Shown here in pieces: positions 1 through 38,530 of a stretch of DNA of 38,530 nucleotides. This DNA is from a virus. The DNA lies in the IMG/VR virus record IMGVR_UViG_3300037258_000309, positions 1-38,530 of that record; one strand, 5' to 3'. The notes beneath the pieces were generated by a model. That model saw only the letters and a list, made by a program, of their open reading frames with translations, was not told the DNA's origin and ran no database searches. Made by a program: the position numbers and the translations under genes. How positions within the stretch are numbered: the first letter of the stretch is position 1; each line of letters begins with the position of its first letter.

Positions 1-127
1 TTTTGCCATCTTTTTCACAATCATTTCTCCGAGCTTGAAAGTTAGTAAAAAACTACCAGTGGAATATAGCGCAGAATAAACGATCTGTTAATTGGAATCT
101 TCTCGTGACCTACAATCGGAGATCAAG
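1..127. repeat. Left copy of 127-bp terminal repeat (circle closure)
   Basis: The first 127 bases are identical to 38404-38530. A repeat of exactly 127 bases is what a de Bruijn assembler with k=127 leaves when it closes a circle, so the unit genome is probably 38,403 bp and circular or circularly permuted. A genuine short terminal redundancy is the alternative. The repeat covers the 3' end of the small terminase gene and the start of the next leftward gene. Confidence 0.9.
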
Positions 128-567
128 TCTTCTAGCCCTTCTAACTTGTGCCTAGTGTCTGTTTTTTCAGGTGCGTGATTGCCTAACATACGATTAATCT
201 CAGCAATACATGCAACGGCTGCACGCGCATCAGTTTTGCTTATCAACTCAGGTTCATGACGTTGTTTGGTGTCTTCATCTACATAATCTGGAAACTCAGG
301 AATAGATCGATCAATCCCCGTTTTTAGCTTTCCCAATAGATATTCAGGGGTTATGCATAACTTTTCGGCAGCTTCTTTCATAAATTTTCCCAAGTAGCGT
401 TTAATTTCAGGTTTGGTTAAGTTCTCTGATGCAATTGAGTAAGCGGTACTTTTGCTATATCCAGCCGCTATAGCAGCGTTGGTGCCATGGCCTTTATTTT
501 CAATATAGTGCACACAAAACAGACGTTGTTTGGGAGTAAGACCATATTCATCGACTTGTACCGGCAT
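88..567 (-). CDS. terS: Terminase small subunit
   Basis: This 159-residue protein recognises phage DNA and brings it to the large terminase for headful packaging. The N-terminal third (about residues 10-62) has the Terminase_2 family pattern: LTPKQRLFCVHY, then NAAIAAGYSKSTAYSIASE, a helix-turn-helix region. A charged linker and a C-terminal helical part follow. Its position two small genes upstream of the large subunit on the circle matches P22 gene 3. In P22-like phages the pac site lies within or near this gene; none can be pointed to here by eye. The start ATG has an AGGT about 8 bases upstream. The family call is firm; packaging by a pac/headful mechanism is inferred. Confidence 0.9.
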   Translation of the reverse strand: MPVQVDEYGLTPKQRLFCVHYIENKGHGTNAAIAAGYSKSTAYSIASENLTKPEIKRYLGKFMKEAAEKLCITPEYLLGKLKTGIDRSIPEFPDYVDEDTKQRHEPELISKTDARAAVACIAEINRMLGNHAPEKTDTRHKLEGLEDLISDCRSREDSN

Positions 568-576
568 TGGAATGAC

Positions 577-681
577 CTATTTACGTTTAGCTTTAATCGC
601 TTTCTTGATCATCTTCATATCGTCTTTTTTATCTTGTTTTACATAGGCTTTAAATTTTTTAAGACTGACAGTTTTTTTCAT
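577..681 (-). CDS. Small basic phage protein (34 aa)
   Basis: This 34-residue reading frame begins MKKTVSLKKFKAYV and ends AIKAKRK. About 14 residues are Lys or Arg, so it is strongly basic. It fills the gap between the 82-residue gene and the small terminase, so the run is nearly gap-free. It belongs to a set of tiny lysine-rich proteins around the terminase genes (see 38156-38421 and 935-1123). I do not recognise a family. Nucleic-acid binding is suggested by composition only. Confidence 0.65.
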   Translation of the reverse strand: MKKTVSLKKFKAYVKQDKKDDMKMIKKAIKAKRK

Positions 682-683
682 GG

Positions 684-932
684 TTACGCCTTGGGCTCTA
701 TTTCTGCAGCGACTGAGTCAATGGTAGTAATGGCTTGAGCTACTAAAGAAACAACATGATTTAGATTTATTAACGCTGTTGATTTTTCAACACCATTGGG
801 AACATGCTTGGATATCAGGTTAAATAAATGTTGTGCAGTTGAAATAATTACATCCTGCACGGTTTCTTGTAATAAACTTTTCACAGCAATTGGAGCCACA
901 GCCTCAACGATCGACGCCACTTCTGAAACCAT
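684..932 (-). CDS. Small phage protein of unknown function (82 aa)
   Basis: This is an 82-residue, Ala/Val/Ile-rich, probably helical protein (begins MVSEVASIVEAVAPIAVK). Its strong ribosome-binding site (GAGGGGGA) overlaps the end of the upstream 62-residue gene, so the two are likely translationally coupled. The hydrophobic stretches are broken by charged residues and do not make a clear membrane segment. It lies at the head of the leftward late transcript, before the terminase genes. No family was recognised. Confidence 0.65.
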   Translation of the reverse strand: MVSEVASIVEAVAPIAVKSLLQETVQDVIISTAQHLFNLISKHVPNGVEKSTALINLNHVVSLVAQAITTIDSVAAEIEPKA

Positions 933-934
933 GA

Positions 935-1123
935 TTATTTCCCCCTCAATTTTTTAAATGTCTTGGCAAGAACTGCCTGTTTACGTGTTGTTGGATTTTT
1001 ACTGTGCACGGCTTTTTGAATGAATGCGGGCGAAATCTTGCCATCTTTCATTCCGCCAGCTTTTTTAGCCTTAGCCCTTAATGCCCCTGGTCTTTTGACT
1101 GCTTCTTTCATCCAATTTGCCAT
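935..1123 (-). CDS. Small basic phage protein, KRPGAL-type (62 aa)
   Basis: The protein starting MANWMKEAVKRPGALRAKAK matches a pattern I know from many small phage proteins encoded near terminase or portal genes: a KRPGAL motif, then a central lysine region, and a C-terminus of the type HSxNPTxRKQAxLAKTxKxL. It is very basic. The frame is open upstream to 1255, but that extension runs across the promoters and looks non-coding, so the start at 1123 is preferred although only a weak GGA precedes it. It is probably the first gene of the leftward late transcript. Function is unknown; a virion or DNA-associated role is only inferred. Confidence 0.7.
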   Translation of the reverse strand: MANWMKEAVKRPGALRAKAKKAGGMKDGKISPAFIQKAVHSKNPTTRKQAVLAKTFKKLRGK

Positions 1124-1160
1124 AAATAGTCGTCCAATAAACGAAATGTTAATTTTGGCG

Positions 1161-1189
1161 GTTTTAACATTTTTTTTAAAAATACTCAA
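1161..1189 (-). promoter_or_regulatory. Candidate sigma-70 promoter for the leftward late genes
   Basis: On the minus strand TTGAGT (1189-1184) is followed after 17 bases by TAAAAC (1166-1161), each 4 of 6 to consensus. It lies just upstream of the 62-residue gene and points into the terminase/portal run. Its -35 box is 8 bp from the -35 box of the rightward promoter at 1198, so the two are back to back. AT-richness makes false matches possible. Confidence 0.4.
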
Positions 1190-1197
1190 ATCGATTG

Positions 1198-1226
1198 TTG
1201 ATTTATATCCCAAATTGGGATAATAT
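1198..1226 (+). promoter_or_regulatory. Strong sigma-70 promoter of the 1.27-2.5 kb operon
   Basis: TTGATT (1198-1203), a 17-base spacer and TAATAT (1221-1226) give an almost consensus promoter about 40 bases upstream of the first gene's start at 1269. The spacer holds a perfect 17-bp palindrome, so transcription is probably repressible. Confidence 0.75.
1206..1222. promoter_or_regulatory. Class II operator, perfect palindrome TATCCCAA-A-TTGGGATA
   Basis: This is a perfect 8-bp inverted repeat around one central base. It fills the space between the -35 and -10 boxes of the 1198 promoter and overlaps the -10. A near-identical palindrome occupies the same place at 3016-3032. A dimeric repressor encoded by the phage is the likely ligand; the helix-turn-helix protein at 4279-4473 is the nearest candidate. 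Confidence 0.7.
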
Positions 1227-1268
1227 GCATTCATGGGTTGACTGACCCCAAACATGAGGAGAGATGAG

Positions 1269-1538
1269 ATGAACGTTGAAATCGGATTGAGAGTTAGATA
1301 CGCCGGCGATCAAGCAAATATGTCTGGTATCGGTGAAGTTACAGAAATGTGTCGAAAGTACTGCACTATTGATTTTGACGACGGCAGAATTTTTAAATTA
1401 GTACCCAAGTCTATTATTTCTGAAAATCCAGGCGATGTAATTCATACATTAGATTCATGGCTTAAACTACGAGCGGATACATTAAAATATTATCAACAAG
1501 CAGCCGCTTCGCGTAAAGACAAATTTGCTAGAGATTAA
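1269..1538 (+). CDS. Unknown protein, possible SH3/Tudor-like barrel (89 aa)
   Basis: This is the first gene after the 1198 promoter. The frame opens at 1254, but AGGAGAG at 1257-1263 is the ribosome-binding site, which selects ATG 1269 (MNVEIGLRVRYAG). Residues 5-45 look like a small beta barrel: GLRVRYAG, GIGEVTEM, YCTIDFDDGRIFKLV. The C-terminal half is helical and charged. A 12-base gap with its own ribosome-binding site separates it from the next gene. No named function can be given; an interaction role for the barrel is a guess from its pattern. Confidence 0.7.
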   Translation: MNVEIGLRVRYAGDQANMSGIGEVTEMCRKYCTIDFDDGRIFKLVPKSIISENPGDVIHTLDSWLKLRADTLKYYQQAAASRKDKFARD

Positions 1539-1550
1539 AGGAGAGATGAG

Positions 1551-1781
1551 ATGAAAACTTTCGCACTGGTACAAAGAATCATTGGACGTAAATTTACATT
1601 TAATGCAGAAAATATGACGCAAGCGCAACACCTTGGTCATAACTATGCAAGATATCAAGGACTCGTATTCAAACGTGGCGGAATACATGACTTTGACCTA
1701 GATGTTATAGAACTTACTCCGTCGCAGGCTCAAGAAATCGACGACTTGCATAATGAATATTTTGATGGAATCAGAAATTAA
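1551..1781 (+). CDS. Unknown small protein (76 aa)
   Basis: This 76-residue protein is preceded by GGAGAGATGAG, nearly the same leader as the gene before it. The N-terminal half is basic and aromatic (KTFALVQRIIGRKFTF); the C-terminus is acidic (SQAQEIDDLHNEYFDG). No cysteines, membrane segment or known motif are visible. It is the second gene of the 1.27-2.5 kb operon. Confidence 0.65.
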   Translation: MKTFALVQRIIGRKFTFNAENMTQAQHLGHNYARYQGLVFKRGGIHDFDLDVIELTPSQAQEIDDLHNEYFDGIRN

Positions 1782-1792
1782 GGAGAGATCGC

Positions 1793-2101
1793 ATGACACT
1801 AGGAAATTCCAGAACTTTAGACCAAGCACTCAAAATTTATAATCTAGATTATCTACATGGCTTGAGCAATGGGTTATATATTGCAGGTTGTGATTTATTC
1901 GATTTACGTATTTTGGAATCATCAGAAGAGACACCCTCAAGTGTTCAAACAATTACTCTATGTTTAGCAGTTATTGAAACGTCTAGGCGCCTTTGCGATG
2001 AAGCCATTAAATCACTCGTTTTACAACGTGAGGCACAGAGTAAAGAAAAAATGCGTGAATACAACGCCAAATATCGCGCAAAGAAAAAAGGTTCATTGTA
2101 G
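1793..2101 (+). CDS. Unknown small protein with basic C-terminal tail (102 aa)
   Basis: This is a predicted helical protein of 102 residues with AAGGAGAGATCGC before its ATG. The last 25 residues are highly basic (KEKMREYNAKYRAKKKG), as in many small proteins that contact nucleic acid. The frame contains no recognised domain. Third gene of the operon; the next start lies 42 bases downstream. Confidence 0.65.
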   Translation: MTLGNSRTLDQALKIYNLDYLHGLSNGLYIAGCDLFDLRILESSEETPSSVQTITLCLAVIETSRRLCDEAIKSLVLQREAQSKEKMREYNAKYRAKKKGSL

Positions 2102-2143
2102 ACTTTTGATTCTCAAATCTGTTACTGATACTAGGAGATATGC

Positions 2144-2317
2144 ATGGACGCATCAATTGAAGAAACTATCCGTAAAACACTTACCGAACTGTTAAAGAAA
2201 CGCGAACGTCATGTATTTGCATTAACGCAACATGATGTTTACGAGGCAGCCATTGATCATAGGATGGCTATTGTGAGAGTTCAGAAAGAAATATCTACGT
2301 TAAGGATGAAACGATGA
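2144..2317 (+). CDS. Unknown small helical protein (57 aa)
   Basis: This is a 57-residue frame starting MDASIEETIRKTLTELLKKR with TAGGAGAT just upstream. It is helical and charged, with a possible coiled coil over the last 25 residues. Its stop overlaps the next start (ATGA), so translation is coupled to the 2314 gene. No family recognised. Confidence 0.6.
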   Translation: MDASIEETIRKTLTELLKKRERHVFALTQHDVYEAAIDHRMAIVRVQKEISTLRMKR

Positions 2318-2505
2318 TCACTGAAATCTACGTTATTTACGACAAACGTCAGAAAAGAGACTTAAAAGGATGTTATCAAACTTATCAACTGGCGCGTTTA
2401 GCTTTAAATAAAACCATAATTAATAGAATTGTCAAAGAAACATTAATCCCTGCACACGCAGCAATTCATAATTTCATTATCAAGGAATACAAGGTTATAC
2501 CTTAA
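2314..2505 (+). CDS. Unknown small protein (63 aa)
   Basis: This is a 63-residue basic protein beginning MITEIYVIYDKRQKR. It is coupled to the preceding gene by an ATGA overlap. It is the last gene of this rightward block: its TAA overlaps, on the opposite strand, the TAA of the leftward gene ending at 2502, so the two transcripts converge with no spacer and no terminator visible. Confidence 0.6.
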   Translation: MITEIYVIYDKRQKRDLKGCYQTYQLARLALNKTIINRIVKETLIPAHAAIHNFIIKEYKVIP

Positions 2506-2735
2506 ACCTTCCCTCTCTTGGCTTTGGTCACATCAGATTTTTTCATGACCTTATGCGCTTTCTTTTCGTTCTTATAGATGGTTTGGACTACTGGCCACGG
2601 AACTTCCTTTTCCGTCTTTGCGCCGCTCGTCTTTACCATCTTTTGACGTGCTCTTATCCACATTTGCTTTTCTTTCGGCGACTTCGGAACTTTTGACGTA
2701 GTTTTGTTTTGCATCAGCTTCGATTTTTGACTCAT
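2502..2735 (-). CDS. Small basic phage protein, PWPVVQTIY-type (77 aa)
   Basis: The 77-residue protein starts MSQKSKLMQNKTTS and is lysine-rich, with MWIRARQKM, a PWPVVQTIYKNEKKA motif and a basic tail. The Trp-containing motif recurs in small phage proteins of unknown function. The frame continues upstream to 2780, but the extension is unconvincing. Its first 164 bases overlap, in another frame, the 3' part of the zinc-ribbon gene read on the same strand. The start has only a weak GGGG about 9 bases upstream. Confidence 0.55.
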   Translation of the reverse strand: MSQKSKLMQNKTTSKVPKSPKEKQMWIRARQKMVKTSGAKTEKEVPWPVVQTIYKNEKKAHKVMKKSDVTKAKRGKV

Positions 2736-2958
2736 TGACTTGCCCCGTGGTTGAACAATAAATACAAGATACCTTTTCAATTCCTCCCATGCCTACAAAG
2801 TACCCTCCTCCCTTACATACAGGACAACGAACCATTGGATCAGTGACAAAGCCGGTCGATATCCCAGTGGGAATATCGCGACAACCTGGGCATGATGCAG
2901 ATTTACCGAATACAGTTTTAACGGTGGTTCTACCCTTACATTGATTACAGACTGGCAT
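2572..2958 (-). CDS. DnaJ-type zinc-finger protein (128 aa)
   Basis: The first 77 residues carry four Cys pairs: CNQC (res 4-7), CPGC (23-26), CPVC (45-48) and CIYC (65-68). The first and third are followed by Lys-Gly, as in the CxxCxGxG repeats of the DnaJ central zinc domain, so two bound zinc ions are expected. The remaining 50 residues are polar and probably disordered. AAGGAGATCAC before ATG 2958 gives a firm start. There is no J domain, so it is not a full co-chaperone. It sits leftward inside a rightward block, opposite the 3068 promoter. Confidence 0.7.
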   Translation of the reverse strand: MPVCNQCKGRTTVKTVFGKSASCPGCRDIPTGISTGFVTDPMVRCPVCKGGGYFVGMGGIEKVSCIYCSTTGQVNESKIEADAKQNYVKSSEVAERKANVDKSTSKDGKDERRKDGKGSSVASSPNHL

Positions 2959-3008
2959 GTGATCTCCTTTTGAAGAGCTTTTTTAACATACCGTTTAAGC
3001 ATTAACAA

Positions 3009-3036
3009 TTGACATTATGCCAGACTGGGATATTAT
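3009..3036 (+). promoter_or_regulatory. Strong sigma-70 promoter of the 3.07-5.1 kb operon
   Basis: A consensus TTGACA (3009-3014) is followed by TATTAT at 3031-3036 (16-base spacer) or ATTATG at 3032 (17). It lies about 30 bases upstream of the gene at 3068. As at 1198, the spacer is filled by a palindrome. Confidence 0.7.
3016..3032. promoter_or_regulatory. Class II operator, TATGCCAG-A-CTGGGATA
   Basis: This 8-1-8 inverted repeat has one mismatch (G at 3019). It sits in the same place within its promoter as the perfect palindrome at 1206-1222. Together they give the consensus TATCCCARAYTGGGATA. One repressor probably controls both rightward operons. Confidence 0.6.
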
Positions 3037-3067
3037 GTAATTGTCACTAACATGAGGAGATGACAAC

Positions 3068-3400
3068 ATGACTAGATCTGCAAATTGCGTAAGATTTATG
3101 AATGGTTCTAATTTTGGCTGTAAAATTATGTATAACGAAAAATTATTAGCAATTCGCGATTTTAAATTTCCATGCCATTACTTAACCGACCACAGAATAC
3201 GCCAGATCAACAAAGTAGGATGGCGAATTGCTGTAATGCCTATTTTTACAGATGGTGAGAGGGTTGGCCAACCCAGGCCATCGACTGAAAATTACGAAGA
3301 AACTTGGTTGGGCGAAAAATTCGATACTTTTGGGAAGGCACAAAAATTGGCAATTCACCTCACCCTATTAGATAGTAAAAACATTTATTTCGTATTATAA
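3068..3400 (+). CDS. Unknown protein (110 aa)
   Basis: This is the first gene after the 3009 promoter, with ATGAGGAGATGAC as leader and ribosome-binding site. The 110 residues are mixed alpha/beta with several aromatic residues (GWRIAVMPIF, EETWLGEKFDTF). Three cysteines are scattered and do not form pairs. No family recognised. Confidence 0.65.
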   Translation: MTRSANCVRFMNGSNFGCKIMYNEKLLAIRDFKFPCHYLTDHRIRQINKVGWRIAVMPIFTDGERVGQPRPSTENYEETWLGEKFDTFGKAQKLAIHLTLLDSKNIYFVL

Positions 3401-3412
3401 GGAGCGATGACA

Positions 3413-3787
3413 ATGAGCGCCGAACAAACACCAGGCCCATTTGACTATAGCAACCGGTTCGAAGAAGTAGGATTCACGCGTGATCAAGCAGAAACGCTTG
3501 TCACATCAATTACGAAGATGACTAAGACGCATGTAGCAACGCAAGAAGATTTAAAAACTCTTGAAACTGGTCTTAAACATGAAATTAATCTTGTCAGACA
3601 TGAAATTAATATTGTCGGAAACGATATTAAAGCCTCCGAAGAAAAGTTAAGTCACAAAATAAAAACTTCTGAAAATTCTCTACGCGCAGAATTTAAACAT
3701 GAAATAAATAGAATACTTTTCTGGATTCCTGCTGTTCTTCTTGGACAGGCTGCATTTATTGTCAGTTGCATTAAGTTCATTCATTGA
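3413..3787 (+). CDS. Coiled-coil protein with C-terminal membrane anchor (124 aa)
   Basis: The N-terminus reads FDYSNRFEEVGFTRDQAETLVT, resembling the DUF1640/CCDC90-type pattern (Phe-rich start, GF-x-x-x-QAE). A long charged heptad region follows (res 40-100; repeats of KHEIN and RHEIN), then one membrane segment (about ILFWIPAVLLGQAAFIVSC). The frame opens at 3407, but the ribosome-binding site at 3400-3406 selects ATG 3413. It is likely a membrane-anchored coiled coil. The family assignment is tentative and the role in the phage unknown. Confidence 0.65.
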   Translation: MSAEQTPGPFDYSNRFEEVGFTRDQAETLVTSITKMTKTHVATQEDLKTLETGLKHEINLVRHEINIVGNDIKASEEKLSHKIKTSENSLRAEFKHEINRILFWIPAVLLGQAAFIVSCIKFIH

Positions 3788-3796
3788 GGAATTATC

Positions 3797-4159
3797 ATGA
3801 CCCTTACTCCGCTATTAATTTACGCCATAAACTTATCTGACAATCTAATAGTTACCAGCGCTATTGTAATTATATTCTGTATTATAATAATAACATTTAC
3901 TCTAGTTTTTCAATGCGATTATAACGAAAAGTGGAATGGCGATAAGAAAAAAATTAAAACTTGCCCTCGTTGGAGAAAACGCGCTTTCATTGGTTTAACA
4001 ATTAGTACTATTCTTGCGATGCTGTTACCCTCTTCTAATACATTAACGATGATGTATATCCTCCCCACTCTTTCTAATTCTCAAATTATCCAAAAATTAC
4101 CTGATGAGTTTCAACAATATATCAATCAAGTTTTGGTAAATCCTCATGATTCTCATTAA
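3797..4159 (+). CDS. Membrane protein, at least two segments (120 aa)
   Basis: Residues 6-37 form one long or two short hydrophobic segments (LIVTSAIVIIFCIIIITFTLVF). A cytosolic-type basic loop follows (KKKIKTCPRWRKRA), then a second segment (AFIGLTISTILAMLLP). The basic loop would face the cytoplasm. It is coupled to the neighbouring 48-residue membrane protein by a 14-base overlap. Function unknown; superinfection exclusion or lysis accessory roles are possible but not shown. Confidence 0.65.
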   Translation: MTLTPLLIYAINLSDNLIVTSAIVIIFCIIIITFTLVFQCDYNEKWNGDKKKIKTCPRWRKRAFIGLTISTILAMLLPSSNTLTMMYILPTLSNSQIIQKLPDEFQQYINQVLVNPHDSH

Positions 4160-4292
4160 TATAATATTTATTGCTCTGGGATTTATTGCAGGCGCCCTTT
4201 TTATCATGTGTATTTATTTTGATGATATGCAGGCCGTTAAAATCGATCTGGAAAATATTAGAGACAGGATTAATTTTAATGACAGGCTCTGA
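4146..4292 (+). CDS. Small single-span membrane protein (48 aa)
   Basis: This 48-residue frame overlaps the preceding gene by 14 bases. It begins MILINIIFIALGFIAGALFI, one membrane segment with a small-residue GFIAGA motif, followed by a charged tail (DLENIRDRINFNDRL). It also overlaps the next gene by 14 bases, so three genes are tightly nested here. Two consecutive membrane proteins suggest a shared role. No family recognised. Confidence 0.6.
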   Translation: MILINIIFIALGFIAGALFIMCIYFDDMQAVKIDLENIRDRINFNDRL

Positions 4293-4473
4293 ATTGCGTA
4301 TCATTCGATCAAAGCTCGGAATGTCACAGACAAAACTGGGAAAAATTCTTGGCGTGCATTGGAAGACGATGCATCGTTACGAAACCCAATATCCCGAAGT
4401 CCCCACTGCTATCGCATTTATGGTCAGTCAATTATTGAAGGAAAATGAAAATGATCTTAACGCTAAAATTTAA
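4279..4473 (+). CDS. XRE-family helix-turn-helix regulator (64 aa)
   Basis: The protein starts MTGSELRIIRSKLGMSQTKL and continues GKILGVHWKTMHRYET, a classic HTH_3 (Cro/C1) fold: recognition helix around VHWKTMHRYE, followed by a short helical C-terminus. The open frame extends upstream, but the HTH unit begins at ATG 4279. It lacks a separate dimerisation or peptidase domain. As the only clear regulator in the 1.27-5.1 kb block, it is the best candidate to bind the two class II palindromes at 1206 and 3016; that link is inferred. Confidence 0.8.
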   Translation: MTGSELRIIRSKLGMSQTKLGKILGVHWKTMHRYETQYPEVPTAIAFMVSQLLKENENDLNAKI

Positions 4474-4657
4474 CTTACCCGAAGAATATTACGAAGCCCA
4501 AGATGCTATTAGGGTAAATGAAATAAAATCTAAGTTAGAACGAGTAACATCGATGTGGAGATTTCTTGAAAAGAACTCCTGGCCAGAAAATGTAAAAACT
4601 GCGGATGATATGTATGAATACATGCATTATCTATTTTTTGAACGATTAGAGGATTAA
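4451..4657 (+). CDS. Small phage protein, NLPEE-type (68 aa)
   Basis: The first residues LTLKFNLPEEYYEAQDAI and the later MYEYMHYLFFERL resemble a widespread small phage protein whose members begin with FELPEE...EL and end in a short helical segment. Function of that group is unknown. AAGGA at 4438-4442 supports ATG 4451 over the in-frame ATG 4445, which would be too close. The gene overlaps the HTH gene by 23 bases. Confidence 0.6.
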   Translation: MILTLKFNLPEEYYEAQDAIRVNEIKSKLERVTSMWRFLEKNSWPENVKTADDMYEYMHYLFFERLED

Positions 4658-4661
4658 ATCA

Positions 4662-4871
4662 ATGAAAAGAGAACTTAAAGCCGCCTACCGACAAGGGATG
4701 GAAGATACGATTGTGACACTTGAGCAATCAATGCTTTCATTGCGCGTTACACTCAATAAATTTCCGAAAGAAGAAGAACGTATAGTTGCCCATAAAGTTA
4801 TTGATGAGATTCTAGTATTTTTAGATAAATATAAAGAAATTGCGTTGACGGAGGTCAAGAGAGGTGATTGA
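4662..4871 (+). CDS. Unknown small helical protein (69 aa)
   Basis: This 69-residue, all-helical, charged protein begins MKRELKAAYRQGMEDTIVTL. AGAGGA lies before the start. It overlaps the next gene by 8 bases. No motif beyond a likely coiled coil is visible. Confidence 0.6.
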   Translation: MKRELKAAYRQGMEDTIVTLEQSMLSLRVTLNKFPKEEERIVAHKVIDEILVFLDKYKEIALTEVKRGD

Positions 4872-5124
4872 AATCGAATTGACAGACTTCGACAAAAATG
4901 AAAAATTTACAATATTTCTTCATGCTATAATGATATATTGTCCATTAACTATAAGAACTTGTGTTATGGGAGATGAAGTAATTACCACCAATCTGTGCCG
5001 TATTAAAACCATCGAAGGAAATTATTTCGATGCAAAAGAAACCTACGAAGAAGTTAAAGAATTAATTACCCAAGCCAAAGTAAATTATTTTCTGTGCCAG
5101 AGGCTAGTTTCACAGAAAATATAA
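4864..5124 (+). CDS. Unknown small protein, GTG start (86 aa)
   Basis: Translation probably starts at GTG 4864, behind GGAGG/GAGAGG sequences at the end of the previous gene. The protein begins with an acidic beta-type stretch (MIEIELTDFDKNEKFTIFLH). It contains three isolated cysteines. It is the last gene of this rightward block; only 7 bases separate it from the stop of the convergent leftward gene. Confidence 0.55.
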   Translation: MIEIELTDFDKNEKFTIFLHAIMIYCPLTIRTCVMGDEVITTNLCRIKTIEGNYFDAKETYEEVKELITQAKVNYFLCQRLVSQKI

Positions 5125-5131
5125 AAACAAA

Positions 5132-5395
5132 TTAAGGCAAAAAAGATTTTTCTTCAACAAAATTAGGTAAAAAACTATCTCCATAATTTTCATGATTATT
5201 TTTTTTCGAGATAATAACTTTAGGATTTTGAGTTTCTTTACGCAACTGTTGCGTTTCAGCATTTGCCATCCCATATAGCAAATCTAATCCAGTTGCATAG
5301 CCAATGAAAGTGTTTGAGTGCGCGGATTGTGCTTGTTGTGCATTTCTTAAATAATCTGCATATGCACCATTCATCGATAATTGCCTGTCAAACAT
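5132..5395 (-). CDS. Unknown protein at the end of the replication arm (87 aa)
   Basis: The frame opens at 5407, but its first ATG lies within the ribosome-binding site GGAGGT, which selects ATG 5395 (MFDRQLSMNGAYADYL). The 87 residues are polar, with Gln/Asn/Ala in the first half (RNAQQAQSAHSN) and a charged second half. It is the last gene of the leftward immunity/replication arm, about 90 bases after the helicase-loader candidate. No family recognised. The composition resembles virion-type proteins more than enzymes. Confidence 0.6.
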   Translation of the reverse strand: MFDRQLSMNGAYADYLRNAQQAQSAHSNTFIGYATGLDLLYGMANAETQQLRKETQNPKVIISKKNNHENYGDSFLPNFVEEKSFLP

Positions 5396-5484
5396 AAAAA
5401 CCTCCAAATGAATTTAAAGGCCGTGAACGAATCAAAACACCCTACCCGCTACCACCATACTACTTTCTAGATAAAACCTCGCCA

Positions 5485-5886
5485 TCAATGGATTTGCCCT
5501 ACTCCTGTTGATGTTTTTGGCAGGTTTGAGAACTTAGACCCAATTTTTTCCTCAAGTATCGACATTGGGCGCAAATTTTCGTAGTGCGGGAAACAAAATC
5601 CTCCCACCTGCGATTCTTGCTGACAGCCAGCGTGTTTGCAAATAAATTCCGGCTTTTTTTGCTGGGATTTTGGGATTAAATCAATGATTTCGCAGATTTT
5701 TGGCATGTATTTGCCTTTGCCTGAAAGCTTGCGATATTCAGAAAATGCCGTTTTTAACTCGGGAATCGTGAAATATTTCAAATCATCCCAGTAAATTTCA
5801 ACGGTCACGGCAGTTAGTTTTTTGTCGTAATAATCTGCAATTTCATGCAGAAAATCAAAGAAAATGCCCTTTTCACTTGGCCTCAT
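5485..5886 (-). CDS. Putative replication protein P-like helicase loader (133 aa)
   Basis: The N-terminal half resembles phage helicase-loader or P-type proteins: FFDFLHEIADYYDKK, then VEIYWDDLKYFTIPELKTAF and KGKYMPKICEIIDLIP, the pattern that ends in a short motif before the linker. A CxxxxC-x9-CxxH cluster (about res 90-110) could bind zinc. AAGGAG selects ATG 5886, although the frame opens at 5904. It overlaps the upstream initiator-like gene by 14 bases, the O-P arrangement of lambdoid phages. Predicted role: recruiting host DnaB to the origin. The assignment rests on context and weak similarity. Confidence 0.6.
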   Translation of the reverse strand: MRPSEKGIFFDFLHEIADYYDKKLTAVTVEIYWDDLKYFTIPELKTAFSEYRKLSGKGKYMPKICEIIDLIPKSQQKKPEFICKHAGCQQESQVGGFCFPHYENLRPMSILEEKIGSKFSNLPKTSTGVGQIH

Positions 5887-6739
5887 GGATTTTCTCCTTC
5901 TCAAATTTCAAGAACCGTTCACGTTGTGCCGCCCTCTCCGCTTTCGCCCGATCTTCCGGCGTGAGTCGCTGACGAGGGTCAGGCTCGCCCAAAGTCCGAA
6001 AACGAAAATATTTGCGAACCAGTGCGTCGAAATAATTTGGCGAGCCGATCACCCCCTCCTCGATCTCGGATTTTTTGAAAGCGAGCATTTCTCGCAAATC
6101 CTGAATTTCAATTTTGTCGGCCTTCCATTTTCGAACCATGTCCGTCGTCGTCAGTTGCCAAACTTTGAACGGCGCAAAACCTGCACTCAAAAATTCCGAG
6201 AAAAAATTTTCATCAACCGACACCGGGTCAAATGAAATTGGTAGTGAGGTAACGGTGTTTGTATACCCTGCTTCTTTAGTAACTTCTTCTCCTTCTGTTT
6301 TTAGTTCTAGTTCTTTAGGATATGTCCGAGCAATATCCGATTCTTCTTGGTCATTTGTCCGTTCAACATCCGGAGTGTGTCCGGACATTGTCCGGACTTT
6401 TCCGATACGACGAATCTTCTTTGAACTATATTCATCGCGGTATTTGAGAAGGTTAGGGCAGTCCAAAGTAAGATACTTACCGTCATACTTGTAGAAAATT
6501 AATTCCAATTCTTGGAAAAAATTTATTATCGCTTTAAATTTTTTTTCAGATATTCGGCAGGAATTTATCCAAATTCGTGAAAAATAGCGCGAAAATGTCT
6601 TATCGGAGTAGTCCATTTGGGAGGCAATTTTCTCTAAAATTATCCAGTAAACCCCATAGCCTTCAGCACCAAAAAGGTCGGTTACTTGGGAAAGTTTTTC
6701 GTCGATATGTGAGAGGGTAAGGTGTTTAAAATAACGCAT
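5873..6739 (-). CDS. Replication initiator, O-like, with Lin1244/DnaD-type N-terminus (288 aa)
   Basis: The N-terminal about 100 residues match the DUF4373/Lin1244-type winged-helix domain of phage replication proteins: YFKHLTLSHIDEKLSQ, LFGAEGYGVYWIILEKIA, then LTLDCPNLLKYRDEYSSKK. A polar linker (res 110-165) is encoded by DNA carrying 11-bp iterons, and a helical C-terminal domain follows (KVWQLTTTDMVRKW, REMLAFKKSEIEEG). The order initiator domain, iteron-coded linker, loader-interaction domain is that of lambda O. It follows a Cro-like and a CII-like gene and precedes the loader candidate, so the arm reads cro-cII-O-P. AAGGA precedes the start. Confidence 0.75.
   Translation of the reverse strand: MRYFKHLTLSHIDEKLSQVTDLFGAEGYGVYWIILEKIASQMDYSDKTFSRYFSRIWINSCRISEKKFKAIINFFQELELIFYKYDGKYLTLDCPNLLKYRDEYSSKKIRRIGKVRTMSGHTPDVERTNDQEESDIARTYPKELELKTEGEEVTKEAGYTNTVTSLPISFDPVSVDENFFSEFLSAGFAPFKVWQLTTTDMVRKWKADKIEIQDLREMLAFKKSEIEEGVIGSPNYFDALVRKYFRFRTLGEPDPRQRLTPEDRAKAERAAQRERFLKFEKEKIHEAK
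6323..6405. other. Putative replication origin: seven TCCG iterons at 11-bp period
   Basis: TCCG occurs with its T at 6325, 6336, 6358, 6369, 6380, 6391 and 6401. Six lie exactly on an 11-base grid (one step, 6347, is degenerate) and the seventh is one base short. On the coding (minus) strand the unit is CGGACA plus five variable bases. Eleven is not a multiple of three, so the protein sequence cannot explain the period. The adjoining 6250-6320 stretch is purine-rich on the minus strand and AT-rich, as beside the lambda ori iterons. The initiator encoded here is the expected ligand. Confidence 0.75.
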
Positions 6740-6767
6740 AAAAAGTCCTTAAAGCAGTCGTCAAAAG

Positions 6768-7220
6768 TTAGCTAATTTCTTCAAGAGAGGAGGGGAGGGT
6801 GTCGTCATCCGCGATGCGTTTAGCATCGCGAATAACATCTAAAGCCGCGTTATATTTGTTCTTGATGCGCTCGTTTTCTTCTCTGAGTTTTAGTAAAGCG
6901 GCTTCTTTTTGCTTGATCTGTTCTTCAAGTGAGGCGGGCTTATCTTGCATGTCTTTGCCGCAATGATGGGCCAGCCAGTAGAGGGGGATGTAGTTACCGC
7001 AGAGATCAAATAAGGTAATTAGCTTATCAACATCAAAGGTAGCATGGCCGTTTTTAATCCGTGACCATTGGCCCTGGTCAATCGCAAGTCCATAGCTAAC
7101 CTGTTTATCACTTAGTCCTTTTAAACGTATGCTATAAAGGATAGCCTCACGTAAAGATGGTATCGACTCGATTGTTTCCAACATTCTTCTATCCTCATCA
7201 GATAGTGGCCTCGTCGACAT
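6768..7220 (-). CDS. CII-type phage transcriptional regulator (150 aa)
   Basis: Residues 18-85 form a DNA-binding domain: LREAILYSIRLKGLSDKQVSYGLAIDQGQWSRIKNG, then DKLITLFDLCGNYIPLYWLAHHCG. This arrangement is known from CII-like and related XRE-type regulators of phages and prophages. A coiled coil (res 95-130, EEQIKQKEAALLKLREE) probably serves oligomerisation. Its place between the Cro-like gene and the O-like gene is the lambda cII position. GGGAGG lies 8 bases before the ATG. Predicted to act as an activator or delayed-early regulator; the target is not identified. Confidence 0.7.
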   Translation of the reverse strand: MSTRPLSDEDRRMLETIESIPSLREAILYSIRLKGLSDKQVSYGLAIDQGQWSRIKNGHATFDVDKLITLFDLCGNYIPLYWLAHHCGKDMQDKPASLEEQIKQKEAALLKLREENERIKNKYNAALDVIRDAKRIADDDTLPSSLEEIS

Positions 7221-7254
7221 TTTAATAGCCTCCCTAGCACAGTCAGGTTAAGTT

Positions 7255-7279
7255 TAGAAGTCAAATCTTTTGACTTCTA
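7255..7279. promoter_or_regulatory. Perfect 25-bp palindrome (TAGAAGTCAAA arms)
   Basis: Arms TAGAAGTCAAA and TTTGACTTCTA flank a 3-base centre. It lies between the Cro-like gene (stop 7297) and the CII-like gene (start 7220). The minus-strand right arm contains TTGACT, which could be a -35 box, but no good -10 follows. There is no T tract in either direction, so an operator or an attenuating stem is more likely than an intrinsic terminator. Confidence 0.65.
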
Positions 7280-7296
7280 CTATTACTTATATTCCC

Positions 7297-7524
7297 TTAA
7301 ATTTCCTTAGTATTAAATTGCTCGCGAGGGTAAACGTCTTCTAACGAGCAATGTATGTCGAGGCTCTTTCCTATATCGATCAGCTTATAGGCAAGAGCTG
7401 GTTTAGGGTAACGGCTGCCATATTCATAGTTGGATATCGCTCCACTCGTAACACCTAACTCGTCTGCTAGCCGCTGACGAGACCACTGGGTTTTACATTT
7501 GATCTTTCGTAATAAAGTAATCAT
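7297..7524 (-). CDS. Cro-like helix-turn-helix regulator (75 aa)
   Basis: This 75-residue HTH_3 protein begins MITLLRKIKCKTQWSRQRLA, continues with DELGVTSGAISNYEYGSRYP (helices 2-3 of the fold), and ends CSLEDVYPREQF, a short tail typical of Cro-sized regulators. It is the first gene of the leftward early arm and is divergent from a second HTH gene. The ATG lies only 8 bases after the -10 box and has no Shine-Dalgarno sequence, so the mRNA may be leaderless. It probably binds the TAAAC/GTTTA operators. Which of the two divergent genes is the lysogeny repressor is inferred from position. Confidence 0.8.
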   Translation of the reverse strand: MITLLRKIKCKTQWSRQRLADELGVTSGAISNYEYGSRYPKPALAYKLIDIGKSLDIHCSLEDVYPREQFNTKEI

Positions 7525-7532
7525 AAGGGCGA

Positions 7533-7561
7533 AATCTAAACAAAGTGTTTAAGGCTGTCAA
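7533..7561 (-). promoter_or_regulatory. Leftward early promoter (PR-like)
   Basis: On the minus strand a consensus TTGACA (7561-7556) and TAGATT (7538-7533) are 17 bases apart. The start codon at 7524 lies 8 bases beyond the -10, so transcription should begin at or next to the ATG. The spacer contains the perfect operator at 7537-7551. It drives the cro-cII-O-P-like arm. Confidence 0.75.
7537..7551. promoter_or_regulatory. Class I operator TAAACA-AAG-TGTTTA
   Basis: This perfect 6-3-6 palindrome lies inside the leftward early promoter and upstream of the rightward HTH gene. The same 15 bp (16 with the next A) recurs at 33931-33945, and related 8-3-8 palindromes lie at 7948 and 33878. It is the expected binding site of one or both flanking HTH proteins. 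Confidence 0.75.
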
Positions 7562-7582
7562 GATAAAGAATAGGAGAGTTTT

Positions 7583-7795
7583 ATGACTATAGGTGAACGT
7601 TTAAGACAGTGCCGTCTTAATAAAGGATTCAAACATCAAATGGACTTAGCCTTGCGTTGTGGATGGAAAAATTCAGCGCGTATCTGTAATTATGAAAAGG
7701 ATGTGCGAGTGCCAAGACCACGTGATGCCGAAATCCTCGCCTGTGTCTTGAAAACTACACCTTCTTATCTTATTTTCGGAGTCACGTCCGAATAA
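7583..7795 (+). CDS. CI-like repressor, DNA-binding domain only (70 aa)
   Basis: The protein begins MTIGERLRQCRLNKGFKHQM and continues NYEKDVRVPRPRDAEILACV and TTPSYLIFG, the standard N-terminal domain of CI-type repressors (YERG-x-RxP, then PxWLLFG). There is no C-terminal S24/LexA-type peptidase domain: the frame stops after 70 residues and an intrinsic terminator follows 22 bases later. So if it is the lysogeny repressor it cannot respond to RecA in the usual way. TAGGAGAG precedes the ATG. The rightward promoter between the two operator-linked genes is not clear by eye. Confidence 0.75.
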   Translation: MTIGERLRQCRLNKGFKHQMDLALRCGWKNSARICNYEKDVRVPRPRDAEILACVLKTTPSYLIFGVTSE

Positions 7796-7816
7796 TTTAC
7801 CTAAGCAGTGAAAGGG

Positions 7817-7843
7817 AAAGGGCGCACGATGCGCCCTTTTTTT
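7817..7843 (+). terminator. Rho-independent terminator after the CI-like gene
   Basis: A perfect 10-bp stem AAAGGGCGCA / TGCGCCCTTT with loop CGA is followed by a run of seven T (7837-7843). It ends the one-gene repressor transcript and insulates the 7940 promoter from it. Confidence 0.9.
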
Positions 7844-7893
7844 CGTCAAAAATCCAGTATTTTAATTGATAAAATTGCTCGTTAGTTGCCCTC

Positions 7894-7935
7894 TCTCAAA
7901 TATCTCTCATAAATATCTCAAATATCTCTCATAAA
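7894..7935. repeat. Two 20-bp tandem repeats upstream of the rightward early promoter
   Basis: TCTCAAATATCTCTCATAAA occurs at 7894-7913 and 7916-7935, a 22-bp period (two helical turns). The second copy ends 4 bases before the -35 box of the 7940 promoter. The position suits an activator site or an UP-like element; the unit does not resemble the operators. Confidence 0.75.
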
Positions 7936-7939
7936 AGAG

Positions 7940-7968
7940 TTGACAGAAATAAACGTTTCGTTTATTCT
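7940..7968 (+). promoter_or_regulatory. Rightward early promoter (PL-like)
   Basis: Consensus TTGACA (7940-7945), a 17-base spacer and TATTCT (7963-7968) lie 45 bases upstream of the gene at 8013. The spacer contains a perfect 19-bp operator that overlaps the -10. It probably drives the whole 8.0-18.3 kb operon. Confidence 0.75.
7948..7966. promoter_or_regulatory. Class I operator AATAAACG-TTT-CGTTTATT
   Basis: A perfect 8-3-8 palindrome lies between the -35 and -10 boxes of the rightward early promoter. It shares the TAAAC-N5-GTTTA core with the site at 7537-7551 and differs at one base from that at 33878-33896. It is the counterpart of lambda OL. Confidence 0.75.
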
Positions 7969-8012
7969 TCGTTTTGTACGGTGACTGACCGGATTAATGA
8001 GGAGATAGGGAA

Positions 8013-8420
8013 ATGAGTAATGAATACCAAAGTTACGAACGAACCATTGATGATATCAGCAAAGTTTTAACAAGAGAAGATAGAATAAAACTAATAACAC
8101 AACAAGCCAAATTCCTAGCAGGGCTTCTAATATTAGAAGATCATTATAAGAGAAAAGAATCCTGCGACTATGAAGCGATCATAAACCGTGATGAGCAAGG
8201 GCAACTTATGATGTATGTAGGAAGTTACTTGACAGCCGATAATGTAGAAACAAAAAGAATTATAGGCGAAATGATTCTAGCCACTATTTCTAAGAATGCA
8301 TCCCTGTATTACACAAGAGATATTGTAGATGCTGTAGAAGACAGACATATTGAGTTTCAAGAAAGTTTAAGCCATAGGGAGGACGTAGAGTATGAAAATT
8401 ATCGAGACGCGCAAGCATAA
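8013..8420 (+). CDS. Unknown protein, first gene of the rightward early operon (135 aa)
   Basis: This is a 135-residue, acidic, largely helical protein. GAGGAGATAGGG precedes the ATG. It occupies the position of lambda N, but it lacks the arginine-rich N-terminal motif of N-type antiterminators (begins MSNEYQSYERTIDDISKV), so that role is not supported. It overlaps the next gene by 29 bases. No family recognised. Confidence 0.65.
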   Translation: MSNEYQSYERTIDDISKVLTREDRIKLITQQAKFLAGLLILEDHYKRKESCDYEAIINRDEQGQLMMYVGSYLTADNVETKRIIGEMILATISKNASLYYTRDIVDAVEDRHIEFQESLSHREDVEYENYRDAQA

Positions 8421-8568
8421 AGCATTTGCAAATATCAGCATCGGTACACATGTTGAGTTTTGCAAAAGACGCGGAAAAGTAGTGTCGTATTTTGGACGTA
8501 GGGCGGTGCAATTTATGAATGCTGTACCCTTGTTTGTCAAAGATACTGTTGTGTTTGAAGTTCAATAG
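8392..8568 (+). CDS. Unknown small basic protein (58 aa)
   Basis: This is a 58-residue frame starting MKIIETRKHKAFANISIGTH, with AGGGAGGACGTAGAGT upstream. It is basic in the middle (FCKRRGKVVSYFGRR) and beta-rich at the end (PLFVKDTVVFEVQ), as in a small beta barrel. It begins within the 3' end of the 8013 gene. No family recognised. Confidence 0.6.
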   Translation: MKIIETRKHKAFANISIGTHVEFCKRRGKVVSYFGRRAVQFMNAVPLFVKDTVVFEVQ

Positions 8569-8579
8569 GAGAGATGACC

Positions 8580-8792
8580 ATGAGAGACTTATGCTCAGAT
8601 ATTAACCAAGACTACGCCCTTTTTCACCGGGACTTTTTTAAACGATCTGAACTTGCAAAAGAGACCAGAAAAGCTGATAAATTAAAGAAAATCTATCAAA
8701 AAGCGTTAGCCGCAAAAGAGCGCATCGATGAAGAGGTAAAAACAGCATCCTTGAAATTGCAAGCACAATTTACTATATTGCGCTCATTATGA
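8580..8792 (+). CDS. Unknown coiled-coil protein (70 aa)
   Basis: AGGAGAG (8567-8573) selects ATG 8580 rather than the ATG at 8574. The 70 residues are helical with a Lys/Glu-rich coiled coil (RKADKLKKIYQKALAAKERI). It overlaps the next gene by ATGA. Confidence 0.6.
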   Translation: MRDLCSDINQDYALFHRDFFKRSELAKETRKADKLKKIYQKALAAKERIDEEVKTASLKLQAQFTILRSL

Positions 8793-9094
8793 GAGATCAT
8801 GATGAATCTCAAGGGCAATACTATGCCCTAGAACTTGAACACCGAAGACATGAGGAGGAGAAAAGGATGGCTCAGGAAAATGAAGTAATTGTTGACGATG
8901 ATGGTAACATTCTTATAAGTGATAATGAAAAAAAAATAATCCAATTTTTATGCGAACTAGAAAAACTAATTCAAAAACATAATCTGTTAATCGTAGGTGA
9001 AGTTTCAATTGTCGATAACGCAACCACTGACGTTATTGCAGAAGAAGTGCACCTTGATGAAATTGACGGAGAGTTTTATTACGTGATGGTATAA
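8789..9094 (+). CDS. Unknown acidic protein (101 aa, or 75 aa from an internal start)
   Basis: The ATG at 8789 is coupled to the preceding stop. An internal ATG at 8867 has a much stronger ribosome-binding site (GAGGAGGAG, 6 bases away) and would give a 75-residue product starting MAQENEVIVDDDGNILI. The protein is strongly acidic (many Asp/Glu), especially at the C-terminus, suggestive of a DNA mimic by composition only. No family recognised. Confidence 0.6.
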   Translation: MRDHDESQGQYYALELEHRRHEEEKRMAQENEVIVDDDGNILISDNEKKIIQFLCELEKLIQKHNLLIVGEVSIVDNATTDVIAEEVHLDEIDGEFYYVMV

Positions 9095-9136
9095 CTATAA
9101 TATTCGAATTCTACTGACTGCAACCAGGAGACAGAC

Positions 9137-9988
9137 ATGACACCAGGAATATATGAGATTCCTAATGAGGAATATCACGCCAGTATTGGCATAAGCCGAT
9201 CAAAACTAAGTTTGCTTAAACAATCACCATTGAGATATTGGTATAATTATTTAAGTCCCAATCCACCACCCAAAGAACACAAAGATTGTTTTGACTTTGG
9301 AACCTTATTACATACGCTTGTTTTGGAGCCTCATCTTTTTGACGGGATGTTCTTTCCAGAAGAAAAGTACGATCGACGCACAAATATAGGAAAAGAAAAA
9401 CACGAAGAATATATGCGCAGAGCCGAAGGTAAAATAATCATAGCACCTGATGATATCTTAAAAGCACAAGAAATGGCACGCGTTGCTAAAGAACATCCGC
9501 ATGTTATTTCAATCCTAAATGGTGCTGATATTGAAAAGTCCTTGTACTGGACAGATACAGAAACCACTACCTTATGTAAAGCACGTCCAGATATCTGGAA
9601 TAGACAGATCAATATTTTAGCCGACCTTAAAACTTCTCGTTACGATAATGCCTATGACTTTATGCGCGAAGCTGAAGGCAAGGATTATCACATGCAAGCA
9701 GCCATGCAAATTGATTCAGTCTTTGAATTGACCGGCGATGTGATAGACCATTTTGTATTTTTAGTAGTACCTAAAGAACCACCCTATATGCCTTATACCG
9801 TACCGCTTGATGATGAAACTATAGAGCAGGGTAGAAAGGTATATAAATCAGGACTTAAGCTTTTAAAGCACTGCATTGAAACAAATGAGTGGGATAAAGA
9901 GCGAGTTACATTAAGGCCTTATTCATTAACTCCTTGGCAAATGAGCAGAAATCCTTTTAATGAATTATTGGAGGTGTATTGTGGGTAA
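9137..9988 (+). CDS. RecE/exonuclease VIII-like PD-(D/E)XK nuclease (283 aa)
   Basis: This matches the DUF3799 family (exodeoxyribonuclease 8, PDDEXK-like): YHASIGISRSKLSLLKQSP at the N-terminus, FGTLLHTLVLEP (His59), then CKARPDIWN (Asp152) and ILADLKTS (Asp163, Lys165) as the catalytic core, and YHMQAAMQID after it. It would degrade one strand from dsDNA ends and feed the annealing protein encoded next. The length of about 280 is usual for stand-alone phage members. CAGGAGACAGAC precedes the start. The following gene starts within its last codons, so the pair is co-translated, as for lambda exo/bet. Confidence 0.88.
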   Translation: MTPGIYEIPNEEYHASIGISRSKLSLLKQSPLRYWYNYLSPNPPPKEHKDCFDFGTLLHTLVLEPHLFDGMFFPEEKYDRRTNIGKEKHEEYMRRAEGKIIIAPDDILKAQEMARVAKEHPHVISILNGADIEKSLYWTDTETTTLCKARPDIWNRQINILADLKTSRYDNAYDFMREAEGKDYHMQAAMQIDSVFELTGDVIDHFVFLVVPKEPPYMPYTVPLDDETIEQGRKVYKSGLKLLKHCIETNEWDKERVTLRPYSLTPWQMSRNPFNELLEVYCG

Positions 9989-10853
9989 TGAAATCATGGA
10001 AAGAGACGACGGAAATGTCAAAGCAGAATTAGACATTCAAATAACAACGGCCAAAGCTTACCCGCGCGATATGATGCGCTGTTTAGAAGAAGCCAAGGTG
10101 TTTGCAACCGCCAATGAAGAGATCGCAGAATCTTGTATTTATTCATTGCCACGCGGTAAAGACAAACAAGGTAAGCAACAAATTATCACAGGCCCTAGCG
10201 TGCGCTTAGCTGAGATCATGATGAGCTGCTGGGGAAATATTCGTGCAGCAACTCGTATTGTCAGCAATGACGGCAAAATCATTACAGCAGAGGGTGCGGC
10301 CTGGGATTTAGAAAAGAACGTTCGTATCGCTATGCAAGTACAACGCAGCATCTCCGGTAAGTTCGGAACCTTTAGCGCTGATATGCAAGTCGTCACAGGA
10401 AATGCTGCGTCAGCCATAGCGCTGCGTAACGCTATATATAAGGTAATCCCTAAATCTTTGGTCGATATCGTTTATGACGCAGCTACCAAGGCAGCAATAG
10501 GTGATCAAAAACGTTTAAGCGAAAAGATACGTAAATGTTTCGATCGCTTTAAACATCACGGTATCGAAGAAGAGAAGATTCTAACCTACTTTGGTAAATC
10601 TAATGCCGCTGATCTTAGTCTCGATGATGTAACAGAAATGATCGGTATTGGTACCGCAATCAAAGACGGAACTATGACAATCGAAAAGGCTTTCGTTGAA
10701 GACAATGAGAGCGCAAACAATGCAAAGACAGCAAGTCTCGAGGCAAAACTAAACGCACCCAAAGAATTAAAAAAGATAGATCCCGCAAAATATGGGTCTT
10801 TGCAATCAGTCAGTGATTTTCAAAAGGGGTTAGGTGATGCTGACGCCGTTTGA
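9981..10853 (+). CDS. Putative ssDNA-annealing recombinase partner (290 aa)
   Basis: Start GTG 9981 is chosen because GGAGGT (9970-9975) lies 5 bases upstream; an open extension to 9960 precedes it. Conserved-looking blocks are CIYSLPRGKDKQGKQ, GPSVRLAEIMMSCWGNI, SADMQVVTGNAASAIALRNAI and YKVIPKSLVDIVYDAA. I know this pattern from phage proteins encoded beside DUF3799 exonucleases and often called recombination proteins. Annealing or recombinase activity is inferred from that pairing, not from an active-site motif. The C-terminal 60 residues are charged and probably flexible. Confidence 0.6.
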   Translation: MGNEIMERDDGNVKAELDIQITTAKAYPRDMMRCLEEAKVFATANEEIAESCIYSLPRGKDKQGKQQIITGPSVRLAEIMMSCWGNIRAATRIVSNDGKIITAEGAAWDLEKNVRIAMQVQRSISGKFGTFSADMQVVTGNAASAIALRNAIYKVIPKSLVDIVYDAATKAAIGDQKRLSEKIRKCFDRFKHHGIEEEKILTYFGKSNAADLSLDDVTEMIGIGTAIKDGTMTIEKAFVEDNESANNAKTASLEAKLNAPKELKKIDPAKYGSLQSVSDFQKGLGDADAV

Positions 10854-11058
10854 GAAAAGATTCGAGTTTAATAATAAAGTAAGCCTTAAAGAATGTCTGG
10901 CGGCAAAATTCAAAGGAGGACACTCGTCATACCGTACCGCTGATTTATTGGGTATTGATAGGCAAACTGTTCAAAAGTACGGAAAAATTTATGGGCTCGA
11001 TTTTGAACTTAATAATAAAAACCGCCGAGTCCGAAAGGAGGTGATGACACCCGCATAA
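10837..11058 (+). CDS. Small helix-turn-helix protein (73 aa)
   Basis: Residues 25-50 give a helix-turn-helix pattern: HSSYRTADLLGIDRQTVQKYGKI. AGGGGTTAGGTG lies before the ATG at 10837 (a GTG at 10834 is an alternative). The gene overlaps the annealing-protein gene by 17 bases. The HTH resembles those of the proteins at 11566 and 12107. Regulatory target unknown. Confidence 0.65.
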   Translation: MLTPFEKRFEFNNKVSLKECLAAKFKGGHSSYRTADLLGIDRQTVQKYGKIYGLDFELNNKNRRVRKEVMTPA

Positions 11059-11116
11059 TAAGATAATAATAAATATAATCTTTACAATTTTACTCAATTA
11101 ACTTAAAGGAGATTTT

Positions 11117-11554
11117 ATGTCAATTTTTACTTTTCATGAAAACTATTTCACTTGGAAGGATGAAGACGATGATCGATGCTTAGTTCATAAAAAATCACTA
11201 AACATTATTACTATTCGTCACGATAAAAAACAGCTTAAACTTCATTGTTTGCATACTTTTAGATCAATGGGCCCACTGGGAATGATGGCTAATGACACCT
11301 TTGGATTAAAAATCAAACCTGATACCTGTGATGAAATTATTGAATCATTTAAAAAATATTATGGAGAAGATGCGTTTGTAGAGGTTACGGGTTCCGATAA
11401 GGATAACCCATGCGCATTAGTACTTATAAGAAAAAGCCAAATAGTGGGTCTTATTGAGTATGATAGACGCGGTGTAGGCGTTATTACACGAAGCGGTCAA
11501 CAATTTGCTTGCACAAAGAAATTCGATGATTTATTTGAACTTCTTAATCACTAA
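11117..11554 (+). CDS. Unknown protein (145 aa)
   Basis: This is a 145-residue mixed alpha/beta protein with AAAGGAGATTTT before the ATG. An aromatic N-terminus (SIFTFHENYFTWKDEDDD) precedes alternating strands. The preceding 58 bases are AT-rich and free of genes. No family or catalytic motif recognised. Confidence 0.65.
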   Translation: MSIFTFHENYFTWKDEDDDRCLVHKKSLNIITIRHDKKQLKLHCLHTFRSMGPLGMMANDTFGLKIKPDTCDEIIESFKKYYGEDAFVEVTGSDKDNPCALVLIRKSQIVGLIEYDRRGVGVITRSGQQFACTKKFDDLFELLNH

Positions 11555-11565
11555 AGGGGAAATGT

Positions 11566-11817
11566 ATGTCTAGAGGTAAAAAAGTTTTAGTTAAGGAAAA
11601 GTCTAAAGTGACGAAGCCAAAATCAGCACTCAAAGCTTCCAAAGCACGCGAAAAGGGCCGTACTGCAAAATTATCGCCTGCGAAAGCTGAGCAGTTAGTT
11701 AAGATTTACGAACGAGGCAAACTTAAGGTTAAAGAAATAGCAGAAAAGTTCGGGGTAACACCGGCAACTGTTTATCGCTATACCTTATCATCTAGAAAAT
11801 CAAAGGTGAAAGAGTAA
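11566..11817 (+). CDS. Resolvase-type helix-turn-helix protein with basic tail (83 aa)
   Basis: The N-terminal 35 residues are a lysine-rich, probably disordered arm (KEKSKVTKPKSALKASKARE). The C-terminal half is a Hin/resolvase-type HTH: LSPAKAEQLVKIYERGKLKV, then KEIAEKFGVTPATVYRYTL. AAAGGGGAAATGT precedes the ATG. It is probably a DNA-binding protein. The same HTH type occurs twice in the next regulator (12107-12625). Confidence 0.7.
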   Translation: MSRGKKVLVKEKSKVTKPKSALKASKAREKGRTAKLSPAKAEQLVKIYERGKLKVKEIAEKFGVTPATVYRYTLSSRKSKVKE

Positions 11818-11837
11818 TTAATCAATCACAAGGAAAC

Positions 11838-11861
11838 GCCCGATAAATGTAATTATCGGGC
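11838..11861 (+). other. Intercistronic hairpin GCCCGATAA / TTATCGGGC
   Basis: A perfect 9-bp stem with a 6-base loop lies 21 bases after the 11566 gene. It is not followed by a T tract but directly by AAGGAG, the ribosome-binding site of the next gene. It may protect or process mRNA or influence translation. Similar hairpins lie at 14621 and 15335. Confidence 0.6.
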
Positions 11862-11875
11862 TTAAGGAGAATCAT

Positions 11876-12076
11876 GTGCCTATTAGAACCGAAAGAAGAT
11901 TCAATATTGACAGCCAGAATGGAAAAATGAAAGCCCTGATCGAAAACAAGCAGGGAACTTATTACACGACTATTTACGGAGAAAATATTCTTATAAGCGA
12001 ATTAGAACAAAAACAAATCGACGGAATCATAGATTTTTTGATTTCAATCAAAATAACGATGGCGGCAGCCGCTTAA
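11876..12076 (+). CDS. Unknown small protein, GTG start (66 aa)
   Basis: AAGGAG (11864-11869) lies 6 bases before GTG 11876; an ATG at 11874 in another frame gives only an 18-codon peptide. The 66-residue protein begins MPIRTERRFNIDSQNGKMKA. It is probably a small alpha/beta protein with a hydrophobic C-terminus (DFLISIKITMAAAA). A hairpin precedes the gene. No family recognised. Confidence 0.55.
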   Translation: MPIRTERRFNIDSQNGKMKALIENKQGTYYTTIYGENILISELEQKQIDGIIDFLISIKITMAAAA

Positions 12077-12106
12077 TTAACACTATATTAAATGAGGACT
12101 TATAAC

Positions 12107-12625
12107 ATGACGACACTAGACCCAAGCCAAATGATGATCGTATACGATGGGGTTGCTTATCCCTGTGTTAAGATTCCTGATGTTGCAAACGTCAATACTA
12201 AGCAAGTATTAAGTAATGGCGACATGCTCATCATTAGCCGTATATCACGCAAAGACTTACCATTTGATGCCTATGATAATGTAAAGGAATCACAACAAAA
12301 GCTAGATAAGGCTATTACATCACTTTCCAGTAAACGCCAGCGACTCACACCTGAAGAACGTGAAAAAATAGCTGACATGTATGTCAAACGTGAAGCGTCG
12401 ACCAAAGAAATAGCAAAAATGTTTCACACTACTCGCGCAAATGTTTATGCGATAGTTAATCTATTGGGTAAAAGCAGAAAAAAAATGAAAGGGTCACGCA
12501 ATGTAAAAGATAATATCCGCAAAGAAGTACGAGCCGCATATAAGTCAAAACAGGCAACTGTTGTAGAACTCGCTAAGAAATATAATGTTACACCTTCCCG
12601 CATTTATCAATACCTTAGAACTTAA
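12107..12625 (+). CDS. Regulator with two resolvase-type HTH motifs (172 aa)
   Basis: The first 65 residues form a separate domain (MTTLDPSQMMIVYDGVAYP). Two HTH units follow: LTPEEREKIADMYVKREAST with KEIAKMFHTTRANVYAIV, then KEVRAAYKSKQATVVELAKK with YNVTPSRIYQYL, joined by a basic linker. GAGGA lies before ATG 12107, although the frame opens at 12092. Two HTHs in tandem suggest binding to repeated or asymmetric DNA sites. The HTH type is shared with 11566-11817, so duplication is likely. Confidence 0.7.
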   Translation: MTTLDPSQMMIVYDGVAYPCVKIPDVANVNTKQVLSNGDMLIISRISRKDLPFDAYDNVKESQQKLDKAITSLSSKRQRLTPEEREKIADMYVKREASTKEIAKMFHTTRANVYAIVNLLGKSRKKMKGSRNVKDNIRKEVRAAYKSKQATVVELAKKYNVTPSRIYQYLRT

Positions 12626-12639
12626 CAGGAGATATTTTT

Positions 12640-12900
12640 ATGGCACGATCAGCTAGTAATATTAGTAACTTTAATCAATTGCGTGAAAGTCTCGGCGAGA
12701 CATTAGATGGCTTATTGAGCGGTAAAGTCGATGTTGATACCGCCAATGCAGTATCTCGCGTATCGGATTCAATCACACAAACCATTAACGCTGAATTGAA
12801 TTACACTGCAAAAACTGGTGCAGTAACAGTGATTGATTTTTTAGAACAGCGTGAAATGGCTAAGAAGGATAAGAAAAAAGCACTTGAGAAGTTAAGGTAA
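12640..12900 (+). CDS. Unknown helical protein (86 aa)
   Basis: This 86-residue protein begins MARSASNISNFNQLRESLGE, with CAGGAGATATTTTT before the start. It contains an amphipathic segment (VDTANAVSRVSDSITQTINAEL) and a lysine-rich C-terminus (KKDKKKALEKLR). This pattern occurs in small phage proteins of unknown function. No motif allows a function. Confidence 0.6.
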   Translation: MARSASNISNFNQLRESLGETLDGLLSGKVDVDTANAVSRVSDSITQTINAELNYTAKTGAVTVIDFLEQREMAKKDKKKALEKLR

Positions 12901-12903
12901 TTT

Positions 12904-13104
12904 ATGAGAAATCATTTAACTTCTTTAATGAGACAAGAGTTGCAATGGGCTATAGTGAATTATGGGAGTGCTCGAGGTATTTGTGATTATTCTCCCTCAA
13001 CAACGGCACATCAGACTGTCCTTGATAAGTGGCGCGTCATTGAGAAGCAGCTCGATATAATTTTTGCTGAATGTAACTTAGTTGATGAAGAAATATATGC
13101 CTAA
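12904..13104 (+). CDS. Unknown small protein (66 aa)
   Basis: This is a 66-residue protein beginning MRNHLTSLMRQELQWAIVNY. It is 3 bases from the previous stop with only AAGGT as a ribosome-binding site, so reinitiation is likely. The following 68 bases hold no convincing gene. No family recognised. Confidence 0.55.
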   Translation: MRNHLTSLMRQELQWAIVNYGSARGICDYSPSTTAHQTVLDKWRVIEKQLDIIFAECNLVDEEIYA

Positions 13105-13172
13105 GGAAGAGTAAAAAAATTTTGATGGACGCTTTAAAAAGTTTTTGTCGAATCTAGTAGGAGAGAGACTCA

Positions 13173-13478
13173 ATGATTGAAAGTATCGCGATAATTTGTA
13201 ACGGTTTAACTATACTTATAATTTGTTTTTCTTTAATTGTGCTACGCAAATGGCTTATTTATATGATTGAATCATATAATAGTTTGAGTTTTAGAATAAC
13301 GGGATTAGAGCATCTAGCATCCGCTTCCAATATAAGATTACACGTACTAGAACGTCCTGAATGCCATATCTGCGCCAGAAAATGTGAAGGAGGGGCCATA
13401 ATTGTCGGTAACCCACACAATAAGATATATCGATGCCATCAATGTCAATCAAATATCGATCTGCAGGCACAACAATGA
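13173..13478 (+). CDS. Membrane-anchored zinc-ribbon protein (101 aa)
   Basis: One N-terminal membrane segment (about res 3-27, IAIICNGLTILIICFSLIVL) is followed by a coil and then by two Cys pairs: CHICARKC and CHQC (res 67-93), with zinc-ribbon spacing. GGAGAGAGACTCA precedes the ATG. The stop overlaps the next ATG. It probably sits in the inner membrane with the metal site in the cytoplasm. Function unknown. Confidence 0.65.
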   Translation: MIESIAIICNGLTILIICFSLIVLRKWLIYMIESYNSLSFRITGLEHLASASNIRLHVLERPECHICARKCEGGAIIVGNPHNKIYRCHQCQSNIDLQAQQ

Positions 13479-13792
13479 GTATTGATCTAAAGAAAAAGTG
13501 GGATGAAAAGTGCAAACTTTCCGAAGAACAGAAAGAGTTAACCATAAAAAAAGGAGAGCAATTAGCCAAAAAGATTGCCGAGTATATTAATGGTTTGCTT
13601 GATGATGATGCCATTAATATCAAAGCAGAAGGATTATCAAGAGGCGATATTTGCGAAAATGCGGTAGTTTTCTTAGCTGCTTATCACATAAAAAGCGCTG
13701 TACCTGCGTATAACATATCGGAAGATGAAGCCAGAGTTATTTTTATGCACAACCTTACCGAACTTCTTAAAAATTTAGAGAGTGTGCATTGA
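13475..13792 (+). CDS. Unknown helical protein (105 aa)
   Basis: The frame opens at 13433, but ATG 13475 overlaps the previous stop (ATGA) and starts a well-formed protein (MSIDLKKKWDEKCKLSEEQK). It is helical and acidic at the C-terminus (SEDEARVIFMHNLTELLKN). No family recognised. Confidence 0.6.
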   Translation: MSIDLKKKWDEKCKLSEEQKELTIKKGEQLAKKIAEYINGLLDDDAINIKAEGLSRGDICENAVVFLAAYHIKSAVPAYNISEDEARVIFMHNLTELLKNLESVH

Positions 13793-13794
13793 TT

Positions 13795-14016
13795 ATGATG
13801 GAAATGGGCACTGACACATTATTGCTAATTATTGGCGAACGCTTTGAAGACCTCGAAACAGAAAGAGACAGAATTGAGATTCTGGCAAATACAACAATGA
13901 GGCGGCTTGAAAAAGCGCTCAAAGAAAATGAAGAGCTTCGTCAATCTGTTGAAGATAGAGAAGCAATAATTTTAAGGCTTGAGAAAGAAATAGTCATATT
14001 GAGTAATGAGAAATGA
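13795..14016 (+). CDS. Unknown coiled-coil protein (73 aa)
   Basis: Almost all of the protein is one coiled coil (ERFEDLETERDRIEILANTT and LKENEELRQSVEDREAIILR). TTG 13789, ATG 13795 and ATG 13798 are all possible starts; 13795 is chosen for its distance from AGAG. It overlaps the next gene by ATGA. No family recognised. Confidence 0.55.
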   Translation: MMEMGTDTLLLIIGERFEDLETERDRIEILANTTMRRLEKALKENEELRQSVEDREAIILRLEKEIVILSNEK

Positions 14017-14240
14017 GAAGAATTAAATACGCACAATTAAGCGAAACCGTGGATAAGACAGGCTTTACGTCGTGGGTTCGTCCTGAAATGAAGAGGTATT
14101 TCAATCGATGCTGTGATTGCGGTCTCGTTCATGAATATAAATTTACTGTTGAAGGAAAGAATGTATTTTTTAAAGTGAAAAGGGATAACCGACGTACTGC
14201 GCAATCTAGGCGCATGAAAAAGTATAAGCAGGGGACATGA
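14013..14240 (+). CDS. Conserved phage CCDCGLVH protein (75 aa)
   Basis: The core RCCDCGLVHEYKFTVEGKNV followed by KRDNRRTAQSRR is a pattern I recognise from a small protein found in many phages and prophages of Proteobacteria; its function is unknown. The CC-x-C and the nearby His could bind zinc. The basic C-terminus (RRMKKYKQ) would suit nucleic-acid contact. It overlaps both neighbours by ATGA. Confidence 0.75.
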   Translation: MRRIKYAQLSETVDKTGFTSWVRPEMKRYFNRCCDCGLVHEYKFTVEGKNVFFKVKRDNRRTAQSRRMKKYKQGT

Positions 14241-14470
14241 AAGAAAATTCCGGAAAAAGAAGAAATACGCGGCGCACTAGATGCCGTCAAGCGCGAAGAA
14301 TAATTAATTTCTCCCGGCATTCATGCCATGAATGGGATGGCATGGTGATTACCTGTGCTGATCCAGAATTTGCGCCATGTCAGTGTCGCTTTGAGAATAG
14401 TAAGAATACGATAAAAGTAATCGCTGGCAGCAGAGCTGCATCGCATGGATTGAGGTTTAAATACTTTTAA
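14237..14470 (+). CDS. Small Cys-rich phage protein, CHEWDG-type (77 aa)
   Basis: Residues 29-56 contain CHEWDGMVITCADPEFAPCQC, shared in pattern with small phage proteins that carry C-x-EWDG...PEF-x-x-C-x-C; the cysteines probably bind metal. The first 25 residues are unusually basic (GKRRNTRRTRCRQARR). In another frame the same DNA would read IPEKEEIRGALDAVKREE and then stop, which looks more natural. A frameshift that replaced the N-terminus is therefore possible. GGGGAC precedes the ATG. Confidence 0.6.
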   Translation: MKENSGKRRNTRRTRCRQARRIINFSRHSCHEWDGMVITCADPEFAPCQCRFENSKNTIKVIAGSRAASHGLRFKYF

Positions 14471-14487
14471 CACAATTGGAGCATATT

Positions 14488-14565
14488 ATGATGACTATAC
14501 TGTGGGCACTTCTTATAGCTTATATCCTATATTTGCGAGATGAAGTAGACCGGCTAAAGAAATAA
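14488..14565 (+). CDS. Tiny single-span membrane protein (25 aa)
   Basis: A 25-residue frame, MMTILWALLIAYILYLRDEV then DRLKK, has TTGGAG 8 bases before its ATG. It has one hydrophobic segment and a charged C-terminus, a usual design for tiny membrane proteins. The short length leaves room for chance, but the clean ribosome-binding site and composition support it. Function unknown. Confidence 0.5.
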   Translation: MMTILWALLIAYILYLRDEVDRLKK

Positions 14566-14620
14566 TTAACTCTAATTTCCTGTAAATCTGATTAAAAGAT
14601 AAATCACTTAACAGGGCCGA

Positions 14621-14652
14621 TTATGGCCGATAATCGCCATTATCGGCCATAA
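14621..14652 (+). other. Strong intercistronic hairpin (14-bp perfect stem)
   Basis: TTATGGCCGATAAT and ATTATCGGCCATAA pair perfectly around a CGCC loop. There is no T tract; GGAGGGG of the next gene follows immediately. An mRNA processing or stability element, or a protein-binding palindrome, is more likely than a terminator. GGCCGATTATGGCCG upstream adds a partial direct repeat. Confidence 0.7.
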
Positions 14653-14670
14653 ATGGAGGGGCTATGAGCC

Positions 14671-14883
14671 ATGCAACCAAAACCTAACAATACAGCTTCA
14701 ATTCCTGGAAATCATTTTTGCCAAGATTGCGGATTGCCAATTGTTTTTGCTTGTTGTAATGATGGAATGGCTGATATTTTACCTTATTGTAAAAGTGATT
14801 ATTGGCTATATTGCTCTAATAAAACTTGTAAAAACCATGCCGGCGAAGAATTTGCGAATGATTTACCTGAATTTGTAATGTAA
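14671..14883 (+). CDS. Small Cys-rich, zinc-ribbon-like protein (70 aa)
   Basis: Cys residues occur as CQDCG, ACC, YCK, YCSNKTC (res 18-56), enough for one or two zinc sites. The rest is acidic at the C-terminus (GEEFANDLPEFV). GGAGGGG lies 9 bases before the ATG. It resembles small phage zinc proteins in layout, but no named family was recognised. Confidence 0.6.
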   Translation: MQPKPNNTASIPGNHFCQDCGLPIVFACCNDGMADILPYCKSDYWLYCSNKTCKNHAGEEFANDLPEFVM

Positions 14884-14894
14884 GGAGTTAACGG

Positions 14895-15116
14895 ATGAAT
14901 GAAGATATGAGGTTATGGTTAAGTGCTGTTTTAGGATCAACCGAAATGCTTAAGCAGCAAATAAATATTTTGGAGGAATCCATTACTACTATGATTGTTT
15001 CTGAACAATCAGATATAGGAGATATTAATTTCAAGTATAGGGGCTGTAAAATATATATGGATCATCTTGAGACAGTTATAACAAAAGTTAATCATTATGT
15101 GGATGAAAAGAGATAA
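14895..15116 (+). CDS. Unknown helical protein (73 aa)
   Basis: This is a 73-residue, helical protein (MNEDMRLWLSAVLGSTEMLK) with TAAGGAGTTAACGG before the start. Heptad-like hydrophobic spacing suggests a coiled coil. No family recognised. Confidence 0.55.
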   Translation: MNEDMRLWLSAVLGSTEMLKQQINILEESITTMIVSEQSDIGDINFKYRGCKIYMDHLETVITKVNHYVDEKR

Positions 15117-15117
15117 T

Positions 15118-15327
15118 ATGGCAAAGTCAAAGGCAATTCTACAAAGCAATTGCAAGAAAATATTAAAAATATTTGAGCTACATGCAATATGCTGTTCAGG
15201 TTGTCACCAAGCTCGCGCTGAAGATTTCACTATTAAACTTCTAAAAACTAAAGAATTAGGGGAGATAGGGGTTTGTTGCGTCGTAGAAAGGGCTTATAAA
15301 AAATTATTGAACAAAAAGCATAAATAA
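15118..15327 (+). CDS. Small Cys/His protein (69 aa)
   Basis: ATG 15118 lies just after the preceding stop; the open frame begins at 15097. A cluster CCSGCH (res 24-29) plus a later CC pair could bind metal, between basic ends (KSKAILQSNCKKI, KKLLNKKHK). The ribosome-binding site is weak (AAGAGA). No family recognised. Confidence 0.5.
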   Translation: MAKSKAILQSNCKKILKIFELHAICCSGCHQARAEDFTIKLLKTKELGEIGVCCVVERAYKKLLNKKHK

Positions 15328-15334
15328 TTAATTA

Positions 15335-15366
15335 CTATTTCCAGTAAAAAAGAATACTGGAAATAG
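15335..15366 (+). other. Intercistronic hairpin CTATTTCCAGTA / TACTGGAAATAG
   Basis: A perfect 12-bp inverted repeat around an 8-base A-rich loop lies just after the 15118 gene. It is followed by GCG, not T, so it is not a typical terminator. It is the third such element in this operon. Confidence 0.65.
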
Positions 15367-15393
15367 CGTTGAGATAGATAAACAGAGGGTTTT

Positions 15394-15597
15394 ATGGGGT
15401 TAACCGTCAAAAATAGAGTTTGTCCATGTTGCGCAACGCCAATTAAAACAAAGAATGTAATTTTGCAATACTCTGAACTTTGTGATTTCTGGTTCATTTA
15501 TTATTTCTGCCATCGCTGTAAAGAAAGTCCTGTTTTATCTGATGATATAGACTTTAAAATATTATATCCTCCGTCAGATCAGGTTTTGGAGAATTAA
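15394..15597 (+). CDS. Small zinc-ribbon protein (67 aa)
   Basis: CPCC (res 10-13) and CHRC (res 39-42) give a four-cysteine ribbon with 25 residues between the pairs. The intervening part is aromatic (LCDFWFIYYF). AGAGGG precedes the ATG. Such ribbons in small phage proteins bind nucleic acid or protein; the role here is unknown. Confidence 0.65.
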   Translation: MGLTVKNRVCPCCATPIKTKNVILQYSELCDFWFIYYFCHRCKESPVLSDDIDFKILYPPSDQVLEN

Positions 15598-15822
15598 ATG
15601 TCATCCGGCGTCGATCATTACTTATCTATTACAAATAAGATTGGAACGTTAGGGTTTGACGCGCAGGCGCTTGGTCTTCTTGAAGGAGAGAATGCATCCG
15701 CCCACGAAATAGCAAAAGCATCAAAGCAAATGATAAAAACTCACAGAGAGCTGATAGATGTATTGTCAAAGCTCGTAAGGGAATTTAACGAATTGAGAGA
15801 TAAATATCATGATTACGAATAA
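15598..15822 (+). CDS. Unknown helical protein (74 aa)
   Basis: This 74-residue protein (MSSGVDHYLSITNKIGTLGF) directly follows the previous stop, with TTTTGGAG for ribosome binding. The C-terminal 40 residues are a probable coiled coil. It overlaps the HTH gene at 15809 by 14 bases. Confidence 0.55.
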   Translation: MSSGVDHYLSITNKIGTLGFDAQALGLLEGENASAHEIAKASKQMIKTHRELIDVLSKLVREFNELRDKYHDYE

Positions 15823-16066
15823 AACACAACTTATCATAGAATTTTACGAAGCACCTCCATCAGCTTTATTCAACGAAAAAACTATAGCCCTCATTCGTTG
15901 TGTTTCCGTGTCAACTTTGCAAAATGACCGTTGGCGCGGAGGCGGAATTCCCTACCGTAAATGTGGCGCACGGGTTTTATACAAAAAAGAGGATGTGATG
16001 CGATGGATAGAATCGCATGAGCTGGTAAAAAGCACAAGTGAGTATGACGAAAGGGAGAATAAGTAA
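15809..16066 (+). CDS. Excisionase/AlpA-type HTH protein (85 aa)
   Basis: Residues 20-68 match the winged HTH_17 pattern of MerR-like excisionases and AlpA: LFNEKTIALIRCVSVSTLQN, RWRGGGIPYRKCGARVLYKK, EDVMRWIESHE. In phages such proteins act as excisionases or transcriptional regulators. No integrase was found, so excision is doubtful and a regulatory or accessory DNA-binding role is more likely. Its stop shares a base with the next start. Confidence 0.7.
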   Translation: MITNKTQLIIEFYEAPPSALFNEKTIALIRCVSVSTLQNDRWRGGGIPYRKCGARVLYKKEDVMRWIESHELVKSTSEYDERENK

Positions 16067-16209
16067 TGGGGGCTTATATTTTTGGTGGAATGGTTGGTGG
16101 GGCTACCCAAATAATATCTGCGCATTGCGGGTATAGCCTTACTCAGCAAATACTGTTAATTATATCATTTTCATATTTAGCGTCAGCTTTATATCTTAGA
16201 GATAAATGA
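16066..16209 (+). CDS. Small membrane protein (47 aa)
   Basis: A 47-residue frame, MGAYIFGGMVGGATQIISAH then one clear membrane segment (ILLIISFSYLASALYL) and RDK. The Gly-rich start may form a second short hydrophobic hairpin. GGGAGAAT lies upstream and the start overlaps the previous stop (TAATG). Function unknown. Confidence 0.55.
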   Translation: MGAYIFGGMVGGATQIISAHCGYSLTQQILLIISFSYLASALYLRDK

Positions 16210-16216
16210 GGAATTT

Positions 16217-16744
16217 ATGCAAACTGAAATGAGTCAGGAATTATTAGACCGATTTAACCAAATTGTCGTAGAAATAATTGAAGCCACGACTAACGAGGAC
16301 GATAAAAAAATAATGAGCATGGAAGATCAAATGGTCAAGCTATATGTTCGCGTAAATTGGGATGGTGGATCACCTAATCCTTTATTATTGCAAGTAGCAT
16401 CAGAAGAGATTGATATGGCTAAACTTAAGGATATGTTGGTTCAGGGACAGAAAGAACTTAGAAAATCATGCTCACACGGTAACCCTGATTGTTCAGGTCG
16501 TCTGGATTACACAAAAATAGAGAAAGAGGTGTTAAAAGTGCTAGCCGAATACAAAGCGCTCGATCCTTATGAAGATAAAACGGCTATTATTTGCCAGATG
16601 AATTTTTTAGTTGTTAAGGATGGCAAAAGTGTAAATACCGAATGTTTTAAAGTTGGAACTCGACTTGGGAATGAAAGCGATCTGGAAGAAATAGAGAAGT
16701 TAAAAGCGGCTGCAGGTTTATCTAGCCATGAAGTTAAACATTGA
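16217..16744 (+). CDS. Unknown protein (175 aa)
   Basis: At 175 residues this is one of the larger unknown genes in the operon. It has a helical N-terminus (QELLDRFNQIVVEIIEATTN), a central part with CSHGNPDC and a possible beta domain near residues 120-155 (TAIICQMNFLVVKDGKSVNT). ATGAGGAATTT precedes the start. No catalytic motif or family recognised. Confidence 0.6.
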   Translation: MQTEMSQELLDRFNQIVVEIIEATTNEDDKKIMSMEDQMVKLYVRVNWDGGSPNPLLLQVASEEIDMAKLKDMLVQGQKELRKSCSHGNPDCSGRLDYTKIEKEVLKVLAEYKALDPYEDKTAIICQMNFLVVKDGKSVNTECFKVGTRLGNESDLEEIEKLKAAAGLSSHEVKH

Positions 16745-16762
16745 TATCTGAAGGAAAAATTC

Positions 16763-16915
16763 ATGAAATCTTCATTATGTTGTTTTTTTAAAAAGCCTAA
16801 GCCTTTAAGCATACCATTAGAGAAAACTCGTCCATTGAGCCATTTGATACCAGCGCCTCAACCTGACGCTGCCTATCCTGGCCCACAAAATCCGACAATT
16901 GTTACGAAACCTTAA
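16763..16915 (+). CDS. Small proline-rich protein (50 aa)
   Basis: A 50-residue frame begins MKSSLCCFFKKPKPLSIPLE and remains proline-rich (HLIPAPQPDAAYPGPQNP). AAGGAAAAATTC lies before the ATG. It is probably unstructured; the CC near the N-terminus might be a lipid or metal site but there is no signal-peptide pattern. Compare the Pro-rich protein at 17194. Confidence 0.5.
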   Translation: MKSSLCCFFKKPKPLSIPLEKTRPLSHLIPAPQPDAAYPGPQNPTIVTKP

Positions 16916-16925
16916 GGAGAATTTT

Positions 16926-17156
16926 ATGAGTGGTGAAATATTATTAGCTTTACAAGAGATCGTTGATGCTCAATGTTATGATGCTATGTGGTTACAAGTT
17001 TTTACCACTTCTGATCCAGAAGCCAATATAAAAAATGCAACCAGATTTTCAAAACATCTAAGAATGCTTCATGAAGCTATAGAATGTGGAAATATTGAGA
17101 AAGTTAATATAATACTAGAAATGGCTAGAGATTATGCCAATGAAAATGAAATTTAA
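16926..17156 (+). CDS. Unknown helical protein (76 aa)
   Basis: AAGGAGAATTTT selects ATG 16926 (MSGEILLALQEIVDAQCYDA), although the frame opens at 16899. All-helical and acidic. No family recognised. Confidence 0.6.
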   Translation: MSGEILLALQEIVDAQCYDAMWLQVFTTSDPEANIKNATRFSKHLRMLHEAIECGNIEKVNIILEMARDYANENEI

Positions 17157-17193
17157 TCTGTTCTTTCTATCAATATTTTAGAGAAGAGTGATC

Positions 17194-17388
17194 ATGACGA
17201 GAGAATTAAGACCTAAAGCTCCACAAGAATTCGTATTTCAACCTGTGGTAAGATATACCTTGTTTGTTCCACCGGTTCCTCCCTCGCCTGCCTTAGTAAA
17301 AGTACCCTTTATTCCTCAACATCCTCATGATTTAATCCTATATCTTCCTGATGAGCTTAGAAGTAACATCAATTTATATTGGAGGTAA
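17194..17388 (+). CDS. Small proline-rich protein (64 aa)
   Basis: This is a 64-residue protein with many prolines (FVPPVPPSPALVKVPFIP) and few charges; GAAGAG precedes ATG 17194. A GTG at 17188 is an alternative start. Like 16763-16915 it may be an extended linker or adaptor. Function unknown. Confidence 0.5.
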   Translation: MTRELRPKAPQEFVFQPVVRYTLFVPPVPPSPALVKVPFIPQHPHDLILYLPDELRSNINLYWR

Positions 17389-17391
17389 ATC

Positions 17392-17589
17392 ATGTTTGAA
17401 GATGATTCGAAAAAACCGACGTATGTGCAATGTAAATTTTTTGGTCAGAAGCCTCCTATCCCCGATGAAGTTTCCATGAAAGAAGCGTGGGAAAGACACC
17501 GTCAATATTATGTGGAAAATGGTATAAAGCGCTCTCCTACAGTGCCAACGTTTGATCCGTCACAATTAGGAGTTTACTTTGGTAAATGA
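17392..17589 (+). CDS. Unknown small protein (65 aa)
   Basis: This is a 65-residue protein (MFEDDSKKPTYVQCKFFGQK) with TGGAGGTAAATC before its ATG. Motif KEAWERHRQYYVENG is helical and basic. Its end overlaps the TTG start of the zinc-finger gene by 11 bases. Confidence 0.55.
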   Translation: MFEDDSKKPTYVQCKFFGQKPPIPDEVSMKEAWERHRQYYVENGIKRSPTVPTFDPSQLGVYFGK

Positions 17590-17764
17590 TTCTAATAACA
17601 ATAAGGGGCCTGCTTTTAGCGCTGTTAACAGCGGCGCTATCCCCCTTAAGCAACATTTTGAATGCAGGGTATGCAATAAAAGCTTTTTACCAGAATTCTT
17701 TAGGCGAACGTTTAATGGACTTGATAAAATATGTCCATTTTGCCGAAGGGAACAGCAAACATGA
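17579..17764 (+). CDS. Small zinc-finger protein, TTG start (61 aa)
   Basis: CRVC (res 29-32) and CPFC (52-55) with KSFLPEFFRRTFNGLDKI between them follow the pattern of phage zinc fingers related to HNH-associated and recombination endonuclease VII-type modules, but the catalytic part is absent. AGGAG (17568-17572) lies 6 bases before TTG 17579, which therefore is the likely start. An overlapping frame from ATG 17586 looks like a signal peptide but is weaker. Zinc binding is likely; function unknown. Confidence 0.6.
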   Translation: MVNDSNNNKGPAFSAVNSGAIPLKQHFECRVCNKSFLPEFFRRTFNGLDKICPFCRREQQT

Positions 17765-17982
17765 ATCCTGGTGATCTAAGAGTATTTATTGAAGGAAAGC
17801 TTGAGAGCTTAAAAAAGCGTCGTTCTGAATTTTGGAGAACGGCTGAACTTTTTAGCATGAATCGAGATTCCCATGGTGTTTGGGACTCAGCCGTCGATGT
17901 GTATGCAATCCAACGTGCCATTACTGAGATTGAAGAAATTATTGAAAAAATTGATGAGGAGTATGAAAATGATATGTCGTAA
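17761..17982 (+). CDS. Unknown coiled-coil protein (73 aa)
   Basis: ATG 17761 overlaps the previous stop and follows GAAGGGA. The 73 residues (MNPGDLRVFIEGKLESLKKR) are helical, ending in an acidic coiled coil (EIEEIIEKIDEEYENDMS). No family recognised. Confidence 0.55.
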   Translation: MNPGDLRVFIEGKLESLKKRRSEFWRTAELFSMNRDSHGVWDSAVDVYAIQRAITEIEEIIEKIDEEYENDMS

Positions 17983-18187
17983 AGAAATTTTTAAGCAAGC
18001 AGAAAAGGATTATTCCAATATGATCAGCTTTAGGCTGCCTTATGGTGGCGTGGAAGCTTCTAATGAATATAGGTCTTTTATGAGTGCTAAAGACGTATAC
18101 GAGCAACTAGGTTGTCAATGCGGGAAATGCGAAAACCCAGAAGCCCTAAAAAAATCTAACAAAAAGGACAAAAATCATGATGCCTGA
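17963..18187 (+). CDS. Small Cys-containing protein (74 aa)
   Basis: GAGGAGT precedes ATG 17963 (MKMICRKEIFKQAEKDYSNM), although the frame opens at 17873. CQCGKC (res 53-58) plus Cys5 may bind metal, and the tail is lysine-rich. It overlaps both neighbours. No family recognised. Confidence 0.55.
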   Translation: MKMICRKEIFKQAEKDYSNMISFRLPYGGVEASNEYRSFMSAKDVYEQLGCQCGKCENPEALKKSNKKDKNHDA

Positions 18188-18311
18188 TTTAAGACCACCT
18201 GAATTTAATCTTTGGCAACAACTGATTGCATTATTTTTACAATCAATATTGCTAGGCATAGTGGCAGCCGTTATTTATTTAATATTTAAAGCAATCATTC
18301 ACTTATTATAA
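18177..18311 (+). CDS. Small single-span membrane protein at the operon end (44 aa)
   Basis: A 44-residue frame: polar start (MMPDLRPPEFNLWQQL) and a long hydrophobic segment (LLGIVAAVIYLIFKAI). AAGGA lies 8 bases before the ATG. It is the last rightward gene, 75 bases from the convergent lysozyme gene. A role in lysis (small holin or pinholin) is possible from size and place, but the opposite strand makes it part of the early transcript, so this is weak. Confidence 0.5.
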   Translation: MMPDLRPPEFNLWQQLIALFLQSILLGIVAAVIYLIFKAIIHLL

Positions 18312-18324
18312 GTAAGTCTGATAT

Positions 18325-18382
18325 GGCACAAGATAACCATTGTCTTATTTTTGGAAGCGAAATAGGCGATATATCTTGTGCC
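18325..18382. other. Inverted repeat at the convergent junction
   Basis: GGCACAAGATA (18325-18335) and TATCTTGTGCC (18372-18382) are perfect 11-bp arms, 36 bases apart. They lie between the end of the rightward operon and the end of the leftward late operon. No T tract follows in either direction. It may be a bidirectional termination or mRNA 3'-end structure, or a recombination-type site. Confidence 0.5.
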
Positions 18383-18386
18383 TCCT

Positions 18387-18827
18387 CTAAAGCGAAGGCC
18401 AGCTATTTTCTCGCATCATGAATGATAATATCTGCGCCCTATTTCCAACCTCTTTGGCCCATAAGCTCTCAAGCATTTCTTTTGCAGCTTCTGCGTACAT
18501 TTCTGCTGCGAGATATCTCCAAAACATTTGAAAGCTAACTAATTTCATTCCTAAATTAAAAGCCATATCAATTAATACTGCTTTTCTAACATCCGATTGC
18601 TTCAAGTATATCGGATAGGTATTAATCAGATAATTTTCAGCGTAGTTAATATCTTCTATCAGAATAAAATTGGCAGCAGCAGAAGATATGCCTTTGGCTT
18701 CTAGATTATGCCCATAACCAATGGTAAGAATTCCGGAAGTATCTTTATATGCATGCGATCGAAATCCTTCCTCGATTTTTATACGATCGATTAGCTTTTG
18801 CAATGTCGATGGCAAAATTGTAAGCAT
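18387..18827 (-). CDS. Endolysin, T4-type lysozyme (GH24)
   Basis: The 146-residue protein has the GH24 active-site layout of T4 lysozyme: Glu20 in IEEGFRSHAYKD, Asp29 and Thr35 in KDTSGILTIGYGHN, with the same Glu-x8-Asp-x5-Thr spacing. It cleaves the N-acetylmuramic acid to N-acetylglucosamine bond of peptidoglycan. There is no signal peptide or SAR anchor, so a holin is needed for release. AAGGA lies before the ATG. It is the last gene of the leftward late region, directly after the holin candidate. The C-terminus ends SWPSL, near the usual length for small GH24 endolysins. Confidence 0.92.
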   Translation of the reverse strand: MLTILPSTLQKLIDRIKIEEGFRSHAYKDTSGILTIGYGHNLEAKGISSAAANFILIEDINYAENYLINTYPIYLKQSDVRKAVLIDMAFNLGMKLVSFQMFWRYLAAEMYAEAAKEMLESLWAKEVGNRAQILSFMMRENSWPSL

Positions 18828-18834
18828 TATATCC

Positions 18835-19140
18835 TTAGGCTGGCAATAATTGCTTAATCATTAATAAAAGATGATCGCGGTCAATACTAGCATATACAAA
18901 AAATAGCATAGCCCATACTTGCCATTTACTAAAGAATACCACAATGGCATTGATCAAAGTATTGGCCCGCTTTCGGTAATCTTCCAGTTCTTTAACCCGA
19001 ACATCAATAATATCGATGCGCTTTTTATCATCATCGAAGGTTTTATTGATTGAAGATACCTGCTGCATCAGAACTACGAGCATCCCCCGTAGTTCTGAAA
19101 CCTTTTCATGTAGATCAATTACTTTATCCGTTATATCCAC
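18835..19140 (-). CDS. Holin candidate: coiled coil plus C-terminal membrane region (101 aa)
   Basis: About 60 residues of coiled coil (KVIDLHEKVSELRGMLVVLM) are followed by a hydrophobic region (res 60-87, NAIVVFFSKWQVWAMLFFVY) and a short tail. This is the architecture of XhlA-type haemolysin/holin proteins. It lies immediately before the lysozyme gene. The start appears to be GTG 19140 with no good ribosome-binding site, 5 bases from the preceding stop. Predicted to permeabilise the inner membrane for the lysozyme. The assignment is by layout and position. Confidence 0.6.
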   Translation of the reverse strand: MDITDKVIDLHEKVSELRGMLVVLMQQVSSINKTFDDDKKRIDIIDVRVKELEDYRKRANTLINAIVVFFSKWQVWAMLFFVYASIDRDHLLLMIKQLLPA

Positions 19141-19145
19141 CGCTA

Positions 19146-19826
19146 TTATTCAGCAGTATTAGCAAAGTAATTTGCACCGTCGGTGTAAATTGTCGTGCTT
19201 TTTCCGGCAGCTAAAGCAAATGTTGATGAGCCATTGATCGTTGAGGTAACGGGAGTAATAGTATCGGTCGCGGATGCATCATTATTGCGAATGAAAATTG
19301 ACCAATTCAAAGGTAGCGTATTTGCATTTGGTAATGTATCGGTCATTGCAACTGTAGCATCAGAACGTAAAAATCTTGCATTGTTACCCCATGCAGCTAA
19401 GTTAATAGCAGCACCAGAAGAAACGGTGATCAAATTAGATGCGCCCTGTAACAAAACTTTCCAATCGGTGGTTACACCATCAGAATAAAACTGCACCAAC
19501 TGTCCCGGTGGAATTGAAACCGCAGCCACGCCGGCAACAGTATTGCCAGTGGCAGCAGTCAGGATTAATGTAGTGACGTCATTATTCTGAATTTCAATAA
19601 AGCCGCCATTCCATATTGCGCTGGGAATATTGTCCCCAGAAGTATTAGAAATTAAAGGCAAAGTATCTGACATTGCGGTACCGGCATTAGAGCGAAGTAT
19701 TCTTTGACCTGCTTGTGAATAGGTATAAGAAATGCTTGTTCCAACGATAGCAGTATTAGATTTCCATCCATAAGTATAATTAGAAGTATTGTATAATCCT
19801 GGGGTCTGTGTTACGTAAGTTGTCAT
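19146..19826 (-). CDS. Tail fibre/receptor-binding type protein, duplicated module (226 aa)
   Basis: Two similar beta-rich modules follow each other: one around FIEIQNNDVTTLILTAATGN and PPGQLVQFYSDGVT, another around WSIFIRNNDASATDTITPVT and AAGKSTTIYTDGANYFA. The second is clearly related to the C-terminal part of the neighbouring 131-residue protein. The pattern (NNDxxxxxTLTP, GxSTxIxTDGxNYF) is common in phage tail fibres and virion decorating proteins. AGGAGATATATAC precedes the ATG. Role in receptor contact is inferred from position after other fibres. Confidence 0.65.
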   Translation of the reverse strand: MTTYVTQTPGLYNTSNYTYGWKSNTAIVGTSISYTYSQAGQRILRSNAGTAMSDTLPLISNTSGDNIPSAIWNGGFIEIQNNDVTTLILTAATGNTVAGVAAVSIPPGQLVQFYSDGVTTDWKVLLQGASNLITVSSGAAINLAAWGNNARFLRSDATVAMTDTLPNANTLPLNWSIFIRNNDASATDTITPVTSTINGSSTFALAAGKSTTIYTDGANYFANTAE

Positions 19827-19852
19827 GTATATATCTCCTAGTTAAAAATAAA

Positions 19853-20248
19853 TTAAGCCGGGTTACGAAGCGTGAAATAATTAGTTCCGTCAGTAATAAT
19901 GGTTGAGGTATGTCCTGCGGCTATGCTCAATGATGAAGAACCATTAATAGTGGCAGGTGAAATAGGGGTTAACGTAATTGCTGCAGAAGCATCAATATTA
20001 TTGATCCTGATGTTCCAACCATTAGGAAGCGGGCCAATTCCACCATTACTAACATTTGGGACGGGTAATGCATCAGTCATTGCAACTGTTGCGTTGGAGC
20101 GATTAAACATCTGTCCGATAATTTGATTAGCGGCAGTAAAAGTTTCGTTAATAACATTTGCGTAATTAACAGATGTTCCAACAAGGGATGTTATTGGCAG
20201 CAAGCTAGGTTGCTGATTAAGAATAGGCAAATTGCCGGTGGTCGTCAT
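19853..20248 (-). CDS. Tail fibre-type protein, single module (131 aa)
   Basis: The C-terminal 60 residues (GWNIRINNIDASAAITLTPI to GTNYFTLRNP) duplicate the module of the next gene. The N-terminal half is a different domain (ILNQQPSLLPITSLVGTSVN). AGGAGATATACAA precedes the ATG, almost identical to the leader of its paralogue. It is probably a fibre or fibre-tip component; cellular target unknown. Confidence 0.6.
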   Translation of the reverse strand: MTTTGNLPILNQQPSLLPITSLVGTSVNYANVINETFTAANQIIGQMFNRSNATVAMTDALPVPNVSNGGIGPLPNGWNIRINNIDASAAITLTPISPATINGSSSLSIAAGHTSTIITDGTNYFTLRNPA

Positions 20249-20271
20249 TTGTATATCTCCTGAGTTAAAAA

Positions 20272-22278
20272 TTAAGGGTTATATAAAGCAATTTTGTAAG
20301 ACGTTCCGTTATAAATTATAGGTATATAAATGGAAGGTAAAGCTGGTAATGCAGACGCTGAACCAGTCGTTGCACTTGATGCGGTACCCAATGGATTAGT
20401 TGATGATCCCAAATAAAATGTACTACCCGCGGTCAATGAGATATTCGCGCCTAAAGCAACTATATTGGTATAAGTAGTAGCAGCCACTGAAGGCATAATG
20501 TTATAACCTAGTAATACATTATCATTACTTGCGCCGGTTAATCCTGACCCACAATTAGAACCCATCATGACATTTTGAGAAGCGCCAACTAAATCGATAC
20601 CAGTTTGATAGCCCAACATGCAATTATTGCTTCCACCCTGCTCGCTTCCATCGGATGCATAACCAATCAAAGTATTTCTAGTGCCACTCGTTAAATTTGC
20701 GCCAGCACCGGTTCCGAATAGAGAATTTTCATCGCTCAGTAAATTTCTACCTGCTAAAGTCCCGACGCATGTATTGCTACTACCTGAAACGTTTACACCG
20801 CCAGCACCATATCCGACAAATGTATTACTATTTCCATCTTCATTTAATTGACCCGCAATATTTCCTATAAAAGTGCTATCTATACCACTAGTATTATTTT
20901 GCCCTGCACTTGTACCTACAAAAGTGTTAGCCGTACCTGTATTGCTACCATTTCCGGCGGAAGCGCCTATAAATACGCATCCATCTGCAGTATTTCCATT
21001 ACCGGCTCCGGAACCAAATGCACAATTATTGCTCCCACCCGTATTATCCTGCAAAGCTTCAAAGCCAACTGCAGTATTACCACTTCCATGATCAGTAAAT
21101 TCTCCACAAGAATCACCTATAAAAGTGTTTGTGCTTCCGTCAATATTAGAAGTTCCACTCGCCCACCCAACAAAAGTATTATGGGTTCCGTTAATATTAG
21201 AAAAACCAGAATCGTAACCAATAAATGTTAGATTACTTCCGTCAGTATTTGAGAGTCCAGAATTTGCCCCTACAAAAACGTTTTGAGTGCCGTTAACAGT
21301 AGCATTTCCTGCCGACATTCCGACGAATGTATTATAAGAACCTGCAATCGCCGCGGCCCCAGCCAAGGCACCAATTATTGTGCAATTATCGGCAGCGGCT
21401 AATGTTCCAGCCTGATAGCCAATATAAGTGCAATTGATATTATTCGTATTGGTAAGACCGGCTTCAAAACCTACAAAAACATGTCCCGTGCCACCGCTAT
21501 TGTTTTTGCCGGCTTGGAATCCTATTCCTACGTTTCCATCGACTGTATCTTGATTAAGCGCTTGGTATCCAAATGCACATGAATTATTTCCGGTGCTAGA
21601 TGCCTGATATGCACCTGATCCGAAAATACAATTTTGTGATCCGCTAATTAGAACATCGGCAGCGAGAGTTCCTACCACTGTATTATCGGTACCTGAAGTT
21701 AAATTAGTTAAAACGCCCGAACCAACCCCGGTATTATTTTGTGCGGTCGCGATCGTTCCACACACAGAACCTATATAGGTGCAATTGCTTCCTGAAATAT
21801 TTAAACCACCCGCTTCATATCCTATAAATGTACATCCACTTGCACCAGCAGCAGTTGCCCCTGCCGCATATCCCATAAAAACATTATGCATTCCAGTGGT
21901 CAAATCTCTTCCTGCATCAAAGCCTACTCCAACATTGAAAGCTGAAGTTGATAAAGAGCCACTCTGATTTTCTCCGATAAAAGTATTACTTAATGAGTCT
22001 ACTAGATTTATTTTTGCAGTCGCTCCACTGATGGCGAGCGTATGTGAGGCAACTGTATAAGTAAACGATGTATCTCCCGTAAGAGTATTTGATCCGCTTC
22101 CAAATCCAACTTCAGTTGCAGTCAACGAAGCCGCGGGCAATTGCGTTATGATGAAATTTATTTCAGTCTGACGTGTGCAATGTTGAGTTTGTCCACCACC
22201 CGTTGTATCAAATACAACATTATCGGTTAATGAAGGAGTACCTGTGGGTAAATTTGTAATCGTACTTGGTGCGGCCAT
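20272..22278 (-). CDS. Repeat-built fibre protein, about 30 copies of an NTFVGxxAG unit (668 aa)
   Basis: From about residue 90 to 620 the protein is built of about 30 repeats of roughly 15-23 residues with the core N-[TCV]-x-[FVI]-[IVF]-G-x-x-[AS]-G and a G/S/N turn (NTFVGTSAGQNNTSG, NTFIGDSCGEFTDHG). This is the style of trimeric beta-roll or beta-helix adhesins and fibres. An N-terminal domain of about 90 residues and a C-terminal domain of 50 residues (PSIYIPIIYNGTSYKIALYN) flank it. No S74 chaperone domain is present. It probably forms a long fibre shaft that contacts the host surface. GAGGTTTTAA precedes the ATG. Confidence 0.7.
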   Translation of the reverse strand: MAAPSTITNLPTGTPSLTDNVVFDTTGGGQTQHCTRQTEINFIITQLPAASLTATEVGFGSGSNTLTGDTSFTYTVASHTLAISGATAKINLVDSLSNTFIGENQSGSLSTSAFNVGVGFDAGRDLTTGMHNVFMGYAAGATAAGASGCTFIGYEAGGLNISGSNCTYIGSVCGTIATAQNNTGVGSGVLTNLTSGTDNTVVGTLAADVLISGSQNCIFGSGAYQASSTGNNSCAFGYQALNQDTVDGNVGIGFQAGKNNSGGTGHVFVGFEAGLTNTNNINCTYIGYQAGTLAAADNCTIIGALAGAAAIAGSYNTFVGMSAGNATVNGTQNVFVGANSGLSNTDGSNLTFIGYDSGFSNINGTHNTFVGWASGTSNIDGSTNTFIGDSCGEFTDHGSGNTAVGFEALQDNTGGSNNCAFGSGAGNGNTADGCVFIGASAGNGSNTGTANTFVGTSAGQNNTSGIDSTFIGNIAGQLNEDGNSNTFVGYGAGGVNVSGSSNTCVGTLAGRNLLSDENSLFGTGAGANLTSGTRNTLIGYASDGSEQGGSNNCMLGYQTGIDLVGASQNVMMGSNCGSGLTGASNDNVLLGYNIMPSVAATTYTNIVALGANISLTAGSTFYLGSSTNPLGTASSATTGSASALPALPSIYIPIIYNGTSYKIALYNP

Positions 22279-22286
22279 TTAAAACC

Positions 22287-22472
22287 TCATGCTATATATA
22301 AAAGTGAAAAACCATTGTCTTGTATAATATCGAACCCATTGTCTTGAATTAAAAATCCATCTCCCGGTGGTGGTTGAGGTGATCCCCCGCTGTTATTTTC
22401 CGCATATAATTTATTGGCATAAGGTTGCTCAACGATAATATTAAATTTGCCGATATAACTTTGATCGCTCAT
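22287..22472 (-). CDS. Small linker-like virion protein (61 aa)
   Basis: The 61 residues include a Pro/Gly linker (GGSPQPPPGDGF) and a repeated QDNGF (LIQDNGFDIIQDNGFSLLYI). It starts within the 3' end of the 116-residue gene. Placed between fibre genes, it may be a joint or adaptor. No family recognised. Confidence 0.5.
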   Translation of the reverse strand: MSDQSYIGKFNIIVEQPYANKLYAENNSGGSPQPPPGDGFLIQDNGFDIIQDNGFSLLYIA

Positions 22473-22816
22473 ACCAGACCCGGGGCTAATAAAGTATAAA
22501 AAGAAACTTTTACGTACGGAGTGCCTGCACTTATAAAAGATAAAGTGGTACCAGGAGTTACAAGTCGCATCACAGGATTTAAATCAGCAGTAGTGGGTGC
22601 AAATGAACTAGACGGTAATGTTGCTGTTGTCGCAGGGTCAACAAATACATCAACACCGCCGGTATAAGAAAATACTGCAATTTGTGCATCATTCGGAACT
22701 GTAACGTGCTGTTCAGTATTTGCAGCTAATGTGGTTTCATAACCATCGGTTGCAAATGGTAAACCATAAATAACATTTCCATTAACGTCTTTTACGACCA
22801 ATAATCTATTGCTCAT
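22469..22816 (-). CDS. Putative virion protein in the fibre cluster (115 aa)
   Basis: AGAGG lies 6 bases before ATG 22816 (MSNRLLVVKDVNGNVIYGLP); another ATG at 22819 is too close. The protein is beta-rich throughout, with Val/Thr/Pro-rich segments (TEQHVTVPNDAQIAVFSYTG, YVKVSFYTLL). The composition fits a fibre, head-decoration or tail-associated protein. No family recognised. Confidence 0.55.
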   Translation of the reverse strand: MSNRLLVVKDVNGNVIYGLPFATDGYETTLAANTEQHVTVPNDAQIAVFSYTGGVDVFVDPATTATLPSSSFAPTTADLNPVMRLVTPGTTLSFISAGTPYVKVSFYTLLAPGLV

Positions 22817-22825
22817 CATTAACCT

Positions 22826-25393
22826 CTAATATTTAATAAATCCATTGACATATATATTTACTGCACGTGTTTCTGTTCCAGGTGTTCCACCATTGTTAGA
22901 ACCATTGGAATAACCGGAATATCCCCACTCTGGAGAGTCAGGGTCGAATCCAGAATTAAAATCGTTTGCTGTACTTGTATCCGTAGCAGATAAATCACCA
23001 GGAGGTGGTATAGGATGCACTGGCCCATTCGCTTTAGTAGGAAGACCGTCATTAAAAGCCCCTACTTGATGATTATGTGCTTGAACGTCATACCACTCAT
23101 AAGTACCGAGAACATCGCCAATAATTATTGAATTAGTAGACCATCGAGTTGCTTGGTCTAAATCTAAATTGCCCAAGCCATTCGACCAGAATCGCATAGT
23201 AAATCCGCGAATATCTGGCGCGGCAAAATATCTAGAATTGAGTGCAATTTGAGTTTTAGTTGCAACCATTGAATCTGAATCTGATGATAGAATAGGAACT
23301 TGTATCCCGATTTTATCTGCGGGCATTGGATCCGTCCCTGATCCATTTACTGAATACCACGCGTAATAATCTTTGATCGATGAACTAAAAGTGAAATAGG
23401 AACCAGCAGTTATTGCTGACCCAGCGAGCGTAGTTATAAATGAATTCTGATAACCACTCACTGCTTCTGCAATCGCTTGCGCAACATCATCGGCGGTCAT
23501 CGCAAAAGTAGAATTATAAAGTGCGACAGGAATACCAATCCCACCCGGTGCAGGATCAGAACCTGTACCATCAACGGTAAACCATACGTAGAAAGCCATC
23601 ACCGATGAGACTGGCATTGTATAGAATCTAAACCATGTCCCAGGCGAGATCGCAGATGACGCAGTTGTTGCTACTCCATAAAACGATCGCGTATATTGAG
23701 TATTAACATAATTAAATGTCGTAAATCCTGAAGTTCCGGATTCAATACCGATGATTTCTTCATTATCACCAGAAGGCCCAAGCGTTAATCCTTGTAAAGA
23801 ATTAATCATGTATAGCAAATTCGTATTAGCATAATGACCCAATACGCCTACAGAACTTTGGATAACTCCAGTATGGCAAGGATGGAAAGAAAATCCGGTA
23901 GGCGTTGTGCCATCAGCAGTCGTTGTAATGGGTCCTGCAGAATTATTTACAAGACGCATCGTGCTACCAGTTGAATTTATATTGGTAGTCACAAACCCTG
24001 GCCCAGTGCCGAATAATGGGCAATTGAGTGAGTTATTAAATATCTTTGAACCCAATCGCGAATAGGGAATTCCATCAGAGGAATACAATGTCGTGTCATA
24101 TGAGACACTTCCATCACAAACTAATTCACCAAACCCTGGTGTAGATATCATGGTTATATGAATTTCACCGATGGAAGATAAATCATAAGTCACACCCGTT
24201 ACGCCAAGAATTAAAGGCATTCCTAAATTTAATGAATTGTAATCAGGAAGACTGGTCGGAAAAGCTCCACGCCCACTATTAAACAATGAGCGATAAACAT
24301 AAATGCTATCTGGCTCTTGAGGAAATGCAGGGTTATCGACGATTCCTGGCGTCAAAATAAAATTATTTAGAGTAATGTTATAGGATGATCCAGGAGGAGG
24401 AGCTAATGCTAATTGAACATAATCATCATCATTAGTTCCAATGTTAAGGCCGGAGTTCGATGGAAAATCAAAACTAAAAGTAAAATAAGTCGATGGGTAA
24501 CTTGTTGTTATCGTAAATGTGGTAAGCGTAGTAGTTAATGTTGCATTCGGCGAACCGCCAGTTCCAAAAAATCTTATAAGCTCCAGCACCAGCGGTATCG
24601 TTCCACTTCCGTTGTTAATTGCAGTAAATGCAAATGTATAAGCGTTGGAATCCGGTGGTGTTGGAGTTGCGTTGGTTGTTGCAAATTTATTCACATCACT
24701 AAATTTCAACCCTAAAAATTTTGCCTGTCCTGCGGGTGACGTACAAATAATATTAACACCATAGCGAGGATTACCATCAGGAGGAGGTGTTATAAAACTT
24801 CCAATGCGAGGAAATAAAACAATATCGGTACTTGCATTTGACGCACGTTCAAATGTCCACCCACCATAGGCAATATTGGTAACTTGTTGTGTTAATTGAC
24901 CGACCACACTCCCTGCGGTAAATGGATTAGGGACGTTGGTATGTAAAATAAATTGCGGATTAGGAACAAAGTTTTCACTTACTGCAGTGCCAGACGGAGT
25001 CGTTCCGATATCAATATTGGGCCAAGCTTCACGAGAAAACTGAAAGACACCCGCAGAATTATAAAATTGCACAAAGTATTGTTGTGGGTTGCCGTCAGTA
25101 TCTTCAATAAATCCGTAAACAACTTGATCAAATGCGCCTTGTGCGTTTAAGTTGACTTGCCATTGATTGGAGCCGTTTAGAAATCCGTAGGGTTGATACC
25201 CATAATTAGGATAACCCCCACCAGTATCTACAAGTTCATATACTACCTTATAATTCGCACGGTCATTATCTTCAAAGAACAATGCATAGCCACCTGCAAG
25301 AAAATCCAGCGTATCTTTATCGGTGAATACTTCCCACATCGGTGTCATTAAGACAAATTGTGCTGGATTATAAGGTGTAATGGGTGATGTCAT
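22826..25393 (-). CDS. Large tail fibre with interrupted tail-collar domain (855 aa)
   Basis: The N-terminal about 130 residues (MWEVFTDKDTLDFLAGGYAL) probably attach to the tail. Residues 140-350 look like a carbohydrate-binding beta sandwich. A tail-collar-type domain begins at about 412 (ITMISTPGFGELVCDGSVSY) and resumes at about 726 with PDIRGFTMRFW, HNH (about 773) and the C-terminus ETRAVNIYVNGFIKY. Between the halves lie two copies of a module seen in many fibres (FYVWFTVDGTGSDPAPGG and YYAWYSVNGSGTDPMPAD). It is the largest gene here and the likely main receptor-binding protein. It overlaps the preceding stop by ATGA. Confidence 0.75.
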   Translation of the reverse strand: MTSPITPYNPAQFVLMTPMWEVFTDKDTLDFLAGGYALFFEDNDRANYKVVYELVDTGGGYPNYGYQPYGFLNGSNQWQVNLNAQGAFDQVVYGFIEDTDGNPQQYFVQFYNSAGVFQFSREAWPNIDIGTTPSGTAVSENFVPNPQFILHTNVPNPFTAGSVVGQLTQQVTNIAYGGWTFERASNASTDIVLFPRIGSFITPPPDGNPRYGVNIICTSPAGQAKFLGLKFSDVNKFATTNATPTPPDSNAYTFAFTAINNGSGTIPLVLELIRFFGTGGSPNATLTTTLTTFTITTSYPSTYFTFSFDFPSNSGLNIGTNDDDYVQLALAPPPGSSYNITLNNFILTPGIVDNPAFPQEPDSIYVYRSLFNSGRGAFPTSLPDYNSLNLGMPLILGVTGVTYDLSSIGEIHITMISTPGFGELVCDGSVSYDTTLYSSDGIPYSRLGSKIFNNSLNCPLFGTGPGFVTTNINSTGSTMRLVNNSAGPITTTADGTTPTGFSFHPCHTGVIQSSVGVLGHYANTNLLYMINSLQGLTLGPSGDNEEIIGIESGTSGFTTFNYVNTQYTRSFYGVATTASSAISPGTWFRFYTMPVSSVMAFYVWFTVDGTGSDPAPGGIGIPVALYNSTFAMTADDVAQAIAEAVSGYQNSFITTLAGSAITAGSYFTFSSSIKDYYAWYSVNGSGTDPMPADKIGIQVPILSSDSDSMVATKTQIALNSRYFAAPDIRGFTMRFWSNGLGNLDLDQATRWSTNSIIIGDVLGTYEWYDVQAHNHQVGAFNDGLPTKANGPVHPIPPPGDLSATDTSTANDFNSGFDPDSPEWGYSGYSNGSNNGGTPGTETRAVNIYVNGFIKY

Positions 25394-27048
25394 TGGCTGT
25401 AATTCCCTAATTTGGATGCGAGAAAGGCTTGACGTAAATATGGAATTGAGTTGTAAACTTTTTGTCCAACGTGGGTTTGCGCTAATGCTTGACTAGTAGA
25501 AGGTCTACTTTTAAATAGCATAGGTGCCAACTGGTGGCCCAAGATACTTCCGATAGCGCCCCCTGCTTCTTCTCCACCGCCGAGAAGTGAACCCAGCACA
25601 CCACCACCGACGGTTGAAACAACGGTTTTAGCTAAGTTCTGACGATTAACTGCATTTTGTAATTGACCGAATTGTGCTTGACGTTCTGGAGATAAAAACG
25701 AACCTAATCCTTGTTCATCTAATTTTGCTTTAGCGGCTAGTAATGATTCTGGGGTTGCCTGTGCACTTTGCTTTCCGAGCTGAGAATACAAAATACTATC
25801 GGATGCAGAAGGCGGCAAATTACTCAACAATTGCTGAGTTTGAGAAGTCGGATTTTTAAATAAAGTGGATAAGTTACCTGGATTATCATCTGTCGGAACT
25901 TTACCTTTTGCTACGATATTGCCTGGTGGACCATATAAAGGCGTAGCCATATTTTTAAATACATCATTTTCAGTCCAGGGAACGACATTATTCTTCCAGT
26001 TGGCTTGGGCTGCTTGATAATCTTGAGCAAGCCCCTGATTACCTTGTGCGCCAAGATAAGTTCCCATATCACTACGTAAGGCGGACTGCGCCTGTTGTAA
26101 AGAATCTCTTTCATTAGAAGATATAACATCAGATGTATTACCGTTATCGATTGCACGCATACGCGCACCCATCTGAGATTGAAGCAGATGAGCATTTTGT
26201 AAAGTGGGATTATTCATAAAATTGTTGTGCAATGAACTTACTTTACTATTTGAAAGTGCAGAATTTAAAACATTTTGAGGAAGCGCATTATTTCCAGAGA
26301 TTTGACCTCCAGTGAGATATGCCACCCCTTTTTTTGGAGTAAAATTCGCATATTGTGGTGCTTGACCGGGAGAATAAATACTTTCGTTGGGGACTTGATC
26401 GAATACATCCTGGAATTGTTTTTGTCCTTGATCATATGCATCATTTGCAGTTTTAAATACGGTTTGTGCGAAATTTTTGCTGTTATCTTCTAAGGAATTT
26501 CCTTGACTGATTCCATTAACGATTTGATTTTTTATATCATTAGCGCCGAAATATTTATCGGCAAGACCGCTAACGCCTTGTATAGCGTAAGGTAATGCTT
26601 CGCTAAGTGTTCCAAAACCTAATCCTGCACCTAATCCTGCTAATCTATTATTAGTGTCTTGTGATGCACCATATAGACCTGAATAAGCGGTACGACCGAC
26701 TTGTTGACCTAATTTAGAATTTGCTAGATAACTTGCAGCATCACCTAAATAAGGCAGTCCTTCAGCAGCTAAACCAATACCGCGCAATCCTTCACCACCG
26801 GCAACGAATCCCCCAATATTTCCAGCAATATTTCCTGCTTTGGAGGCAAGATCAGGTTGTTGCTGAAATGTTGGAATATTCACACCAGGCAGCATATCAA
26901 CTGAATTTATAATGTTATTACCAAAACCTTTGGCAGCGGCTGTCGCGAATCTTTGATCAAATGGCGGTTGTGATGGTGCATTATTATTACTGGTTGCAAG
27001 ATTTTGATTAAACTGTTGAATGTCATCAGGTGTCATTTCATAGGTCAT
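25390..27048 (-). CDS. Ejection protein, P22 gp16 position (552 aa)
   Basis: Internal virion proteins of P22-like phages enter the cell with the DNA. This 552-residue protein is third of three such genes, the place of P22 gp16. It has Gly/Ala-rich hydrophobic segments in the N-terminal third (AGNIAGNIGGFVAGGEGL, AGLGAGLGFGTLSEALPY), a helical Gln/Asn-rich middle and a further glycine-zipper segment near residue 480 (VSTVGGGVLGSLLGGG). Such segments could insert in membranes. No peptidase or transglycosylase motif is seen. The assignment is by order and composition. Confidence 0.65.
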   Translation of the reverse strand: MTYEMTPDDIQQFNQNLATSNNNAPSQPPFDQRFATAAAKGFGNNIINSVDMLPGVNIPTFQQQPDLASKAGNIAGNIGGFVAGGEGLRGIGLAAEGLPYLGDAASYLANSKLGQQVGRTAYSGLYGASQDTNNRLAGLGAGLGFGTLSEALPYAIQGVSGLADKYFGANDIKNQIVNGISQGNSLEDNSKNFAQTVFKTANDAYDQGQKQFQDVFDQVPNESIYSPGQAPQYANFTPKKGVAYLTGGQISGNNALPQNVLNSALSNSKVSSLHNNFMNNPTLQNAHLLQSQMGARMRAIDNGNTSDVISSNERDSLQQAQSALRSDMGTYLGAQGNQGLAQDYQAAQANWKNNVVPWTENDVFKNMATPLYGPPGNIVAKGKVPTDDNPGNLSTLFKNPTSQTQQLLSNLPPSASDSILYSQLGKQSAQATPESLLAAKAKLDEQGLGSFLSPERQAQFGQLQNAVNRQNLAKTVVSTVGGGVLGSLLGGGEEAGGAIGSILGHQLAPMLFKSRPSTSQALAQTHVGQKVYNSIPYLRQAFLASKLGNYSQ

Positions 27049-28487
27049 TGTCGCCCCCCTGCTTTTGAGCCATACGTAGAAGTGACATATTGTTGTTGTT
27101 GTGGGGTTAAGCCTTGATACCAGGTCGCAGCTTGCGCACGATTATCAAAGGTAGGTTTAGGAACATAGGTGGCTCCACTTTGCGCGGCTTGTATCGCTTT
27201 AGGATTTAAGAAGTCATTATAAGAACCTAAAAAGTTTCTTCTAACTTGATGATTTTGATAATCAAAGACTGGCCGTTGATTGATATATTGAGTCCATAAT
27301 GTTTGTGCGGTTTGTGGGTCAACTCCATCAGATTTTGCAGCATTTAAAAATGAAGGATATTCTTGTGCGCGCTGTGCTACTGCTTTGACAGAAGATGCCA
27401 TGTCATTGGCCGCACTTTGATCAACATTGCGTCCAGGCTTCATGGTCTGCACATATTGCATATCAGTATTAGTCACACGACCTGGAAAGTAAGTTTTTGC
27501 AACTAATGCGCCGAGATTAGTTGCCGCTGCATCAGTTTCTTGTTCTGGGGATAGATCGCCAGGAGCGGCCCAAGAGTGCTCCCCACGTACTGGAATATTG
27601 CCTAGCAAACTTCCTTTATAGGTAGAACGATTATAATTAGAAAGATATTGGTCAGAAGCATTCGCTAATAAATTGGCCTGTTGGGATTGGTCAGAACTGT
27701 TTTTTAACAAATCATTATAAGTTTCTACACCTGTGCTACCCGTGGTCTTTGCTGCCGCTTGTAATTGCTGAAATGCTAACGGATTAAATAAATAATCATA
27801 ATTGGCTTGTTGCCCTGGATTTTCTGCTTGACCGGGTTGATTAGGATATACACCCTTAGAGGTAACTAGATTACCTTGACCCATGAATCCTGGCCCAAAT
27901 GCAGCTTGTACGGCTTGTGAGGCAATAGATTGTGGTGGTGCACTATTAGCTGGTAACTGACTAGGAACTTGACCATTGGGTGTTGGTATCGGAATGCCAG
28001 CCGATGTTAAGGGGCCAGAATTGACAGTTCCATTCGGTGCTACATTAGGTAAATTCAATTGTTGTAAAGTTGGGTTTAACCCTTGATTTGCTGCTTGTTG
28101 TAATTGTTGTGCATTAGCTAATAGAGGATTGGTATATATAGAATTATTAGCCTGTTGAATTAACGCAGGCGTTCTACCAGAAACCAAATTACCCTGTGCA
28201 CCATAATATGCGCCCAATCCTTGTTCTTCAGGTATCTGACCTTGCAAAATACCTTGGGTTTGTGCCGCCATATTCGGAGCTTGTTGTTGTGTATAGGCTA
28301 ATTGCGCCGCAGCCATTGGATTAGCATATTGAGCTTGAGCGGCTGCGATTTGATTTTGATAATTTTGATATTGGTTTTGCATACCTTGATTGATAAGTTG
28401 TTGACCCGCACCAAATCCAGTTATAAAAGGATTCGCTTGCGCAAATGTTTCTGGCTGAATCATGCTACCTAGAGATTCAATTGACAT
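27045..28487 (-). CDS. Ejection protein, P22 gp20 position (480 aa)
   Basis: This is a 480-residue protein extremely rich in Gln, Asn, Ala and Pro. It begins MSIESLGSMIQPETFAQANP and has repeated QNQYQNYQNQIAAAQAQ-type coiled or disordered segments. It is second of three ejection-type genes and overlaps the next gene by 4 bases. AAGGA precedes the ATG. Predicted to be packed inside the capsid and released during infection. No enzymatic motif is visible. Confidence 0.65.
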   Translation of the reverse strand: MSIESLGSMIQPETFAQANPFITGFGAGQQLINQGMQNQYQNYQNQIAAAQAQYANPMAAAQLAYTQQQAPNMAAQTQGILQGQIPEEQGLGAYYGAQGNLVSGRTPALIQQANNSIYTNPLLANAQQLQQAANQGLNPTLQQLNLPNVAPNGTVNSGPLTSAGIPIPTPNGQVPSQLPANSAPPQSIASQAVQAAFGPGFMGQGNLVTSKGVYPNQPGQAENPGQQANYDYLFNPLAFQQLQAAAKTTGSTGVETYNDLLKNSSDQSQQANLLANASDQYLSNYNRSTYKGSLLGNIPVRGEHSWAAPGDLSPEQETDAAATNLGALVAKTYFPGRVTNTDMQYVQTMKPGRNVDQSAANDMASSVKAVAQRAQEYPSFLNAAKSDGVDPQTAQTLWTQYINQRPVFDYQNHQVRRNFLGSYNDFLNPKAIQAAQSGATYVPKPTFDNRAQAATWYQGLTPQQQQYVTSTYGSKAGGRQ

Positions 28488-28496
28488 TTTTAGTCC

Positions 28497-29222
28497 TTAA
28501 AATAATCCAACGAGTGATGCGATTCCGCCAATCCCTGCACCCAATGCTCCTAATCCGCCTTGCATACTTTGGTTTCTATTAATAGCGCCGCTATAAGCAA
28601 GCCCTGCTTGATTAGTGAGAGCGTTACCATAATTTCCAGCATATTGATTGGCGGCTTGAGCACCTGCGCCATACATGTTGTTAGCTGCTTGCGCCCCGAT
28701 GCCATATTGATTTTGTAAACCTTGATAACCTTGACCATATAAATTTTGAGCATTATTGATATATTGCCAATAATCCTGATTTGCTAACTGATTGACGGTT
28801 CCTGCAATATTTTGTTGTTCGGCCTGAGAACCTGCCATTCCACCGGCGGCCGCTGCGTTATTGGCAGCCTCTCCCGCTTGACCTACCTGCCAGTTATAAC
28901 CAGGTGATGATTGATAAGTAGAACCCCACTGATTAAATAATCCGGTTGGATTATTAATCATGTTAGAAGTTGCATTTTGCAAACCTCCTTGTGCCCATTG
29001 TCCGCCTTGAAGATATGGATTTAGAGATTGCTGTGCCTGTTGACCCATCCAAGGCGAATAAATACCTTGTAATGAATTAGTTAATTGATTGAGGTAAGGG
29101 CTAGATGCATTAGCAGGATTTTGTGCGAATAAACTACCGACTCCACCTGCGATAGAACCTAGCGCACCGGTTGCCATTCCATAAGGATTATAATTACCAC
29201 CTAGCCCATATTGCTGTTGCAT
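28497..29222 (-). CDS. Ejection protein, P22 gp7/gp14 type (241 aa)
   Basis: This 241-residue Gly/Gln/Asn-rich protein has the pattern of phage DNA-transfer proteins: SPGYNWQVGQAGEAANNAAA, AAGGMAGSQAEQQ, then YWQYINNAQNLYGQGYQGL. The C-terminal 30 residues form a glycine zipper (GGLGALGAGIGGIASLVGLF), probably membrane-active. It is first of the three ejection-type genes, after the tail hub genes. TAAGGTAATTT precedes the ATG. Confidence 0.7.
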   Translation of the reverse strand: MQQQYGLGGNYNPYGMATGALGSIAGGVGSLFAQNPANASSPYLNQLTNSLQGIYSPWMGQQAQQSLNPYLQGGQWAQGGLQNATSNMINNPTGLFNQWGSTYQSSPGYNWQVGQAGEAANNAAAAGGMAGSQAEQQNIAGTVNQLANQDYWQYINNAQNLYGQGYQGLQNQYGIGAQAANNMYGAGAQAANQYAGNYGNALTNQAGLAYSGAINRNQSMQGGLGALGAGIGGIASLVGLF

Positions 29223-29230
29223 AAATTACC

Positions 29231-29500
29231 TTAACTTGTAGTAATCGTCTTAAATGTTCCGGCTTGATTTGCCATGAACAAACCAGTATCTGTGTTGTAA
29301 ATAATGTTTCCTGCGCTTTGTTGTGTGTTAAGTGTTGCTATATTTGCTGTGTTTTGTGGTGGCGCGGCTAAACCTTCAGGAGAGACTGTGTTAGAAATGT
29401 ATTGCGTCATTTGCTGAAAATAGTTATGCCAGGCTGGATGTGGCGTGCCATCTTTTTGTGCAATCGGAGTTGTAGGAGCAGGTAACATTGGAATAATCAT
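29231..29500 (-). CDS. Small virion-type protein, P22 gene 26 position (89 aa)
   Basis: Motif HPAWHNYFQQMTQYISNTVS and the ending TDTGLFMANQAGTFKTITTS are typical of a small phage structural protein seen in many genomes next to hub genes. P22 encodes its tail needle gp26 here, but this protein is much shorter and lacks the long coiled coil, so it is not a full needle. Start and previous stop overlap. Structural role inferred. Confidence 0.6.
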   Translation of the reverse strand: MIIPMLPAPTTPIAQKDGTPHPAWHNYFQQMTQYISNTVSPEGLAAPPQNTANIATLNTQQSAGNIIYNTDTGLFMANQAGTFKTITTS

Positions 29501-31026
29501 TTATATAGACTTATCGTCCCCCCGTTGATGATGAAACGACCTTGACTTACAAATCTAAATTTAAAAACGAGATCATTTTCCACGCCGCCTAACTTCCAAA
29601 AGTTCACAGTATTTTTGTTTTGACCTAAATTTCTAAGTTGTTTTGACCAGGTATAACCCCAGCGTTCACCGCCATCAGTGGATAGGTTCATATCGATACG
29701 AAATGCACCTAATGACACAGAATTAGTGGGCGCATCAGCCACCGAATCAGGAATGGCACCCCAGGGAATTTGCCCACTTTCCATGGTTAAATTGACGTTT
29801 TGAATGATGAATCTATCGCCGCCAGGGAAACGGATATTTTTACAGATACGAATTCGGGGAATAGATGCGCCGTTATAGTCCGTAATGGTCGACGCCATTC
29901 GGTAGAGATTTCCATCATTGAAGCTGATGAAATAATTAGAACCGTTAAAGTAAACCACGCGTCTAGCGATGTGATGATTTAAATTTTGATCAGTGACGCT
30001 GAAAAACATATTAGTATTAAAGTCATACAGGTAACTTAAATTATCGGTCGTGAAGGTAATCATGTAACAAATATGACCTTCTAACTTAAATAACATTCCA
30101 TAAGAATTTTGCGGATTAGTTAATTGCGCAAACTGAAAATCTAAGCCATCGGTTGAAATGGGAGTGGGTGGACCGCCCTCTTGAGATACCATGATGGCAA
30201 GACCGGATTGCTGATTTGATGCGAGCCAGACTGCCATACCAAAGCCGCTAGCAATGGTTTGGGTGCTAACACAGCCATAATCAATACAATAATAGTTATT
30301 ACGCGCATACGGAAAAAGTTGTAGTCCGGCGTCATACCAAGGCTCCGTTACTGTTTGTCCCATGACAAGAAGCACACGATCAAGTGCAACTGTCGCGACT
30401 GTTCTACAGGGTTTTGATTGTAGCTCGCCCACATGCTGTGCATCCGGAGGCCACACCGTGCCATCGTTATTATCAGATAATCTCCACTGATTGGTGTTTC
30501 CATCGGCGGCAATAAAAAATGTATCTTGATAAGTAATATAAACGGGGGCGAAATCGACGGTGATGGTCTGAAATGTTGAATTGAGATAATTATAAATATA
30601 TACATTTAAGCCATCGACGATTGCGATTTGACTGGCGAGATTATCGGCAATGTAAACATTGCCATTAAAGGTTTCTAGTACTCCGACCTTTTGCACCACC
30701 AATTGTGGTGAAACAGTAAATACACCATTCGATATCACTACAATTATTAAATTAGCGAGCACACTGTTATAGGCTTCGCGCCCTTGTCCACCACTCGATA
30801 TTTCTTGTGCCAACTCATATCCAGCAAATGGCACCAATGAACCATCGGATATGATCATGTTATAGGTCGATTCATTTGATATTTTTGGATATCGACCAAA
30901 AGCCGTTCCCCCCACAATATCCAATGGCAAATTAACTGACGTGCCCAGTTGAGCGAACCTGCTTCCTGGCATGGGTGATGTTTGTGAAGGCATTTGCGAT
31001 TGTTGTTGCATCATGGCGCTGTCCAT
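29497..31026 (-). CDS. Packaged-DNA stabilisation / tail hub protein, P22 gp10-like (509 aa)
   Basis: The protein resembles P22 gp10 (hexameric hub that closes the portal vertex): FGRYPKISNESTYNMIISDG, AGYELAQEISSGGQGREAYN, then beta-propeller-like repeats (GNVYIADNLASQIAIVDGLN, WRLSDNNDGTVWPPDAQHVG) and FPGGDRFIIQNVNLTMESGQ near the C-terminus. P22 gp10 has 472 residues, so the size fits. It follows the gp4-like gene, with a 16-base overlap. An internal ATG at 31014 is better spaced from AAAAGG and may be the start. Confidence 0.85.
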   Translation of the reverse strand: MDSAMMQQQSQMPSQTSPMPGSRFAQLGTSVNLPLDIVGGTAFGRYPKISNESTYNMIISDGSLVPFAGYELAQEISSGGQGREAYNSVLANLIIVVISNGVFTVSPQLVVQKVGVLETFNGNVYIADNLASQIAIVDGLNVYIYNYLNSTFQTITVDFAPVYITYQDTFFIAADGNTNQWRLSDNNDGTVWPPDAQHVGELQSKPCRTVATVALDRVLLVMGQTVTEPWYDAGLQLFPYARNNYYCIDYGCVSTQTIASGFGMAVWLASNQQSGLAIMVSQEGGPPTPISTDGLDFQFAQLTNPQNSYGMLFKLEGHICYMITFTTDNLSYLYDFNTNMFFSVTDQNLNHHIARRVVYFNGSNYFISFNDGNLYRMASTITDYNGASIPRIRICKNIRFPGGDRFIIQNVNLTMESGQIPWGAIPDSVADAPTNSVSLGAFRIDMNLSTDGGERWGYTWSKQLRNLGQNKNTVNFWKLGGVENDLVFKFRFVSQGRFIINGGTISLYK

Positions 31027-31712
31027 CCTTTTCCAAGGTTGGCTTGCGCATAGGTAAGCGAGTCAGTAATAGAATAAGTAGAAACTTTTTTAATTGAATA
31101 ATCGTTAGCATTGAGATTGGCATAAATTGTTTCAAATGATTTTAATTTACTTTCAACTTGAGGAGGCATGGTAATTCCATACCAATCACAAATGTAATCA
31201 ACAAGCTTATAACGTAAGAATAATTGATAAAAATCGTCATAAGTTAAGGATAAATCAGTGTTTTCTACAACATTTGATAAACCAATCTTGCATTTAAATT
31301 TTAATATCCAAGAATCGGAAGAAGGCAGAAAATAAACATAGACATTTATTCCACCATTCACACGTTCCCAGAACCAGTTAAAAGGTAGAGCGTTAATGTT
31401 ATCGACACGTGGCGCACCAAAATAATGACGCAGATCGTCGTGATACATTTCGTAGCGCACAGGGCCGATGTTGAAAGTTGCGGTAAAAATATCAACTGCG
31501 TTAGGGATGAAATAAATTTCTTGCCCAACAACGCAGTTAATATCGATATAAGAAAAGTAAGGAACGTAGCGGCCGGTCACATTAACTTCTGATAAAACAT
31601 CATTCAGGAGATTTACTCCGTCATAAAGTTCATCAGCTTGAAGTGATTCTAAATTACGCGATACCACCCCAGAAAGGTAAAAAGCGCGTGTAATTAGTTC
31701 GACCGCTAACAT
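31011..31712 (-). CDS. Tail accessory factor, P22 gp4-like (233 aa)
   Basis: This matches the P22 gp4 family, which binds the portal ring and starts the tail hub. The N-terminus MLAVELITRAFYLSGVVSRN followed by ADELYDGVNLLNDVLSEV is a conserved family start. The middle contains YVYFLPSSDSWILKFKCK. The length of 233 is slightly more than the family's usual 160-200. In P22, gp4 also has peptidoglycan-hydrolase activity; no clear catalytic motif can be named here. It sits between coat and gp10-like genes. Confidence 0.85.
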   Translation of the reverse strand: MLAVELITRAFYLSGVVSRNLESLQADELYDGVNLLNDVLSEVNVTGRYVPYFSYIDINCVVGQEIYFIPNAVDIFTATFNIGPVRYEMYHDDLRHYFGAPRVDNINALPFNWFWERVNGGINVYVYFLPSSDSWILKFKCKIGLSNVVENTDLSLTYDDFYQLFLRYKLVDYICDWYGITMPPQVESKLKSFETIYANLNANDYSIKKVSTYSITDSLTYAQANLGKGWTAP

Positions 31713-31725
31713 TATCGAATCAACC

Positions 31726-32988
31726 TTACAATGGAAACACTACGCGCATTGCATACTCAGGCACGATGGTCGCACCCCAAATTGCGTCGTAGATGAATCC
31801 GGTTTGGTTTTGTCCGAAAGTAGAACCGTAAGTGAAGCGAATTGCAGCTCCACTATCCTGGTCTGCTTTATTAGCAGTTGGGAATGGTTCTTGATCTGGT
31901 AACTGAGGCATACCGATGAAGAATGCATCACCAGAGATGATCATTCCGGCTCTATGAGACGGTAATGCTTTTAATTGCATTCCAGAAGTTATCTGCGTGC
32001 TGATGTTCTGATTGAGATCGCCTTGAGTACTAATCAATGGCGGATATACAGAAATAGTCACTTGACCACCGCTAGTAGAAGCTGCATTTGCAGTTGCACG
32101 AACCTGTACTGGAGAGCCAGAAACTTGGTGACCCGTAAAGGTTAAGTAACGAATGTTAGTTTGACCACTAACATTATCTTGGAACTGCAACAAATCATTA
32201 GCTTTAATAGCATTCGCATCACTTGTTCCTGCACCACTAACAGTTAACAATGTTCCGGTCGAATCAATGCTAACGACAGTGACTACCGTACCATTTTGGC
32301 CGATATTTCCAGCATTTTGAATTGGCAAAAGGTTTGATTGATACCATTCGCAATTATCAAATTCGCCTAATTCCCATGAATTAGCCAATTCGTTATTACG
32401 ATTTAATGCGAACTGTTGTAAACCACTATTTACAACACCTGGAATTGCTAAATTCGAGAGATAACCACGCGTCATGTAACTGACAGAACCGAAGTCACGG
32501 AAATTTGCTAAACCTTGTGCTAACTGTCCAAATGAATTAATGGGTGTTACACCATCACCATAAAAACGATAAGGAGAAGTAAGAATAGTTTTTGCAACAT
32601 TACCTTCAATAACTGCACCAAGTTCACTCATTGCTGCAAGTTCTAATTTTTCTCGATAGTCGTTGTTATCAATATTGAAGATCAACTCTTGCGCTGTGAA
32701 TGCAAAAGGAACTGTTGCCGCTTGCACAGTACCAAATGCATCAGCACCACCAACGGTCAATGTTTGCACGCGCTGTTGAACTGCTTCGAAGTTAGAAACA
32801 ACCAATGAGCCTAAGTTCGCAACCATACGAGGTGGCAAATCAAAGGTAACGGTGTCACCTAAGTTACGGGTCATGGTGTTAAAGTCTTTAAAACGCTTAT
32901 TGGCTGTATTAATAAAGCAATATAAGTTTTCTAAGATACCTAAAGCTGAAGATTGATAAGTTTGTACGGCTTGTAAAATATTTGACAT
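31726..32988 (-). CDS. Major capsid (coat) protein, P22 gp5-like (420 aa)
   Basis: The 420-residue length matches P22 coat (430). The N-terminus (LGILENLYCFINTANKRFKD, GDTVTFDLPPRMVANLGSLV) and PFAFTAQELIFNIDNNDYRE are characteristic of the P22 coat family. The region around residues 230-330 (GTVVTVVSIDSTGTLLTVSG) corresponds to the I-domain insertion. GAGGA selects ATG 32988 over 32994. It forms the HK97-fold shell assembled with the scaffold encoded just upstream. Confidence 0.92.
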   Translation of the reverse strand: MSNILQAVQTYQSSALGILENLYCFINTANKRFKDFNTMTRNLGDTVTFDLPPRMVANLGSLVVSNFEAVQQRVQTLTVGGADAFGTVQAATVPFAFTAQELIFNIDNNDYREKLELAAMSELGAVIEGNVAKTILTSPYRFYGDGVTPINSFGQLAQGLANFRDFGSVSYMTRGYLSNLAIPGVVNSGLQQFALNRNNELANSWELGEFDNCEWYQSNLLPIQNAGNIGQNGTVVTVVSIDSTGTLLTVSGAGTSDANAIKANDLLQFQDNVSGQTNIRYLTFTGHQVSGSPVQVRATANAASTSGGQVTISVYPPLISTQGDLNQNISTQITSGMQLKALPSHRAGMIISGDAFFIGMPQLPDQEPFPTANKADQDSGAAIRFTYGSTFGQNQTGFIYDAIWGATIVPEYAMRVVFPL

Positions 32989-33042
32989 GAGCATCCTCGT
33001 GAATCGTCGTTAATAGATCGATTGACAAGGGCAAAAGAGGTG

Positions 33043-33753
33043 CTACCGAATACCGCGCACTCTACCTTTGTAATGCTGTGCCCATTCTGAAGCTGTCCGC
33101 TCTGATGGCCGCTTGCCAATACCAGCACCACTAGAGGGTTTGACATTGCCGAACGGATCAGGCGGAAGATTTGCGGAAGACTCAGCGTTCTGATTTGCTT
33201 TAATAGAATCAGAAAGCTTTTTAATTTCCCCTGGTATTAAATGAGGCGGAATACTGTTAAGCATTCCAAGCTTCATCTTATTTTTGCCAAGGTCATAAAG
33301 TACGTCTGCTGTGTTATCTACCGTGTTTGCATGCCAGACGAGCGGAAGCATGTGCTCCAGCCCTAAGGATTTAATAGTTTCATCAAAATCGGGATAACGA
33401 TTAGATGCCTTTGTTTCTGCAATCTTCTGATCAACTTGTGAGAGTGTTTGTCTCGCAAGATGTTCTTCGTTTTGCTTCTGCATGGCTTCTTGTGCAGTTC
33501 TATGGGTATTTTGGGCTTCTTCTCTGGCTATTCTTCGGTAATCATCGGCAGACATTCCGCCAATACTTCCCGCACCTAGAGCTTCTTTAGTGCCCTTCTC
33601 ATGCCCACGACTGAACGCATCGCGTACGATGTCGTTAATTCGATCTTGGGGTAGCGTCTTTTCAACTGGAGCCTGCGTAGCTTGCTGCTGCTGCATAGGA
33701 GCCTGTGATTGCGGCTGACCCTGAGCTATTCCTTCTGGATTTGATTCGTTCAT
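33043..33753 (-). CDS. Scaffolding protein, P22 gp8-like (236 aa)
   Basis: A helical, charged protein of 236 residues between portal and coat genes. The N-terminus is Gln/Pro-rich and disordered (QSQAPMQQQQATQ), the centre helical (DDYRRIAREEAQNTHRTAQE, TLSQVDQKIAETKASNRYPD), and the C-terminus basic (SEWAQHYKGRVRGIR), like the coat-binding end of P22 scaffold. The open frame begins at 33852, but the first 33 codons look non-coding; ATG 33753 has only a weak AGGG. P22 gp8 has 303 residues, so this one is shorter. Confidence 0.8.
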   Translation of the reverse strand: MNESNPEGIAQGQPQSQAPMQQQQATQAPVEKTLPQDRINDIVRDAFSRGHEKGTKEALGAGSIGGMSADDYRRIAREEAQNTHRTAQEAMQKQNEEHLARQTLSQVDQKIAETKASNRYPDFDETIKSLGLEHMLPLVWHANTVDNTADVLYDLGKNKMKLGMLNSIPPHLIPGEIKKLSDSIKANQNAESSANLPPDPFGNVKPSSGAGIGKRPSERTASEWAQHYKGRVRGIR

Positions 33754-33877
33754 CAAGTTAAACCCTGTACTGACTGTTAACCCCGTCACGGTAGATACCC
33801 ATGTGAGACACCACACGTAGTGGCCATTTAACCCTTGGCTAGGTCTGACCATTAAATAGTAATTTTTAATATATGTA

Positions 33878-33896
33878 AATACACGAAACGTTTATT
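33878..33896. promoter_or_regulatory. Class I operator AATACACG-AAA-CGTTTATT in the late region
   Basis: It is an 8-3-8 inverted repeat with a single mismatch (C at 33882). It differs from the reverse complement of the 7948-7966 operator only at that base. It lies between the scaffold start and the rightward gene at 34012, far from the immunity region. A repressor of the early arms should bind here too. Confidence 0.65.
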
Positions 33897-33930
33897 TCTA
33901 TTAAAAATTGATATAAATGTTCCACGTGGA

Positions 33931-33945
33931 TAAACAAAGTGTTTA
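33931..33945. promoter_or_regulatory. Class I operator TAAACA-AAG-TGTTTA in the late region
   Basis: This is identical over 16 bases to the operator at 7537-7552. It is preceded directly by a second palindrome, TCCACGTGGA (33921-33930), and followed by TTGACT (33951-33956), a possible -35 box for the gene at 34012, though no convincing -10 follows. Confidence 0.7.
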
Positions 33946-34011
33946 ATTTCTTGACTATGTAATTGAATGAGAGAAAACTTTCTTTTCGTTTAGGGTGACA
34001 AGGAGATAGTC

Positions 34012-34191
34012 ATGGAAGTATCAGTCAAAGGCCGAGAAGTTAATCCTATGCTCAAGTATAAGGACGTAAGGATACTTCTCAATTTATCCTATATAGAGTT
34101 CATTAACTTACGCTCAATGGCGCGTTACAGCATAGAGCGTGGGTATCAAGCAGGCATAGCCGCAAAGATCGCAGAATCATGTGTGCCATGA
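34012..34191 (+). CDS. Isolated rightward gene with operators, unknown (59 aa)
   Basis: This 59-codon frame starts MEVSVKGREVNPMLKYKDVR behind AAGGAGATAGTC, one of the best ribosome-binding sites in the genome. It is the only rightward gene in the 20-kb leftward late region. Residues 20-55 are helical (LLNLSYIEFINLRSMARYSI) and slightly basic. Two class I operators lie upstream. By analogy with P22 immI, which sits among tail genes and encodes Arc, Mnt and antirepressor, a regulator controlled by the repressor is possible; the sequence itself does not identify it. Confidence 0.65.
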   Translation: MEVSVKGREVNPMLKYKDVRILLNLSYIEFINLRSMARYSIERGYQAGIAAKIAESCVP

Positions 34192-34202
34192 ATGCTGGAG
34201 GC

Positions 34203-34237
34203 AAAAAAAAGCCCCTAGTGATGAGGTCACTAAGGGC
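34203..34237 (-). terminator. Leftward Rho-independent terminator between packaging and head genes
   Basis: Read on the minus strand, GCCCTTAGTGA and TCACTAGGGGC form an 11-bp stem (one G-T pair) with loop CCTCA, followed by eight T (34210-34203). It lies after the portal and 63-residue genes, so it should end or reduce the terminase/portal transcript before scaffold and coat. Confidence 0.85.
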
Positions 34238-34322
34238 AAACACCAAGAAAGATCACTTAACATGAAGAAAAAAGAACATTTGACTGACTGCTCAATGAAT
34301 ATAATCGAAAAAATTAAAGCGA

Positions 34323-34514
34323 TCAATCATTTTTTGATGAGGATTCATCCCACGTCAGGCACATATCGCCAATTTCTCCTCCATCATCCGTCGATTTGTA
34401 ATCAAAATCTAATCGCATCTTAAGCCAAACACCTTTTGGTATCTCTGTGTGAGACTCCATTATAATTTGTATGCAAACCGCTAAATCCTTTGCAAGTTCA
34501 GAATCAAGACTCAC
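34323..34514 (-). CDS. Small protein next to portal, GTG start (63 aa)
   Basis: GTG 34514 follows AAGGAG by 7 bases and lies within the last codons of the portal gene (11-base overlap). The 63 residues are acidic (DFDYKSTDDGGEIGDMCLTW). It is the last gene before the leftward terminator. No family recognised; a minor head or assembly role would fit its place. Confidence 0.6.
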   Translation of the reverse strand: MSLDSELAKDLAVCIQIIMESHTEIPKGVWLKMRLDFDYKSTDDGGEIGDMCLTWDESSSKND

Positions 34515-36606
34515 TAGACTTCTCCTTCATTGGTTTTTCCTCAGCTTTGTTTTGGGATTGTATAATATCACTCGCTTTATGTTGATCGCCCTGCACTCTA
34601 TCCAAATGTTTGTGGATTGAACCATCAACTGCTTTCTCTTTCTCAACAGCAATCTTTGCTAAATCAACTTGTCTGTCTTGCTGAGCACCTACAAAGTCCA
34701 TCGTGTTTTTAATACTCTCTTGTTTTAATCGTGCTGCATCCATCTGCATTTGACCCTGATGCTGTTGGTTACGCATTGCTAAGTCCTGCATCTTTAAAGT
34801 GAGAGGATTAGGTTGTTGCTGACCCGATGCTTCTTGCTGCTGTTGCTTTTGGAGCATTTCTTGCGCCAATTGTTTTAACTGATCTGATCCTCTGAACTCT
34901 AGGTTATCGATCAATATCGGCAATCCAGTAGTATTAATCAGTTGCGCAAAAGACTGGAATTGTTGCGACAACATACCCATTTGCATTACTGCTCGGTTTT
35001 TTTGTACCTCGAAATTCATGCCCGCTTCGACTTCCACATTTAAACTATGGGGTGAATAATTCATCTGTGGAGTTTTACCACCACCAAATCCATTAATAGG
35101 CACATGAGTGGTATTACGCATCTTATCAAGAATTGGAATGGTTCTTGGCGTTGTATAAACCTTGGGAAATAAATCAATATAGATTTTGGCTACCTGATTC
35201 CATGCCAACATAAAATTAACAATATAAGGCATTCCAGTAGAGTTAGATTGCGTCATAGCTTCAATGATTGCCGCCCCACTAATATCGTTATCATTAACGC
35301 CTAATTGCGTATTAAATGAGCCTAAGATGTTCTGCATGACCTGATCAGATTGCATAAAAGTTGCTAATACTTCTGGAGGCATCCCAGGCCGCTGTACAGG
35401 TTGAGGAGGTGGTATGGGTGTCAATCCATCTTCTTGAAAGGCGTTATAAATCAAGTTGCTTGGCTTTTGGATATTTGTGTATGCATCCGTATATTGTTCG
35501 GGTATCCCTTCGAGAGGCGCAATCCACTTTTGCTGCACCATTCCTTCCAATTCATTAGCCAATGTCTGTCCAGCAATATTCTTAAGCTTTTGGGTATCCA
35601 TCGCATGATAGTGATAAGGTCGAGTCATTTGTTTCATATCTGAAGATTCACCATCTTCACGAATATGCTGACTGTTACCATCGGTAAAAATAAGTGGTAA
35701 ATATGTCCAATTAGTATCGTTATAAGTCAATATTTGCGTATTAGTGAATTCATAACGGCAAATAGTGGTGATCTTTGTTTTACGACGGGAAATGATTTTA
35801 GGCTCTTGTTCGATACGACTCATGGCCCATTCTTTCTTAGCTTTGTTATAGTCTGATTCCAACATGGAAACATTATTTGCAAGATAGACTAAGTTTTTAC
35901 TGGAAGTTACTTTGTGATAAAAGATACAAACTAATATAATTTTTGTATCCGCTAATTGATAAGCCCACTGGTAATCACCAATCGTTGTCATATTTCCTGA
36001 CGGAACCGCACCATTTGGGTATCGTTCTTTGTAAGAATCTTCAGTTAGCGGCACCATCTCAAAACAGAATTCACCATCACATTTTGTCACTTCTTGTGCA
36101 GTTGGATCAAACCCACATAAGGTCGGATCAAACTTACGCTCAATCACAATTCTCTGGTTAAATGTATAAGGCGATTCATAATCTGGAGAGACTTGCAGAA
36201 CACCATATCCCCCGCTTAACTGATCAGAATAAACATTATATTCCGTACCTGCTTTACGAGTTTGATACATTTCATGGAGCAAATGCCCTTCTAATATTTC
36301 TGCCGCCTGCGGGTCAACATATCCACTATCGGGTGACTGACTCACCGTGAATGATGGCTCCTGCTTTGAAAACTCACCACGTAGCCGTGAGATGTACGAT
36401 TCAATGGTATTAAACTCAAACGCAGGCTTTTGGATCGTTGCTAAATCCTCGCGCATTTCTTGATTTAAGGTAGTTTTAAATACGAACTTTCTATAAGTAT
36501 GCCAGCGCTCAATGTTAGCTTGAAACCACTGACGCCATGATTTCGTTTTAGCGATAAGCTCTGAGAGAGTGTGTGGGTACTTTAAGTCTTGTGTTTCCAG
36601 TGCCAT
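34504..36606 (-). CDS. Portal protein, P22 gp1-like (700 aa)
   Basis: The 700-residue size is that of P22 portal (725). Family features include an N-terminal helical part (TKSWRQWFQANIERWHTYRK), FNTIESYISRLRGEFSKQEP and GYGVLQVSPDYESPYTFNQR, and a Gln-rich C-terminal helical barrel (EMLQKQQQQEASGQQQPNP). The dodecameric ring is the DNA entrance and the site of terminase and gp4 binding. AAGGA selects ATG 36606 (MALETQDLKY) although the frame opens at 36651. It overlaps the end of the large terminase gene by 59 bases. Confidence 0.9.
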   Translation of the reverse strand: MALETQDLKYPHTLSELIAKTKSWRQWFQANIERWHTYRKFVFKTTLNQEMREDLATIQKPAFEFNTIESYISRLRGEFSKQEPSFTVSQSPDSGYVDPQAAEILEGHLLHEMYQTRKAGTEYNVYSDQLSGGYGVLQVSPDYESPYTFNQRIVIERKFDPTLCGFDPTAQEVTKCDGEFCFEMVPLTEDSYKERYPNGAVPSGNMTTIGDYQWAYQLADTKIILVCIFYHKVTSSKNLVYLANNVSMLESDYNKAKKEWAMSRIEQEPKIISRRKTKITTICRYEFTNTQILTYNDTNWTYLPLIFTDGNSQHIREDGESSDMKQMTRPYHYHAMDTQKLKNIAGQTLANELEGMVQQKWIAPLEGIPEQYTDAYTNIQKPSNLIYNAFQEDGLTPIPPPQPVQRPGMPPEVLATFMQSDQVMQNILGSFNTQLGVNDNDISGAAIIEAMTQSNSTGMPYIVNFMLAWNQVAKIYIDLFPKVYTTPRTIPILDKMRNTTHVPINGFGGGKTPQMNYSPHSLNVEVEAGMNFEVQKNRAVMQMGMLSQQFQSFAQLINTTGLPILIDNLEFRGSDQLKQLAQEMLQKQQQQEASGQQQPNPLTLKMQDLAMRNQQHQGQMQMDAARLKQESIKNTMDFVGAQQDRQVDLAKIAVEKEKAVDGSIHKHLDRVQGDQHKASDIIQSQNKAEEKPMKEKSSES

Positions 36607-38146
36607 AGAGACGTTTCCTTGCATTACTATCACGTTGATAATTTGATGCAATCGTCGTAATTATTTTGTCTGTTCTGGCTTTAGTCTTGGTCATGTAAGG
36701 GATAACTTTATCTATAAATGCAAGCTTGACCGCATCGGCAAACGTGTCGGCGATATCGTCATAACGATGCGATTGGTTAGCAGTGATTTTAGACATGTGA
36801 TTAAGTACAAGATCGTGGTGTTTTGCATTTCTAGTTATTGATACAAGGCGAGATGCTAACGCCGGTTGCGCATCTAAAAAGCGCTCAGTTTTATTGCCTG
36901 AGCTTCTATTGCGCTCAGTCTCTCTAATTTGAAGGCCACGCAGCTTATCTTTAATGACCGACACTAAGGTGACGCCAGTAGATTTCTTCTCAATAGCTGC
37001 GATCTGTGGCTGTTTGGGATAGCGTAAACAAGCGTAGTAAAAGTTAGTAAACTCTTGTTCTAAATCTTTAGGCTCGACCCAAAGTTCCCAACAATCTATC
37101 CAATGCAAACCAATGCTTTCGGTGTTCATCCCATCTTCAGAGATGTTATAGATACCCCAGAAGCTAAATACCGTGGCGTCGTTATAAGACTTTTCAGTTT
37201 CGGCAGTATCAGCCGTGATAAATGTTGCTAACATTTCTGGGTCTTGGTCTAAACGAACAAACCATTCAGGCTTATACAATGCACCACCTGCAGGGATTGC
37301 GTTTTGTTGCATTTGAGCAGCAAATACATACGGCATTTTTTCTTTCATTAATAGCAACTGCTCAACCGTATGTTTGTGCGGGCACAATGCGTTCCCAGCA
37401 GCATCTAATGCATCAAGTACACGAAATTCCCACGGTCTGCCGTCATAGTGATCGCGTAGATGACGTGATAAATCATCTTCATGTGTTACCTGCGCTATGT
37501 AAAAGAATGGCGTGGCGGGATCATTACGGCGGCTAAATAAGGTGTTTAGATACCAGTCATTAGTTGTTGCTCTAATTTTTTCGCTTGTCGCATCAGCTGG
37601 TTTAATAGAGTCGTCGATAATTGCGCAACCACCAAAACGTGTGGCGCCTTGAATTCCTGCTCCACGCCCTGTAATTGTTCCCCCAATACCTGCAGCGTAG
37701 ACAGAACCTCCCTGAGTAGTTTCAAAATTATCCTTTGCCTTTGTCTCGTTAGATATGCGTGCATCGAAAAGCTCCTGGTATTCAGGTAAGGTCATGATCT
37801 TTCTGACAGTGTGCGTATGAAACGCTGCCAATTCTTGTGAATATGAAACATAGATGAAGTTACAATCTGGATAACGAGCCATAGCCCATGCAATGAAATG
37901 TATGCACATTTCAGACTTGCCATAACGTGGCGGACATAGAATACCGATATCACTCACCCTATGATAGAAAGCGTCTGTGAGTGTGTTTGCAATGGTTATA
38001 TAGTGAGATTCACGCCCGATTGGTTGTGATGTAATCCAGTCGCGCCGAGTGCGCAATTTATAAAAAACGCGCGTAAATAAATAGAAGGATGATAATAACT
38101 CAACCCTGAATTTATCGTCACGCGCGAATTCGTGACTTATACTCAA
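36548..38146 (-). CDS. terL: Terminase large subunit
   Basis: This 532-residue packaging motor has an ATPase domain with Walker A-type PPRYGKSE (res 72-79) and Walker B CAIIDD (174-179), and a C-terminal RNase H-fold nuclease with FITADT (Asp313), AAIEKKSTG (Glu386) and RYDDIADTFADA (Asp463/464, Asp467). It belongs to the Terminase_6 / TIGR01630-like group. The start is TTG 38146, with AGAGGTA 6 bases upstream inside the end of the preceding gene. It cuts concatemeric DNA and translocates it into the prohead through the portal encoded next. Confidence 0.92.
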   Translation of the reverse strand: MSISHEFARDDKFRVELLSSFYLFTRVFYKLRTRRDWITSQPIGRESHYITIANTLTDAFYHRVSDIGILCPPRYGKSEMCIHFIAWAMARYPDCNFIYVSYSQELAAFHTHTVRKIMTLPEYQELFDARISNETKAKDNFETTQGGSVYAAGIGGTITGRGAGIQGATRFGGCAIIDDSIKPADATSEKIRATTNDWYLNTLFSRRNDPATPFFYIAQVTHEDDLSRHLRDHYDGRPWEFRVLDALDAAGNALCPHKHTVEQLLLMKEKMPYVFAAQMQQNAIPAGGALYKPEWFVRLDQDPEMLATFITADTAETEKSYNDATVFSFWGIYNISEDGMNTESIGLHWIDCWELWVEPKDLEQEFTNFYYACLRYPKQPQIAAIEKKSTGVTLVSVIKDKLRGLQIRETERNRSSGNKTERFLDAQPALASRLVSITRNAKHHDLVLNHMSKITANQSHRYDDIADTFADAVKLAFIDKVIPYMTKTKARTDKIITTIASNYQRDSNARKRLYGTGNTRLKVPTHSLRAYR

Positions 38147-38155
38147 TAAATACCT

Positions 38156-38275
38156 CTAGCGTTTGCGGCCTTTCATACCTTTTTTGCCGTCCGCCATTTT
38201 CTCTTTCATCATGTCTTTTTTCTTAGACTTCATCATCTTCATCATTGCTTTACCCTTACCCATTTTGCCGTCCAT
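38156..38275 (-). CDS. Tiny Lys/Met-rich protein (39 aa)
   Basis: The 39 residues (MDGKMGKGKAMMKMMKSKKK, then DMMKEKMADGKKGMKGRKR) consist of over one third lysine and about one quarter methionine. The start overlaps the preceding stop (TAATG), and the large terminase ribosome-binding site lies across its own stop. Such composition suggests nucleic-acid binding. Together with its neighbour it separates the two terminase genes. No family recognised. Confidence 0.6.
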   Translation of the reverse strand: MDGKMGKGKAMMKMMKSKKKDMMKEKMADGKKGMKGRKR

Positions 38276-38421
38276 TATTTCTTTCCTTTTGGTTTGCCAG
38301 ATTTAGGCATTTTGCCGGAAGTTACGGCTGGGCCATCCTCATAGAAATTTGAATTACCAATGTCACGTGTAGCAATTGAACGTTTACCTACACTTGATTT
38401 ACCTTTTGCCATCTTTTTCAC
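38275..38421 (-). CDS. Small basic protein spanning the circle junction (48 aa)
   Basis: The protein contains AKGKSSVGKRSIATRDIGNS and ends KMPKSGKPKGKK, so it is basic at both ends. GGAG (38433-38430) fits GTG 38421 with 8-base spacing; ATG 38412 (45 residues) and ATG 38427 are alternatives. On the circle the gene crosses the joint, its first codons being repeated at positions 1-18. It follows the small terminase gene directly. Function unknown; composition suggests DNA contact. Confidence 0.6.
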   Translation of the reverse strand: MKKMAKGKSSVGKRSIATRDIGNSNFYEDGPAVTSGKMPKSGKPKGKK

Positions 38422-38530
38422 AATCATTTCTCCGAGCTTGAAAGTTAGTAAAAAACTACCAGTGGAATATAGCGCAGAATAAACGATCTGTTAATTGGAA
38501 TCTTCTCGTGACCTACAATCGGAGATCAAG
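38404..38530. repeat. Right copy of 127-bp terminal repeat
   Basis: Identical to 1-127; see the left copy. For gene coordinates on the circular unit, positions 38404-38530 should be read as 1-127. Confidence 0.9.

Follow-up and report, generated by a model that had tools for sequence, protein, structure and literature searches.

Copies of the early-switch operators at the portal–scaffold junction of a P22-type podovirus may place the head operon under direct immunity control

The late region of a P22-type podovirus is divided, between its portal and scaffold genes, into a portal operon and a scaffold–capsid–tail operon. Read from right to left, this junction comprises the portal gene, a 63-residue gene, a leftward intrinsic terminator, the end and then the start of a rightward open reading frame (ORF) of 59 codons, two palindromes (operators 2 and 1), a candidate leftward promoter, a leader and the scaffold gene (Table 1). 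The window, that is the whole stretch of DNA that was analysed, is a complete viral record of 38530 bp with a terminal repeat of 127 bp, in which portal (phrog_156), terminase and scaffold genes were detected. A search for a close cultured relative found none, and a family search with the 63-residue gene gave no hit. Neither the phage nor its relatives have a match to PF00589 or PF00239 (tyrosine integrase, serine resolvase), and lysogeny of the phage is therefore putative only. The relatives occur in MAGs of mixed, probably misbinned origin, one of which is a Legionella bin.

Table 1. Features of the portal–scaffold junction and of the early switch region (positions in the window).
Feature	Position	Strand	Remarks
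HTH protein 1, 75 aa	7297..7524	-	HTH_3, E 5e-7, above cut-off
Early leftward promoter (PL), TTGACA-17-TAGATT	7533..7561	-	Operator 7537-7551 between -35 and -10
HTH protein 2, 70 aa, candidate prophage repressor	7583..7795	+	phrog_4 transcriptional repressor, E 1e-7
Early rightward promoter (PR), TTGACA-17-TATTCT	7940..7968	+	Operator 7950-7964 between -35 and -10
Scaffold gene, first of the head–tail operon	33043..33753	-	phrog_8865, E 1e-9
Leader RNA core, probable small pseudoknot	33772..33792	-	Just before scaffold ribosome-binding site
Candidate head-operon promoter, TTTACA-17-TTTAAT	33851..33879	-	8.0 bits, rank 108 of 385018
Late operator 1, TACACGAAACGTTTA	33880..33894		Extended palindrome 33878-33896
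parS-like/DnaA-box-like TGTTCCACGTGGATAA	33918..33933		14/16 to TGTTNCACGTGNAACA; overlaps operator 2
Late operator 2, TAAACAAAGTGTTTA	33931..33945		33931-33946 identical to PL operator 7537-7552 over 16/16 nt
Candidate weak promoter of 59-codon ORF, TTGACT-17-AAAACT	33951..33979	+	7.1 bits, rank 218
59-codon ORF	34012..34191	+	Ribosome-binding site AAGGAG at 34000-34005
Intrinsic terminator of leftward portal transcript	34211..34237	-	11-bp stem, T8
63-residue gene, final one ahead of terminator	34323..34514	-	Ribosome-binding site; coding score 0.175
Portal gene	34504..36651	-	phrog_156, E 1e-54

The pattern TAAACN5GTTTA occurs exactly three times in the whole 38.5-kb genome, at the two early operators and at late operator 2, where 0.12 occurrences per genome are expected from order-3 Markov controls. 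Late operator 1 is a further copy with one mismatch, which brings the total to four palindromic sites at three loci, three of them exact and one near-exact. Over 21 of 22 nt, operator 1 matches the PR operator (7945-7966) in inverted orientation, with an exact 17-nt match at about 33883-33899, and the centres of the two late operators lie 51 bp apart. When the terminal repeat is left aside, repeats of at least 16 nt are found at only four places in the genome, two of which are these early–late operator pairs. Judged by these counts, the operator copies at the late junction exceed chance. An earlier note on this DNA had proposed a third repressor-controlled locus here, and its operators are well supported by the sequence: the palindromes and their matches to the early sites are in place, and a genome-wide check of the exact pattern returned three occurrences rather than many. 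It is the proposed target, the 59-residue gene, that did not stand up equally well, as discussed below.

By gene order, the early region has the layout of a lambda-like switch. HTH protein 1 is the first gene of the leftward early operon and occupies a Cro-like position; the leftward promoter reads this gene and also a more distal one that encodes a Lin1244_N domain. The gene for HTH protein 2, which also has a DicA/RstR-like match below the cut-off, is divergent from it. By sigma70 score, the rightward and leftward early promoters rank 3 and 5, respectively, among the 385018 hexamer pairs of the genome. The late sites are placed differently: rather than inside strong promoters, they lie beside weak ones, in intergenic DNA between two divergent units. 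A perfect 20-bp tandem direct repeat (TCTCAAATATCTCTCATAAA, 7894-7935) immediately upstream of the early rightward promoter is a possible further regulator site. Elsewhere in the window, an 18-nt perfect inverted repeat, AAGTTAAGGTAATTTATG, is present at 12889-12906 and 29220-29237, between an early gene boundary and a late one.

The terminator at 34237-34211 is the only match when both strands of the entire genome are scanned for terminators under stringent settings. Because it ends the portal transcript, the scaffold-to-lysozyme operon of about 15 kb should need its own promoter at the junction; unless antitermination occurs, transcripts are split here and this operon would start between 34210 and 33753. 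It is important to point out that, with antitermination, the portal transcript could extend beyond the terminator, which counts against an own-promoter model. Within the junction, TTTACA-17-TTTAAT is the best leftward match outside the ORF, on a scale where promoter scores run high in AT-rich intergenic DNA. Its -35 element lies at -126 from the scaffold start and is abutted or overlapped by operator 1; the scaffold start at 33753 is backed by alignment with the relative L013 and by the leader (a longer frame reaches 33852). The best leftward match overall (34082-34055, 10.1 bits) is located inside the ORF, some 330 bp from the scaffold gene.

A comparison of 30 loci with capsid relatives, plus the loci L202 and L205, places this promoter in a family context. 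In 22 of 29 loci (the phage and its relatives), the highest-scoring promoter match in the direction of the scaffold gene lies 120-175 bp ahead of that gene's start, and the scores of these matches are high for the respective genomes (KS p 6e-6 against windows of the same width), bearing in mind that a few loci are near-duplicates and that AT-rich intergenic DNA inflates scores. Scored in this manner, a predicted sigma70-type promoter ahead of the scaffold gene is a conserved trait of the family. The TTTACA promoter of the phage fits the family zone of -120 to -175, which corresponds to 33873-33928 in the window and contains operator 1, while the 10.1-bit match falls outside it. In two relatives, G016 (12545-12583) and G023 (7743-7769), the head-promoter block also precedes the terminase genes, as would be anticipated for a late promoter; it is a candidate late-promoter consensus for that subgroup.

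The leader between promoter and scaffold gene is conserved as well. A 21-nt element, ACCGTGACGGGGTTAATAGTC, precedes the scaffold ribosome-binding site in about 25 family members, and an alignment of 25 sequences supports a UGAC/GUCA helix with a crossing CC/GG helix: 94.7% of the cells are paired, compared with at most 51% in slid controls, and the covariation score is 0.373 against 0.178 +/- 0.023 for shuffled alignments. The element has no Rfam match. Synthesis of the P22 scaffold protein is known to be controlled post-transcriptionally by the protein itself. A translational operator in the leader is therefore plausible, and the conserved RNA is a candidate for it on the strength of this analogy.

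To the right of the operators, the 59-codon ORF is probably a real gene. The good ribosome-binding site that had been noted for it is confirmed, with AAGGAG 6 nt ahead of the ATG, and the coding score of 0.046 bits per codon compares with 0.037 and 0.084 for the small HTH genes and exceeds that of 83% of spurious ORFs. No other rightward ORF between 18.4 and 38.5 kb has both a good ribosome-binding site and a coding score that is not negative. The earlier description of the operators as lying in front of the only rightward gene is thus correct as to the gene but gives half the picture, since the sites lie between divergent units. The product is predicted to form a single long helix (pLDDT 80, model from one sequence). 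Neither IMG/VR patterns nor INPHARED yielded a confident homologue, and family profile searches gave nothing above cut-off; with these results, the role as antirepressor, lysogeny gene or exclusion factor that it had offered is unsupported. The stretch RGYQAGIA near the C terminus matches E. coli RMF (E 1.6 in PDB, 0.024 in Pfam, 0.033 in NCBIfam). An identity as RMF was rejected: the scores are 15.2 bits against a Pfam cut-off of 27.9 and 14.1 against 40 for NCBIfam, and only about 20 residues are matched, with the second half of RMF absent, yet RMF is consistently the best sequence hit. A likeness of the ORF's leader to the leader at 8013 was likewise discarded (shuffle p 0.19).

These properties bear on the possibility that the operators serve the rightward gene, as a moron- or immI-like unit, and that the head genes are read from elsewhere. 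A moron is a gene that has a promoter and a terminator of its own and is inserted in a conserved gene order; of the gene seen here, the rightward promoter candidate is weak, the terminator scan gave no rightward match, and L013, the nearest relative by junction, lacks it. In favour of this possibility, the gene has its ribosome-binding site and moderate coding score, and operator 2 sits 5 bp upstream of TTGACT. The junction of several relatives holds additional genes, in part on the reverse strand and with a promoter or terminator of their own; the reverse-strand examples include genes for proteins of 115 aa (L022, with a 15-bit promoter), 104 aa (L019), 103 aa (L016) and 66 aa with an HTH_17 domain (L037), as well as genes in L026. 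In P22-like phages, a variable region within the late operon is for the most part not transcribed as part of the late message (PMC8022706). Against this stand the missing homologue, a function signal that does not go beyond the weak RMF-like stretch, the weakness of the promoter, the closer position of operator 1 to the leftward promoter and the orientation of the terminator, which implies a leftward start. We regard this explanation as unlikely. Rather, terminator isolation, the family-conserved promoter and the conserved leader RNA make the head operon the more probable main target, and the 59-codon gene is probably a secondary part of the operator arrangement.

The variability of the junction extends beyond its small genes. 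In L026, NAD-salvage-type genes (NAMPT/NAPRTase and a NUDIX protein) are inserted on the minus strand between portal and scaffold (6001-8423); L036, L039 and L040 have their portal gene in the orientation opposite to that of the capsid gene. Of 28 loci, 8 have inverted repeats with arms of at least 8 nt ahead of the scaffold gene, where 1.8 are expected. A 30-bp palindrome with identical arms, TATTTCCAGTA-N8-TACTGGAAATA, lies ahead of the scaffold gene in L013 (2242), L031 (7002) and L205 (2363); L202 has it as well (8214), at a distance of about 480 bp from a small HTH-like ORF, and so does the window (15336-15365). Shared by distant family members, it is probably a regulator site. Exact DnaA boxes (TTATNCACA) are enriched in the 330 bp before the scaffold gene, with 9 in 5 loci against 0.65 expected, and no other permutation of the motif that was tried equals this. 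Exact DnaA boxes upstream of the scaffold gene, at the head-operon promoter, were noted in L016, L019, L022, L035, L036 and L202, frequently as arrays with a spacing of 11-12 bp; at the promoter of L202, four box-like sites follow one another at this distance. In G007, exact boxes precede the portal gene (25465-25507). The pattern suggests either that host DnaA may regulate late genes of these phages or that an origin may be located there. Overall, the head promoter looks regulated in much of the family, by sites that differ.

Sites of the chromosomal parS type are also found, mostly in the portal–scaffold junction and in phages without an obvious ParB gene: exact in G019 (13242) and L008 (7862), with one mismatch in G021 (2844) and L040 (2450), and with two mismatches in the window. 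Control of the junction could accordingly be linked to the host through parS- or DnaA-type sites, coupling it to partition or replication, with the operators secondary. The presence of TGTTCCACGTGGATAA between the operators and the strong enrichment of exact DnaA boxes in relatives are in keeping with this idea, as are the parS sites of G019, L008, G021 and L040. Both matches in the window are, however, imperfect and singly not significant (0.25 occurrences of the TGTTCCACGTGGATAA match are expected per genome), and a profile search found the ParB_N gene absent from the phage, so that this explanation appears highly improbable.

The arrangement favoured here, with a probability of roughly 0.56, is that the head-operon promoter, and with it the divergent 59-codon gene, is under the direct control of the immunity repressor, its Cro-like partner or both. 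The segment 33853-34011 would form a divergent control region within the late genes, with the scaffold–capsid–tail promoter facing leftward and that of the 59-codon gene facing rightward. Operator 1 would overlie the head promoter at its upstream end and operator 2 would lie directly upstream of the rightward promoter, at a spacing of about five helical turns. While the early-region HTH repressor is present, the late sites would be occupied along with the early operators and both the head operon and the small gene would be off; once the repressor is lost, or the Cro-like partner is in place, the head operon would fire. The sequences show the duplicated operators, the terminator, the order of the genes, the promoter zone of the family and the leader RNA; we infer which protein binds, that the effect is repression rather than activation, and that the TTTACA promoter is used. 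The location of both early copies inside top-ranked promoters next to HTH genes argues for this arrangement, as do the excess of operator copies over chance, the terminator, the promoter zone of the family, the recurrence of the promoter block in G016 and G023, the leader RNA, and the inverted repeats and the 30-bp palindrome found ahead of the scaffold gene in relatives. Against it count the weakness of the TTTACA promoter, the higher-scoring leftward match inside the ORF, the putative status of lysogeny and the fact that among the other complete relatives no second clear case with the same operators at both the head junction and the early region was found, in a comparison where the signal is noisy.

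A further point against it is the position of the operators, near -43 and -94 relative to the predicted leftward start, which would suit an activator too. Lambda CI bound at OR2 activates PRM, and by that model the Cro-like HTH protein at the late operators could activate the head operon and at the same time shut off the early promoters. The centre of operator 1 at about -43, the weakness of the late promoters and the location of the late sites outside the gap between -35 and -10 are compatible with such an early-to-late activation. The start sites are, however, predicted ones, HTH protein 1 is not known as an activator, and an overlap with the -35 element more commonly means repression; activation is thus distinctly less credible, and we consider it improbable. 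The late sites could also be relics, decaying and functionless copies of the early promoter region moved by recombination. Operator 1 lies inside a 27-nt inverted copy of PR (24/27) whose -35/-10 elements are no promoter (-1.9 bits compared with 11.9), and the copy was rejected as a working promoter on this score. Decay would hardly have left the cores intact while the flanking hexamers changed, and two different operators were copied, at a spacing close to an integral number of helical turns; a relic is therefore very unlikely.

The family comparison, together with the immunity control favoured above, leads to a more tentative proposal, which we hold possible but short of probable. In this family, the scaffold–capsid promoter may act as a decision point of its own, at which each lineage has installed a different regulator: the phage's own immunity operators in the window, the 30-bp palindrome in L013, L031 and L205, and host DnaA-box arrays in L016, L019, L022, L035, L036 and L202. 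Expression of the virion genes would then be set directly by the immunity state or by host replication, and not solely via a late antiterminator.

Several known systems offer partial parallels. The earlier note had likened the junction to immI of P22, and the likeness holds for placement, a unit under its own control inside the late region (PMC8022706), but not for content. In P22, immI comprises mnt, arc and ant and lies between genes 16 and 9; the unit described here lies between portal and scaffold, has no second repressor, arc or antirepressor gene, and contains a single 59-codon gene with no family hit above cut-off. Its operators, moreover, are those of the primary immunity switch. What is shared is separate control inside the late region, seen at the sequence level as a terminator and a divergent layout. 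With OL/OR of lambda, the early region shares two divergent early promoters that have operators within or next to them and are accompanied by small HTH genes. The repressor of lambda-type phages keeps virion genes silent by indirect means only; to our knowledge, CI operators are absent at the late structural promoter of lambda, whose late genes are silenced via Q, while in the phage described here operators are also found at a candidate late head promoter.

Operators distant from the switch have precedents. The C1 protein of P1 is a primary repressor with 22 operators dispersed over the genome (PMC8546580). As with C1, the same operator sequence is found at the switch and at a distant operon (16/16 and 21/22 nt at 33.9 kb), but the P1 sites are asymmetric 17-mers and many, as opposed to four palindromes at three loci. 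Stoperators in L5 and Bxb1 are repressor sites distant from the switch that can silence transcription in other parts of the genome (PMC6550527). They number 20-30, are asymmetric, point mostly in one direction and lie mostly away from promoters, in contrast with the late palindromes described here, which sit at a single divergent promoter region. The literature searched, the coverage of which was limited, contained no case of a P22-type phage with palindromic immunity operators at its scaffold promoter. If immunity operators do act on a head-gene promoter, they would hold virion production under stricter control and link the early–late transition to immunity in a simple way. The family comparison makes the question testable, as the same promoter position is combined, from one relative to another, with different regulator sites, including host DnaA boxes. 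Dispersed operators are already known from P1 and L5, and the arrangement in this phage differs from both.
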